This document shows, piece by piece, positions 1 through 64,000 of a stretch of 64,000 nucleotides of DNA. Both the position numbers and the translations under genes were made by a program. The stretch comes from Heterotrichella gracilis (Eukaryota; Sar; Xanthophyceae; Tribonematales; Xanthonemataceae). The notes beneath the pieces were generated by a model, which made no database searches, was not told where the DNA came from, and saw only the letters and a list, made by a program, of their open reading frames with translations. The stretch is taken from contig JAULBX010030041.1 in the NCBI GenBank assembly GCA_032358255.1, positions 1 to 64,000 of the forward strand, given 5' to 3'. Position 1 is the first letter of the stretch; every line of letters begins with the position of its first letter.

Positions 1-381
1 CTCTAATCTAGCAAGTTGAGGCTGCCTAATAGCCCAGCTGTCAGCCCCATATAAAAGGGTTGTCAGCACCACTGCACACTTCACAATATGAAAAAGGCAT
101 AAAATCTACCCAGATGGGGGCTATCCTCGTTGCCACCGCCTGTGCTGGCCTCAGTGGCGTCGCAACTTTCCTCCATGCACTTTTGCTCCAATTGAGGCTA
201 TTATTATTAGTATAATTATTATCATTACACGCATACCAGCCACAAAAGCCAGACCAGCAATCAACCTTGCACAAGCATGCGCCGCTCAGTCCTGTCCTGG
301 CATTGTTTGTACCGCCTTTTGAATTGAGGCTATTGATTGCAGAAATTCCATGCAATGGAACCCTTTGGTGTGGCTGTGCAG
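1..381. other. Intron sequence of the alpha-galactosidase gene (5' exons lie outside the window)
   Basis: No exon matching the N-terminal part of GH27 is visible here. The stretch ends in a plausible acceptor (tgtgcag) at 375-381, and the exon that follows starts in the middle of the catalytic domain, so this is most simply intron. Nothing else is recognised. Confidence 0.5.
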
Positions 382-2488
382 GCTGGGGGGTGGACTACCT
401 CAAGTATGACAACTGCTTTGCACCTGCCTCCGACTGGGTAATTGACCGCTACACCGCCATGCGGGACGCGCTGAACCAGACCGGCAGGGAGATCACCTAC
501 TCGCTGTGTGAGTGGGGGGTGGCCGACCCATGGTACTGGGCCCCACAGGTGTGCGCTGGTTTAGGGTATATCCTAAGTGTCTGTTGTTCTTCTATGTGCA
601 CCAAACGATCCATGGGTAACCCTTGGCACACCACCCTACGCTCAACCCTTATCACTGCAGGTAGGGTACTCCTGGCGCACCACAACCCTAAACCCTAACT
701 CATTAACCCCACAGGTGGGCAACTCCTGGCGTACCACTGGAGACATCTCCTGCAACTGGCTGTCCATCACCGCCAACCTGGACGCCACAGTGGGCCTGGC
801 GCAGTTTGCTGGTCCCGGGGCATGGAACGACCCTGACATGCTGGAGGTGAGCTGGCCACAAACTCTAAATTCTAAAGTCTAAACGACCCTGGGGTACTGG
901 TTGTGGGTTGGCCATAAACCCTAAAGCCTAAACATCCCCGTCATGCTGGAGCCCTAAATTATCGTCTTCTAGTTCTCTGCATTTTCACGACATGCCTCTG
1001 CATTTCTGCCTCAGGTGGCCTGCGCAGTCCTCGTCCCTGCATTTGAATTTCAAATCCCAGAAACTCGAATTAGGTCTTCCAGTTGGTCTTCCAGTGAACC
1101 CCTTCATGGATTTCTACCAACCTTTGAAATATTCTGCACTCGTCGGCGCAAACCTACAAAATTCCCACTCTTCACCCAAATAGTTAACCCCATAAACTTG
1201 AATTAGGTCTTCTAGTCCACTCCTCCAAGCATTTATCTGCATTTCTGCCTCAGGTTGGGAACGGGCAGCTGACGCCCACGGAGCAGCGCGCGCACTTTGC
1301 CCTGTGGTGCCTCATCAAAGCCCCGCTGCTCATCGGAGCCGACCTGCGCAGCATCAGCGGGCAGTCGCTGGCCATCCTCAAGGCGCGGGAGCTGGTTGCC
1401 ATAAACCAGGATGCGCTGGGGGTGGCTGGGGACCTGGTGTGGAAGCAGGGGAGCAATGAGGTGTGTTCTGGGTTTAGGGTGGAGGGTTCTGCTAATGGTT
1501 TATGATTTAGGAGGTGTGTTTAGGGCTTATGGTTTAGGGTTCTGTGTAGGGTTTAGGGTTTAGGCTGGAGACCTGGTGTGGAAGCTGGGACGCAATGAGG
1601 TGTGTGAGGGGTTGAGGGGGGAGGGCAGGGGTGGGAGGTTTCTTCTGTGTGCATACCCTTAAACATCCCAGGGTTGACAGAAACGCCACCGTCAGATCCA
1701 CGCAACCATTCATACAAGATGTAATGCTTCAATCCCGCTTTGCAGCACTGTTAAAACTTGCTTTCGCTCAACCCTTGTGAGAAGCTGTTCAAGGATTGAA
1801 GCACAGCTGCATTGCACCCATGTGCCTTGAACTTAGGAGCCTAACCCCTAACCGCTGGAGTCCCCTTTGCCCTTCAGATATGGGCCGGACCGCTGGAGGG
1901 CGGTGCGCGCGCGGTGGTCCTGTTCAACCGGCACACCACCGGCAGCCAGTACACCTTCAGCAACCTCACAGTCACATGGGAGCTCATTGGCCTGGACCCA
2001 GGGGCGCACGCGCTGGTGCGGGACCTGTATGCCGAGGCCGACCAGGGGACCTTCTCAGGGGCATTCACCGCAATGGTAGGGGAAGGAGATGGTTGCGCAG
2101 CCTGTGATTGAGCTCAGGACAGGAGGGGAATGCTCTGCTGTCTCCTCTCCCTTTCTTGACATGCCTGTTCAATCACACGCACAGTAATTCCTTTACCTTT
2201 GTTTGTTGCATTAATATGGCCTCTGTTTGTTGACGTGCGCATTTTACCGCGCAGGTGCCCACGCATGGAGTGGTGGTGCTGCGGATCACCCCGGCCGGGG
2301 CGCAGGGGGACAACGGGTGGCGGCCGTGGCACGCGGGGGTGGTAACCACGGGGCAACATGCGGTCACCCTCAGGAGCAAGCATGGGGGTGGGGTAGAGGG
2401 GGATGGGGGTGGGGATGGGGTGGGGGGATTGGGGCGGCCTGCAAGGTGGGCGCCCAGGAGGTATGGCGGGTCTGCTGAAGCGACGTAG
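382..2488 (+). CDS. Alpha-galactosidase, GH27 (5' partial)
   Basis: Hydrolyses terminal alpha-1,6-galactosyl residues from oligosaccharides, galactolipids or wall polysaccharides. Exons: 382-548, 715-846, 1254-1460, 1878-2075, 2255-2488, with phases closing at every junction, giving about 311 residues in the window. Exon 1 carries the GH27 nucleophile motif YLKYDNC; exon 2 carries SWRTTGDI, whose Asp is the acid/base in plant enzymes, and WNDPDML. Exon 3 holds the end of the barrel ([15 protein letters not shown]) and the last two exons the C-terminal beta domain. Exon 1 begins in phase 1, so the preceding exon supplies one base of the codon before WGVDYLK; the N-terminal part with any signal peptide is upstream of the window. 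The last ~60 residues are Gly/Arg-rich and could be read differently if another intron exists. A TGTAA motif, the chlorophyte poly(A) signal, lies near 2716. Confidence 0.9.
613..691 (+). repeat. Two decayed copies of an exon start inside the intron
   Basis: The exon at 715 begins GTGGGCAACTCCTGGCGTAC. Copies lie upstream in the same intron at 613-638 (GGGTAACCCTTGGCACACC) and 655-691 (with its own ctgcag acceptor, then GTAGGGTACTCCTGGCGCAC), the latter followed by CCCTAAACCCTAA. All three read as variants of GNSWRTT. The exon before the intron also ends CCCCACAG|GTG, matching the acceptor CCCCACAG|GTG. Confidence 0.8.
881..1025 (+). repeat. Decayed copies of both flanking exon edges inside intron 847-1253
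   Basis: Around 881-955 are two fragments resembling the preceding exon end (AACGACCCTG, then GTCATGCTGGAG). At 968-1020 there is a copy of the downstream acceptor region (TGCATTTCTGCCTCAGGT, repeated at 1239-1255), and a copy of its upstream flank (GAATTAGGTCTTC) occurs at about 1067 and 1200. Confidence 0.65.
1519..1564 (+). repeat. Interstitial TTTAGGG telomere-type repeats
   Basis: Degenerate TTTAGGG units in intron 1461-1877 of the alpha-galactosidase gene, immediately before the duplicated exon end. Confidence 0.7.
1563..1609 (+). repeat. Decayed copy of an exon end plus its donor
   Basis: Matches the exon end at 1423-1466: both read GACCTGGTGTGGAAGC..GG..GCAATGAGGTGTGT. The copy sits in the intron right after a run of TTTAGGG-type repeats (about 1519-1564). 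Confidence 0.8.
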
Positions 2489-4209
2489 GCTGGAGGGTTC
2501 GGGCGGGTGGTCCCCAGTAGACCTTTCCTGCTTCTTTCCGATGTGTATCAAGATTGCTTAGTGGTAATGGCACTGGTGTGCCAGCTCAGCACAGGGCAGC
2601 AGGTGGTTGCTGCGGTGACTGTAGCCTTTCACGTGGTTCGTTCCCAATCCCATGCTTCTCTTTTCCTCGTGCATTGCAAATGGTCCAATTTCAATTGGTC
2701 CATAGCTCTCCTACTGTAATTGTACAATTCCATTTTCAAGGCTTTCCTAGGCGATTGGGATAGTTTGTTCAGTGGCAGCTGGGTACCCACGTGTGGTGGT
2801 GCACCAGACCCACCGGCTTTAGGGTTTCGGGTTTAGGGTTTAGGGACCCGACGGCGTCCTACAGAGGTGCTTATGCTGGTCCAGTAGGGTCACCCTTTGG
2901 ACAACCAATTGGACTCTATTGTCGTGATCCTTCCCGCAAGAAGTGATCTACCACTACAACTACCACTGCAGGACAACCGCAGCTCTGATGCACCAACTGT
3001 TTTAAACCCTAAACCCTTTAGGGTTTAGAAACCCTAAACACCAACGCTGTGACAGGGTACAGGTAATTTCTGGTTAGAAGTGTACTAGTATTTTGGCGCC
3101 GCCGATTGTTTAAGTTTTACAGTGCAATTTTCCACCTCCGCAACTCTTCAAGACTTGGGCCCCCTGATGCATTCACAACTTTGAATGTGGCCAATGGTAT
3201 TGCTGTCGTGGGGGAATGGCTTATGGCTTATGGGTATATGGCTAAAGTTCCTTTCGTGTCTCCACTTTCCCTTACGAGCTCTGAGCCACTGTGCAAGTGA
3301 AGCTTGTACACACATGTAATCCAGAGCCATGGTCCATTGCTCCATCAAACCCCTGCATGTGATTACTGAAAACGGGGAGGTTCACTGACGTGCTCGTGAT
3401 TTACACACCGGGTGAGGAGTACACCCCTTGGACTGACACACACACTGCCGTGCAAGCAAAGCCTGTAAGTTTGAAGACAGGACACGACACCAACAGATGC
3501 TCGTGCTCAGGCTTGTTACCAACGCGTAACTACCAACGAAGCTGTCTTCTCCAGTGTGGTTTACATCGCCATCGCCCTCCGCATCCCTGGCTTACCAAAG
3601 TTTGCAGACAGGACAAATCCCCCAACAAGGCTTGTTACGCAGACTATCCGGGGTACATTTCGGCTCAAATCGTGGCTATCAACGAAGCTTTTTAAGTTGA
3701 TCTACTTCGGTATCGCGCCCTGCAACATCTGCCTTCCGAAAGCACCCTGCAACATCTTTCCTACCCGAGCTTTCACCACCGACTGAGGACGATGAACGAA
3801 CTTCAGGCAACGCGTTGCCCCACCAAAAACAAAAATGTAAGGAACCACTTTTGCTCGTGTTCACAGCAGCCGCGTTGTGTGGGTCCTGATCCAACTGTGG
3901 GCCCTGATTCGTTCTCAAACGGGTGCATGCATGCATCCGTGGCGACCCAAAACTTGTGCTGCTGTGTCCTTGCAAGCACAAAACACGTCCAGCAGCCAAC
4001 CTAACCACCCTTGACCATATTTCAACTCGTTCCCTCTCCACGCGTGTGTGTGCGGCGCCCAGAGCTGCCCTTCCAGTTGCCCTTGCCCTGCTAACGCGTC
4101 AAATCACCTGCTCATCGCCCTTCGACCCTGTTCCCTTCTCCGACCAGCCGTCACCTCCAACCCCTACCACACGTCTTTAAGACGTATTGAACTCCTTTCC
4201 TCTTTGCAG
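2489..4209. other. Intergenic / 5' region before the coiled-coil gene
   Basis: No gene can be supported. Telomere-type repeats occur at 2818-2845 and 3003-3033. A first exon of the downstream gene may lie here (for example the ATG at 3792 followed by a donor gtaagg at 3836), but its phase does not fit the exon at 4210 without another exon in between. Confidence 0.5.
3003..3033. repeat. Head-to-head telomere-type repeat
   Basis: AAACCCTAAACCC runs directly into TTTAGGGTTTAG, forming an inverted junction of the two strands of a TTTAGGG repeat, then a further AAACCCTAAAC. Confidence 0.75.
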
Positions 4210-7200
4210 GCCATTTCCATGCGCCAGCGGCTGCGCCAGCAATCTGACGAGCTTGCCCGCTGCACCCAAAACAACGAGGCACTGGACAGGTGCCGGGATG
4301 AACGCTTCGCCTGGAACAAGCGCCTGGTGCTCAAGAACGAGTCCCTGCAGCAGGAGCTCAGCCAGACCAACGAGGCACTGGACTGCGCCTTGGAGGCTTC
4401 CGTCGAGGAGACCAAGCGCATGGCAGCCAGCAACGAGTCCCTGAGCCTCCAGCTCCAGGCGCAAACAGAGGCGTGCCTGCAGGCTGAGGCGGTGGCACAG
4501 CAGGTTTGTGTGCGTGTGGGTTGGGGTTGGGGGTGTGGGGGTGGCCTGTACATACGCATGCATGGCCAATGTGTTCACCTCTGCAGAATGGCCTGTTATA
4601 ACTAGCGGCCCAATGGCCTGGTGGTTTGTCTGCGTAGCTACCTGTTTTGTGTCTGTATGTGGTGCTGGAGTGCTTCAATACCGCTCCATATGTATCAGTA
4701 GCTGCCACTTCCCAGTCCTCCACCTGTCCCCTTGCCCACAGGCCACCGCCTTGGCTGCTGAGAACGCCAAGCTGCGCAGCCAACTGCAGGGAAGCAAGGA
4801 GGCGTGCCTGCAGGCCCAGAAGCTGGCGCAACAGGTCTGTGTGCTCTCTTAACCCTAAACCCTAAACCCTAAACGCAACAGGTCTGTGCGCTGTCTAAAC
4901 CCAAGACCCTAAACGCAGCAGGTCTGTGTGCTGTCTAAACCCTAAACCCTACACCCTAAACGCAGCAGGTCTGTGTGCTGTCTAAACCCTAAACTCTCAA
5001 TGCAGCGGGTCTGTTTGCTGTCAAACGCAGCCTTGGCGTGCCTGCAACCTGTACAGGGTGTATATGTGCTGTACATGTGTTGTATATGTGCTGCAGTAGA
5101 GCGGCCATATGCACATGCTTGACACCGATAACGTTGGGTACTTGGTGCACAATGCCGCAGCTCCTTGCTATTAAAACGTTACAGCACTCACTCATTTGCC
5201 CCTGCTTCCCTCACCTCCATCCGCACGATACCAGGACTGACCACCTTTTCCAAAACCCTAATCCCTAAACCCTGCTGCCTGCAGTCTAAGCGCCAGGAGA
5301 GCAAGCTAGCCGACGACCTCGCCCACAGCCAGCAAGCCTGCAAGGAACTGGAGAGGGCGCTCGAGGAGTGTGTGGAGGACAACGACCGCCTCATGCGCAG
5401 CACCGAGTACCTGCGCCAGGAGACCCAGCAGCGCACCATGACGTGCCTACAGGCCCAGAAGCTGGCCAGAGGCATGGCACAGCAGGTGGGTAGTCACTTG
5501 TTTTCAGTGTTTGTCGGTTGCAGTTGTGTGCAGATGCCAAGTATTTGCCTGTATAAAGAGCAGTCTGTTTATTGCAGCACCCTAAACCCTGGTCTACAGG
5601 TTGGCGATTCTCCATGGTCACCATATCTTTCCTGCTCCTGGTTAGGGTTTAGGGTTTTCAGCATTCTATACAAGCTGCATGCACAACCCCAATACCAACC
5701 ACTCCCCCAACCTGTTTCCCTTTCTTGGCCACAGTGCACCAGGCTGGAGGGTGTGAACAAGGCCCTTTGCGAAGGAATGCAGGTGCGCACCGAGGCATGC
5801 CTCAAGGCCAAGAAGCAGGTGTGTGTGTGAAACCCTAGACCACAAACCCTAAAAATGATGCGTGGGTTGCCCAACCCAACCCCTTTGGCCTGCCTGCAAC
5901 CTGTGTGGTGGGTAATATGGCAGCACATACCAAGCACATAACACGGGTCCCCACTGACTACCAGCACTGGTTTGACAGTATTGCTCCCATGCCGTCAATT
6001 AATTCTCACTGCACTGTTCCTCCCCTGTGCAAACCCCCGCCACCTTCCTTCCTCTCTCCTTGCAACCATTTGCTGCGCTTCCACACCCACCCACTCACTC
6101 ACACCATCGACCCCCGCTTTCCGCAGGCGCAGCGGTCTCTGCACCGCCTCGCCACAGTCTGCCACCTGGCACTCTGCCAGGTGGCAACAGCAAGGGCTGC
6201 CAAGGCACGCGCAAGGGAGGACGAGGCGCAGCTGGCTGCTTTTCATGCAAAGGTGGCCGCACACTGGGCTGCGGTGGCGGGAGCACAAGATGAGGAGGCG
6301 GTGTCGACTGCTGGAGGGGATGCAGCTGCCAGTGCAGCATCAGTCGCGCACTGGACATCGGAGGACGAGGCGTGCTTGGCTGCGTTCCAGGCGAAGGTGG
6401 CCGCGCACTGGGCTGCGGTGGCGGCAGCACAAGGGAAGGAAGCGGAGGCAGCAGAGTGGGCGGGGGAGTCAGACGCACTGGCAGCCTTCTGTGCAGAAGC
6501 AGAAGCGCACTGGCCAAGGGAGGACGAGGCGTGCCTGGCTGCATTCCAGGCCAAGGTGGCCGCACACTGGGGTGCGGTGGCGGCAGTGCAAGGGGCTGAA
6601 GGGGTGCAGACCTCGAGAGTGGATGCAGCGGTGGCCGGCGGGGATGCAGACGCACAGGTTGGAGCTTTCTTTGCTGAGGTGGAGGCGCTGCAGGCACTGG
6701 AGGACGAGGCGTGCCTGGCTGCGTTCCAGGTAGGGATTCTTGATGAAATGTTTACGTTCATGACCAGCCATGTTGGCCATGTTGGTCTTTTCTCCCTTGC
6801 TCTGTCTTCCCATCCACCCATGCCCTTGTATTTAAAACACGGAGTGAGTCATTCCCATTGTTTTCTACTTTATTATCCATTCATATTTACTTTTATTGGC
6901 TGCATTCCCAGGGAAAGGTGGCCGCGCACTGGGCTGCGGCGGCTGCGGTGCAAGGGGAGGAAGCGGCATCACCCCAAGCAGGGGAGGCGCACATGGACAT
7001 GCCTCTGACCATTGACAAGGATCCCCAAGAACAGCTACAGGAGGTGGCTGCGCCTGCAGTGGCCCATGCGGTGGTCACCACCGGCGAGCTCACGGTTGCT
7101 GAGCTGTGCGCAAGGCTGATGCGCATCGACAACAGCCCACACGGTGCTGCCTCAGCGGCTGAGCCCCAGGGCCAGGAGGGGGAGGCTAGGGTTCTCTCTA

Positions 7201-7424
7201 GGGTTTCCTCGCGGGCGTCGCTGCTGGGGGAGTTTGATGTGGATGGCAGCAGGGCAGTGAGCAGCGCTAGGGTCAGCAGGAAGGGGGGTGTCAAGCGGTC
7301 GCTGCGGCGCATGCTGGCGTGGGTGGCTGGGAAGCAGGCTGGCAAGGGGGGCAGCAAGGGGGTGAGTGCAGGGGGGAAGGCGCGCAGGGTTTCGGTTGAG
7401 GTTGAGGTCACCTGCGTTGCATAG
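4210..7424 (+). CDS. Coiled-coil protein with Ala/Trp-rich tandem repeats
   Basis: Function not recognised. Exons 4210-4503, 4742-4834, 5285-5485, 5735-5818, 6127-6729 and 6912-7424 are all phase 0 and give about 595 residues; ATG 4219 is the first usable start, though a 5' exon may be missing. Residues 1-220 are heptad-like and rich in Glu, Gln, Leu and Ala (SDELARCTQNNEALDRC, LRSQLQGSKEACLQAQ), as in a long coiled coil. Motif ACLQAQ/ACLQAE recurs at successive exon ends, suggesting exon duplication. Exon 5 holds tandem units of the form EDEACLAAFQAKVAAHW separated by acidic/Ala spacers; a further unit is cut by the last intron. The C-terminal ~130 residues contain a short region (LTVAELCARLMRID) and a basic Ser/Arg/Gly-rich tail. 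No signal peptide or membrane segment is visible. It could be a structural or scaffolding protein. Confidence 0.75.
4851..4874 (+). repeat. Interstitial CCCTAAA repeats
   Basis: Three CCCTAAA units immediately after a donor site; further units separate each of the donor copies that follow. Confidence 0.85.
4871..5022 (+). repeat. Four tandem copies of a splice donor region
   Basis: The exon end GCGCAACAG|GTCTGTGTGCT (about 4826-4845) recurs at 4871-4895, 4911-4935, 4958-4982 and about 5000-5022 as ACGCA(A/G)CAGGTCTGTGTGCT variants, separated by CCCTAAA units. Each copy keeps a CAG|GT that could act as a donor. Confidence 0.9.
6211..6990 (+). repeat. Protein-coding tandem repeat
   Basis: Units starting at about 6217, 6361, 6520, 6700 and continuing at 6912 encode EDEA(Q/C)LAAF(H/Q)(A/G)KVAAHW. 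Spacer lengths differ, so the array arose by unequal duplication of a ~150-180 bp segment. Confidence 0.85.
6730..6911 (+). other. Intron splitting one unit of a coding repeat
   Basis: Sister repeat units read through this point as GGCTGCATTCCAGGCCAAG without an intron. Here the donor follows GCTGCGTTCCAG and the last bases of the intron are TTGGCTGCATTCCCAG, followed by GGAAAGGTGGCC. The acceptor region is thus itself a copy of the repeat sequence spanning the splice point. Confidence 0.8.
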
Positions 7425-8574
7425 GTTTGTGGCGTGGCGCAGAGGGTGGGGGCGTGCAATGGGGCTGTGGCGGTGGGTGCCTAATGGGGCACGTGTGCTG
7501 CAGACTTACCATATTCAAACCCTTTTCAGAACAGCTACAAGTGTGATCAGTCAAATAGGGAGGCACAGAGTTGGAATTTATTAATATAAGGGTACTAGCT
7601 GCTTAATAGGACTAGTGATAGTGCAGGATGGTCCTTACCTCATTGCCCACCTGTTTAGGAATAAGTCTGAGGGTTTCTACTCGAGGTGGACCTTTTTGCT
7701 GAACTCAGTTGACGTTACTCTACCGTGATGGTTGACAGTTGCAGGTGCGTGCGTGACATAACAATCTTATTGTCCTGCCCTGAAATGAATTCGTAGTTTA
7801 TGTGTCCTTGCCACTTACACAAACGTTACAAATGTATCTCATGATTGAACTCGTATGAAAATCTGTGGGTGGCGTCTGCCCACCGTATGTAGTCTTAGGC
7901 GTTTTATTATTTCCTTTTCCACGCAAAGTGCATGGCCTTTGGCACAGCATCAGCGGCGCTTTTGTGCATCAAGTGTCTTTAAGGCAGGTCAACCTCTCTT
8001 CATCTGCTTCTGCATGTATGTCCCCCAGTGTTGGTGGTTGTCCCCTTTCATGGTCTGCAAACTTTTGATGTCCACTGGGACCACACGTCATGCCTAGACA
8101 TGGCAGCCCAATAAAAGACCAGTTGTATTGTAACCCCACCGCCACAAGGATCTTTTTCCAGGGGTTATGCTTCTGAAAGCCGTAAAATACGAGGCTTTGT
8201 GTGTGTATTCCGTGCGGACCCAATGCCAATGCCATTGGCATTGCATGGGGTTCCTCCCCTGCACCACCCAGCTGTTTTGGCGCCAAGCTGCATACAGTCT
8301 GAGAGCAACCTCCAATACGGAACCAACTAGCAGCCAATCGACTAACCACAAGGAGCAGGATACTACGAGTTGCCTTCTGCACTCAGCTCTAAAGAGTCCG
8401 ACAAACAGCCACTCTGCCAGAGTCTCTGGTTCGCTAGGCCAGCACACACATCTCGTGACGGAGCACAAGCATCAAACACCTGTAGACCCGTCTGCCCCGC
8501 TCCTTGTTTGACAGTGCAGTTGCTTTTCTGCTCTACCTGTGTTGCTATTGGATTGTGACCAAGCACATAATACC
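7425..8574. other. Intergenic region
   Basis: Between the coiled-coil gene stop and the UPRT start. AT-richer than the exons, with no supported gene. An ATGCATGCATATATGCATGC cluster lies just downstream, in the first UPRT intron (about 8752-8773). Confidence 0.5.
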
Positions 8575-11143
<2,569 letters not shown>

Positions 11144-12190
11144 TGGAATCCAGGCAAGCAGAACACTCACATGTTGCAGCAGCATCACGCTTCATGGCGC
11201 TACAAGCGACGTGTTTGCTACATGGCATTGAGGCCACTTAGGGGCAGGGCTGTCCGGACACTGTTGTACAAAGGCTTGGCTCATTGCACTGTATGCTCCC
11301 CAAGAACAGTTAAATGAAACAGGAATCAATGAAAGGAATGGAGTGCGCAGTGTGTGTATGCAGCACCGTAGGCCAACAAGGTCATATATGGGGTCATGGC
11401 ATGGCCAACACACAGTCAGTTTTCACTTAGGTTTACACAGTGACTCATCTGCAGCCCTTACTATGAACTGCAGTATCTATTGCTTGCGTTGAAGCTTTTC
11501 AGCAGTATCTGTGCAACATGTTTGGTTGTTGGCATGTGCTCTTGTGCGTGCAAAGGCCAATTATTTCTATTATCCACTTCTTCAAGTAACTCAGTATGAT
11601 GATGGTGCATGCTGGCCAGTAGGGGGTAGGTAGAAAGAATGTGCATGTGTGGTAAAGAGACCTAGGAATGCATTTACGTGCCATGCACAGACTCTCTTTG
11701 ATCCAGTCAGATGTTGTGCCACAGCAACTTCCAGCTTGTTCCCAAATGCCCAAGCCACAGTAGCGGTTTTCTGTAAAGAACACTGCCCCACACACCAATG
11801 CTCACAGACCGCAAGTTCATTAATTCCAGTTCTGATATACAGGCCAGGCCGCCGAAGCATTGCAGTGCGATGCATCACATGTGCGTCAGGTCGAAACCTA
11901 TGATGGAGAGTACAGGAACGTATACGTGTATACTAAATATATTATAAACCAACATCGCTGTGATTCACATCCGATGCTAATCAATACGTGGTTTAAGCCA
12001 GCCGCCTTGCCTCAGTGCTGCCCATAGGCCTGTTGTGAGCCTTCTGACTTGCACTTGGCTCCTGATAATCGGTCAATGTAAGTGATCCCTTTCTTTCCCA
12101 AGCACAAGCGCTCCGAAGGGCCCTTTAATTCACCAGTATGTAATGTTTGTTGCAAGAATTTCATGGACGGTCCTTTGCAGTGCACTTTAC

Positions 12191-12229
12191 CAAGGGTAAT
12201 TTGGACCTATTATTATTTTATTACCCTTG
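12191..12229. mobile_element. MITE-like foldback element (degenerate copy)
   Basis: Ends CAAGGGTAAT and ATTACCCTTG with TATTATTATTTT between. Related to the perfect palindrome at 40932-40980 and copies near 62917 and 63190. Confidence 0.55.
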
Positions 12230-12271
12230 ACTTTACATGGTAAAGACAGCAAGATGAGGGGCACATATGTT

Positions 12272-12297
12272 AATTTTGTTAAATATTTAACAAAATT
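12272..12297. repeat. Perfect 26-bp AT-rich palindrome
   Basis: AATTTTGTTAAAT followed directly by its reverse complement ATTTAACAAAATT. Could be a cruciform-forming site or the scar of a foldback element. Confidence 0.85.
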
Positions 12298-12521
12298 CCA
12301 CACCAGTGAGGTAAACTGCCTAAAATGTTACCAATCGTACTATCCCTGCAATGTTTTACACTGCAATGCATGTTGGCATTGGCAAAGTCGCTTTGGCTGC
12401 TTGTGTGGCGTGTTCTCTAACTCCGCCTTTGTGCGTTCCCTTTCTTAGCCCAAGCAACTGGCAGAGTGTCGCCTCTGTTCAGAAAACCAGGCTCCAGCTC
12501 GTTACAGTACTAATGTACATG

Positions 12522-12597
12522 GGCCATTTAATGCAATTGTAATTTACATTTACATGTATTGCATTTACATGGGCATTTAATGCAATTGTAATTTACA
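12522..12597 (+). repeat. Tandem repeat, period about 49 bp
   Basis: CATTTAATGCAATTGTAATT occurs at 12525 and 12574, with related ATTTACA/GCAATTG pieces between and after. Confidence 0.75.
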
Positions 12598-12970
12598 GGC
12601 ATTACAATGCAATGCTTGCAATACAATTGTATCACTGTGGAAACTTTACAAGGCTTAGCCTATTCAAATTGAAATATGGTGCAGCTGCTAATCCATTGTC
12701 AAAATTGTCTTGATGGTTTGTATTGAGTCAATACACTTGGTAAACTTGTACCAAAATTTGATTCAATCGTTATTGAGTTCAGTGCGTACAATTTGCGGCT
12801 TGCCTGGCCCATCACTTCTCCTAGACGGGGAGAAATTTCATGTCGACTAAATTTTATCATCACGAATACAGTGGGCAGAAATGCAATGTATTGTCCAAGC
12901 TGTAATGTACAGAAAGTCACATTGTGCCTTGCCAACAGGTGCGGCACTTGGTGTTATATAGGAGGTTCGT

Positions 12971-15035
12971 TCAAGTAGATGGTGGGAAGACATTAGCAGA
13001 GAATTGGCCAATAATGTTACCAGCTGGTGAATAGCGGCAGACCACAAAGGTCCCGCCACTGCAGGCACTGGATCCGCAACCCAGCTGTGTAGAGCCGGTC
13101 CAAACCATTTGCGTGAAGTGCCCAGAGCTCGGGCTGTAGTCGCCGCCGTACACATAATTCCTCCCCTCATCATACCAGACATCGGCAGCTCCACCACAGG
13201 TGTACCCCATGGCAATGTTCTCACCGTAACCCCCTCCAGATTGTGAGTGGGCAAACACGCAGTTGTTGGCCCTGCATGTGCGACAGAGTATCTATCAATG
13301 AACACAGTTTGAGTGCAGGGACGTTAATAATGGGGTGACAAGATACTGGAAAATTTGGTGTGGACATGCCAGGTGATCCCTAAAGCACAATGAATAATTT
13401 GCGCAGTCTGCTTGACAATGTAACATAATAGCGGAGATGGCATGCATGCATGCAAATGTTATAAACTAACTGCACTGAGGAACATATTTTGTTAGCACAT
13501 GTGACATTGTCACAGCACATGTGTCACAGCACTGCTTACCAAGACTGTGCAGATGCTGCCAAGCTTGGCGACCAAGACAGAGCAAAGGCCCTGCAGTAAT
13601 GGGAGCAGCCTGAGTCAGCCAACACATGTGCGTGATCATGGGATAATTCAATCTCTTCACATTTGGGTAAGGCATTTCATCAGCAAATGTCATGAGAGCA
13701 AATTTTCGAAATGCATGCTTAGGATCTTGAATATAAATTTGGAGGTGCAAACTCACATCGGTTACTATAACATTGGTCATGGTAATGATGATTTCCTACG
13801 ACAGGCCCTGGAGCACATGGGGTTTCAGTCCTTAAGATTGTGATCTTTCAACTTGCCTGTGAATTGCGCGGTACTGATTATGCTTTGCCAGGAGGATGCT
13901 TGCACAGTCGTCCCCTACACATGCACAAAATTGTTTGTCATGTTAAGTGTATGACGCTGGGGCATGTTCTCTCCAATGGAATCCATCTGTAAATTACAGA
14001 GTACATTAAATGCGTTACAGATTACATTAATGCATTCATGTCCTCCATCATGGATGCATCCATGCCTTTAGCATAACTGAATAATATACCGTCATTGGTA
14101 ACTTTACCTGGTGCTCCACTTGGTGATGAGCTGGCAGGAGGCAATGTTGGCATTTGTGTGTTTGCAGGGAGCAATGTTGGCAGTTCCTGGTTCGTAGGAA
14201 GCAAGGTTGGCAGCTCTGTGCTGACAGGAAGGAGTGTCGGCAGTTCCGTGTTGACAGGGAGCAGTGTTGGTAGCTGCTGTGGCAATGGCAGGATGACTGA
14301 GGGCAATGTAGTGACAGTGGGTAGGCTACTTGCGGATGCTGAAGCAGCTGCTGTTGCCGAAGTGGAGAAGCCACTTTGCAGATGCGGAAGATGTTGCAGT
14401 GCTGAACTGCAGTAGATGTCTCTCCCCAGGGCCTGCAAACACAACGTCGTTTATTGTACAGTAATTCCATTGATAATACCAACTAATTGGCCAGGCATGT
14501 ATGGATGGCATATTTGCAATGTGCTTTGCAACTTTAAACTCAAATCTGATTAGTGGGCACACTAAGCACAATTTGTCATGACATGCATCATAACAGCAGA
14601 CACATTACGGCACTGTCTACTGCCGTGCTGCACGGCAAAATAGCCATGTAGTATGCCACATTTCCTGTAGCATCTGCAGATGCATTTGGCAATGCACAAT
14701 AGGGATCTCACGCATTGCAGTAAGTATCCAGGAGGGACAAGCTTATTCAAGAGCTGAACTCTTAACTTTATCCTAGGTTTGTTGACAGCTATAGCCTGCT
14801 GAGTGTTGAATGTAAGCACAGCAACACGAGTCAAGGCAATACCTGAATCAGATGTGGGGTGGTCAACGGAGCTCTCGATGGACCTTGCAGCTTGGGGAAG
14901 GTCTAGCTCTTGACCTCTGAGTGAGCCACGAATGAACTGGCGGGCATTGGCATTGCCCAGCAGTATGCTCGACAGGCAAGTGGTGACAAGCAAGCCTGCC
15001 ATGAGAGCTCTGGAAACAAACAGCATGACGTTCAT
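12971..15035 (-). CDS. Secreted CAP/PR-1 (SCP) domain protein with proline-rich linker
   Basis: Exons on the minus strand: 15035 to about 14840 (3' end uncertain), 14432-14108, 13914-13857, 13590-13540, 13271-12971; phases close from the second exon on. ATG 15035 opens a signal peptide (FVSRALMAGLLVTTCLSS...ANA). The second exon encodes a linker of ~10-residue units such as LPTLLPVNTE. The CAP domain is built from three exons: ILLAKHNQYRAIH (helix 1 HN..R motif), ALSWSPSLAASAQSWA, then CVFAHS, GYGENIA, GHFTQMVW and CRYSPAGN, with the usual His/Glu pair and signature motifs. The intron after 13857 uses a GC donor (gcaagt). The first intron's phase does not match my best donor, so a small exon between 14840 and 14433 may be missing. 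Likely extracellular or wall-associated; substrate unknown. Confidence 0.85.
13855..13856 (-). other. GC-AG intron donor
   Basis: Exon ending CAC AG is followed by GCAAGT. Using it joins helix 1 (YRAIH) to ALSWSPSLAAS in the right phase; no nearby GT donor does so. Confidence 0.75.
14130..14290 (-). repeat. 30-bp coding repeat (proline-rich linker)
   Basis: Five or so units of about 30 bp encode LPTLLPVNTE, LPTLLPVSTE, LPTLLPTNQE, LPTLLPANTQ and MPTLPPASS. Such Pro/Ser/Thr linkers are often hydroxyproline O-glycosylated in algal extracellular proteins. Confidence 0.85.
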
Positions 15036-16129
15036 TCTGGTCAGTTGGAGCTGGTGCCAACGAGATAGCAGTGCACAGGCAGACAAGTGACAGACTCGGT
15101 AGCCAGGCGTTGAATGAGACCGCCGATGGTGTGGGCGACAGGGAACGCAAACCTCTTCCAGTGCCACAGTGTTGAAATGGTAAACGCTTGGTACTACCAC
15201 AACGACACAAGAGTAGGTGGTTTATGTAGTAGTACTACACGGTTTCAAAGTTTGAATTCAGCAGGCTGCCCACTTGCCCTATTGCTGACTCGGAGACGAG
15301 TAGGATGCCAACAAGTTTGAAAATCGAAGGATTAACCCTGTTTTGTTTCCCGCGGTTTTCACTCAGGCAGTGACTAGACATCGGCACCACCTGGTGGTCC
15401 ACCCCTCTGTCAGGGCAATCTCCCGCTCAAAAAGCAGAATTTGTCCAACGTCAGCAGTTTTGAAAGGGTGACTGGGCAGACAGTCGCTGTGAATCAGCAA
15501 AAAAAAATTATCACGTTGGCATTTGACAATGACATTGTCAATGACAAGCCCGCTACCATCTTGGCAAATGTTGATGCATGTACTGCCCCAGGACCTGGAC
15601 CCCAGTTCTTGACTCCACCCCACGGAAGTAGCTTCCCATGTGTCAAAAGAGTCCTGCTCAGGAGCTGAAAGCCAAGGGGCAGGCACTGCTGGATGAATGG
15701 CCACCAAGTGCCTGTGGGCACGCATGGCAACTTTGTGCCTATGGCTGCAGTACGCAGGCCAGGCTGTGTGACATGCGCACCAGCAATGTCATGGCATGTG
15801 CTTACAATCTGTATCACAACGGGGGCCCATGGCCCAGCAGGCATGAGCCTGAACACATAAAAACCCAAAGGACCCGCCCTTGAATAGCACGACAGCTGCT
15901 TATCGCCGCTACCCGCTATTGTCAAGGCTTGCTTAGCACTTGTAGCGCAAGTTGCCACCCCAAAATAAAAGCGACTGACAGTGTACAGAGTGCTGCATCT
16001 GCTATGGGGAATCTACATACGTTCTTCATAATGGTTGGTAACAGACTCCACATCAATCCAGCACAGATAACTAGAAGTACATCACAACCAGTGCAGCTAG
16101 AAACAGAATTACATCACCACCAATCCACC
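15036..16129. other. Intergenic region between two minus-strand genes
   Basis: Upstream of the CAP gene and downstream of the helicase stop. Longer open frames exist on both strands around 15400-15900 but show no family motif, so I do not call them. On the minus strand TGTAA at 16113-16109 lies about 17 bases after the helicase stop and fits a chlorophyte poly(A) signal. Confidence 0.5.
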
Positions 16130-19100
16130 TTATCGCCTCCGCCCATACTCCCTAGCATCCCCTGCCTCCTCTTCCCACTCCTCCTCCTCGTCATCACTAT
16201 CATTCCAGTCAGGGGCGCGGGCCCCACGCGGCCCTTCGCTGAACGCAAACTTGCCATGGGACACCTCAGCCAGCTGCACAGGCAACAGAGTGCATGTTCA
16301 GCGTCCTCAGTGATGACCCACATAGAGTGCACTGGCCTGGTTCCTGCACCCTAAACCCTAGGCCTCTCAAATGCTAACATCCACAGCATGATTGAATGCG
16401 CAGGCTTGCATTGAAGAAATGCCGGGGGGGGGAAATGGCAGGCAATTAAGGGGTAAATTCCAAAACAAAAACTGTGGTATATGCAACACAGCAGGACAGC
16501 TAGATTGACATTCATCCTTGCAGTCTTTGTCCCACCCTATTCTGTCACGAAAAGCCCACACCACTCCTAACCAAGCGAAATCACCACATGACACACATGA
16601 TTCCCGGTTCATTCCCGGTTCATCAAACTCACCTTGAAGTCCACCTGCAGCCTGCGCGACAGCTTGTCCAACACAAACTGCTCCGTGGCGTCAGCCAGGG
16701 ACACCACCATGCCAGGCCTGCAAAATGCCGTATACGTTACATTGCATCCCATCCAGTGACTCCTCATCTAAGAAGGAATTCCACATACGGGCGCATGCAG
16801 ATTCAGCACAGGCATCGTGGCGTGCAGACCTGGCAAGGGGCTGCATGTTGTTCATAGGACTAATCGTCCAAGCACCTGCATGGTGAGCTTGACCAGCGGA
16901 TGCTGCCGAATTTTCACTCATGAAGTCGCTTTGAAAACTTTAATCCTGCTAGTCTCCTGCCACACCACTGCCACTGCACCTTCCAACGCCACGCCTGAAC
17001 CATCTCCCTCAGGCGCGCATACAACACCCAGTACAACCCTCCCCACCCCCAGCCGCCCCCAGCCCCCCTCACCCACCTGCCCGCCCTGCCCGTGCGCCCC
17101 GCCCGGTGCGCGTAGTGCGACGCGTCCGAGGGCAGCTCCAGATTCACCACCACGTCGCACTCAGGCACGTCCAGCCCCCTCGCCACCACGTCGCTGACCA
17201 CCAGCGCGCGGTAGTCGCCCCGCCGGAACTGCTGCAGCACGCTCTGGCGCTGCATCTTGGTCATCTCGCCGTGCAGGCTGGCAACCTTCATGCCGCGCGA
17301 CTCCAGCTTGCCCTGCGTGTCCTGCAGGGGGTGCATGGGGGAGACGCGTGGGTGGGGTGCACATGCGGCCAACCATTGTCCGTCCTAGTGAAATGCAATT
17401 TACAGGTGGGAGGGCGACATGCCGCGCCATTTGCCTAGTCTTGTACTGCAAACCGTGTTCAAGGTAGGATGGGAGGAGACATATGGGAGGCCACCCATAT
17501 GACAATGGGTGGGGTAGCATGGCGGTCACGTTGCCTGTTTGTAACTGCAGTTGGCATACCCGTTTTGAGGCTGGGTGCCGTGATGCCCATAATTTCACCC
17601 CCTCCACCCACCCTCTTGAGCCTGTGCTTGAAGTTTGCCGCCACCAGCACCCACCACCCACCACTCACCCAGCAACCATACAGCCTGTGATTGCGACTAC
17701 CCCACCAACCTCGAGCCTGTGCTGAAATGTAACTGACATTTGGCAGGGATGACATGACGCGCCATTTCAGAATTTATTACCACAGGTGATGCGCATGTTC
17801 CACGTCTCCCACCACCAACCCACCTTGAGCCTGTGCTGGAAGTTCATAAACACCAGCGCCTGCTTGGCGTCCAGCGCGTGCAGCGTGCGGCGCAGCGCAT
17901 CCACCTTGTGCCGCCGGGGCACCAGCACCGCCGCATGCTGCAGCTGGGGGGGCATGATGTGCACCGCATCCGAGGTGGCAAACCCACCCGCGCTGCCTCG
18001 GGCACCTGCAGGGGTGGGAAGGGGGGCTGTCAACACCAGGATGGTGCACCAGGGTCTGTTCCCTTTCATTTACTCGGTCTCTAACCAGAGCAATGATATG
18101 ACAAGAGCCATGATTCTAGAGATAGGGCTCCTGTTGTAACCTAGCATAGGACCCATTATGCGCATTCTGCTGTAAGCAGGAAAATGCGTCCATGGTGTGA
18201 CACATGTAATGCGGGGGGATTGCGTCGCTTCTGTGGTAGCCTGCAGTGCAACAAACTTGCTCACCAACCCCAACCGCACCTGTGCTCTCCCTGTCCCCCC
18301 AGCCCCACGTCCCCACCACCCCCTGCACGCCCGCCACCTCCCCCTCCGGCTGCCGCTGCTGCGTCGCGCCCACGAAAACCCTCTCGGGGTTTGGACACCA
18401 CACCTGGCACTGGTCCAATACCTGGGACACAAGGGGAACGGTGCGTGAATGAAATGGGCATGTCGCATTTTGACGTAATCAGGATGGTGTGATGCCTATC
18501 AGGGCATGATGTGGCCCACACTGATGCAAAGCTGCGAAAGTTTAGCAGTCACCCTAATGCGTGATGCATAACAAGCAACTAATGGCCACCCCAAAATAAA
18601 TTGTACTTAAGGCCCAATCACAAACTCTTGTCAGGAGCATCGCATCCATCACATTTCATTACACTAAATTCAAATCTAAAATCAAATTATAATATATATA
18701 TCCATATCCATGTATATCGTCCTGCCCTTGTGTCTGGCTCGCTGACCCACCTTGGGCGTGAGTGTTGCGCTGACCACCACAGTCTGTCGCTGCTGTGGTA
18801 GCTTCCTGCCCACGTGGTCCACCAGGCGCGCCATATCCTCACGGAAATGTGGGGATAGCAGCTGGTCAACCTGGAGATGGGAAAAACAATCGATGATCAC
18901 ACATTGGCAGGACGGGTGTAAGCACGGCCCGCAGCGATGATGAACAAGAGCGAACAACATGCACAAGGTTCCCAAGTTGCTGCATTTCTCCTGAACACCG
19001 TAAGAATTACGGCGTAAGTCCCACTTGCAATCACGCCCACACTTTACGGCCCCCACATATGACCACTTCCTTGCGTTAGCCCCCACTACCACACATGGTA

Positions 19101-21090
19101 CCACCCAGCACATGTCACCACAGCACCCTCCGTCCCCCCCCGCCCCCCCCACCTCATCCAGCACCAGTATGCCGCATGTGTGCGAGGTCAGCGCCCCCGA
19201 GCGGCTCATCTCAGCAAGCCTGCCGGGTGTGCCCACCACCAGTATGGGGCGGTTCTCCTTCAAACCAACAGCCTGCAGGGAGGCAAGGGGTGGTGGGGTA
19301 GGGTGAGAGCAAGAGCAAGGAGGAATATGTGCCCAGGCACTACAGATGAATTTTTGTGATCAGTGGGATATGGCGAGTAGCGTGAGCATGCAAGGCGGCA
19401 GGTCCCGGCAAGGACACCGTACCAGAGCGCATCTGTGTGTGGCTTGGGGCCGCTATGGGCCGTCTGAGGTGGACATATGATGATGGTATTAAATAGGACG
19501 TAGGAGGCCAACTGGATGCGATGGATCCGCAGGCGTGTCAAATGCAAGATTGCCCCGTGCGTCTGATGGTTGATATCACTCCGGCTCCCCCGCCACCTCC
19601 TCCCCCCACCCCCGCCACCCACCTGCCGCTCTGGGTTGGCCCCAAAGATGCACTGCTGATGCAGATAGAGGGAACGGGATGCGGTCAATTCTTATGGTGT
19701 GTCATTTGCATGCCGCCTTCCCCCTTAAACTCCCCGCCACCTCCCCCCCACCTGAACGCATCCCTGCCACCCACCTGCCGCTCTGGGTTGGCCCCCCCTA
19801 TGCACTGCTGCACCGCGGTGCGCGCCTGGGGCGGCAGCAGGCTCTGCGCCACGCGCACAATCTGCATGGCAAGCTCACGAGAGGGCGCCACCACTATGGC
19901 CTGCACCTGCCCCTGGTGGTGCTGGCGCAGCCCCTTGGCGGCGTGCGCCTCGTACTCGCGCTCCGCCTTTTGGATGGCCAGGGAGAGCACGGGGAGGAGG
20001 TAGGCCAGCGTCTGTGATGGGGTGGGGATTCAAGGTTTGGAAAATAGGGCGAGGTAAGGGTGCGGCTTAGGGTGTGCTTACATCATAAAATGAATAGGTG
20101 GAACAAACAGGCCAGGAAAGAACTGCGTGGCGCCGCATGTGCAAGACTGACTGCTATTGTGGCTCTATTGCTGGAAAGCATGTAACTGACTGACCACCAA
20201 ACTAAGGGTGTGGCTGTGTAACAGGCCAGGTCTGCCTGCATTTGCCATGCCTGCTTGTTTGCCACTGATTTCATTGTTGGAGCTCTAACGGATCCAACGA
20301 CAGCTGAGCAGTGCACTGCGCTGCGGTGCATGGTCCAATACCCTAAACCCTGGGCTAGGGTTTTACCTTGCCAGACCCTGTGTAGCTGCGCAGCGCTGCG
20401 TTCTTGCCAGCCAGGATGAGTGGGGCGGCTTCTAGCTGAACGTCCGTTGGCGCCAGAATGCCATTGGTGGCAAGGCCCACCTGCGACACGTGGGTTTAGG
20501 GTTTAGGGTTTGGGTTTAGGGTTTCTCAGGAGGGGTTGAGAGGCGGCTAGGACTCTAGTAGGAGGTTGTGCAAGGGGTGGTGTAGGGTGTCGGTTTTTTT
20601 TGTTTAAGGGGTGGAGTGGGGCAGGCGTAAGAGGTTGTGTAGGGTTTAGGGTCTGCCACCTGCTGGCCATGCCTTCCTAGTTTTCCATATGCATGCATAT
20701 GCAGGTACCTACAACATTTGCTACACACCCTGTAGCCCCTACCAACGACCTCATGGCTACCAAAAATACAGTAAAATACACACAGTATAGGAGCAAAACG
20801 GCAAGGTACCCTACCGTGACGCGGTCGTCTAGGCCAAGCTGCTCAAAGGTTGGTGTTGAGGCTGCGCTTCCCGTGCTCGTCTCCCCTACTTCTGATATGG
20901 CGGCCACTTTTGTGTTACGCATCCCTGACAGTGGTGCAAGCCATGGAGTAGAGGCTTTGCCCCACCGGGGTGCGGAGGTGTGGAAATACCGCAAGGGGGC
21001 TCGGAGCGCACACTGCCCGCCACATACACGCAAGCTGGACAGCGCCAGGCAGCTAAACCGCCCACAGCGTAACGCTGTCGTCATGTTCAT
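16130..21090 (-). CDS. DEAD-box-family RNA helicase with DEVD motif II, probably organellar
   Basis: ATP-dependent RNA helicase. Exons (minus): 21090-20815, 20480-20367, 20011-19775, 19272-19153, 18870-18751, 18421-18265, 18005-17824, 17321-17077, 16717-16633, 16273-16130; all phases close, about 559 residues. The N-terminus is Arg/Ser/Ala-rich with RYFHTSAPRW, a mitochondrial-type presequence. Motifs in order: Q motif (FEQLGL, then PTDVQ), I SYTGSGK, Ia PSRELAMQ, Ib TPGRL, II LDEVDQLL, III SATL, IV ALVFMNF, V ARGLDVPECD, VI HRAGRTGRAG. The C-terminal domain ends in an acidic tail (NDSDDEEEEWEEE). Motif II is DEVD instead of DEAD, spelled across an exon junction (E|VD), so this residue pair depends on the splice call. 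The exon at 18421-18265 encodes a Gly/Arg-rich insert whose end was chosen by phase. Possible role in mitochondrial or plastid RNA or ribosome maturation. Confidence 0.92.
17607..17745 (-). repeat. Decayed copies of a helicase exon end in its intron
   Basis: The exon edge at about 17818-17860 (plus strand CTTGAGCCTGTGCTGGAAGT) recurs at 17611 (CTTGAGCCTGTGCTTGAAGT) and in a shorter form at about 17709 (CTCGAGCCTGTGCTGAAATG). Confidence 0.8.
19617..19662 (-). repeat. Copy of a helicase exon end with donor
   Basis: On the minus strand it reads GGGGCCAACCCAGAGCGGCAG then GTGGGTGG, like the true exon end at about 19812-19770 (…GCNPERQ-type peptide ANPERQ). The copy lies 150 bp into the following intron. 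Confidence 0.8.
20497..20523. repeat. Interstitial TTTAGGG repeats
   Basis: GTTTAGGGTTTAGGGTTT and a further unit in the first helicase intron. Confidence 0.85.
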
Positions 21091-21781
21091 GCTTCACAGC
21101 ATCCACGAGGCCTTTCAAGCGCTGTGGTCTTGGAGATATAGCACTCCAGTTTGGTGCGAACGTTTCGTGACCAAGGTACCCTGAGTAGGGTGGTGGGTGG
21201 CTGGGGTTGTGTAGCAAGCACCCTTGAAGCAGACAAGTACAAGAGCTGTAATAGGGTTGTGATGCAGCCTGATTTGCACGCTTCAGGCGGGTCTTTGTCT
21301 TTGCAACACTTGCCAAGACAAGTTGAAAGTTTACTGCACTACCGAAGTGAAGTGCCGACACCAAGCTCCCCGGTAGAAATGCGGCCCAAGTGCCTAACTG
21401 GAGCCAGATGTGTGCCGGGGACTGGACTTTGATCGGTGATTCTGGCTCCATCAAAGTGCCACCCACCCACGTGCCATCCACTCAGGCGGCCGGGCGCCCA
21501 GCCGTCAGGCAAACCTATCAGTGTGCAAGCAGCAGCAAAACCCATGCAAACTACAGCCTTCCGCTCAAATGGCTGAACCCAAATCAGCTTAGTTTGCTCC
21601 TCTGCTACCACGACTGTATAGCGCATCTTCAGCAGTGCTACCCACTGTGTTACCCACCGCATGCATGCATAGCGAGGCTGCCAGAGCTTAAGGGTGCAGC
21701 CGGTCCCCACACACCCTTTTCTGGCGGAGCATGAGTTAGCTAGCACTAATTCCCCGCCTGGTTGTGTCCCAACTAGCAGCC
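21091..21781. promoter_or_regulatory. Divergent intergenic region (helicase / NOP56)
   Basis: About 690 bp between the start codons of the minus-strand helicase and plus-strand NOP56; it must hold both promoters. No clear TATA box or shared motif is seen. An ATGCATGCAT lies near 21660. Confidence 0.5.
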
Positions 21782-24700
21782 ATGACGACGTACATGCTCT
21801 TCGAGTCAGCCACGGGCTTCGCCTTGTTCGAGGTGAAGGCCATGGACGAGATAGGCCAGAGCTCCGACGCGGTGCAGCAGGCAGTCACCGAGTTTGAGCG
21901 CTTTGGAAAGGCGGTCAGCTTCATCGCGCTCTCCCCGTTCACCTCTGCAGCCATGGCCCTGGAGCAAATCAACGCAGTGTCAGAATCGCAGCTCACGGAC
22001 GAGCTGAAGCACTTTTTGGAGCTCAACTTGCCAAAGGTGGGTAGCCTCCTATCTGTAATGGGCAGCGTGGTAGTAAGAAGGCATGGGTGTGTTGGTGGGA
22101 GGGTTGGATGGCCTGATGGTGTCGAGAATTTGAGCCAAGTTTGGGTGGGGTGGTGCACAGAACCAACAACCACATGCTCGCTTGGAACATCCTTTATAAG
22201 TGGCTTCAGATTTGAAGGGTTAGAACATACCTTGACACACCAACCTTCTGTATCAGTATTTGCATCCACCCTGGGAGCACTATGGTGCACCACTGCTTCC
22301 CTTTGAGAGCCTATTGCAAGGCGGCAACAGCCCCAACCCCCTGGGGAGGGGGAGGGGGTGTGCGGGTGGAGGAGGCAGGGGAGGTGGCCATGTAGGATCA
22401 TGGCAGTCCATGCTCCATTGCCACAATGCTTTCCCGCCACCGCATGGCCTTTCCACAGGTTGCTGCCGCACCCACCTGGTCGGGTGCATGGCACTGCATC
22501 ACGGTGTGGCAGCTGGGTGAAGAAGGACCCTAACTCCTAGACCCTAAACCCCAACCCACGATGTGCACCCAGGTGAAGAAGGACAAGAAGGTCCCCAAAC
22601 ACCAAACCCTAAACCCCATACCCTAAACCCCAAACCACGGTGCACCCTGCAGGTGAAGAAGGACAAGAAGGCCAAGTTCCAGCTGGGCGTGAGCGACCCC
22701 AAGCTAGGGTCTGCCATCCAGGAGGAGACCTCCCTCCCCTGCGTGTCAAACGAGATCATCGGCGAGGTGCTGCGCGGCATCCGCACCCACTTCACCCGCT
22801 TGGTATCCTCCCTCTCGGACACCGACCTGGGCAAGGCGCAGCTGGGTTTGGCCCACTCCTACTCGCGCGCCAAGGTGATGCGAGTTGTCACACAATGAAA
22901 ATTGAGTTTGTTTTATGAGACATACGTTTCATAACATGGTTAGTTAATTACATGCATTCCAGCAATGCAGCCAGGTTAGCAGTCAGTCTTGCACATGCGG
23001 CGCCACGTGCAAGTTTCATAACATAAAAGGGTTAATCAATATATCACTGATACTGCTGAAAAAGTGATACTGCTGAAAAAGTTCGTATACCGTGTGTCTT
23101 CAAGTGAAGTTCAATGTGAACAAGGCAGACAACATAAAGTATAGCATAAAAGGGCTAAATTAACGTTCCACTAAATGACTGTGTATTCCATGTGCGTTCC
23201 AGGTGAAGTTCAACGTGAACAAGGCAGACAACATGATCATCCAGGCCATCTCCCTGCTGGACACCCTCGACAAGGACATCAATACCTTTGTGATGCGGGT
23301 GCGCGAGTGGTACTCGTGGCACTTCCCCGAGCTGGTCAAAATCGTGAACGACAACTACCAGTACGCCAAGCTGTGCCTGCTCATCAAGGAGAAGTCCAGC
23401 CTGACCGAGGAGAGCGTGGCCGCCCTGCAGGAGGTAGGGAGGGCTATGGACTCTATGCCACAGAAGCGTGAACCCCAAAGGAATGCTGGATTGCAAATAC
23501 CTGTAGTGCACGTTCTGCAGTCGCAACATATTGGACCCTTATACAATGCATACTGTTGTATGCCTGCGAGGAAAACTGTGACATCCTGTTACCATGCACA
23601 CCATCATGAAAGCCCCGTTGTCATGCCTGCATTTTCGTGGCTTGGAAACAGAAGAAAGGAGAAGGAACAGACTCCGCACAGCAAAAGCGGCAATAACAGT
23701 AAAGCTACCCAAGTCTTGAAGCCCATCCCTCGTAGCTGAATGGATCCACAAATTTACAGGTCACCCTTGATGAGGACAAGGCCAAGGAGATCTGGGAGGC
23801 CTCCAAGACCTCCATGGGCCAGGACATCTCGCCCATCGACCTGATCAACATCGAGACATTCGCCACGCGGGTCATCTCGCTGGCAGAGTACCGCCACAAG
23901 CTGCACACCTACCTCACCGACAAGATGCACGTGGTGGCGCCAAACCTGTCCAGCTTGATCGGCGAGGCCGTGGGCGCGCGCCTCATCTCGCACGCAGGTG
24001 GGCAGATTATCTAGGAACTGGCTTAGGGTTCAGGCTGTGGGTACGGCGCTTATCTTGTAGGATTTAGGGGTTGGCCTAGGGTCGAGTACCGCCACAAGCT
24101 GCACACCGTGGGCGCGCGCCTCATCTCGCACGCAGGTGGGCAGGGTTTGAAGTTAGGGTACAGCCTAGGCTGAGGCGGCGGGCGGCAATCATTCTCCCAG
24201 CAATGGCCGCGGTCATGGCTGCACACAGCACTTGGCTGCACACAGCACGGTGTGCATGGAGGGATAGGTGGGGTGCTGTGCATGGTACTGGAAATAGTGT
24301 GGGTTCCATGGCACTGTGAGATTCACATGGCGCTGCCCGGCTGTGAACCATGCACCGCATATAACCATGCACTCGCCATGTGTCGCCGCCTCGCGCGACA
24401 TCTGCCCCTACTTTTGAGACAGCCAGCGAGTGCACCCCCTTGATGCACATCATCACACCCAGGCACTGCAGCTCCCACACACATCCAGCCATTGACCGCA
24501 CCACGCCCACTCACCCTCACCTTCACTGCATGCCACCATGCACTGCACCATGTGTGGCCGCCTCCCGTTCTCTGCCGCGCCGCCCTTGGTCCCATCACTC
24601 ACTCACCCCCCACTCCAGGCTCGCTCACCAACCTGGCCAAGTACCCCGCCTCCACCGTCCAAATCCTGGGGGCCGAGAAGGCGCTGTTCCGCGCCCTGAA

Positions 24701-26148
24701 GACCAAAGGCAACACGCCAAAGTACGGCCTCATCTTCCACTCATCCTTCATCGGCAGGGCCAAGCAGCGCAACAAGGGCAGGATTTCGCGCTACCTGGCC
24801 AACAAGTGCTCCATCGCGTCGCGCATTGATTGCTTTTCGGATGCCACCACCAACGTGTTTGGCGAGAAGCTCAAGGAGCAGGTGGGCCATTGGTCAGGTT
24901 TTGAGGGTGATTTGGGGCCACTCAGCAGCGTCTGTAAGGTGGTTGGGGGGCCCCCTAGGCTTGGTGTGCAAGATGGTGTTTGTAGGCAGCAGGCAAGGGC
25001 ATCGGGAGGGAATTTGTGAGGTGTTTTTGGGGACCTAAGGATGGGCGGGTTGTCTGTGATGCACCAGGCTGCATGTAGCCGGTCGGACCCGTTCTTCCAT
25101 CCCCTGCCCTGCCCCAAATTGAGGAGAGCCGTGGTTGTATGAGGAGGGTGTTGCTCTGAACCCTACCCAACCCCTAGCTTTGCCCTGGCCAGAATCCTAC
25201 ACCTGCCCTACACCCCAGATTCCGCGGTATACATCGAGGGTTATTTTACTCAAATAATGACTGTGCCCTAGCCATATCCTAATTCCTGCCCCTCTCCCAG
25301 GTTGAGGAGCGGCTACCGTTTCATGAGGAAGGCGTCGCCCTGAATCTTACCTAAATCCTAGCTTGCCCTAATCATACCCCTAATCCCTGTTCTGCCTCTT
25401 TCCCAGGTTGAGGAGCGGCTGCGGTTTTACGAGGAGGGCGTGGCCCCCCGCAAGAACCTGGACGTGATGCAGGAGGCAATCGGGCAGGTGGCAGGGGAGG
25501 GGGCGCCCGCCGAGGGGGAGAAGAAGAAGAAGAGCAAGAAGGGGAAGCGGGCAGCCGAGGAGGAGGTGGCTGTGGAGGCTGAAGCAGGTGGGTGGGGGGG
25601 GTGTGGGTGGGTGGGGAGGTGTAGGGGCGTGTGGGTTGCTGGCAGTGGTGGGGTACGAGAGTATGTGGTGAAGGGTGGGTGGAGCAGGGGACAGGTTGGT
25701 GTGGCAATGAGAGGGCGTGGGTTGCAGGTAGCGATGGTGGTGGTGTCCTATGTGTATACTGGTGGCGTTGTTTGGTTGATGGGGGTGGCGGAGGGGTAGT
25801 GGGTGCGTGTCCGCATGTGTTCAGCTTGTGGGCGTCTTGCTTCCAGTGGCTGTGTGTCGCTACATGCATGCATGTGAGGGTACGAACAAAGGGAGTTCCA
25901 GCGCATGTGCTGAGGTGCCGAGCTCAGCCAGGAATGATGACTGGTTTGGGGTTTTACCCTTATCATCTTGCCATGCATGTGCTCAGCCAGCAGTGCGCAG
26001 TTGCTCACGTCTGTTCCCCTGTTGTGCAGCTGGTGGGGATGATGAGAAGCCCAAGAAGAAGAAGAAGAAGGACAAGGAGCCAGCTGCCGCTGCCGTGGAG
26101 GAGCAAGGGGAGAAGCCAAAGAAGAAGAAGAAGAAGGTGGAGGCATGA
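21782..26148 (+). CDS. NOP56: Nucleolar protein NOP56, box C/D snoRNP core
   Basis: Core scaffold of the box C/D snoRNP that guides 2'-O-methylation and early processing of pre-rRNA, working with NOP58, fibrillarin and the 15.5K protein in the nucleolus. Exons 21782-22036, 22653-22874, 23203-23433, 23760-23997, 24619-24881, 25407-25587 and 26030-26148 close in phase, about 502 residues. ATG 21782 starts [18 protein letters not shown], the usual NOP5NT start. The NOSIC region has [20 protein letters not shown] and the Nop domain [37 protein letters not shown] and [22 protein letters not shown] follows. The tail is rich in Lys/Glu ([20 protein letters not shown]), typical of NOP56/58. The Nop56-type DEIGQ segment near the N-terminus and overall match favour NOP56 over NOP58. 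Five of six introns carry copies of neighbouring exon edges or simple repeats. Confidence 0.97.
22563..22596 (+). repeat. Copy of the NOP56 exon 2 start
   Basis: AGGTGAAGAAGGACAAGAAG occurs here and at the real acceptor (22651). The two are separated by CCCTAAACCCC-type repeats (about 22604-22636). Confidence 0.9.
23048..23081 (+). repeat. Tandem 17-bp repeat
   Basis: TGATACTGCTGAAAAAG twice in direct succession in a NOP56 intron. Confidence 0.9.
23101..23136 (+). repeat. Copy of the NOP56 exon 3 start
   Basis: AAGTGAAGTTCAATGTGAAC plus AAGGCAGACAACAT, a near copy of the true exon start at 23203-23235. Its AG|GT has become AA|GT. Confidence 0.9.
24084..24143 (+). repeat. Composite copy of two parts of NOP56 exon 4
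   Basis: 24084-24107 equals 23886-23909 and 24108-24143 equals 23970-24005, i.e. the exon end with its donor, minus 60 bp in the middle. Matches appear exact over both parts. Confidence 0.9.
25110..25341 (+). repeat. Two decayed copies of the NOP56 exon 6 start
   Basis: At 25110-25154 (ATTGAGGAGAGCCGTGGTTG) and 25291-25341 (CTCTCCCAG then GTTGAGGAGCGGCTACCG). The true acceptor is at 25406. The second copy still has a good acceptor but meets a stop 18 codons on. Confidence 0.9.
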
Positions 26149-27563
26149 GCAGGGGACAGCCTCTGGATGCATGCATCAGCCAGCCACTCACTGCAACCAG
26201 GTTGCAGCAGCAGCCAGCCTACTAGGGTTTAGGGTGCGAGCAGGGAACGCACGCGGGATTGCGATGGGGCATGCAGTCGACAGGGGGCAAAGTGTGCACG
26301 GGGTAGCTGGGGCGCAGGGGATTGCGTCAAGTGACTTGGGGGTTACGCTGCTGATTCATACAAGTGCCAGCGGGGGGTGGCTATACGCGCAGGGTGAGGT
26401 GGCGTGCCACCAACCACTGGGTACGAAGTCAGCGAGGGAGTGGGAGGGGATTTGGGGGAGGGGGGGCGATCAGCTGACAGCAACTCCTGGGTTTGACAGT
26501 TGCAGCGAGGGGAGTCAAGATGCAGTTGTTGATGCGGACTGGGCTTTTACCGCTGTGCTGGCGCGGTATGGGATAATAGGCCTGTTATCAGAGGGATAAA
26601 TGGGGGGTGTTACACATAATTAGGTTGAAGTGTAGGGCATGGGCTCATGAGGTGCCATAGCATGGCCCTGCACAGCCCACAACTGCCACCTCTCAATACG
26701 CGGCAGGCAATTTTTGCTACTTGTCATGCATTTAGAAGTTGATCTGCTTACGCGGCGTGGGGCCCTCTTACGTGAGCCTTCACCATTGGTGCATCGTGAC
26801 AGTGGGCAGTGCTTGAACAAGTGAATGGTCAGCAACAACAGTGAATGTCGTGGTGGTGTATGGTTTAGGACGCATTGCCACGTGCCACGTGCTGTAGCCC
26901 AAATTTTGCGCAGAATCACCCTCACTTAGCACTGGATTCCGGTGATTTAAGATTTGCTGCAGCACCACCGGTATGACTTGTGGTTGGGTGTCTGGGCTGC
27001 AGCAGCTGTAATAGCAACCATGAGCATCCAGCGACTCTTTGATTAGCATAGCACCTGTGCTCTTTAGGAGGCTATCAATGATACCAAGTACCATTATCTC
27101 AGACTGGGCCCCTCTTGGCCTGTGTGTATGTGGGCTGTAAGCCACTTACTGGGCTGCAGCTGCACCTTGCCAGGCTGGGCACCTTGCCAGGCTGAGCCCA
27201 AAGCATGGGCCTAAAAGAAAATAATTTAGGACCCCGGGTCCACAGCAGACGATTGATAGGCAATGCACTTGGTCTGGGTGGGAAAAGCAAGTCACGAATA
27301 TTCTATGAGGAAATGTCATAAAACAAAACGGGTGGGCAACGCTGTCATGTTGATGTTATTCACAAACTAAAAGATCAAAATAAGCCAACGGCGGCACGCA
27401 CAAAATTGCAGTGTTGAATACACAGAAAATGGGGCAGGGAACTGCACAACAACCGCTGAGCGCCAAGGTGCCGTGACCAACAACTTACGCGGTGGAAAAC
27501 GCATAAATAAGTACTTTTCAAAGGAACTGTTTTTGCTGTTGTATCAGATTGCGCACGCAGCAA
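26149..27563. other. Intergenic region
   Basis: Between convergent NOP56 and the first F-box pseudogene. No supported gene or notable repeat. Confidence 0.5.
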
Positions 27564-28876
27564 TCAGCAATGGGCTCCCCAGCTGTCCTTGAACTCCCAA
27601 GGGAAGCCCTGCAGGTCAGCGTCAGTGGGCTGGCAGTCCAGGATCGCTCCCCCCCCCTCCCGCTTCCTCCAGCAATACCCCCCTTTCACCTGCGGGGCAA
27701 TGCGCATCCAGGTGCCCGGCGCGGTGTGCAGCTGCAGGCGCAGGGGGTGCAGGCTCCTCCACACCAGGCGCTGCAGACTCGGAAGCACCGGCACCACCAC
27801 CTCCTCCTCCACCTTCGCAGCCCCTTCACCCCCCACTTGGACACCCGCAAACACCACCTGGAGGTGCTTCAAGCTCCCCAGGTGCGGCAGCGACGCCATG
27901 AAGGGCGCATACTCCTGCCTGGACCCCAGCGCGATGGCCATCCTCTCCAGCAGCATGCCTCGGCCCTGCCACTGCGGCCCGCCCGGCATCAGAGTGAGGT
28001 GGCTGCCAGGCGAAACCACCGGCTGCGCCAAGTCGAGGGTGCGCAGCACGACAGGCAGGCAGGCTCCATGCATGGTGACCCCCTGACTTGTGCTGATTGC
28101 CAGCCGCTCCAAACCAGGTGGCAGGCTGCCGGGCCGCAGGGCGATGGACGCGCCTCCCTCCAACTCTAGGCTGCGCAGCGCGGTGCATGCAGCCAGGTCT
28201 AAGTCCTCGTCCCCGCAGAGGAGGACAATCCCCAGCGTGGAGAGGTGCGACAGGGTGCGCAGCTGGTGCAGGAGCCGGCTGGGGTGGGCCTGGAGGGGTG
28301 CGCTGGCAGAGATGCGCAGGCGGTGGAGGGAGGCGGGGAGCGTGATGGCTTTCGGCTCTCCGCTGTTGATAGTCAGGCTGGTGAGCCCCGTGAGGCTACC
28401 TAGTAGCCGCAGGTCTAACTTTTCCCTCCAGTAGGTCAACTCCAGGTTGGTGAGGCTGGTGAAGCCCCGCAAGATCCCACCCGCTGCGGTGCCCATCGCC
28501 CAGCCCATATCCTTCAGTTGGAGCTGGGTCAGGTGGTGGGGCGACAGGCTGCCCAGCACCCACCACACCAGCCGCTCGTCGTAGCTGCTCATCAGCGTCA
28601 AGTCGACGCTTTTGGAAGCTCTCAGGCGCGGGAGCAGCCAGGCAACCAGGTGGGTCAGCTCGGGGCTGCCAGCACGCTCATAGTCGCCCCACAGCATGTC
28701 CATGTACGAGTGGTCGTCGTCAGTGAGGGTAAAGTGGTCCCACGCAGTACTGGGCACGTCCAGGGCTTCTTTCCAGGCCTTGCACACCTCCTGGGCCCTG
28801 CCCTGGGACTGGAAGTTCACCCGGGCTAGGATGTTTGGAGCAGGGAGGACGGGAGGGAGTGGATGGTGGTGGCCAT
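27564..28876 (-). pseudogene. F-box/LRR protein, frameshifted at the N-terminus
   Basis: Minus strand, intronless. The family start ATG is at 28876 (MATTIHSLPSSLLQ), but one base is missing in the F-box: the paralogue reads CTCCAGAACATCC, here CTCCAAACATCC, so the start frame meets a stop four codons on. The rest (NILARVNFQSQGRAQEVCKAW to the end FPWEFKDSWG) is fully open in another frame to the stop at 27564, about 430 residues. LRR-like segments include LTSLTINSG and LERLAIS. F-box proteins are substrate receptors of SCF ubiquitin ligases. Recent decay, sequencing error or use of an upstream start (ATG 28907 is in the open frame, giving a protein with a changed F-box start) are all possible. 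Confidence 0.75.
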
Positions 28877-29631
28877 CGCAGGCACCTGCAACAAAGTGGG
28901 CCAACACGGTTTAAGAAATATTTTCATGGTCATATCATGGGGTGAGCACTTGAAGCTTGGAGAGAGTGGGCGTTCACCTGGTGATGCGTTGTCATTATGC
29001 ATGCATGCATGTGCATGTGATACTACCTTGATAAAGTTTCTTCAGTGGCGTTACAGATCTTCTTGGCAAACGAGCAAGTGGTGGCAGGCTTGCGAGAGCT
29101 TTAGAGAACGTTATAGCAGCAGGTGTGGTGTGATATGTGCCACATAACATGTGGGCGTTCTTGCAGCGTGCAACCGAGTCAGCGAGTGAAGGAAACGCCA
29201 GTCCTCCTTATGTTCACTCGATACTCCAACAGTCGACCCTTTGCAGATCTTCTTGAGGACGTCCAAGAACTTCAACACGGAGCTGTCAGCCGCAGCTTGC
29301 TTCAAGGTATTGGCGACCTTCCCTCCATATGCATGTATGCAACACATCTGCAGCTCCCTTGCTCAAACTCTCCTAAGGTGCTGGCTTTCCCTGCTTGCGA
29401 GTTGAGACAAGCTGTAAGTTGTGTAGTCACTAGTCGAAAGGTTCTACCACAGTGCAACCGCTCTGATAGCACCTCCCGTTTGCAAAGGCGTCAGCAACAA
29501 GGTCACACATCAAGCTCTTCCCCAGTTGCTGTAGAAGACGTGCTTCCTCACAACCCACGAGCAAAACACCAGAACTCCCACGTGAGCTTGTTGCCCACTC
29601 TTGGTGCAGGGCACCCACTGTACCTGCTCCG
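28877..29631. other. Intergenic region between divergent F-box paralogues
   Basis: Lies between a minus-strand and a plus-strand copy. ATGCATGCATGCATG near 28998. No gene supported. Confidence 0.5.
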
Positions 29632-30947
29632 ATGGACACCACCATCCACTCCCTCCCGCCCGCCATGCTCCAGAACATCCTTGCCAGGCTCGACCTGCAG
29701 TCCCAGGGCAGGGCCCAAGTGGCGTGCAAGGCATGGAAGGAAGCACTGGACGTGCCCAGCGCCGCCTGGGACCACATAGACGTGACAATTGAGGACATGG
29801 CGCATGCGTCTCACTTGTTTGCTACCTATGGTAATGGTGCCAGCTGGGAGTGGCCCTATTTCGCCGCATGGTTGCTACCTCGCCTGAGAGCAACCAGAAG
29901 CATACATTTAACACTCGATCTTGAAGAGGTTGTTGACGAGCGGCTGGTGTGGTGGCTGCTGGGCTGCATATTGCCGCACCAACTGAACCACCTCAACATG
30001 GGCGAGCAGCGGTGGGCGATAGGCGCTGCAGCATTCAGCGCGCTGGGAGGCTTCACCAGTCTCACCAGCCTGGAGCTGGCGTTCTGTAGCCATCCTGGTG
30101 ACCTGTGGGTGCTGGGGTGCCTCACCTCACTCACCAGCCTGATTCTGCAAACTGATGACCCTGGCCCTACCACGCTGCCAACATCGCTCCACCGGCTGCG
30201 GTTGACTGCCGATGACCCCTTGCAAGACCCCCCCCGCCACATCCTACAGCAGCTGCGCACCCTGCCCCACCTCAGCACACTGGCAATTGCCTTTTCCTCC
30301 AACGTGGACCTGGATTTGGCTGCCTGCACCGCACTGCGCTGGCTGGAGGTGGTGGGGAGAGATGCGAACATCACCCTACTGCATGACAGCTTGCCACCTG
30401 GCTTGGAACGGCTTGCAATCAGCACAGGCCAGGGCGTCACAATGCAAGGGGCGTGCCTGCCCCCTGCGCTGCAAACACTCGACCTGGCCCCGCCCTTGCC
30501 CTCGCCAGCCAACTACCTCGCATGGTTCCCAAATGGCCCACAGTGGCAAGACCGAGGCATGTTGCTGGAGCGGATTGCGATTGGGCTGGGGCGGCGCTCA
30601 GAGTACGCCCTGTTCACTGCGTCCCTGCCACACCTTGGGAGCCTGAAGCACCTGCAGGTGGTGCACATCAACCATGGGAAGTGCCACATGTGGAGGAGGA
30701 GGTGGTGGTGCCGTTCCTGCTCAGTTTGCAGCGCCTGGCATGGAGGAGCACGCACCCCCTGCGCCTGCAGCTCCACACTACACCAGGTGCAGCACCGGGC
30801 AGCTGGATACACACGCATGCGGGTGAGGACTATTGCTGGAGCAAGCACGAGGAGGGGGGCGGTGCTATTGTAGATGACCAACCCGCTGATGCTGACCTGC
30901 AGGGTTTCCCTTGGGAGTTCAAGGACAGCTGGGAGGCCAGCCGGTGA
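29632..30947 (+). pseudogene. F-box/LRR protein with a C-terminal frameshift
   Basis: ATG 29632 (MDTTIHSLPPAMLQNILARL) opens an intact F-box and LRR region (SLTSLELAF, SLTSLILQT, GLERLAIS). The family frame is lost between about 30664 and 30690, after GSLKHLQVV; the conserved C-terminus (EEEVVVPFL, SLQRLAWRS, GFPWEFKDSW) continues in another frame to a stop at 30945-30947. Unshifted, translation ends at 30873 with a non-conserved tail. A truncated but functional protein cannot be excluded, since F-box and most LRRs are intact. Confidence 0.8.
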
Positions 30948-31839
30948 TTGCTGTGTGACACATATTGTTACAAGGCTGAAGTGCAAAACCACTTGTGAGT
31001 TCACATAAAGTTTGTTGCCACCGCGTGCCGCAGTCATTGTGTGTTAATGGTCACATGCGTTCCAAGCCTTAGGTGTTACACCTTGTTTACACGTGGTTAC
31101 ACATGGCACCGCGCATGTGACTAATAATTAGTGGCAGCCTGCGAGCCTGGGCCACTATAGTTGGTGAGCACTAATAATATAGCCACTAGAGTGGCTATTG
31201 CAGCTACGGGGTCTTGCTGCAGCGGGATCCTCGAGGCTTGAGGGTGGTACCCCATGGTGATTTCATTCAATATGACCCATATGATATCATACTGACAAGC
31301 TTTGCAACATGTAAAATTCAATACTGATTTTGGCAAGCGGTATGAAAGGAATTATTTACAATCTCGCAAGCGCAGATGGTATGAAGTGTACAGGATAGGG
31401 TTGTTGGCGCAAAGGGATCTAGGGCTGCCGGTTCACCTGGCTGTATTGCTGAGACATGTGTGATGTCATTGACTAAGGAAAGAAAAAAAGAAAAGAAACG
31501 GGCGCCCCCACACACGGCGGCACTGACACCACAAGCCAGCAATGTTGAGAAACACAGGGTGAGCAGCAACCAGTGGAACATGGCATGGGTAACAAGGGCA
31601 TACTATGGCGTGGGTAACAAGGGTTATTAGCACCTAAGCATAGCCCTGATAATGCTTGTGCAGTGTACGAATATAATATTATTGTTAAGAATAATACTAT
31701 CAGTTAGGCTAACCAACAAAGTCATGTTGCTTCCAAGGTCCAGCAAGCGCTTGAAATTCACAACATCCCCCGTCGCTGTCGCTGTGGCTCACCGCCATTG
31801 TACTAGCGCCTCAGCCCTTGGCTTTTGCATGCACAGCAA
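30948..31839. other. Intergenic region between convergent F-box paralogues
   Basis: No gene supported. Sequence near 31390-31450 is weakly similar to intron sequence of the paralogue near 37790-37845. Confidence 0.45.
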
Positions 31840-33207
31840 TCAACGCTCGGTGCCCAGGTTGTCCTTGAACTCCCATGGGAAACCGCCCATGTCAGCATCA
31901 GTGGACTCACAATCCAGAACTGCCCCGGCCCACCCGTGCTTCCTCCAACAATATGCCTTACCCGCCTGCGGGATGATGCCCATAGTGGTCCCCGGTGCAG
32001 TATGGAGCTGCAGGCGCATGGGGTGGATGCTTTTCCATGCCAGACGCTGCAAGCTGGGCAGGAACGGTACCACCACCACCCCTGCAGCTGCCTTCCCCCT
32101 TGTTTTGGCACCGGCGAACACCACCTGGAGGTGCTTCAAGCTTTCCAGGTGCGGCAGGGACGCTGTGAAGAGGGCGTAGTCCTGTCGGCTCCCAAGCACT
32201 AGTGACATCCTCTCCAGCAGCATACCACAGCCCTGCCACTGCGGCCCATCTGGAAACCTTGCAAACTGGTTGCCTTGATGAGCCCACAGCCTAGCCAGGT
32301 CGAGTGTTTGCAGCGTAGGGGGCAGGCAGTCGCCGCGCATTATGATGCCCTGCCATGTTCTGATCGCCAGCCGTTCCAAGCCAGGTGGCAAGCTGCCGCG
32401 TTGGAGGGTGATGGGCTCCTCAGAAGAGAACTGCAGGCGGCGCAATGTGGTGAAGGCGGCGAAGTCTAGGCCCACTTGATCTGTCACGCCAAGGTTTGCT
32501 ACCAGAGTGGTAAGGTGAGGCATGGCATGCAGCTGTTGTAGGAGTTGGCTGGGGTGGTCGTGCAGAGGAGGGTCGGTAGACAGCTGCAGCCAGTGGAGCG
32601 AAGTTGGCAGCGTGATTGGCGCAGGTCTGTTACCATCCTCATCCGCCAAGTCATCGAGCAGCGCGGTCAGGGCCAGGCTGGTGAGTGAAGTGAGGCTGCT
32701 CAGCGATGCCATGTTGCGACCCGATGTGGGGTAGTCCAGATCCAGGCTGGTGAGGCTGGTGAAGACTCGCAACGTGCTGAATGCTGCACGAGTCATGCCC
32801 CAGTCCAGATCCCGGATGCACAGCTGCTGCAGTTGGTGTGGCAACAAGCAGGCCAGCAGCCACCACACCAGCCGCTCATCTCCCCCGTTGTCTTGGTCTG
32901 TAAGTGCCAGGTTGATTTTTTTGGCTGCTTTCACTCGAGGGAGCAGCCATGCGGCAAAGTAGGGCCACTGCAGACCACGCCCGTAGGTAGCCCACACCGT
33001 TTCCATATACACGTGGTCGTCCCCCGTCAGGTTTATGTGCTCCCATGCAGTACTGGGCACGTCCAGGGCATCCTTCCAGGCCTTGCACACCACCTGGGCA
33101 CGCCCCTTGTCCTTCAGGCCGACCCTGGCCAGGATGTTCTGGAGCAGTGAGGGTGGGAGGTCGTGGATGGTGGCCATAGTGACTGGTGCGGCAGGTGCCT
33201 GCAGCAA
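31840..33207 (-). CDS. F-box/leucine-rich-repeat protein (intact family member)
   Basis: Single-exon gene of 455 residues from ATG 33207, or 445 from the family start ATG 33177 (MATIHDLPPSLLQNILARV), which I think more likely. F-box at residues ~1-45 of the shorter form: LPPSLLQNIL, KDKGRAQVVCKAWKDAL, AWEHINL. Then irregular LRRs (FTSLTSLDLDYP, SLTSLTSLALTAL, HLTTLVANLG, LERLAIRTW, LQTLDLARL) and a conserved C-terminal region (SLQRLAWKSIHPMRLQLHT, YCWRKHG, GGFPWEFKDN). F-box proteins of this build recruit substrates to SCF ubiquitin ligases; the target is unknown. It is the only one of five paralogues here without a frame break. The repeated WEFKDS end has no known meaning to me. Confidence 0.85.
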   Translation of the reverse strand: MLQAPAAPVTMATIHDLPPSLLQNILARVGLKDKGRAQVVCKAWKDALDVPSTAWEHINLTGDDHVYMETVWATYGRGLQWPYFAAWLLPRVKAAKKINLALTDQDNGGDERLVWWLLACLLPHQLQQLCIRDLDWGMTRAAFSTLRVFTSLTSLDLDYPTSGRNMASLSSLTSLTSLALTALLDDLADEDGNRPAPITLPTSLHWLQLSTDPPLHDHPSQLLQQLHAMPHLTTLVANLGVTDQVGLDFAAFTTLRRLQFSSEEPITLQRGSLPPGLERLAIRTWQGIIMRGDCLPPTLQTLDLARLWAHQGNQFARFPDGPQWQGCGMLLERMSLVLGSRQDYALFTASLPHLESLKHLQVVFAGAKTRGKAAAGVVVVPFLPSLQRLAWKSIHPMRLQLHTAPGTTMGIIPQAGKAYCWRKHGWAGAVLDCESTDADMGGFPWEFKDNLGTER

Positions 33208-34741
33208 GTGGCAGCAACGAGCTCAAGCAGGTTTGGGTTGGTGGCTGTTCAGGGGTTGTTGAAGAATGCGCATGCGAGGCAGTAAACTTGTCCCAGCTAC
33301 TGGGAGGGTACAGCGAGTGTGACCGCTTGCTAATGGGATGAGAGGAAATTGGAAAAGCAGAGCGTCGTATGCAGCGTGGGGGAAGCATGTTATTGGTACC
33401 ATTCAAAGCAAGTATGCAGCAGACACGGCTGAAAACTTGGCCACTCAAATTCAACAGAGCGTGATGCAAAACAGGTGCATGTACATATGTTTATGCGTGC
33501 ATATGCAGTAGTACACCGCCGCACTTCAAGCGAACTGAAGAGGGACTGCAGTAAAGCAGCATCATATTGAAGCACACACTAGAACATACCGTCCAGGCTT
33601 CAAGGGTGCTGTTGCTGACGCCAATTTAGATTCGTGCCACCCCTGGCATCACCCAGAGCCTGGCTTAGACACTACTCATCCCCTTCCTTGTCTCGCTTGG
33701 ACACTAGATGTATCCTTATTGCTGAGAGGGGTACACCGTGTAAGCTTGCCAGCACGTCAATATCATACCAAGTCTGGTTGCTGGGGAAACTGTTCGAACA
33801 GCAGCTGGGGACCCATATTACAAGCTGCTATTATTTTCTCAGAATACTTGCGAGTCTTCCAGTCTTCGCTTGCATCTATACTCGGAATAAAACCATTATT
33901 CACCTTTCTGCCTTTCTGCGCTACCGTTAGCCACTCGCGAGTACCCGAGAAAGGTCGCAAGTGCATGCATGCATTCGCTAATTGAGTGCACGTTTCTTAC
34001 CGCAAGAGGGGGCCACCGCATGCCGCGGTCGCTGTGCGTTCTTTCTGACGCCGCTTCCACTTATTGTTGTGTCCTGCCCTGTCCTTGATTGTCAACGCTG
34101 CAGCTGCTAATTTGGTGCAGGCGGTAGCAGGTGGCTACCTAAACCCTAGTAGGGTTCTGATAGGGTTTCCTGTTTCTTAGGGCTGAGCGACATTCAGCAT
34201 ATGGCGACAGTCCCCGGGGTGACTGCCTGGGTTGCAGTAACTGCCTACGGTATCACTCACCATAGTCTTGCATGCACGTGGCAGTGCCGGTCTTTGGAGA
34301 GGGGTGGGTGGGGCGCAACACAGGTGTTCTTCAAACACCCCATGGGGCCAACCTTGCACGTTCTTATAGGTATACATCACTTTCATGTTGTTACACACGC
34401 CACCTTCAACTTTATCTAGAAGCGACGCTACTGAAAATCCATTATTGCATTTGTACATTGAAAGGGCTGGGTGGTAAGGTAACGACTGCAGTTGATTGAA
34501 CTACACACCCAGCCCAATCTCAAAGCATGGGCAGCACTGGAGCACTGCGGCAGGAGTCCTTAACCTGCAGGAATGCAAATAATTGCCTCTAGACTGGACT
34601 TCAAAGTGTCTGTGAAGCAAGTGGCCCGAGGCTCCCTACAACACACACTGTGTCCCAACGCTTGGCTGCCCAATAAAAGACACCTCAGCAGACCTCAGCT
34701 CTTAGCCTGTCTATGCATGCCCAGCAATGACCATTCCATCC
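33208..34741. other. Intergenic region between F-box paralogues
   Basis: No supported gene. Short GGGTTT/CCCTAA fragments near 34140-34165. Confidence 0.45.
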
Positions 34742-36068
34742 TCAGCTGTCCTTGAACTCCCAAGGAAACCCCCGCAGGTCAGTATCAGTGGTGCAATAGT
34801 CCAGGACTGCCCCACCGCCCCTCCCATGCTTTCGCCAGCAATATGAGCTATCCACCCGCGGGATGATGCCCATACTGGTCCCCGGTGCTGTATGGAGTTG
34901 CAGCCGCATGGGGTGCATGCATCTCCACGCTAGACGCTGCAAGCTGTGCAGGAAAGGCACCGCCACCTCCTCCTCCTCGTCAAGTGCAGCTGCCTCATCC
35001 CTCGATTGGCCAGGTGCACCGGCAAACACCAGTTGCAGGTGCTTCAAGCTTGTGATGCCATGAACGCCGCATACTCCTGTCTGCACCCCAGCGCGATGGC
35101 TATCCTCTCCAGCAGCATGCCTGTGCCTTGCCACTGCGGCCAGCTTGGCAGTGAGATACGATACTTTCCGTCTAGACGCGCTTTGACCGTCTTGGGTGTC
35201 AGCGGAGCCAGATCCAGTGTTTGCAGCGCGGGGGACAGGCAATCGCCATGCATGGCAACTCCATCTGCTGAGGTCATCGCGAGGCGCTCCAGACCAAGTG
35301 GCAAGCTGCCGGGTCTCAAGGTAAACGGGCCACCCCCCTTAACCTCCAGGCAGCGCAGCGCGGTGCACGCAGCAAAGTCCGGGGCCACGCTGACTCCAGA
35401 GCGGAAGACTACCCTCAGCGTGGTGAGGTGCGGCAGGGTGCACAGCTGTCCTAGCACGTGGCTTGGCGAGCCTTGCTGTGCGTTGATGGTTGACAGCTGC
35501 AGCCGATGAAGCGATGTTGGCAGTGTGACTGGACCGGGACTGGCCGCAGCAGCGTGCAGGGCCAGGCTGGTGAGTGAGGTGAGGCTGCTCAGCACATGCA
35601 GGTCAGCATTGTATCTCCAGCAAGTCATCTCAAAGCTGGTGAGGCTTGCCAGTGCTGGCAGCGTATTGAACCTGCAGTGCTTGTCACCCCATTTTCCTCA
35701 CTGCGTAGCTGCTTCAGTTGGTGGGGCAGCATGTCGGACACCAGCCACCACACCAGGTGCTCAGCGAAAGTGCCGCCCTGTCCTGTCAGTGACAAGTCAA
35801 TCGCTCTGGCTGCCTTCATGCGTGGGAGCAGCCATGAGGCAAAGAAGGGCCAATACAGGGTGTCATAAACCCCGTAGGTACACCACAACCCGTTCATGTA
35901 GCTCATGTCTTCATTTGTGAGGTGTATGTAGTCCCACACAGCGCTGGGCACGTCCAGTGCTTCCTTCCAGGCCTTGCACACCACCTGGGCACAGCCTTGG
36001 GACTGCAGGCCAAGCCTTGCCAGGATGTGCTGAAGCAGTGAGGGTGGGAGAGAGTGGATGGTGGCCAT
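34742..36068 (-). pseudogene. F-box/LRR pseudogene with two frameshifts
   Basis: Family start ATG 36068 (MATIHSLPPSLLQHILARL); an in-frame ATG also lies at 36143. F-box and first part are open, the frame is lost near 35680 (before LTSFEMTCW), regained in another frame through LRRs (SLTSLTSLALH, HLTTLRVVF, LERLAMTS), and lost again near 35050, where the conserved segment between FMAS and SLKHLQLVF is shortened. The last part ends GFPWEFKDS at the stop 34744-34742. Confidence 0.85.
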
Positions 36069-36143
36069 CGGGGTAGGTATCTGCATCAAGGTGGGAACAA
36101 GCTTATCCTTTGGTCTGGTGACTACCACTGGTTGCGCAGGCAA

Positions 36144-37064
36144 GCTTCAAGTGGAAGCGCAGTTGGGGAAACAGGGGGCCCAATCCAAGGTTGCTGACAG
36201 GAGAAGAGTGAACCTGTTGCAACGTGGGAACCATCTAAACCAGTTTGGACAATATTATAAAACAGCTAGCAGACAAGGCCGGGGACTACGAGTTAGGGTT
36301 GGGCCAAGTAGAATGCATGCATATTGATGCATGCATAATTGATGCATTGCATGGCATACCTTTCAGCTACTTCTGAATAACTGCGGCTATAACACTACTG
36401 CTGAGTCAACTAGCGTCGCGTCGAGTACTAGCTTTGTCCTCTCGTACCGGTGCAAAGGCACAGTTGCCTGATGCCACCTTCGAGTCGTGCCTTTTGCCAC
36501 AGAAACAAACGTACGCTGTGCAGCTTGTACTCGTCACACTTTGTATATCCAGAAAGTGTATTGTAAAGACCGCTTGCCGAGCTTTTGTAAACTGTATCGG
36601 AATGCCAGCCACGTCTATTGCAAACACTGTTATTAGGGACTGTTCGAGTATCGAGTTGACTTCTACTAGAAGTTCTAGGCTCCAGCCTGCACTCATAGCA
36701 CACGCTGCTACTACTTTTTCACACTTCCTCTTAATCCTGCTGGGTTTTGGCTTGCAATCTGCTGGTCCTGGAGGATATCTATAGTGCCACAGAAATATTA
36801 ATGAACATGGTAAATTAGTCTCGCGGCATGTGCATGCATGTGAAAGTGCTTTGCAAGTTGGACGTAGTTGCGGGCTCCCTATGCACGTGGCGTTATTTTG
36901 TCGCATATCCAACTGAAAGCTTACATGGGTTGGAAACAACATATCATGCGCACTCCGTACCTTGCCTGTTTTGTTCCAGCAGCGACTGTTCACCTCACAC
37001 ACCTGGCAATGCTTTGCACCTTCACCTCTACTCCCAGCTGTATTAAATTGCAAGTGCACACCGC
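36144..37064. other. Intergenic region between divergent F-box paralogues
   Basis: No gene supported. ATGCATGC clusters at about 36313-36345 and 36829-36842. Confidence 0.45.
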
Positions 37065-39212
37065 GTGGTAAACATCACAAGCTCCTCTAGTGCAGTCACC
37101 CACTGTGCCTGCTCTGAGGGGCACCAAAATGAGCTTGCTTCCCCCTATTCGCAGGAAGATGTCACCATAGCCACCATCCACGACCTCCCACCCCTGATGC
37201 TCCAGCACATCCTCTCCAGGCTCGACCTGCAGTCCCAGGGCAGGGCACAGGTGGTGTGCAAGTCATGGAAGGAAGCCCTGGACGTGCCCAGCGCCGCCTG
37301 GGACCACCTCGACCTCGGGAATCCTGAAAACGAAGGCTCCATGAAACCGCTGTGGACCGGCGAGAGCGCAGCTTGGCCCTGGCTGGCTGCTTGGCTGCAC
37401 CCGAGGGTGCGGGCAGCCAGAACCCTGGACATGCACCTCCTCTCTGGGACTGTACCCCTTGAGAATAAGGTCACGGAGCGTGTGGTGTGGTGACTGCTGG
37501 GATGCATGTGCCCCCAGCGCCTGACGCAGCTGCGGCTGCGGGTGGTCGAGGCTTCAATGGGCGCCGTGCCATGCAGCATGCTGCAGGTAGGGTACTAGTA
37601 CCAGGTGTACAGCGGTGGTCCAGAGTTGGGCTTGGTCTCATTGCTCCCCTGATTTTCCAGGTGAAACCCGTCACCTGCTTGGCCCAGCCCTGCCCGGCCC
37701 GGCCCGGCTTGAAGTCCAACACGCGTTTGCATACAGTGGCCAGCGCTCCTCCAGTGCGGCGGTGGTATAAGAAGTGTCAGAACAGGGCTGGTTGGCGCAA
37801 TGCATTTAGGAAAGACTGCTAACCTGACTGTATCGCTAAAGCACATAATATATTATATTATGTAATACAATGTAATATAATAAAAATAAGTATATAAGAA
37901 GTAAATAATGTTTATGAATATTACATTGTGTTACAATGGAATACATCAAGTTACATTGCATTGTATATTACAATAAGTTTAAGTTGACTTAGGTCAGCGA
38001 TCTTGTGTGCTGCAGGCCTTCACTAACCTCACCAGCCTGGATCTGACCTACTGGGGAGCAGAGTCTGACCTGCGGGTGCTGGCCAGTCTCACCTCACTCA
38101 CCAGCCTGGCCCTCAACTCGGGCTTCCCTGGGCCGATCACCCTGCCAACCTCGCTCCACCGGCTGCGCCTGGCGACCGACCCCCCTCCGGAAGCCCACCC
38201 CAGCCAACTGCTGCAGCAGCTGGCAACCCTGCCTCACCTGACCACGCTGGGATTGCAGATTATTGGGGACGTGGATCTGGAATTTTCTGCCTGCACCGCC
38301 ATGCGCTGCTTGGAGGTGGAGGGAGGGGGTGATGCGGTGCTCACAGTGCGTGCCGGCACCTTGCCACCCGGTCTGGAACGGCTGGCGATCGGCGGGTACA
38401 CCCTCATTGAAATGGATGATGCAAGCCTTGGCTGGCTGCCGCCTACCCTGCAAACGCTCGACCTGGCCCCGCAGCAGTACTACTTTGACGACATTCATTA
38501 CCGCGTTTGCGAGCCGCCTGCCGCCCCACGCCACGGCATGCAGCTGCGGAGGATGGCAATCTCCCTAAGTTCCCAGGAGTACTACGCGCCTTTTTTGGCG
38601 TCCCTGCACCGATTTGAGCACCTGGTGCACCTCCAGATTGCGTTTGCACACCATGTTGCAGACCTCCCCAGGGACCAGCAGCCAACTGATGTAGTGGTGG
38701 TGCCGTTCTTGCCCAGCTTGCAGCGCCTGACGTGGAGGAGCATCAACCCGCTGTGTATGCAGCTGCACACAGAGGCGGGAATCTGGATGGGCGCCAACCT
38801 TCAGCGGCAGCAGGTGTGTACTCTCACGCTGCCTCTTCTTCAACCAACGCCTTCAATGAATGCCATGCCATGCATTACTGATCCTTGCCATGAGGTGCAT
38901 TTTACTGTGCACGCATTTCCAATGACAAAGAATTTGCGTCCACTGACATATAATGGCCACATGTCAGGGCACGTGCATATGCCAATATTGAACGGAATTT
39001 CCTGAGGTAAGAACATGGTACTAGATCCTTTTCAAAAAATGACAATGTTTCTGTGCAGGTGTACTGCTGGAGGAGGGACCAGGGGGGTGGTAAAAGCCTG
39101 GAAGACCAAGTTCAGCTTGCGCCGGGTCCCCACGATGGATATGATGAGATAGATGTGTGGCTTTCCATGGGAATTTGAGGACGCCTGGGGGCTCAAGCAG
39201 CATTTTTACTAG
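37065..39212 (+). pseudogene. Intron-containing F-box/LRR pseudogene
   Basis: Exons 37065-37586, 38016-38813 and 39059 to about 39212. The family start codon is ATA here (TIATIHDLPP against TMATIHDLPP in the intact copy), leaving the upstream in-frame ATG 37065. A TGA at 37491-37493 replaces the Trp of VVWWLLG. The third exon is shifted: its frame ends early while FPWEFEDAW is encoded in another frame up to TAG 39210-39212. Exon 2 is a clean 266-codon block of LRRs (NLTSLDLTYW, SLTSLALNSG, GLERLAIGG). The two introns are absent from the four paralogues, and sit at positions where protein length is unchanged. Confidence 0.85.
37587..38015 (+). other. Intron unique to one F-box paralogue
   Basis: Exon before ends ATGCTGCAG, the intron ends GTGCTGCAG, then GCCTTCACTAACCTC. 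Paralogues read straight through here (CTGGGAGGCTTCACC). The intron is AT-rich in its second half (about 37850-37980). The GCTGCAG at both ends is a direct repeat. Confidence 0.7.
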
Positions 39213-41167
39213 CACTCCCGCATTGCATATTTTCCGGGGGATCGGACTGTGACTCCCAGGTGCAAATTGCTTCATAACCCACCAGGGCCTCGGCCATGTT
39301 ACATGGCCACAGTAGCCTACCCGCATGGTAGAGGGACAGTAGGCGTAGCCGAGCCCGGAGGTGACGAAGGGCGAGGCGAAGCAGGCATGCCGACCAGGGA
39401 CAACCAGTTTGATACGGCACCACTCGTATCCAACCAGCAGGGGTTGTAGAATCACCTCATGCTGTCCATGTCGAAGATTACAGACCACACGGGAGTACGT
39501 AGTAGTAAGCGTACTAAGCACTACAGAAAGAGACAAGCAAAGGCCTTCAAATACCAGGCACTTTATCGGCCAATCAACACTCCCTTCTACATTTTACTAT
39601 GATCGTCAACCTTGGTACTATTACCCTAACCAATACCCTTAATGTTCACTATTTCTAATAACAGTCCCGCATCACCGCAGCTGCTCATCCTCTTGAGCAA
39701 GTTTGGACATAATATGGCAAACTGTTAGCGCTATAGCCTAGGCAACCTATGCCATATGCCAAGCTGCCCCCCACATGCTGTGATGCTGATGCAGAACATG
39801 TCCGCATTGGCAATGGCATGTGGTATCTCGTGAGAATTTGAGCATGCCCCCAGGGGTTTAAGTCAGCAAATCTTGTGCCTTAGTTCAGTGCTGTAGTATT
39901 TCAGCGCCATGGCATATTGTCAATGCGTTGCAAACAAATTCTCCATCATTTTATGCGGCAATAAATTTCAATTCAATTTATTCGTTGGAATCCGATTTTT
40001 GACCTTCATTGAAGTTGCTTGGACTGTCCACGTTGTGGCCAAATTGGCCAGCTGCTATCACTGCCAGGCCCTGGCATGCATATATATGGGTCTCCAACTG
40101 GGCGGGACATATTGCTGGAATGCACTTATTAGACGTGCACTGGATTGAATGTGTGCGCGTTCGTGATCCGGTAATTTTAACGCGATTTTTTAAAAAACAG
40201 ATAATGTCTCCACACGATGGCGGCCTGCAATTTGACTCGTCAGATGAGGCTGAACTCAGTTCAATCTGATTTACTTCCAAGCGGCTCAGCTGTCGGCGAG
40301 GCAAATCTGACTCTAGATCCCACTGGGAGACTCCGATCCATCTTGCATACACTTCCGGGCTAGAGCCCCGGCATTTGATGAATTCACTGATTCAGAAACC
40401 ATAGACCACGACATGCATTGTACTCGATTGCAATTGGTAATCTGTATTTACAATGGATGAATCAAGTGCACACCTGATACCTACAGCGATGGCCAGAAAG
40501 ATCCCAAGGAGCCTTGGGATACTGTAGTGCACTGCGGAAAATATGCCCAGGCCTGTTCAGCGGCAGCAATTAATTGCTTGAGCGCTGCCGCATGATACCA
40601 GCACAAATGGCACAGGTTTGAATCACTATCTCAGACATGTGCGTTGTCCAGCGCAGCAATAGTTAAGCCATTTCAAGTCCTAGGAGCGGTCCTGAACGTT
40701 TGTACATGATGTGCACATGCCCGTCCATCCTTAGAAGCCCACTCCAGCCAGCCGCCTATGCAGCCTCCCCGCTCTCCTTTATTTTCCCCACTACCCAAAC
40801 CCTATACCCAGACTGTACAAACGTTCACGCTCGTCGTTCTGCAGCCCCCGCACGTGCATCCAACTCCCTCTCCCAGGGGCTACAGCCACCTCATAGGGGG
40901 GATCAAACACGAGCCACCCCTTTCCCCCCACCAAGGGTAATAAGATAATAATAGGTCCTATTATTATCTTATTACCCTTGCCCCCACCCGCCGGACCGCC
41001 ACCATCCCATCCCCCTCCCAGCAGCTGTTTGAGGATGCCTTGTCACCGCGAGCAAGCAGCCTAGCGTGCGCATTTCCTTAACACACCCACAGCCACTCTG
41101 CAGCAGGCCTCGGTGCTCGCCCCCACAGGGAGAGTGTTGAGGGCATGTGCATGGCCCCCCCTCAGCC
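39213..41167. other. Intergenic region with a foldback element
   Basis: No gene supported; the region holds a perfect palindrome at 40932-40980 and lies between an F-box pseudogene (+) and the PP2A B'' stop (-). Confidence 0.5.
40932..40980. mobile_element. MITE-like perfect foldback, 24-bp arms
   Basis: CAAGGGTAATAAGATAATA with five further bases, one central base, then the exact reverse complement ending TATTATCTTATTACCCTTG. Same ends as copies at 12191-12229 and 62917-62955. Too short to code; a transposase source is not in the window. Confidence 0.75.
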
Positions 41168-44100
41168 TCACAGCGAGGAGCTGTCCAGCGTTGGCTCCCA
41201 CACGTCTGCGCTGCTCTCCGCATCAATGTCCTCCCCCTCCTCCTCCATGGCCAGGCGGATGTACTCGGTGCGCGCAAAGCGGTCCCAGTCAGTCATGGAG
41301 GGGTCCTCACGCTCCTGGGAGAAGGGAGGGAAACACAACATCAGAATTGCAGTTTGATGGAAGGAATGCAGTGCGCGTGTGTGTGTGGCATTAGGGGTAG
41401 GGGTGGGTACAAAGGGGACGCGCGCAAGGGAAGGGGAGGGGTTTTATTTGCAGAATGAGGGAGCAGATGTGTTTCCATACATTACCCATGCATCTGTACC
41501 AGCGCCGGTCCCATTACATAACACACCGCGCTCCAGCCCCTGTATGCCACCACCAACCAGGAGGGCTATAGGGTGTTATGTGCACCTTCCGTGCTCGTGC
41601 GCATGGGGTGGCCCATACCCCTTCCACCGGCACAAGCTTGTGTATTTACCCCCTCCTGCCCCCCTACGCCTCCCTTCCCACCACCACCACCCACCCACGC
41701 ACCTGGCGTATGAGGAAGGGGTCGCGCGTCTCAAACGCGATGAACTTGTTGAGGTTGAACAGGATGTTGAACAGGGTCCCGGACAGGTGCCTGCCCCGCC
41801 GCAGGTCCCGCAGCGTGAAGCACCCCTCCTGCGCAGGCTGGACCATGTCGTGCAGCTGGCACAGCACGTCCTCAAACAGGACGGGTTCTTGGCCCATGCA
41901 CTCCATGCGCCGTAGCTGCTCCTCGTAGAAATACTGTGGGGAGAGGGGTGGGACGGGGGTGAAAGGGGGTTGGGTTGTGGTGTAAAGGGAGGTTTGTGCT
42001 GTGGGGTACTGTGTAGGGTTGCAGTGCAGCATGCATTGGAGCTGGCACCATTCTCAATCAAAATCAGCTCTTGCCCATGCACTCCATGGGCCATTGCTGC
42101 TCCTTGTAGTACTGTGGGAGAGGTCCCAGACGGCAACCACGTGAGCCCAAACCCCATATTCCACGCACTATACCAGTACTCAAGGCGTTGGACTACACTT
42201 TGAACCCTACACCTAAACCACCACAACCCCTGAAGAGTACCACCACACCGCCCCCCACACCCCACATCCCACACCACCCCGCACCCTCATCAGCATCTCA
42301 GAGTCCAAGCCCCTAAACCCAAAATGGCACCCAAAGGTTGCACCTCACATCCCCCGTCCCCTCACCAGCATCTCGTTTGGCCGGATGACCCCGTCGCTTT
42401 CCAGGTCCACGCATCTGAACCAGTACTCCAGGCTGGTGTCGTTGGACTTGTCCTCCTCGCTCAGTATGAACCACACAAAGTCCTCGTATGCCATCTTGCC
42501 CTCAACCGCGCTGGCAAAGGGGCGGCCCGCCTGTGTGGTGTGGTGCATGAATGGTGGTGGGTAGGCGGTAATGGTGGTGGTAATGGTGGCGGTAATGGTG
42601 GCGGGTCTATGCTGTGGTTGTGCTTGAATCCAATGGGCCACTTCAACTTGACCAGTGCCCATTAGATAACTATCAGCCACCCTCAAGGATAACAAGGCGC
42701 CAAACATGCATGCTATGAGCCATCCGCAATTTGACCAGTGCCCCAAAAGGAAGCCACCAGCCACCCACACTTCACGGCCTGTCTACGTTGCGCGCAACCA
42801 GGGTCCCCCCTTCCCCCCACCAGCCCACATGCACCCCGCCCCCTCCACCCCCGGCATCCCCGCACCTGCATGAACACCCTGTCCACTATTCGGAATGTGA
42901 GCGAGTGGTTCCCGTAGCGCAGCAGGTCGTCCTTGGACAGCAGGAAGTCGTGGTCGCTGTCAAGCTCCCAGAACTGCACGGGAGCGGTAAGGGTTTGTGA
43001 CGAGGGTTTAAGTTAAGGTTTGCCTTAAGGGTTTCAAGATGTTGGCGCTGCTGTCATGCGTCCAGATCTGTATGGGAGCGGGGTTGGGGGCTGGGCAGGC
43101 AGGCTTTTGCGCTAGGGAAGGGACGGGCATGTGAAGGATCACCCATTAGAATAACAGAATAATGACGAAAGCCCGCCGCAACGCCGCAGCACCTTAGACA
43201 ACTCCCGGGCGGGGCGATTTCCCGATCCCGAAGAGGCATGCAAAGAGCAAATCGCGCTCTGAAGGCAATGAAAATTCACATTTTGAGCCAGGATCACCCA
43301 TTAGGCTGGCTGCTTCTCTCGCTGTGTCGCTCTCAACCAAGGAAGGCAATGCTGGTGGAGTGCATTGGCCATAATGGGGGCGTGAATGCGTTTCCGAATG
43401 CAGCGACCAACCCCCGCTACTTCCAAAATCCACAACTAGCCAACCTAATATCCTACCACCCACTATTTCCCACCCGCCTACGCGCCGCCCTCATCCACCA
43501 AAATGATGAGCATTGTGCACCTTGTTGATGATCTTCTCATGCCTTTCAACCCTAAACCCTACCAACTCAACCCTTCACCGACCTTGCAGTAGACCACGTA
43601 GAAGTGCTCGTAGGAGAAGTACTTGTGCACCTTGTTGATGTCCTCCTCCTCGTCAAGCATCTGGAGCACGTGCAGCAGGTCGCCCCTGCACAGGGGGAAG
43701 GTAGATCTCACTACACCGGTGATCACAAAGGAGTGAAAGTCGGGGAAATGCGGAGTGCATCTGCACCACCATGGTGCCATGGCAGCCTCATCTGGTAGCT
43801 GACCGCCCATCACTCGCCACCCAAGCGCAACTTCCAGAGACCAACCAGGCCGGCAGGAATCCATGCACACCACCAATGGGACTGCCACTATGCCCATGCC
43901 ATGCGCTCACACACCTCGACCGCCAATTGCCTTTGCGATTTATGGAATTCAGAAAGCAAACGAAATTGATTATGAATGGGAACAAAAACAAACTTCCTAA
44001 TAACACGTTTTTCATACAGAAATCCACCTAACAGTTGATATCAGGGATCCACTTGCCTTTTTAGCTCCCTGAGCGTGAGCCTCCCGCTGCCCGACCGGTT

Positions 44101-45863
44101 GATGCTGTAGAAGATCCGGTACACAACAGTCTCGGCATACCTGCGTGCAGCCGAGTCTAAGGCAATGGGACCCTGAATTTTACAGGTGCGTTTTCATGTA
44201 TGTTCCAATCCATATGCAATCCACAGGCACTGCTGTATCGCATTTTGTCACTATATTTGTGCTTATTGCTCCCACGGAGTGCAAAGTTTCATCTTGTCAA
44301 ATTGTGATACACCATTGTATGTCATGGAAAATAATGAGGCACCTGCCAGTCCACATAAAATGCATGCGGCGCGCTCAAGTGCTTAGGGTTTAGGGTTTGC
44401 GTGTGCGCACCTGTCCTGGAACTCGGGTGTTTCCTGGAGGAACTCCAGTCCCGGGTGCGAGTGCAGAATCCCCGCCATCATGGACTTGAAGTCGTCCTGC
44501 GTCAGGAACTTGGCGTTGTCCTTGCGCATGATCTCAAACATGCGCGCCATGGGCTCCGACTGGATGATGTTCTTCTGCTCAAACCACTGCAGGAAGGCGG
44601 ACTGGACCACGGTGGCGGAGCCAGGCGCCACAAGCTTGTAGAACAGAGGGTAGGCCAGCACCGTTGGCAAGCCAAGCACCTGCAGCACGCCCGAGGTGCG
44701 GTGGGTTACTATGGCTTCTCGCATGATCCCGGTGCAAATGTAGGAAGATGGGATGCAGGAGATGAGTAGACAGCGCCCGCGGGAAGTTATTTCGCGCGCT
44801 TGTTGCAGTTGGCAAAAAGTAATATTTGTGCTGCAGCTACCTCCTTGACCAGCTCCTTGGTTGCTGGTAGCGTCAGGCCCGCTGGGTGCGCGCTGAACAG
44901 CGCCTGTACTTTGTTCTGTGCCCCCCGCTGAACCTCATCTGGCACAGGTTTGCCTTCCGGGAAGTAGAACCGCGGTATGGCAGCAGTGGGTGGGGCCTGC
45001 GCAGGGCGGGCTGTCAATGCAGCGTATGGAACAGCTGGCGCAGTTCGAATGCGAGAAGCCTGCTGGCGCACTTTGCAGCGTATGCAGTTCTGGGCATTGC
45101 GGTGGTCTTACCTGTTTCGACAGGATCGAGCCGCTGCCCTTGCGCGCCGGTGAAACTGGACTCCTGGGTGATCTGCCCTTCTGTGGTGACAGCGGTGGCT
45201 GCATGCATCACAATGGACGTCAGGTCAAACCATATGGTACCATGCATGCAGCTATTTTGCTGCAACTTGCGATGAAACAGTGAATATGCGACCCATGCAG
45301 GGTGGTGTCGTCCATGGCTGCGCAACCAGCATACCGTGGTGGAGTGGAAGATCGCGTGGCTGGCATGACTTGGTGAGAGGGGTGAGCCACCAGGGGTGGG
45401 TGTGGGCCCCACCAAGGTTTTCCCAGCTTTTGCATCGTCCAGTAGCGACAACACCTAGAAGAGTTTGAACAATGTGAGCAGCGCTGCAAGCTGTGAAGTT
45501 GTGCAGCAATATGTACCAGTCGCCACTTACCAGTCGATGCGAGTCAGGCAAGGAGAGCCATTCTAGGAACAAACTGTCCAACTTGAGTTTGGAGCAAGGG
45601 AACTTGTTGTGAGTGAACTCAACAGAACGGACTGGTGATTGCGTTAGAGCTGCGGCAGACGCCCCTGCAGAACAAGGTTGCAGGGCTTGAGCTAATGCTT
45701 TACCACCGCATGGGCTGGGGGCAGAGCAGCAGCAGAGATCACCACCTCCACGAAACGGGTTGGGAGAGCCTTCAGACGACGTGGGCCTAGATGTTGAAGG
45801 TGTCGAGCTGGTGTCCCGTTTCGTTTCGATGTTCAGCCTGTGTCCTGGGCCGGGCTCCCTCAT
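41168..45863 (-). CDS. Protein phosphatase 2A regulatory subunit B'' (EF-hand)
   Basis: Regulatory/targeting subunit of PP2A; binds the A/C core and calcium. Exons (minus): 45863-45531, 45454-45335, 45198-45112, 44996-44841, 44679-44411, 44140-44057, 43685-43583, 42973-42866, 42530-42366, 41933-41703, 41314-41168; phases close, 600 residues. Start ATG 45863 is preferred over 45917. Family features in order: [93 protein letters not shown]-hand 1 [14 protein letters not shown]-hand 2 [12 protein letters not shown], then [14 protein letters not shown] between them and [19 protein letters not shown] near the end. The N-terminal ~110 residues are Ser/Pro-rich and less conserved. The intron after 44057 has a GC donor. 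Plants use B'' in cytoskeletal, stress and sterol regulation; the role here is not shown. Confidence 0.95.
42067..42123 (-). repeat. Decayed copy of a PP2A B'' exon start
   Basis: Plus-strand CCCATGCACTCCATGGGCC...TGCTCCTTGTAGTACTGTGGG matches the real exon start and acceptor at about 41886-41946 (CCCATGCACTCCATGCGCC). It lies upstream (gene sense) in the same intron. Confidence 0.85.
43511..43542 (-). repeat. Decayed copy of PP2A B'' exon sequence
   Basis: TTGTGCACCTTGTTGATG (plus strand) occurs here and in the true exon at about 43622; the copy lies in the following intron. Confidence 0.8.
44055..44056 (-). other. GC-AG intron donor
   Basis: Exon ends CTA AAA AG, then GCAAGTGG. Joining to the exon starting at 43685 gives [10 protein letters not shown] in the family frame. 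Confidence 0.85.
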
Positions 45864-46535
45864 TGTTACTGTGCTTCCTTGCTGCGTGTATGAGTGCACT
45901 CTATATTGCATCCACACTTAGTTGCGCTGTACATGGGAAGTAGACGTTTCCGTACGGTTTGTAACACCAGCAAGTATGCATGCTTGATGCATTGTGTAGG
46001 TTTTGAGTGGGGCCAGTTTCCGACACCATTTTTCGCTTTTAGGCGCGAGACGAAGCCTCAGCCATCAGATTTTACCTCGTAAATGGTGGTGCGATTTTCT
46101 TAAAACCCTAGTAGGGTACTAGCCGCGCTGGTGGCAATTTTAAGTGCAATACTAAGAAGCTATGACATCCCCTCTCCCCTCCCTTTCAACTCCCAACTGC
46201 AGTAACAGGGCACCATACTGCCCATTGGTTCCCGTTGGCCATCTGTCCAAATATACATGAAAAATATGCCCCAACCAAAAGTCACAAGCAGGCTATGTTT
46301 ATACGATAAAAACTACTGAGATTTTAAAGTGTTGCAAAAAGCCACGGCAAGGTCGATACAATCACTGAAATAGGTCACCCAATTATTGACCATTTGTACT
46401 TCGATGTCCTGACTACATGTGGGAAACAACAGAGTTGCAGGATGGGCTTTCAAAACTGTGAAAATCTTGACAGCGCCACGTGCATATGCTCGACAGTGGT
46501 GCATGGGTTCCAAAACAAGCCATGACCTTAGGTGA
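45864..46535. other. Intergenic region
   Basis: Upstream of PP2A B'' and downstream of the next minus-strand gene. A weak TATA-like CAATATAG (minus strand, about 45905-45898) lies ~40 bp before ATG 45863. Confidence 0.4.
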
Positions 46536-48939
46536 CTACCGGGACAACTGTGCTGGCATTACCGGCACTGAGGACCTCTCCTCCTCAAAATTGCTGTACC
46601 CGTCCCCCACAGCCAGCCTCTGTGTCAGCCTTGTCAGCCGGTCTTTGAAAGTGCTCCGCGGCTGCTGTGGAAGTGCCATGCTGGGCTCAGCATGGTGCAG
46701 CAGCTCCCCAGAGCTCTGGGACCCGGTGCTAAGTGCACGCGCATGGCGGGACGCTTCTGGCTGCGGCTGGGCGCCAACCGGCACTGTTCCAGTAACCACC
46801 CCCTTGAAAATGTCGTGGTACATATCCTGCCCTGCTTCATCACCAGCGCTGTGTGAAGTGCCGCCAAATGCCTTGAACTGCCTTGACTGCAGCCCAAACT
46901 TGCTCATGCCCTGGGTCAGTGAGCGCTGCAGGCTGGCCAGGGATGACCTTGTAGCCGCACCGGATTTAAGCTTCCCTGCTGGCTGCGCCTTGCTGCTCTC
47001 AGGCTGCGCGGGCGGTGCAGAGTTGGCTGATGGCACGTCATTGCTGAGCTGCATGGCCACTGCCTGGATTGCCACCGTGGTGACATTTTCTGCCGAGACA
47101 TCGATCTGGACGTTGTTGTTCCCACCTGCTCCAGGCTTGGACCCCATGAAGCTCCACTTCTTGGGGCTGAAGTGCAGCTTGTGATCCCCTGCCCGCTTGG
47201 CGCTGCTTGCTGCCTCAGCAGACAAGCACAGCTGCAGCTCCTGGGAGAAGCGCTCGTCATGCGCCAGCGAAGGAAAGGTTTGAGACACCTGCCGCGCCTT
47301 GGCAGGGCCAGACAGCTGCACGAAGGCCTCTGTGAACCCAGTAACGTCCTGCGCACATGCGGACATGGGTGTTATGATTGTGAGGCAAACAGAGAATTCC
47401 AGGAATGGCAATATCAACAGCAGTGGTGCTGGAGCATGGCTGGCTGGGGCATGGAGCATGGCTGGAGCATGACATCATGCTGACCATGCAAGCAAGATGC
47501 TATGCAATTGTTGGAGGCAGGTAATGGCAACAGGAATAGCGTGACCCACCTTGACCCCCAAAGCAGCAATCTGCACAGCCGTCGCTGCGGAGAATGCGTC
47601 TTTCGTGCTGCCCATGACATCAACCACAGAGCTGGCGAGCCCCTGTAGCAGCTGCGGCTCCATCTGCCGGTACTGCGCTGGCGTGCTGGCAGCTGCCATG
47701 TGGTTCAACACAGCAAGGGTGACTGCCATTGCCTCTGACAGCACACTGTCGCTGGGCGCAGCCTTGTGGATCGCCATGGTTGCGTGCAGCAGCTCGTCTA
47801 GCTGCGGCAGCAGCTTGCTTTGTGCAGCATTATCAAAAGCAGGCTGAGCCTCCTCTGCTGGCGCCTTTGCATACTGGTTTGGAACAGTGCCTGCCAGGAT
47901 CACCTGGAGGAGGGACACAGCTACTGGTAAAATTCGTGCCCCAGGATTGTTGTTACATGAAGATGGGGATTGTGTGTGTATGTGGTGGGAAGGGGTCGTC
48001 CTTACCTGGATCAACTGGAACACCCTATTGATCTCCAACGCGCTTCCATGCCGGAAAGTTTCCAGCGCAGCCGCCAGCGCCCCGAGCGCGCCCTCAGACA
48101 CCAGCGCCACTGCTGCGCCAGGCTCGTTGAGCAGACCCTTGATGCCTTCCAGTGCCAGCACCGGCCTGGATTGCAGGGCCTTGAGGTACAGCCGTGCACG
48201 CACTGCAATCCCTGATGAACCCCGCCTGCTGGTACTCAGGGTGGTGAGGCCATTGTCGGGTTTGTCAGCTGGGCCTGATTGGAGTAGGTTAGACCAGGCA
48301 CTGCCTGCTGGTTCAGCGGCGTCTGGCGCTGTCCCAGTGTCGCAGCTCCCGTCAAGTGCAGTGGGCAGGGCTTGCAGGCTGGCCAGTGGGTCTTGGGTGT
48401 GGAAGGATGCAGGCTCATATGATGGCTGGGCTGCTTCTGTTGGAGGTGGTGCGCTCATGCACACTATATCCACAGGCTGTGCACGTGTACTTGGAAGGTC
48501 TGTGTCATCCACCACAAGCCTACGCGCAACTGGTTTCTCCAGAGGCTCTACCCTGACTGCTGTGGCCATAATTGGGGCTGGTGTAGCAAGGGCGGCCTCA
48601 CCCTGGCTGCTTATTCTGGAGGGCCGTTTTGGGGTGAACGTGAGCGCACCTGCCCCCAGCTGCAAATTGGCTGTTGCTTTGCGCAGGTCTTCCAGGGGCA
48701 CATGTTGGATGGCATCCTGTGCCAGGGAGTGTTTTAGTGAAAACACTAGAGCACAACATTGACTGCAGCAAACCACCACTGGTGTCCATTGCCTGAACCA
48801 GGTGTAGGGTGTGAACCTGGCTTCACTGCCACCCTACCTTCGGCTTGATGATCAGTTTCACTGGAGACCTGTTATCTGTAGTGACCTGCTGTTCTGCCTC
48901 ATCATCACTGCTCCAGGCTTCTTCCATCAGGTCAGCGCC
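46536..48939 (-). CDS. Large protein of unknown function, helical repeat-like middle
   Basis: Not recognised. Exons (minus): 48939-48838, 48716-48006, 47903-47550, 47348-46536, all phase 0, giving 659 residues; the first exon contains ATG 48927 and may be preceded by others. Visible parts: an acidic start (EEAWSSDDEAEQQ) then SPVKLIIKPK; AIQHVPLEDLRKATANLQLG; a Pro/Ala/Ser-rich stretch; an Ala/Leu-rich helical region (KALQSRPVLALEGIKGLL, GALAAALETF, RVFQLIQ, LLPQLDELLHATMAIHKAA) resembling an alpha-solenoid; then FTEAFVQLSGPAKARQVSQ and a Ser/Gln-rich tail with KDRLTRLTQRLAVGDG. No signal peptide or membrane span. The acidic motif plus helical repeats would fit a trafficking or scaffold protein, but that is a guess. 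Confidence 0.75.
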
Positions 48940-50128
48940 CTGGGATGTGGAAATGGCAGAATGAGCGCAAAGTTCAGTCGTCAACCGAGCAAGTTTAGGT
49001 GGACCTTTGATGCCTTCTGGAGAGGCCTGGTGTGCTACCATGCACCATCTATTTTCACTTTGTGCACCTCTTGCCATTGTGACTGGCCAAGTGCTCCTTC
49101 CACCCTCAGCAGGTCCCAAGTACATGCCGTACCATGCCATGAACCGTCAATGCCCAAACTCATCCCAAACCATGGCAGCATGCAGCAACAAGCAGCAGCA
49201 ACATCTTTCCGTACGGTATCCCCGGTGTAGCAGTATGCATGACCTTGTCCATCCAAACATAAGCTTAGTGCAGTCACAAGGTCCACTCTTTCACAGCAAA
49301 ATATTGAGCCTGGTGGATCGACTGAATGACGGTTCCTCAAGACTGTGACTCCCAGCCACGTGTAAACTACTTTACTGTATTAAAACCAAGTCAACTGCAT
49401 ACAGCACCAGGGACAGAGGAGAAGCCTGTGGCATTTGGTACGTCTGTGCAAAGAGGGATTCTGACACGACACACTAACCAAAAGCTGGTTCCCCAGCCTT
49501 CAACGTTAGATGGGTACGCTGGTCTTCGTCAGTTATATTACGCTGATATTCAGGCGTCAACCACCTGGTAGACCATAGGATTGCTTGCAACTGACGTGGT
49601 GACGGGGCAGGCCCTAACCGGTTCCACTAACGCATGCAAGTTGAGAGTTTGTCACCACTTCCGAGCAGCAAGATAAAAACCCTCTTGCAACACGAGAAAC
49701 GTCTCAGCGATCTATACCTTGGTTGTGTGGACGAGCCTTACTGTGGGCCTTGGCCTTGAGGTGTTAGGGGGTAACCGCGTTGACCCCCCGGGAAACCGCG
49801 TCCGAATTCTTGTGTCACACGAGCACAGACTCTGAAGCTTGAAGCACACAACGCACGCAAGCACACAACGCACGGTGGTTATCCTTATGCCAAGCAGGGC
49901 TTGTGAGTCCTTTGCAAGCCTTGCTTTTGCTTTTATCACTGGATTCCAAGCTGCCCAAAATGTACGAGTGTAACGATCATTTTCAACCAGTTTTGACCAG
50001 TTTTGATCAGCTGATTAAAAAAAGAAACTGCAATAAAAATTAAACAAAATTTCATGACGTCCATCAGGAGGACTTTAATACAACGTGATATATTAAAGTC
50101 CTCCTGCGTCCATAACGTTTTTATAGGT
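48940..50128. other. Intergenic region / possible 5' exons
   Basis: Between the unidentified gene and the AAA ATPase stop. No motif-bearing exon is visible. An imperfect inverted repeat lies at about 50056-50107 (GTCCATCAGGAGGACTTTAA and TTAAAGTCCTCCTGCGTCC), a possible hairpin 20-75 bases after the ATPase stop in gene sense. Confidence 0.5.
50056..50107. repeat. Inverted repeat at the 3' end of the AAA ATPase gene
   Basis: Arms CAGGAGGACTTTAATA and TATTAAAGTCCTCCTG around CAACGTGATA; about 16 bp perfectly paired. Sits just downstream of the stop at 50129 on the minus strand. Confidence 0.8.
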
Positions 50129-53100
50129 CTACAACCGCTGCTGGCCCCACTCCTCATACCGCTCCACCTCCTCCCGGGTGATGGCCGGCTGGATGGACCC
50201 CAGCGCGTCCTCAAAGTGGCGCTGCGCAACCACCTCCGCCCCCTCCACGTCCTCGCGCAGGGCAGACAGGGCAGCCTCGTGGCATAGGGACACCAGCTCA
50301 GCGCCTGCACAGAGGGTATAGGGTTCAGGGTTTAGGTCGATATACACACATAAGCGACACGCCTGGTGGCTGGCATGGGTCACATATACAAACCGGGTCG
50401 CAGAGGACGGGCATGGCATCAAGCATGTGGGCCAGTGGGTCCCCCTTGCATATGAATCACGATCAGATGGGAGCGGCTTGCGCCACCACCACCATCAAGA
50501 CACTGCATCCCCCCTCCTCTTCCCTTCCACACACACCAGTCGCATGCCCCGCCCCCCCCCGGGGCCACCCATCCCCCAGGGCTCAGCACCCACCATCCCC
50601 TCCGCACCCACCTGAGAACCCCTCTGCTCCCTCCGCCAGCGCCTCCAGGTCCACATCCCCACCCAGCGGCATGCCCTGCGTGTGGATGCGCAGCACCTGC
50701 AAGGGGAGGCAACACACCACAAATGGCTACAAGGTGTACAAGGGGTTGCAGCACTCCACACATGGGGGTCGCCCAATTTTTCCATGAATGCTATTTATGT
50801 GTATGTACACCTCAGGTACTGCACAAGTGGCACCGCCCTCTATTCCCAACTGTCGCTGCCGCCAGCTCCCCCACGACCTCCACACTTTGCCCTCTTGATA
50901 CAGCAGCCGACCCAGCAGATTGAGGCCAAAACTCCCGTGCACCCCATTACCACCATCCTCCCCACCACCACTATCACCGCCACCCCCACCACCCGCACCT
51001 GCACCCTCCCCTTGCGGTCCAGAGGCGGGACCAGCAGCTTGAGGTCAAACCTGCCAGGCCTCAACAGCGCCGAATCCAGCGCCCAGGGTCGATTTGTGGC
51101 CCCCAGCACCAGCACGCTTCCCGCCAGCTCGAGACCGTCCATCTCGGTGAGAAGGGTGGAGAGCAGGCGCAGGGAGACCCCGCTGCTGCCCTCCCCGTCC
51201 CCGGATTCGCTGCGTCTCCCTGGAGGTGGGTGGGTGGGTGGGTGGGTGAGGGGAGGTGTCAGGGGGGTGGGGCCAAGTAGGGGGATTAAAAATTGGAGGA
51301 CAGCGTGGAGATAAAATCAAGGAGTGTATGGCCGAGTGCATGCATTAAGAATGTCAAGAATGCCAACATGGCATTTTTATCTCACGTATTGCTAAATACA
51401 TGTCGACCTGTTGAACAGCCTTGAAATACACACAACCACACCATGACTCCCAAACGCCATAAGTCTCAAATATATTTACATTTTCTTTAACACTAAATAT
51501 TCAAATATTGTAACTAGATAAGCAATAAGCATTTAAGCGGGGCTGATATAGTCCCAGCGCCCCACCTGCCAGCGCATCGATTTCGTCAAAGAAGATGATG
51601 GAGGGCGCCGCTAGGCGCGCGCGCTGGAACAGGTCCCGCAGGAAGCTCTCCCCCTCCCCTACGTACATCGAGTACAGCTGCGCCCCTGTGGCCGCCATCA
51701 GGGTGGCGTGGCTGGCGGTGGCCACCGCGCGCGCCAGCGTGGTCTTGCTGCAACCTAAACACACGGGTGGTGGGTGGTGGGGTGGGGTGCCCACATGCCA
51801 TGTGCGAATGGATGTGATAATTTCAAGCACGGCAGCAGGCAAATCCTGTCCAAGGGTTGCAATCCATGTAACTTTTGACAGATGACAGAAACACGTGGTT
51901 GCCATCAGGGTGGCGCGGCTGGCAATGGCGACTGCATCGGGCGATGCCCCCAGGAACCTCCTACAAAAATCATACACAACTCAGATGGTGCGCATTGTCC
52001 CCCATTCCCTCACCTGGCGGCCCATACAGCAGCACCCCCCTCGGCGGCTTGATCCCCAGCCTGTCAAACGCCTCCGGGTGCTGCAGGGGCCACTCCACTG
52101 CCTGGCGCAGCCTGTGCTTCAGGTGGGGCAAGCCACCGATGGCGTCCCAGGAGACTGTAGGGGGTGGGGGGTGAGCAGTGGGGGTTATGAGTGGGGTGTG
52201 CATATGAATCAAGTGAGCAATATTTACACAGGTTGCGGGTTTATACTCGGTTTTGTGGGTTTTACTCGACTGTGTGACATGCAGTGCCCTTGGCACACTA
52301 CCAACAAAGGCAGAGAACGGTTGCATTGCACTTTTGAAATCACGGACTATTTTACTCCACAGTGTTTGCACGCTGCCATGTCTTTTGAGGATAGAGCAAA
52401 GGATTTTTTTTATTTAAGGATTAAACACCCTAGCGAAGGGTAGCAGAGTGTTCTCACCTGGAGGGAGCTCAATGGCTGACCCCCGCACATTGGATGCCCC
52501 CACGCGCTTCATGGCATTGCCAAAATCAGCCTGCGTCACCACCACCTCCCCTGCAAAGTCAACGCCCGATTGCTCCCCTTGCGATCCCCTGCCAGAGGCA
52601 ATTCCCTCCCCTAGCGGGCTGGTTTGGTCGCTTTTGCCCCCTTGGTGGGGGGTGGGGGCCAGGAGGTGGCGCGCGTGGTGGGACACAGCCTGCACCCAAG
52701 AATTTTAGGGTTTGTCAGGGTTTGTCAGGGTTTGTTAGGGTTTGACAATTGAGGTGGTGGTGATGGCCTTGGCGGGGTTATGCCGGGTGGTTTCAGCAAG
52801 AGTAGGTGGGGGGATGTTGCGCGGATGCAATGTAGATTTACACAAGCCTGTCGCATTATATTCAAAGTAGATTCAAACCTGCAACACTCTGCTGGGCGGT
52901 TTCCAGTAATTGCCATGTATTTCGCGAGGCACGCCAGCAACGAGGGTATTGATGCCATTGAAAAGGGGGTGAAGATGAAAATGTTGGCCCAAGGGTGTCA
53001 TTTCATGGAATGGAAGACAAATCAAGGCAGAACGTTGGTACACGTGCGTTCCACGCCACCTCCCCTCCCCACCTCCCACCTGAAACGCAGCCTCCCTGCA

Positions 53101-55490
53101 CAGAGCGGCCAGGTCAGCCCCTGTGTACCCATTGCACGCGCCCGCCACCCCCGCCAAATCCACATCCGGCGCAAGGGGCATATTGCACGCATGCAGGCGG
53201 AGGATGGACTCCCGCTCCTATTGAAAGGTGGGGGATTGGGGTGTGTGGGTGCAGGCGGGTGTATGAGGTGTGTGTGCGGTGTATGTGCATCCTGTGGTCA
53301 CGTGCGCTTTGTGTGTCATCGTGGCGTGCTGGCGGCACAGTAGTGGTGTGGTGGTGAACAAAACCCACCACCTCCCCAGCAGCCCCAGACATGAAAAGCC
53401 ATGTAGGCCAAACCCTAAACCCTAGCCAGGAACCCTGACCGCCACAGTGGGAGCGCCGATGTTCCCCACAGCCAACTTCCCATTCACCCTACAAACAAAC
53501 CTAGACCCTGCACACTACACACACAAACCCTAGACGAAACCCTTACCGCCACAGTGGGAGCGCCGATTGCCACCTCCCTATCCAGCCTCCCTGGCCGCCT
53601 GAGGGCTGGATCCAGGGCATTGGGGCGGTTTGTAGCGGCCACCACCACCACCCGCGCACCCGCCGAGGCCAGGGGTTCGATTCCATCCAGTAGGGTGAGC
53701 AGCTGGCCCACCACCCTGGCCTGTAGGCGGGAGTGTGAGGGTGTGGGTGACGGGCAGGGGTGAGGGTGAGTATGTGGATGTGGTGGGGTTGGGATTGCAT
53801 GTGGTGAAACGGGATGGGGTGATTGTGTGGGTAGAGGAACTGGGTGACCAGGAGGCAGCTGATCTGGTGCTCACACTCAGACGCGCGGCTGCATCTTCAA
53901 ACGCAGCAGCTTCAAAATACCATCACATCCCTCCTCACCCCCTGACTGACTGTAAATCCGGCTGCATTGCTGGAATACATGTCACTAACTAACACGTCTA
54001 TCCCCCATCCCCTTGCCTGGTGTTGCTGCGCGTTGCTGCGGGTGGGACAGAGGGTGTCTGCTTCATCAAGGAACAGCACCGCTGGTCGACCACTGGCAGA
54101 GGCGGCTTGACCGGCAGCCTCAAACGCCTCACGCACCCTCCGCTCAGACTCGCCTGTGGGGGGTGGGGCAGTGGTGGAGGGTGGAGGGTGTGTGGGGGTA
54201 GTGATGGGGACAATGGTGGGGGGATGGTGCTGGGTGGTGGTGGCGCATGCTGAGGGGCCAGAGACCATGCATCAAATTGCAGCGGTGCATCCCCGCCCCA
54301 AGATTGTCACAACACTTTGCTTGTGTTCCATGCGCAGACCCTACACCCTTCACCCCGCACCCTCCATTAAGCATCCTACCCACGTGCGTATGCCCAGACA
54401 ATAAACCCTAAACCCTAAACCCACCTGCATATGCCCCAAACACCGACCCCGAGGTCAGCACATGCACCGAGGTACCATACTGCTGTGCCACCGCCTGTAT
54501 CACTAAGGTTTTGCCAGATACGGGTCGCAGCACCCACAACCCACCTCCCTCCATTCCACCTCAACCCCTCCCCCACTCCAAATCCCCCTTGCCCCTCACC
54601 CCCCTGCCCTCCACCCACCTGCATAGGCCCCAAACACCGATCCCGAGGTCAGCACATGCACCGAGGCGCCATACTGCTGCGCCACCGCCTGCACCGCTAG
54701 GGTTTTGCCCACCCCTGGCGGCCCATGCAGCAGCAAACCCTTGGGCCATGTGAGGCCAAGCTCCCTCCCCTCCTCCGCGTATTCCATTGGCCACCCTGTG
54801 AGACGGGGTGTGTGTATACAGATCTGGGGGGGATAGGCGGCGCTGATGGTACGGCGGTGGGTGTAGCACACTGCACCTGCATGTCTAAAGGTGATAAAAA
54901 AAATTGGGATGAACACCTAAACCGCTTCTAAGGATCTACCATTGTATGTGGTGCACCGGGATGGGTGGCCATGCACGGCCAGCATGGGGTGCCCACCCTA
55001 GCCACGTGGGGACCTGCTCATGGCATAATGGGGATGCCGCTTTTCCAACCCCAATTTTTCCAACCAAGTTTCCAACCAAGAAAAGCGATGCGTTTTTTGT
55101 GAAGGTTGGTGCATTAGGACCCTTCCTTCCACGGCAACTTGCCCATTGAAACCCCCATGCTGTACCCCCTGCCCACCTATCAGCTCCCGCAGTGCCTGCA
55201 GGGCGATGGCCATACCCGCCACACGTGACTCAGCAGGGGGAGCGCTGGGTGGCGATGGGGTAGGTGGAGGGGGAGAGGGGGGGGCATTCAGCTGGAGCCC
55301 TGCAGGTGGGGTAAGGAGTAGGATGAGGGTTTGAAGGGGGGAATTACTGGACAGACGATGCAGCTCTTCCACGCCTCCGCAGGGCTCAAGACTGGTTTGC
55401 CCGTGGGCATGGACTAAATGCCCCCCCTGCCCATCCCTATCCTAAAAACCTAAATCCTGTACCTGCTAGCTGCTGCGCGACCGCCTCCAT
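50129..55490 (-). CDS. Tandem AAA ATPase, AFG2/CIP111 (SPATA5) type
   Basis: Type II AAA ATPase. Exons (minus): 55490-55463, 55299-55177, 54795-54619, 54153-54017, 53720-53547, 53217-53080, 52689-52458, 52154-52014, 51754-51566, 51219-50999, 50696-50612, 50304-50129; all phases close, about 606 residues. D1: Walker A GPPGVGKT, Walker B VLFLDEAD, arginine-finger region [20 protein letters not shown]2: WDAIGGL, Walker A GPPGCSKTT, pore loop MYVGEGE, Walker [28 protein letters not shown], and the C-terminal [23 protein letters not shown]. The Cys in GCSKT is typical of AFG2/SPATA5 and plant CIP111 rather than CDC48. Family role: release of the shuttling factor Rlp24 from pre-60S ribosomes. The N-domain of relatives is not seen; ATG 55490 is my best start, and further 5' exons are possible. 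The intron after 54017 uses a GC donor. Confidence 0.88.
51895..51941 (-). repeat. Decayed copy of AAA D2 Walker A exon sequence
   Basis: Plus-strand GCCATCAGGGTGGCGCGGCT plus GGCAATGGC matches 51694-51723 (GCCATCAGGGTGGCGTGGCT). In the intron preceding that exon. Confidence 0.85.
53431..53461 (-). repeat. Copy of an AAA exon end with its donor
   Basis: CCGCCACAGTGGGAGCGCCG at about 53439 repeats the true exon end at about 53548; CCCTAAACCCTAG lies beside it. Confidence 0.9.
54015..54016 (-). other. GC-AG intron donor
   Basis: Exon ends CAA CAC CAG, followed by GCAAGG. Joins QQHQ to ARVVGQLL in frame with D1; no GT donor close by fits. Confidence 0.75.
54403..54422. repeat. Interstitial CCCTAAA repeats
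   Basis: AAACCCTAAACCCTAAACCC at the edge of the duplicated Walker A exon. Confidence 0.9.
54421..54518 (-). repeat. Extra copy of the D1 Walker A exon 3' half
   Basis: About 98 bp matching 54616-54710 with roughly 90% identity by eye, still open in the same frame ([19 protein letters not shown]) and with an intact donor (gcag|gtgggt). I see no acceptor before it, so it is probably not spliced in. Confidence 0.85.
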
Positions 55491-55607
55491 ACTGTGCCAC
55501 CTTGCACCCCTGGCTGGTAGGTGTGCCCCGGTGTGGGTGTAGTGGAGGCGCCACTATCCCCTTTGCTGGGCAGGCCCCATATTGAGGCTGGGGTGGAGCC
55601 CGGCTGG

Positions 55608-55722
55608 GGCAAAACCCTTGCAAAACCCTTGCACTGGCCTCGTGGTGGGATGTGTGGGGCTGGAGGCAAAACCCTTGCAAGGGTATCCTGTTGCACTGGC
55701 CTCGTGGTGGGATGTGTGGGGC
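55608..55722. repeat. Tandem ~57-bp duplication
   Basis: GCAAAACCCTTGCA ... CACTGGCCTCGTGGTGGGAT occurs at 55608-55660 and 55665-55722, upstream of the AAA ATPase start. Confidence 0.9.
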
Positions 55723-55818
55723 GCGCTGGGGGATACTTGAGGGCTGCAAGGGAGCCTAATGGTGAGCAGTCTATGTCCCTCTGAGACGCGACGGATGCAT
55801 TATTCTTCTTCCATTCTT

Positions 55819-56342
55819 CTAGTGGTGAGGGGTCGGGTTGTCGGATACGACCGCACCCCCCAGTCCCTCTGCCGCCATCTGCAAGTCGTACTTGCGCGCT
55901 GCATGCCACAGCAGAAATGAGACAGCTTGCAGGTTCCATTGCACACCAGAAGTGGGTGGTGGGTATGAACAGAGGGTCTGCTGACAGTTGCTATTGTCAA
56001 CAACTTGCAACACACAAACAGGGTCGTTTGCAACCATGTCACCAAGCATATACACTTCCCAGTGTATTTCATCCTATTGTACTAGGTTTAACACAGACTT
56101 CATTGCCAGCACGCTTGCTGCAAGAGAAACTGCAACCCTAACGTGCTGAATTGACAAACAGCTCCCTTGAGCTGGAAAACCCATCACTTCAGTCACTACT
56201 TACCATGCATATGTGCGTCTAAGACGCTCTCGAGAGTGCCTTTTCCCACATTCTCAGCGCCTCTGCCATGTAACCACCCCATTGCCGCGAAACTCAACAC
56301 CATACCCAACGCCAGGACACAAGCCTCCCCCATCCACCCCAT
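55819..56342 (-). CDS. Small single-pass membrane protein
   Basis: Two exons on the minus strand: 56342-56204 (ending CAT G with a strong donor gtaagt) and 55898-55819 (acceptor gcatgcag), joining in phase to 72 residues. Sequence runs MGWMGEACVLALGMVLSF (one hydrophobic helix, residues ~7-26), AAMGWLHGRG, then a polar tail with ARKYDLQMAAEGLGG and a stop at 55821-55819. Size and topology (N-terminal membrane helix, short polar tail) recall accessory subunits of respiratory complex I such as NDUFA1/MWFE, but I see no decisive motif. An alternative acceptor at ctgcaag near 55921 would add eight residues. Confidence 0.5.
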
Positions 56343-58654
56343 ATTGTTACGCTTGCTAGCCGTGTCTGCGTGGGTGATGGGGGTCACAAATACCAAGCAA
56401 TGACTTGCACCGGCTTAAAAGCGCAGCGCATACGATGTTCTGCTTGCAAAACCCACAGGTGTGCATGCATGCAAGCTCACCCAGATACAATGCATGCATA
56501 TGCCCACCTGAAGAGATGGGGCCTCCAGGCGGTTTACACTCAGACTTCAGAGTTGTGGTATGCTAATTCGGAGGCAAGTGCGAAGAGAGGCGCGCCTGTT
56601 CGAGCAGGGACCATACCAAGCCCGAACTCGAAAGATGGTGCCCGGACAGTGTCTACTGGCTATTTTGTGGGATGGGTATGTACATACGACTGCACACCAC
56701 GGCTTAATGAGCAGCTTGTATGGGTGTATTGACCCGGTTCTACAGCTGCGCCCTGTGGACCAATAGGGCCCAAAGGTTTGGGCCAAACTTTTGGCCTAAA
56801 GCTTGGGCTGACGTCATCATACAGATGGTGATCCTTCCTGCAAGCGTGAAGGCACAAAAATGGCATGTGATCAGACGGCAGTACGCCGCGGGTGGCTGAC
56901 CTGGCATTACCTCACCCAAAGTGGACTCTTGCAATCGCAAAAGCTGAACGTACCTGAGGGCTCTATTTGGCAGTGCCAAAGCGATTGGAAAAGCCTGCGA
57001 GACTATCAGCTAAAGATACACATCGCGTTGGATGTTGGTGTGGCGCAAGGCCTTACAGCAGTCCGCATGCACGTAGAGCTGCCTTGAGGTGTGTCAAACC
57101 ACAATTCTAGAGCCCACTGGTTCGTGTGACCCGGACCTTCAAAGCCACCGCCCACGGCAAACGCTGGGCGCTTTTGGCAACAGTTTTGGGCCGAAAAGGG
57201 GCAGCAGCAAGCCGCGGTTGTCATTGGAGTTCCAGCTAGGGTCAGAAACAGACTCTGTGCTCTTGCTGCAGCTGTGAGCCCATCAGGTCCAATCAGCGGC
57301 GACCTATTCAGCGCCTGGGCTGTGGCAGGTACACCCCCAACCCCCAATTGCAACCTCCTTTTCAAACCCACGTCCATCCTACAGCGAGTTTCGTGGCAGC
57401 GTGGGACGTCGAGCTCACATTCAGCGCCACTCGCCGCTTGCATAGTGAAGCATGCACCAGCCTTGGGCATGCCAGGACAGCCGCGACCAAGGGACATCAT
57501 TCTATTTTCATCACGTGTCAGCTGCATCCCGCATCCCGCGGCGGTGCCCACTATCTCATGTGACTCTACCTAAACGTTGGTGCACTTTCGGCGCGCACTC
57601 GTGTCTTGTAATTGGTCACAGCGCTGTTGTAACTGGCTGACATCGGTGCCCACCCAAGTCAGCTGGGTGCACAATGTACCAGGGTTTCCCTTCGGTTGTT
57701 GCAACGTTTGCACTGGGAGTCTCGTGTGGGGCACGCACCCTCCGCGCCTTCGGAATCCCTTCCTTTTGCGCTCTCCCTTGCCCTGCTGGGCCACGGCTTG
57801 ATTTGACAACACCTGTACCGGTGCTTGGTGGGTGCAGGTCCGCGCGCGGGTCTAGAGCAGGTCTCTAGTGCCACCCACGTTGGTCCAACGGCTCTTGGGC
57901 TCAGCTCCAGTGGTGTACCTGTTTCGTCCAAAACAGGGGGGGGACGGGAGCGGCCCCTGTATTCCTCTTGTCACCGCCGCAGCGTGGCAGCTGTGACCCA
58001 GAAGCTATCATCCTCCGGAGGAATAGGGCTGCAAGCTACTCCAACCAGGCTCTATAACAGAACCAGGTACGTGCACAGCCACTGCTCTCCATAAGAAGCC
58101 CACCCATTGTGCCGTTGCATCCCATGAATACAAGGTTTACCCTCCATGTGGTAGGGTTTACCCCTCCCTACCCCCTCATGCCAGACGCACCTCCAGCCGC
58201 ACCTTCTGCACTGACAATCACGCTGGCGATAGTGTCCTTGAACACTTTTGTAGGGTCCCTTATCCCTCCCTATTCCTGACCCTCAGTCACGTGTTGCAAC
58301 TTGCAACGCCGCCTATGCCCCATCGGGATATGAGGCGGCACCTCCCTAGGGCCTCCATCACCCTGACCCCACACTATCTGTTGCCCAAAGCGCTCACTGC
58401 CACCTGTGCCCTTCCCCTATTGGCTCCCAGGGCTGTGGCAAACCACCACTGCGTTTACCAATGCCCCCCCTGCCAATGCCGCCCTACAACAGGTCCCACC
58501 CTCAATTGTGTAGGGATCACCCTCAAATAGGGAATCCTCAACTCTGGTCACTCTCCCTATTCCACCGTCCTCTGTGTAGGGGACCTTTGCCCGTTAGGGC
58601 CTTACTCAACCCTAATTACCCTTCCAAACCCTTGACCCTAACCGTGTTGCGCAG
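56343..58654. other. Region before the kinase; possible 5' exons
   Basis: No gene can be fixed. Several stretches on the plus strand look exon-like: about 56920-57070 (VPEGSIWQCQSDWKSLRDYQ), about 57160-57330 (WQQFWAEKGQQQAAVVIGVP, ending in donor gtacac), about 57825-58066 (Ser/Gly-rich, ending AACAGAACCAG|GTACGTG), and near 58195-58250 a hydrophobic stretch (PSALTITLAIVSLNTF). If joined, they would give the kinase an extracellular or N-terminal region and a membrane helix, but I could not close the phases. Confidence 0.35.
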
Positions 58655-58668
58655 GCGCCGCTCCACCT

Positions 58669-61600
58669 ATGCCCGTCCCCGCCTGGCTGGCGGGGCTGTG
58701 GCACAACAACGTGCTGCTACCCAGCCACCCTACCACCCCCCCCTCGTCGGAGGAAACCCCTCCCCAGCTTTCCTCTAGCGGGAGCAGCCAGGAGGGCCTG
58801 AGCATGGCGGCGCCATACCCTAACGAGGGTTCCAGGGGCCGCAGCACCCTGGTCAAGGGTTTGGTGCAGGCCGGGGCGGACATCGTGTGGCAGTCCATCA
58901 TCCTCAGCCCAGATCAGGTTGAGACCGTGACTGACAGCCAGGGGAAAGGGGTTCTGCTGGGGGAGGGCGCGTTTGGCAAGGTGGGTGTTGGGGTCAAACC
59001 CCTAATTAGGGTCTGGCAATGTGGGTGATGGGGAAAGGGGTGCTGCTGGGGGAGGGCGCGCTTGGCAAGGGGGGTGATGGGGTTTAGGGTGTAGGGTTTG
59101 GCCAACGGGTACTTGTCCGCTGTGCCTTTACGGGGGGATGCTGTGTATGCCTGTCAGCGGGTGGGTTCTGTGAGACAGCCATGGGAAGAAAGAAAGAAAG
59201 GGGACACACAGAGTCGTAGTCAAGGGGCCACTGGCTCGCACCAGGGCACCGACCAGCCAGAACGGGAAGAATGAACCCAAGCACACACTAGGGGTTTTCA
59301 GTCCCTGCAAGCTGCACCCAACCAGACCCACCGCCACGCGCTGTGCGACAACTGACCGTATCCCCCACCAAGCACGGAACACCACCACTCTGATTACTCC
59401 AAGCACACACACCCAACCATTACTCACAGGTGTACCGCACCCGCCTGGATGGCAAGCTGCCCGTAGTGGTCAGGTAGCCCTGCACCCTACGTTCTAAACC
59501 CTAAACCCTACACCAAAAACCCTATTTCCCCCCCTCCTCCACAGGTGTACCGTGCCCGCCTGGATGGCAAGCTGCCCGTGGCAGTCAAGGTGCTCACCCT
59601 CAATGAAACCCACCACCGGGAGGCGTTCTTCCGGGAAATCGCCATCCTGCGCCAGATGCAGTCCCCGCTCATGGTGCAGTGCATTGGCGTGGCGGTTGAC
59701 CACGACAACCGGCTGATGCTGGTGACAGAGCTCATGCGGGGGGGGTGCTTAAGGACGGCTATCACCCAAGGGCTGGGCCGGTGGCATGCCAGGTGCGGTG
59801 CAGGGTTTTAGGGTACACGGGCTAGGGTTTATTGAGGAGGCGCTAAGCTGTGCCAGATTTATTGACCGATCATGGCGCACTGCATTTGGCGGGTGGCGGG
59901 TGCACAGCAGCATCAGGCTGGTGGTGGTAACGGAAGGGAACAGCTACCACCCAAGGGCTGGGACGGTGGCACGCCAGGTAGGGTCTAGGGTTTTGTGGAA
60001 GCAGGGTCTTGGGATCTAGGGCAGGGTTGTCCAGGGAATTGCCATCCTTTGCCAGGTGCGTCCATTTTGTGTGGCATTGGTGTGGTGGTGGACCACGGTG
60101 CACGGCTCGTGCTGTTGACAGAGGTCATGCGGGGGGTGGCTATCACCCAAGGGCTGGCCTGGTGGCATCCCAGGTGTGGGGCAGGGTTTTGGTGTCTATC
60201 GGTATGCCTGAGATGATTTGACGATTTTGAGATTGATGTCTCAGCGGGAGTTGGGTTACAAACGATATCAGGCCACCGGTGCTGCACCTTGGTGGCTCCC
60301 CAATCACCCTGCCACCCCACCCACCCACCCACCCACCGTGATAAGTTGTTGGCCGCCCCACCCACCCACCAAACCCCTCCCCCCTCCGCAGGGGCAAGCG
60401 CATCGCCTTGGATGTGGCCATGGGCCTGCACTTCCTGCACTGCCGGCATGTCATCCATTTCGACGTGAAGAGCGCCAATGTGCTGCTGACGTCAGCGCTG
60501 ACTGCCAAGCTGGCGGATGTGGGGCTGGCAAAGGTGGGGGGGACTGGATATTTTTTGGGCTGGGATTGCATTTTTGGGTGGGGACTGGGTATTTTGAGTG
60601 GGGTACTGACTACATGTTGTTTTCCCGGAGGATGGACAACAGTCATCCGTTCAAGTGTGCACGTACGAGCTGGAGCTGCATGGTACAATCCAAAGCGCTG
60701 TTCCATGTTGAAGTGCCATGCCATCCTCATCGTGCAACCCGCAACCTTTCTGCCACAAGTATCTATCTGCCGGTGGGCACATTCAACTAAATCCCTATCT
60801 CTGAACCCTAATGTCCAACCCATCTGCCGCAGGTGGCCGGCAGCGACGGCAAATGCGTGGGCGCCCAAACGGGCACATTCAACTACATGCCCCCCGAGCT
60901 ATTTGAGTCCCGGGAATGCAACGAGAAGGTGGACATTTATGGGTTTGGGGTGATATTGTGGGAAATGATGACAGGGGGCGTGCCCAAGCGAGGCGCGCTG
61001 TACCCACCTAAGTAAGATAGAACTCTAGAACGAAAACATTGCAACCCTAAGTCCATGCTCATCATTACATGGTGGTGCGCTGATGAGGCATGATGAACGT
61101 ACAAGTACAGAATGTTGGGAGCAGTCTCCAGCCCACTACAATATTTGGCTGGTGTATTTTCTGTTTGCGCGGTCAAAATTCCCAACCACCTGTGGACACG
61201 TCACCTGTCCCCAAACCCTACCTGGTCGCCACATAACCCTACCTGCCTGTCGAAAGACCCGAGCAATTGCCTGAGAACACATGATCACTGATGAGCACCT
61301 GATTTGATTATATCCCTGGCTAGTCCCCAAACTCCTACCCACCCGCCCAGTGCCCTGGAGGATTGCCCCAAAGAGGCCCAGGAAACCTAGCTCGACCCTG
61401 CAAAATCCTAACACCAACGGAATATCCTATTGATTCCACAGGGTGCCCGAGGACTGCTCCGAGGATGCCAAGCAGCTGCTGACTGCCTGCCTGTCCGCCA
61501 ACCCCGACGACCGCCCTACAGCTGGTGAGGAGTTAGGGTTAAATAACGTAGTGTTCAGGGGAGTGGGCATTTTTGTTGTTACTGCCTATATCTGTGCCTG

Positions 61601-64000
61601 GCCTGCTGCTGTTTGCCCTAGACTGCTACCAGCAGCAGCTTGCTTTGCGGGGTTTCACCCCCTCGCACTTTGCTTCCTTCAACGTGCGCTTTTCTGTCCC
61701 AGGCCAGGTCATCGTTCAGGTGTTTAAGATCATGAATACTGTATTTTTCCTCAGTATATTTCTTATACTAGTTTAGATTTAGAGTAGTCCTCCCCAAAAG
61801 GAAGTTGTATAGATAAAGTACTAAACTATCTGAAACTGATAGTACTGTGGCTTGCCTCCCTCAGGCCAGGTCATTGAGTCCCTCATGGACCTTTCCAAGG
61901 CGGAGCAGAGCGGGCGCACGCGATCCAACAGCGCAGAGTTCAGCGCCCGCCGCCTGGCGGGGCATGACGCCGCGGCCAGCGGCCGCACATCCCTCGACAT
62001 TACCCTCCCCGTAAACTCCACCTCGGCCCTACTAGGGCATTCTCTTGCCGCGCCAAGGGGGGCGCGCTCGATGACCGCGGCAGGGGAGGAGGCGCACAGC
62101 TGCGCCGCAGGGGGGGGGGGAGCCAAGGGGGGCAGGTCGAGCTTCAAGTCGCCCTTTACGCGGGCGGCGCTGGAGGACGGGGCGCATGCGGAGGTGGGTG
62201 GTTAGGGTTTTGACTTTGGGGAGCAAAACCCTTGGGGTTGGTATCACCCTTCTTACTTATATACATGCGTTCCAGCGATACAGCCAGATTAGCAGTCTGT
62301 CCCTCACAGACAGAGGCGCAATCTGTCTGTCCTACATGCCTTATATTAAAAACTCTAGCTTGTTTCATTGCAGCCTGCATGGATTACATGTATCAGAATG
62401 TAGGGCATCAACCTGCCTCGATTTGCTTCCACCCACCCACCCATCCAAGTTGCTCCATGCCGCACCAACACCCCCACTCACCACAAACCCTCAACCCTCA
62501 ACCCTAAAACCCACCCACCGCCCGCCACAGGCTGCCACCCATCCGGGCCACGCCGCTCCACACTCTGCCCCTGCCTTCTTGCCACCTGGCGCTCTACCAG
62601 CCACCGCCACCGTGGCGGAGGAGTCAGGGGGGGAATCTGAGAGCAACCTGGAGGTGCTTGGGGGCCTGTCGGAAATGTCCGACATTGTGCGCAGCATCTA
62701 CAAGGGGGTGCTTTCGGACCCGGAATTAAAGCCCTTTTTCGCTGGGGTGAACATGGCACACCTGCTGGCGAAGCAGGTGAGGGTGAACTGGAGTGATTGA
62801 CAGTGGTGGCTGCAGAGATGTGACGGCAATTGTCCCCTCCTGCCCCTTTTCTCCAACCAAGGGTAATAACATAATAAACATAGACGAGGGCTGTTGATAC
62901 TATCTCCAAGGGTAATAATCTGATAATAGGACCCTCCATTATCTTATTACCCTTGTTATCTCATTACCGTTGCTCATACCAACAAGTCCCCATTACCCCC
63001 CCTCTCAGACGCAGTTCATGGCGTTCCTGATCGAGGGGCCCGACTGCTACAAGGGCCGCAGCCTGGGTGCGGTGCACTGGCGCCTGGTCAAGCAGATGGG
63101 TCTGAACCGGGGGCACTGGAGGGGATTCGAGGGGCACATACGCGCTGCGCTGGTCAAGCACGCGGTGCCTGAGGTGGGTGAGGACAGGAGTATTACTATC
63201 TTATTACCCTTGGTGAGGGTGAGGATGAGGGGGAAAGGACAAGGGCGGTGTATGTGTGCGCTCATCGTACACCCCTGTGCACTACCAAATACCCTACATG
63301 ACAGGTCCAAAACCCCACTGCCTGTTAACCAAAACCCCGTCCCTAGGAACCCACCACCCCTACCACACACCACATGGAGACCACCAAAACCATGTCTACA
63401 ACCCTGCCAACCCCCATTCCCATTTTCACTCCCCAGGACCTCACCACCCGCATCATGGCGCACGTGGACACCACCAAAAAGGCCTTCCCAGAAGTCGAGG
63501 CCCCATCCCCACAAGACACCGGCAGCAACCACAGCGTCAGCGGAGGGGGTGGGGGGTCTGTGGTGCAGGCCATGGGTGGCCTATGGGCTGTTTCGGCTGT
63601 GGTGGAGACGCTCTACGAGACCATGCTGTCTGACCCGCGGATCGAAAGGTTCTTTGCAGGGGTGAACGTCAACAAGCTGATGCGCAAGCAGGTGCGTCAC
63701 GGTATTCGCGGTAAAATAATGCCAAATAATAAAGAAAATAATGAATAATAAGGGTGGTTGTCAACATGCTGATGCGCAAGCAGGTGCGCCACGGTTTTTG
63801 CAGTGAAAATGGCCAAATAAGGAACACTCCATGCATATCAGCGAAGTCTTTTCTAACCCCTTGCATGCCCCCCCCTCCAGATCCAATTAATGACCCTCAT
63901 TTTCGAGGGCCCCACCCCCTACAAGGAGAGGGACCTGGCCAAGTGGCACGAGCAAACTCTAAGCCTTAATTCCTACTGCTGTTTCACGCATGTCACTGAG
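58669..64000 (+). CDS. RAF-like protein kinase fused to two truncated haemoglobin domains (3' partial)
   Basis: Exons: 58669-58980 (upstream acceptor at 58653-58654, so the true start may lie further 5'), 59545-59792, 60392-60533, 60833-61011, 61442-61524, 61865-62193, 62531-62776, 63009-63173, 63437-63691, 63881-64000; every phase closes, 693 residues in the window. Kinase: [14 protein letters not shown] (Lys), FFREIAIL (Glu), [18 protein letters not shown] (DVG for DFG), [32 protein letters not shown] is typical of plant RAF-like TKL kinases. A Ser/Ala/Gly-rich linker (~110 residues) follows. Haemoglobin 1: [19 protein letters not shown] (Tyr B10), LLAKQTQF (Leu E7, Gln E11), [10 protein letters not shown] (proximal His). 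Haemoglobin 2: [37 protein letters not shown]. These match group I truncated haemoglobins. Both domains have an intron at the same site (KQ|). The second domain is cut by the window end. If the intron at 62194 is retained, a stop follows within five codons, giving a kinase-only form. Confidence 0.85.
59030..59083 (+). repeat. Copy of the kinase glycine-loop exon end
   Basis: GGGGAAAGGGGTGCTGCTGG plus GGGAGGGCGCGCTTGGCAAG repeats 58940-58980, i.e. the GEGAFGK codons and donor, in the following intron. Confidence 0.9.
59425..59474 (+). repeat. Copy of kinase exon 2 start with acceptor
   Basis: CACAGGTGTACCGCACCCGC and onward for ~50 bp repeats 59540-59589. The copy has an intact acceptor but runs into an in-frame TAG after 15 codons. 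CCCTAAACCCTA units (about 59499-59512) lie between copies. Confidence 0.9.
59925..60180 (+). repeat. Two decayed copies of kinase exon 2 3' half
   Basis: Copy A at about 59925-59980 (GAACAGCTACCACCCAAGGG, GACGGTGGCACGCCAGGT). Copy B at about 60026-60180 covers ~155 bp (GGGAATTGCCATCC, GTGTGGCATTGGTGTGG, GAGGTCATGCGGGG, GCTATCACCCAAGGGCTGG). The true exon part is 59630-59795. Confidence 0.85.
61694..61720 (+). repeat. Copy of an acceptor and exon start
   Basis: TGTCCCAGGCCAGGTCATCG repeats the real junction CCTCAGGCCAGGTCATTGAG at 61859-61878. Could serve as an alternative acceptor. Confidence 0.8.
62858..62955. mobile_element. MITE-like foldback elements, adjacent copies
   Basis: CAAGGGTAATAACATAATA at 62858-62876, then a foldback at 62917-62955 (CAAGGGTAATAATCTGATAA ... 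ATTATCTTATTACCCTTG). Inside the intron that splits haemoglobin domain 1. Confidence 0.7.
63190..63212. mobile_element. MITE-like half element
   Basis: TATTACTATCTTATTACCCT followed by TGG; one arm of the same foldback, in the next intron. Confidence 0.6.
63754..63800 (+). repeat. Copy of a haemoglobin-2 exon end with donor
   Basis: GTCAACATGCTGATGCGCAA then GCAGGTGCGCCACGGT repeats the true exon end at 63668-63703 (GTCAACAAGCTGATGCGCAA). Confidence 0.9.

Follow-up and report, generated by a model that had tools for sequence, protein, structure and literature searches.

A putative gas- or redox-sensing kinase with C-terminal truncated haemoglobin domains, and its gene family, in Heterotrichella gracilis

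The group-I 2/2 haemoglobins of Chlamydomonas, among which THB5 is named beside THB1 and THB4, are the close known systems with which the gene analysed here can be compared. Both THB1 and THB4 have Lys-E10, as do the two globin domains of the present gene (THB4 also has Leu-E7), yet they are described as single-domain, unlike the predicted protein considered here. As far as the available text of two articles goes, Chlamydomonas has at least 12 truncated haemoglobin genes (PMC7082302), and the functions of its truncated haemoglobins are poorly known (PMC4620153). The sixth haem ligand is reported to be Lys-E10 in THB1, THB2 and THB4, whether the haem is oxidised or reduced; THB10 and THB11 also have this residue but are five-coordinate when reduced (PMC7082302).

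The same article mentions, in one sentence of the available text, multi-domain 2/2Hbs and 2/2Hb domains fused to 'protein kinase or nitrate reductase', and such fusions have the joining of globin and kinase in common with the gene described below (PMC7082302). The mention is a single phrase, which in that text comes without species, kinase type, domain number or pocket (PMC7082302). Globin-kinase fusion as such is already mentioned in print, the present family is a variant of it, and the opinion of the initial annotation that nothing of the kind had been described is not borne out in that wording. A description of a kinase-globin gene family was not met in the available text of the open PMC literature, including PMC7082302, PMC4101818, PMC4304232, PMC5745447 and PMC4620153 (most subscription papers fall outside this scope), and name forms for a globin-kinase had no match in the same open literature. 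In bacteria, a haem globin and an output domain are united in one protein in the globin-coupled sensors, histidine kinases included, according to the available text (PMC7082302).

The gene model and its encoded domains

The window is the whole stretch of DNA that was analysed, namely bases 1 to 64,000 of contig C749 (184,613 bases long), which belongs to the 68.5-Mb, 903-contig assembly in which the genome searches were made. The gene runs beyond position 64000, and adding the next 6 kb of C749 gave a complete gene of 11 exons that join with all phases closed into 733 amino acids and a TGA stop. Its start codon, at 58669, is assumed, and a further exon may lie upstream; the three upstream ORFs tested held no Pfam domain, and a search of a phage collection with window 58642-60000 was empty. 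All ten introns are of the form GT...CAG, and the proposal that kinase exons, linker and globin exons join with closed phases (GT donors and CAG acceptors, exons 2-9) was confirmed.

All exons within the window lie on the forward strand. Exon 1 (58669..58980, from the assumed start codon) encodes an N-terminal extension without a Pfam domain and the start of the glycine-rich loop. Spliced alignment and residues place exon 2 (59545..59792), with the kinase N-lobe, the catalytic Lys and the alpha-C Glu, exon 3 (60392..60533), with the HFD catalytic loop and the DVG motif, and exon 4 (60833..61011), with the activation segment (PPE) and alpha-F; spliced alignment also places exon 5 (61442..61524), the C-lobe end of the kinase. 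Exon 6 (61865..62193) encodes the last kinase helix and a Ser/Ala/Gly-rich linker, and ends at a phase-0 donor, gagGTGGGT. The linker continues into exon 7 (62531..62776), which holds truncated haemoglobin domain 1 as far as E11, exon 8 (63009..63173) carries this domain from E12 onward, and exon 9 (63437..63691) comprises its end, a Gly/Ser linker and domain 2 to E11. Domain 2 runs past the window into exon 10 (contig C749 64082-64246) and exon 11 (contig C749 64580-64657), the latter with its end and the TGA. The kinase and globin exon borders were reproduced by a purpose-written spliced-alignment program, which for the window is a consistency check only, because the query was the modelled protein itself; for the paralogs described below, by comparison, the spliced alignment is a fresh prediction.

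Searched against Pfam, the predicted protein contains one kinase (Pkinase, aa 96-326, E 1.4e-47; PK_Tyr_Ser-Thr, 4.2e-47) and two stretches of Bac_globin (E 1.4e-25 in the whole model), the architecture that had been predicted for it. Each globin domain searched apart gave 5.8e-11 and 1.2e-14, that is 43.1 and 55 bits against a Pfam cut-off of 21. Both domains originally recognised were thus recovered, and what did not stand was a second domain-2 exon inside the window, for which the only candidate (63881..63953, +) is a truncated copy of exon 10, 86% identical to it, that was left out of the model.

Tyr-B10, Phe-CD1, Leu-E7, Lys-E10, Gln-E11 and His-F8 (THB1 numbering) are present in both domains, in domain 1 as the first five on exon 7 and His-F8 on exon 8; four of them had been named at the outset, and Phe-CD1 and Lys-E10 were found in addition, Lys-E10 being absent from the initial annotation. 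The best PDB match of both globins is THB1 (1.7e-17 and 9.1e-27), and the closest solved relatives are Chlamydomonas THB1 (4xdi) and THB4 (6bme). The strongest PDB globin matches are labelled group 1 or are THB or cyanoglobin proteins, entries that we take to be group I, and the weakest (1.2e-4 and weaker) are presumably group II; assignment of the window domains to group-I truncated haemoglobins rather than to other groups is supported by these matches. The two domains have in common two phase-0 intron sites, after E11 and before the last helix, so the common site previously noticed is real but is one of two. Every globin exon of the gene starts and ends in phase 0, which would allow a domain to be duplicated without a frame break, and the proposed duplication of the globin domain is supported.

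As for the kinase, the catalytic Lys, Glu, HFD Asp, Asn and DVG Asp are retained, including all those claimed for it originally. Its PDB matches are near-equal for CTR1 (1.1e-29), CERK1 (1.1e-28) and IRAK4 (2.7e-27), and an EGFR construct, SYMRK and B-raf are also among the best. These matches point to a TKL-type kinase and support only partly its earlier placement as RAF-like: CTR1 is the best plant match, but CERK1 and IRAK4 score nearly as well.

Within window 59030-60173 and 63752-63953, the introns contain partial copies of neighbouring exons, 71-95% identical to them, as if exon fragments were often duplicated locally in the introns of this gene. Besides the exon 10 copy, these include a decayed partial copy of exon 2 (60030..60173, +, 71% identical), a short copy of the start of exon 2 (59430..59472, +, 88% identical) and others at 59030-59069, 59848-59934, 59940-59977 and 63752-63783. 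The introns also hold short AGGGTTTAGGGTTT-like (telomere-like) runs, seen by eye, for example at window 59490-59530 and at L006 4250-4290 (L006 6900 corresponds to C749 66900). Elsewhere in the window, F-box ORFs above the Pfam cut-off occur at 29470-30870 (+) and 31843-33222 (-), and sub-threshold leucine-rich repeat matches at 27567-28910 (-) and 37983-39002 (+); with these four of the ten ORFs tested with Pfam, there is an F-box/LRR cluster on C749, as judged from profile matches. Downstream of the gene, an F-box/LRR-like reading frame was recognised by eye at L006 6900-8230 (contig C749 66900-68230).

The family of loci and the question of one gene or two

A genome search with the first globin domain of the window (38 of 38 candidates scored) and one with its kinase (119 of 419 scored) meet on the same contigs. 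Kinase and globin profiles place a kinase followed by truncated haemoglobin domains, on the same strand, at eleven loci on nine contigs, with 28 globin domains: two in the window gene (C749), one in C106, two in C150, one each in C270 and C272, six in C277, six in each of the two C376 loci, one in C413 and one in each of the two C427 loci. An assembly artefact or chance adjacency was considered and rejected, because the arrangement recurs at eleven loci on nine contigs. A second genome-wide search, with a globin of the six-domain type as query, brought up no further contig. Stand-alone group-I globins were found on C161, C556 and C141, and another globin on C306; none of these four contigs has a kinase at 1e-5 among the kinase candidates scored. 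With 77 bits, the C306 globin (L001, L003) gives the best Bac_globin match of the genome; it scores poorly with the group-I profile of the window and may belong to group II. The two C376 genes (41500-68601) lie head to tail about 15.7 kb apart, and at C277:223350-223650 (-) three tandem copies of a globin-exon fragment, about 99 bases apart, sit beside the sixth domain.

In principle, the kinase and the tandem globins could belong to two adjacent genes that have been duplicated jointly. The distance from the kinase end to the first globin start is 419-1476 nt at all eleven loci (for C270 and C277 the end of the kinase was placed manually), and the way in which this junction might be spliced was evaluated with home-made donor and acceptor scores. 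The top-scoring donor downstream of the kinase has phase 0 at 9 of the 11 loci, with a tie at C270 and phase 2 at C427b (the donors used at C272 and C376a are weak phase-0 sites). For acceptors ahead of the globin, the top score falls on a phase-0 site at 8 of 11 loci; the window presents a tie of four, and the others are C106 and C272, in which last the second-best acceptor is in phase 0. This excess of phase 0 on both sides argues against separate genes, although the junctions of C106 and C427b (2 of 11) do not close by the phases of their best-scoring sites, which speaks for them.

Start codons give a similarly divided picture. In 5 of the 11 first globin exons (C106, C150, C272, C277 and C427a), the stretch from the previous stop up to and including the first aligned residue has no in-frame ATG, which counts against a globin gene with a start of its own; C376b was dropped as a sixth such locus, its first domain residue being itself Met. 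The evidence for fusion is weak on this point, because a nearby ATG is likewise missing from C141, one of the three stand-alone globins (C161 and C556 have one upstream), and because at C277, where the alignment begins within the domain, Met is the second residue aligned. Domain 1 of the window has just two in-frame ATGs upstream, 107 and 157 codons away; they would provide a separate globin gene with a start, but both precede the predicted acceptor. The C272 junction is short for two genes, at just 419 nt; it contains three ATGs, none in the globin frame and none then followed by a consensus donor within the junction.

The pentanucleotide TGTAA is the green-algal poly(A) signal. The junctions, 10,249 nt in all, hold a single copy where 7.6 would be expected from the contig, and there are 20 copies in 32,929 nt of globin parts; of the 11 3' flanks examined (345 to 4,089 nt), 6 have it. 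If it serves as the poly(A) signal here, its scarcity in the junctions speaks against a kinase gene that ends there. Conservation of the linkers, considered as a test of coding, was not observed in the two close pairs tested, which counts in favour of two genes. Kinase distances correlate across the 11 loci both with those of the last globin domain (Mantel r 0.66, p 1.5e-4) and with those of the first (Mantel r 0.61, p 2.5e-4). These tests (junction, ATG, TGTAA and distance) share ancestry and are not independent. Taken together, they make two separate genes unlikely, and we regard the paired-gene explanation as improbable and the fusion of a kinase and two globins in one gene as very probably real. 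The eleven paralogous loci, the correlated divergence and most of the junction tests bear out the single fused gene of the initial annotation.

Divergence and history of the family

The kinase tree comprised the 11 globin-linked kinases and 18 of 19 other modelled kinases (C309 was dropped for its low score). The 11 form one clade (support 98/95) together with six kinases not linked to globins (C198, C392, C314, C465 and C149 twice), and this tree requires that the globin part was gained or lost at least twice. Downstream of the sister kinases C392, C314, C198 and C465 there is no globin in 2.5-2.7 kb more DNA; for the two C149 kinases, the genome-wide globin searches found none on that contig and the DNA examined ends at the kinase.

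In the globin tree, the kinase-linked domains are not one clade, since they are interspersed with THB1, THB4, a Synechocystis globin, C556 and C141, and for this reason one simple fusion event is not favoured. The position of C161 is unresolved. The C427 pair groups in both trees, and C150 and C272, which are sisters in the kinase tree, have in common one supported globin clade that also holds THB1, THB4, SynGlbN, C556 and C141. The C376 pair is grouped in the kinase tree, and the pairing of its globin domains 1, 2, 5 and 6 has starred support; the pairing of domains 3 is weaker, and domains 4 stay apart. In addition, the domains 1 of C277, C376a and C376b form a supported trio, and so do their domains 2. 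From this pattern it follows that most of the six-domain array predates the C376 duplication. As far as these trees go, one fusion, several fusions or loss of globins from kinases are all compatible with them.

Conservation of the functional residues differs between the two parts of the proteins. Every one of the 10 loci at which the N-lobe is covered retains the kinase Lys, alpha-C Glu, HFD Asp, catalytic Lys and Asn, DxG Asp and alpha-F Asp (C270, whose N-lobe start was not found in the DNA examined, is outside this count). The HRD motif reads HFD in all 11, which makes them non-RD kinases. In the globins, His-F8 is present in 24 of 28 kinase-linked domains, and the exceptions, which look degenerate, are the C106 domain and the first domain of each of the three six-globin genes; the C270 domain keeps His at F8 and has His at B10. 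Lys-E10 is kept in five of the 28 (two in the window, two in C150, one in C272) and in all three stand-alone group-I globins; in the six-domain genes, E7-E11 calls are unsure because the CD-E region carries insertions.

One might consider that the window gene is decaying, with its intronic exon copies and divergent globins as signs of lost constraint. Several of those copies are indeed decayed, and the first domains of the six-globin genes lack His-F8, but in the window gene itself the reading frame is open, the splice sites are kept and none of the catalytic and pocket residues examined is lost. Moreover, NG86 dN/dS is below 1 in 12 of 12 comparisons (globins 0.22-0.64, kinases 0.26-0.39, leaving out C376 domains 1 and 4), including domain 1 against domain 2 of the window (0.53), and we consider decay very improbable.

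A proposed sensor kinase and its relation to known systems

The reading that we favour, with moderate confidence, is that of a single gene, one of an 11-gene family, in which a TKL/RAF-like kinase is followed on its C-terminal side by two group-I truncated haemoglobins, and whose product acts as a gas/redox sensor kinase. What the comparison of loci demonstrates of it is the recurrent architecture, the joint divergence, the kept catalytic and haem-pocket residues and dN/dS below 1. It is likely, with good confidence, that the window copy binds haem. In the proposed mechanism, each window globin would do so through His-F8, and in the resting state Lys-E10 would be the sixth ligand, as it is in THB1 of Chlamydomonas. 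Lys-E10 would then be displaced, and helix E shifted, by O2, by NO or when the redox state of the haem changes, and this shift would turn kinase activity up or down by way of the linker or of a change in oligomer state. The number of globin domains would set the sensitivity of such a one-piece gas/redox sensor kinase. A Lys switch acting on the kinase is proposed because Lys-E10 is the sixth ligand in THB1, according to the available text (PMC7082302); by analogy, THB1-like and THB10/THB11-like behaviour of Lys-E10 are both possible in the window globins. One Lys switch cannot explain the whole family, because 4 of the 28 domains have no His-F8 and only 5 have Lys-E10. We place the chance that the window protein has a sensor function at even or slightly better.

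The main rival accepts the fusion and sees in the globins a local NO dioxygenase, nitrite reductase or haem store near the substrates of the kinase, without gating of the kinase. It is the main one because THB1, the closest solved relative, is itself an NO dioxygenase that receives electrons from nitrate reductase, as the available text has it (PMC4620153). Up to six domains in a row would suit a scavenger, and the variation in junction length and linkers also speaks for this rival; the position of the globins C-terminal to a kinase that keeps its catalytic residues, and the correlation of kinase and globin distances, argue against it, and we judge it unlikely, although less so than the alternatives discussed above. 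Under the sensor reading, the attached kinase tells directly what the output of the globin is, so that gas-to-phosphorylation signalling could be tested with one recombinant protein, and the paralogs with 1, 2 or 6 globins, with ligands lost or kept, form a ready comparative set.

In relation to known systems, the window protein has its kinase domain in common with CTR1 (TKL/RAF-like) and differs from it in the HFD and DVG motifs, in the C-terminal globins and in an N-terminal part that was tested and is without a Pfam domain. In globin-coupled sensors the globin precedes the output domain, and in the bacterial ones it is of the 3/3 sensor type, whereas here group-I 2/2 globins follow a eukaryotic-type kinase; the window domains match group-I 2/2 proteins and not the 3/3 sensor globins. 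We tentatively suggest, as an idea that may well prove wrong, that these genes are lineage-expanded eukaryotic sensor kinases, with 1, 2 or 6 haem globins in cis to a TKL kinase and a tunable number of haems that would read gas or redox state through different ligand sets, with Lys-E10 in some and not in others, and that they represent a counterpart of the bacterial globin-coupled kinases built independently from truncated haemoglobins.
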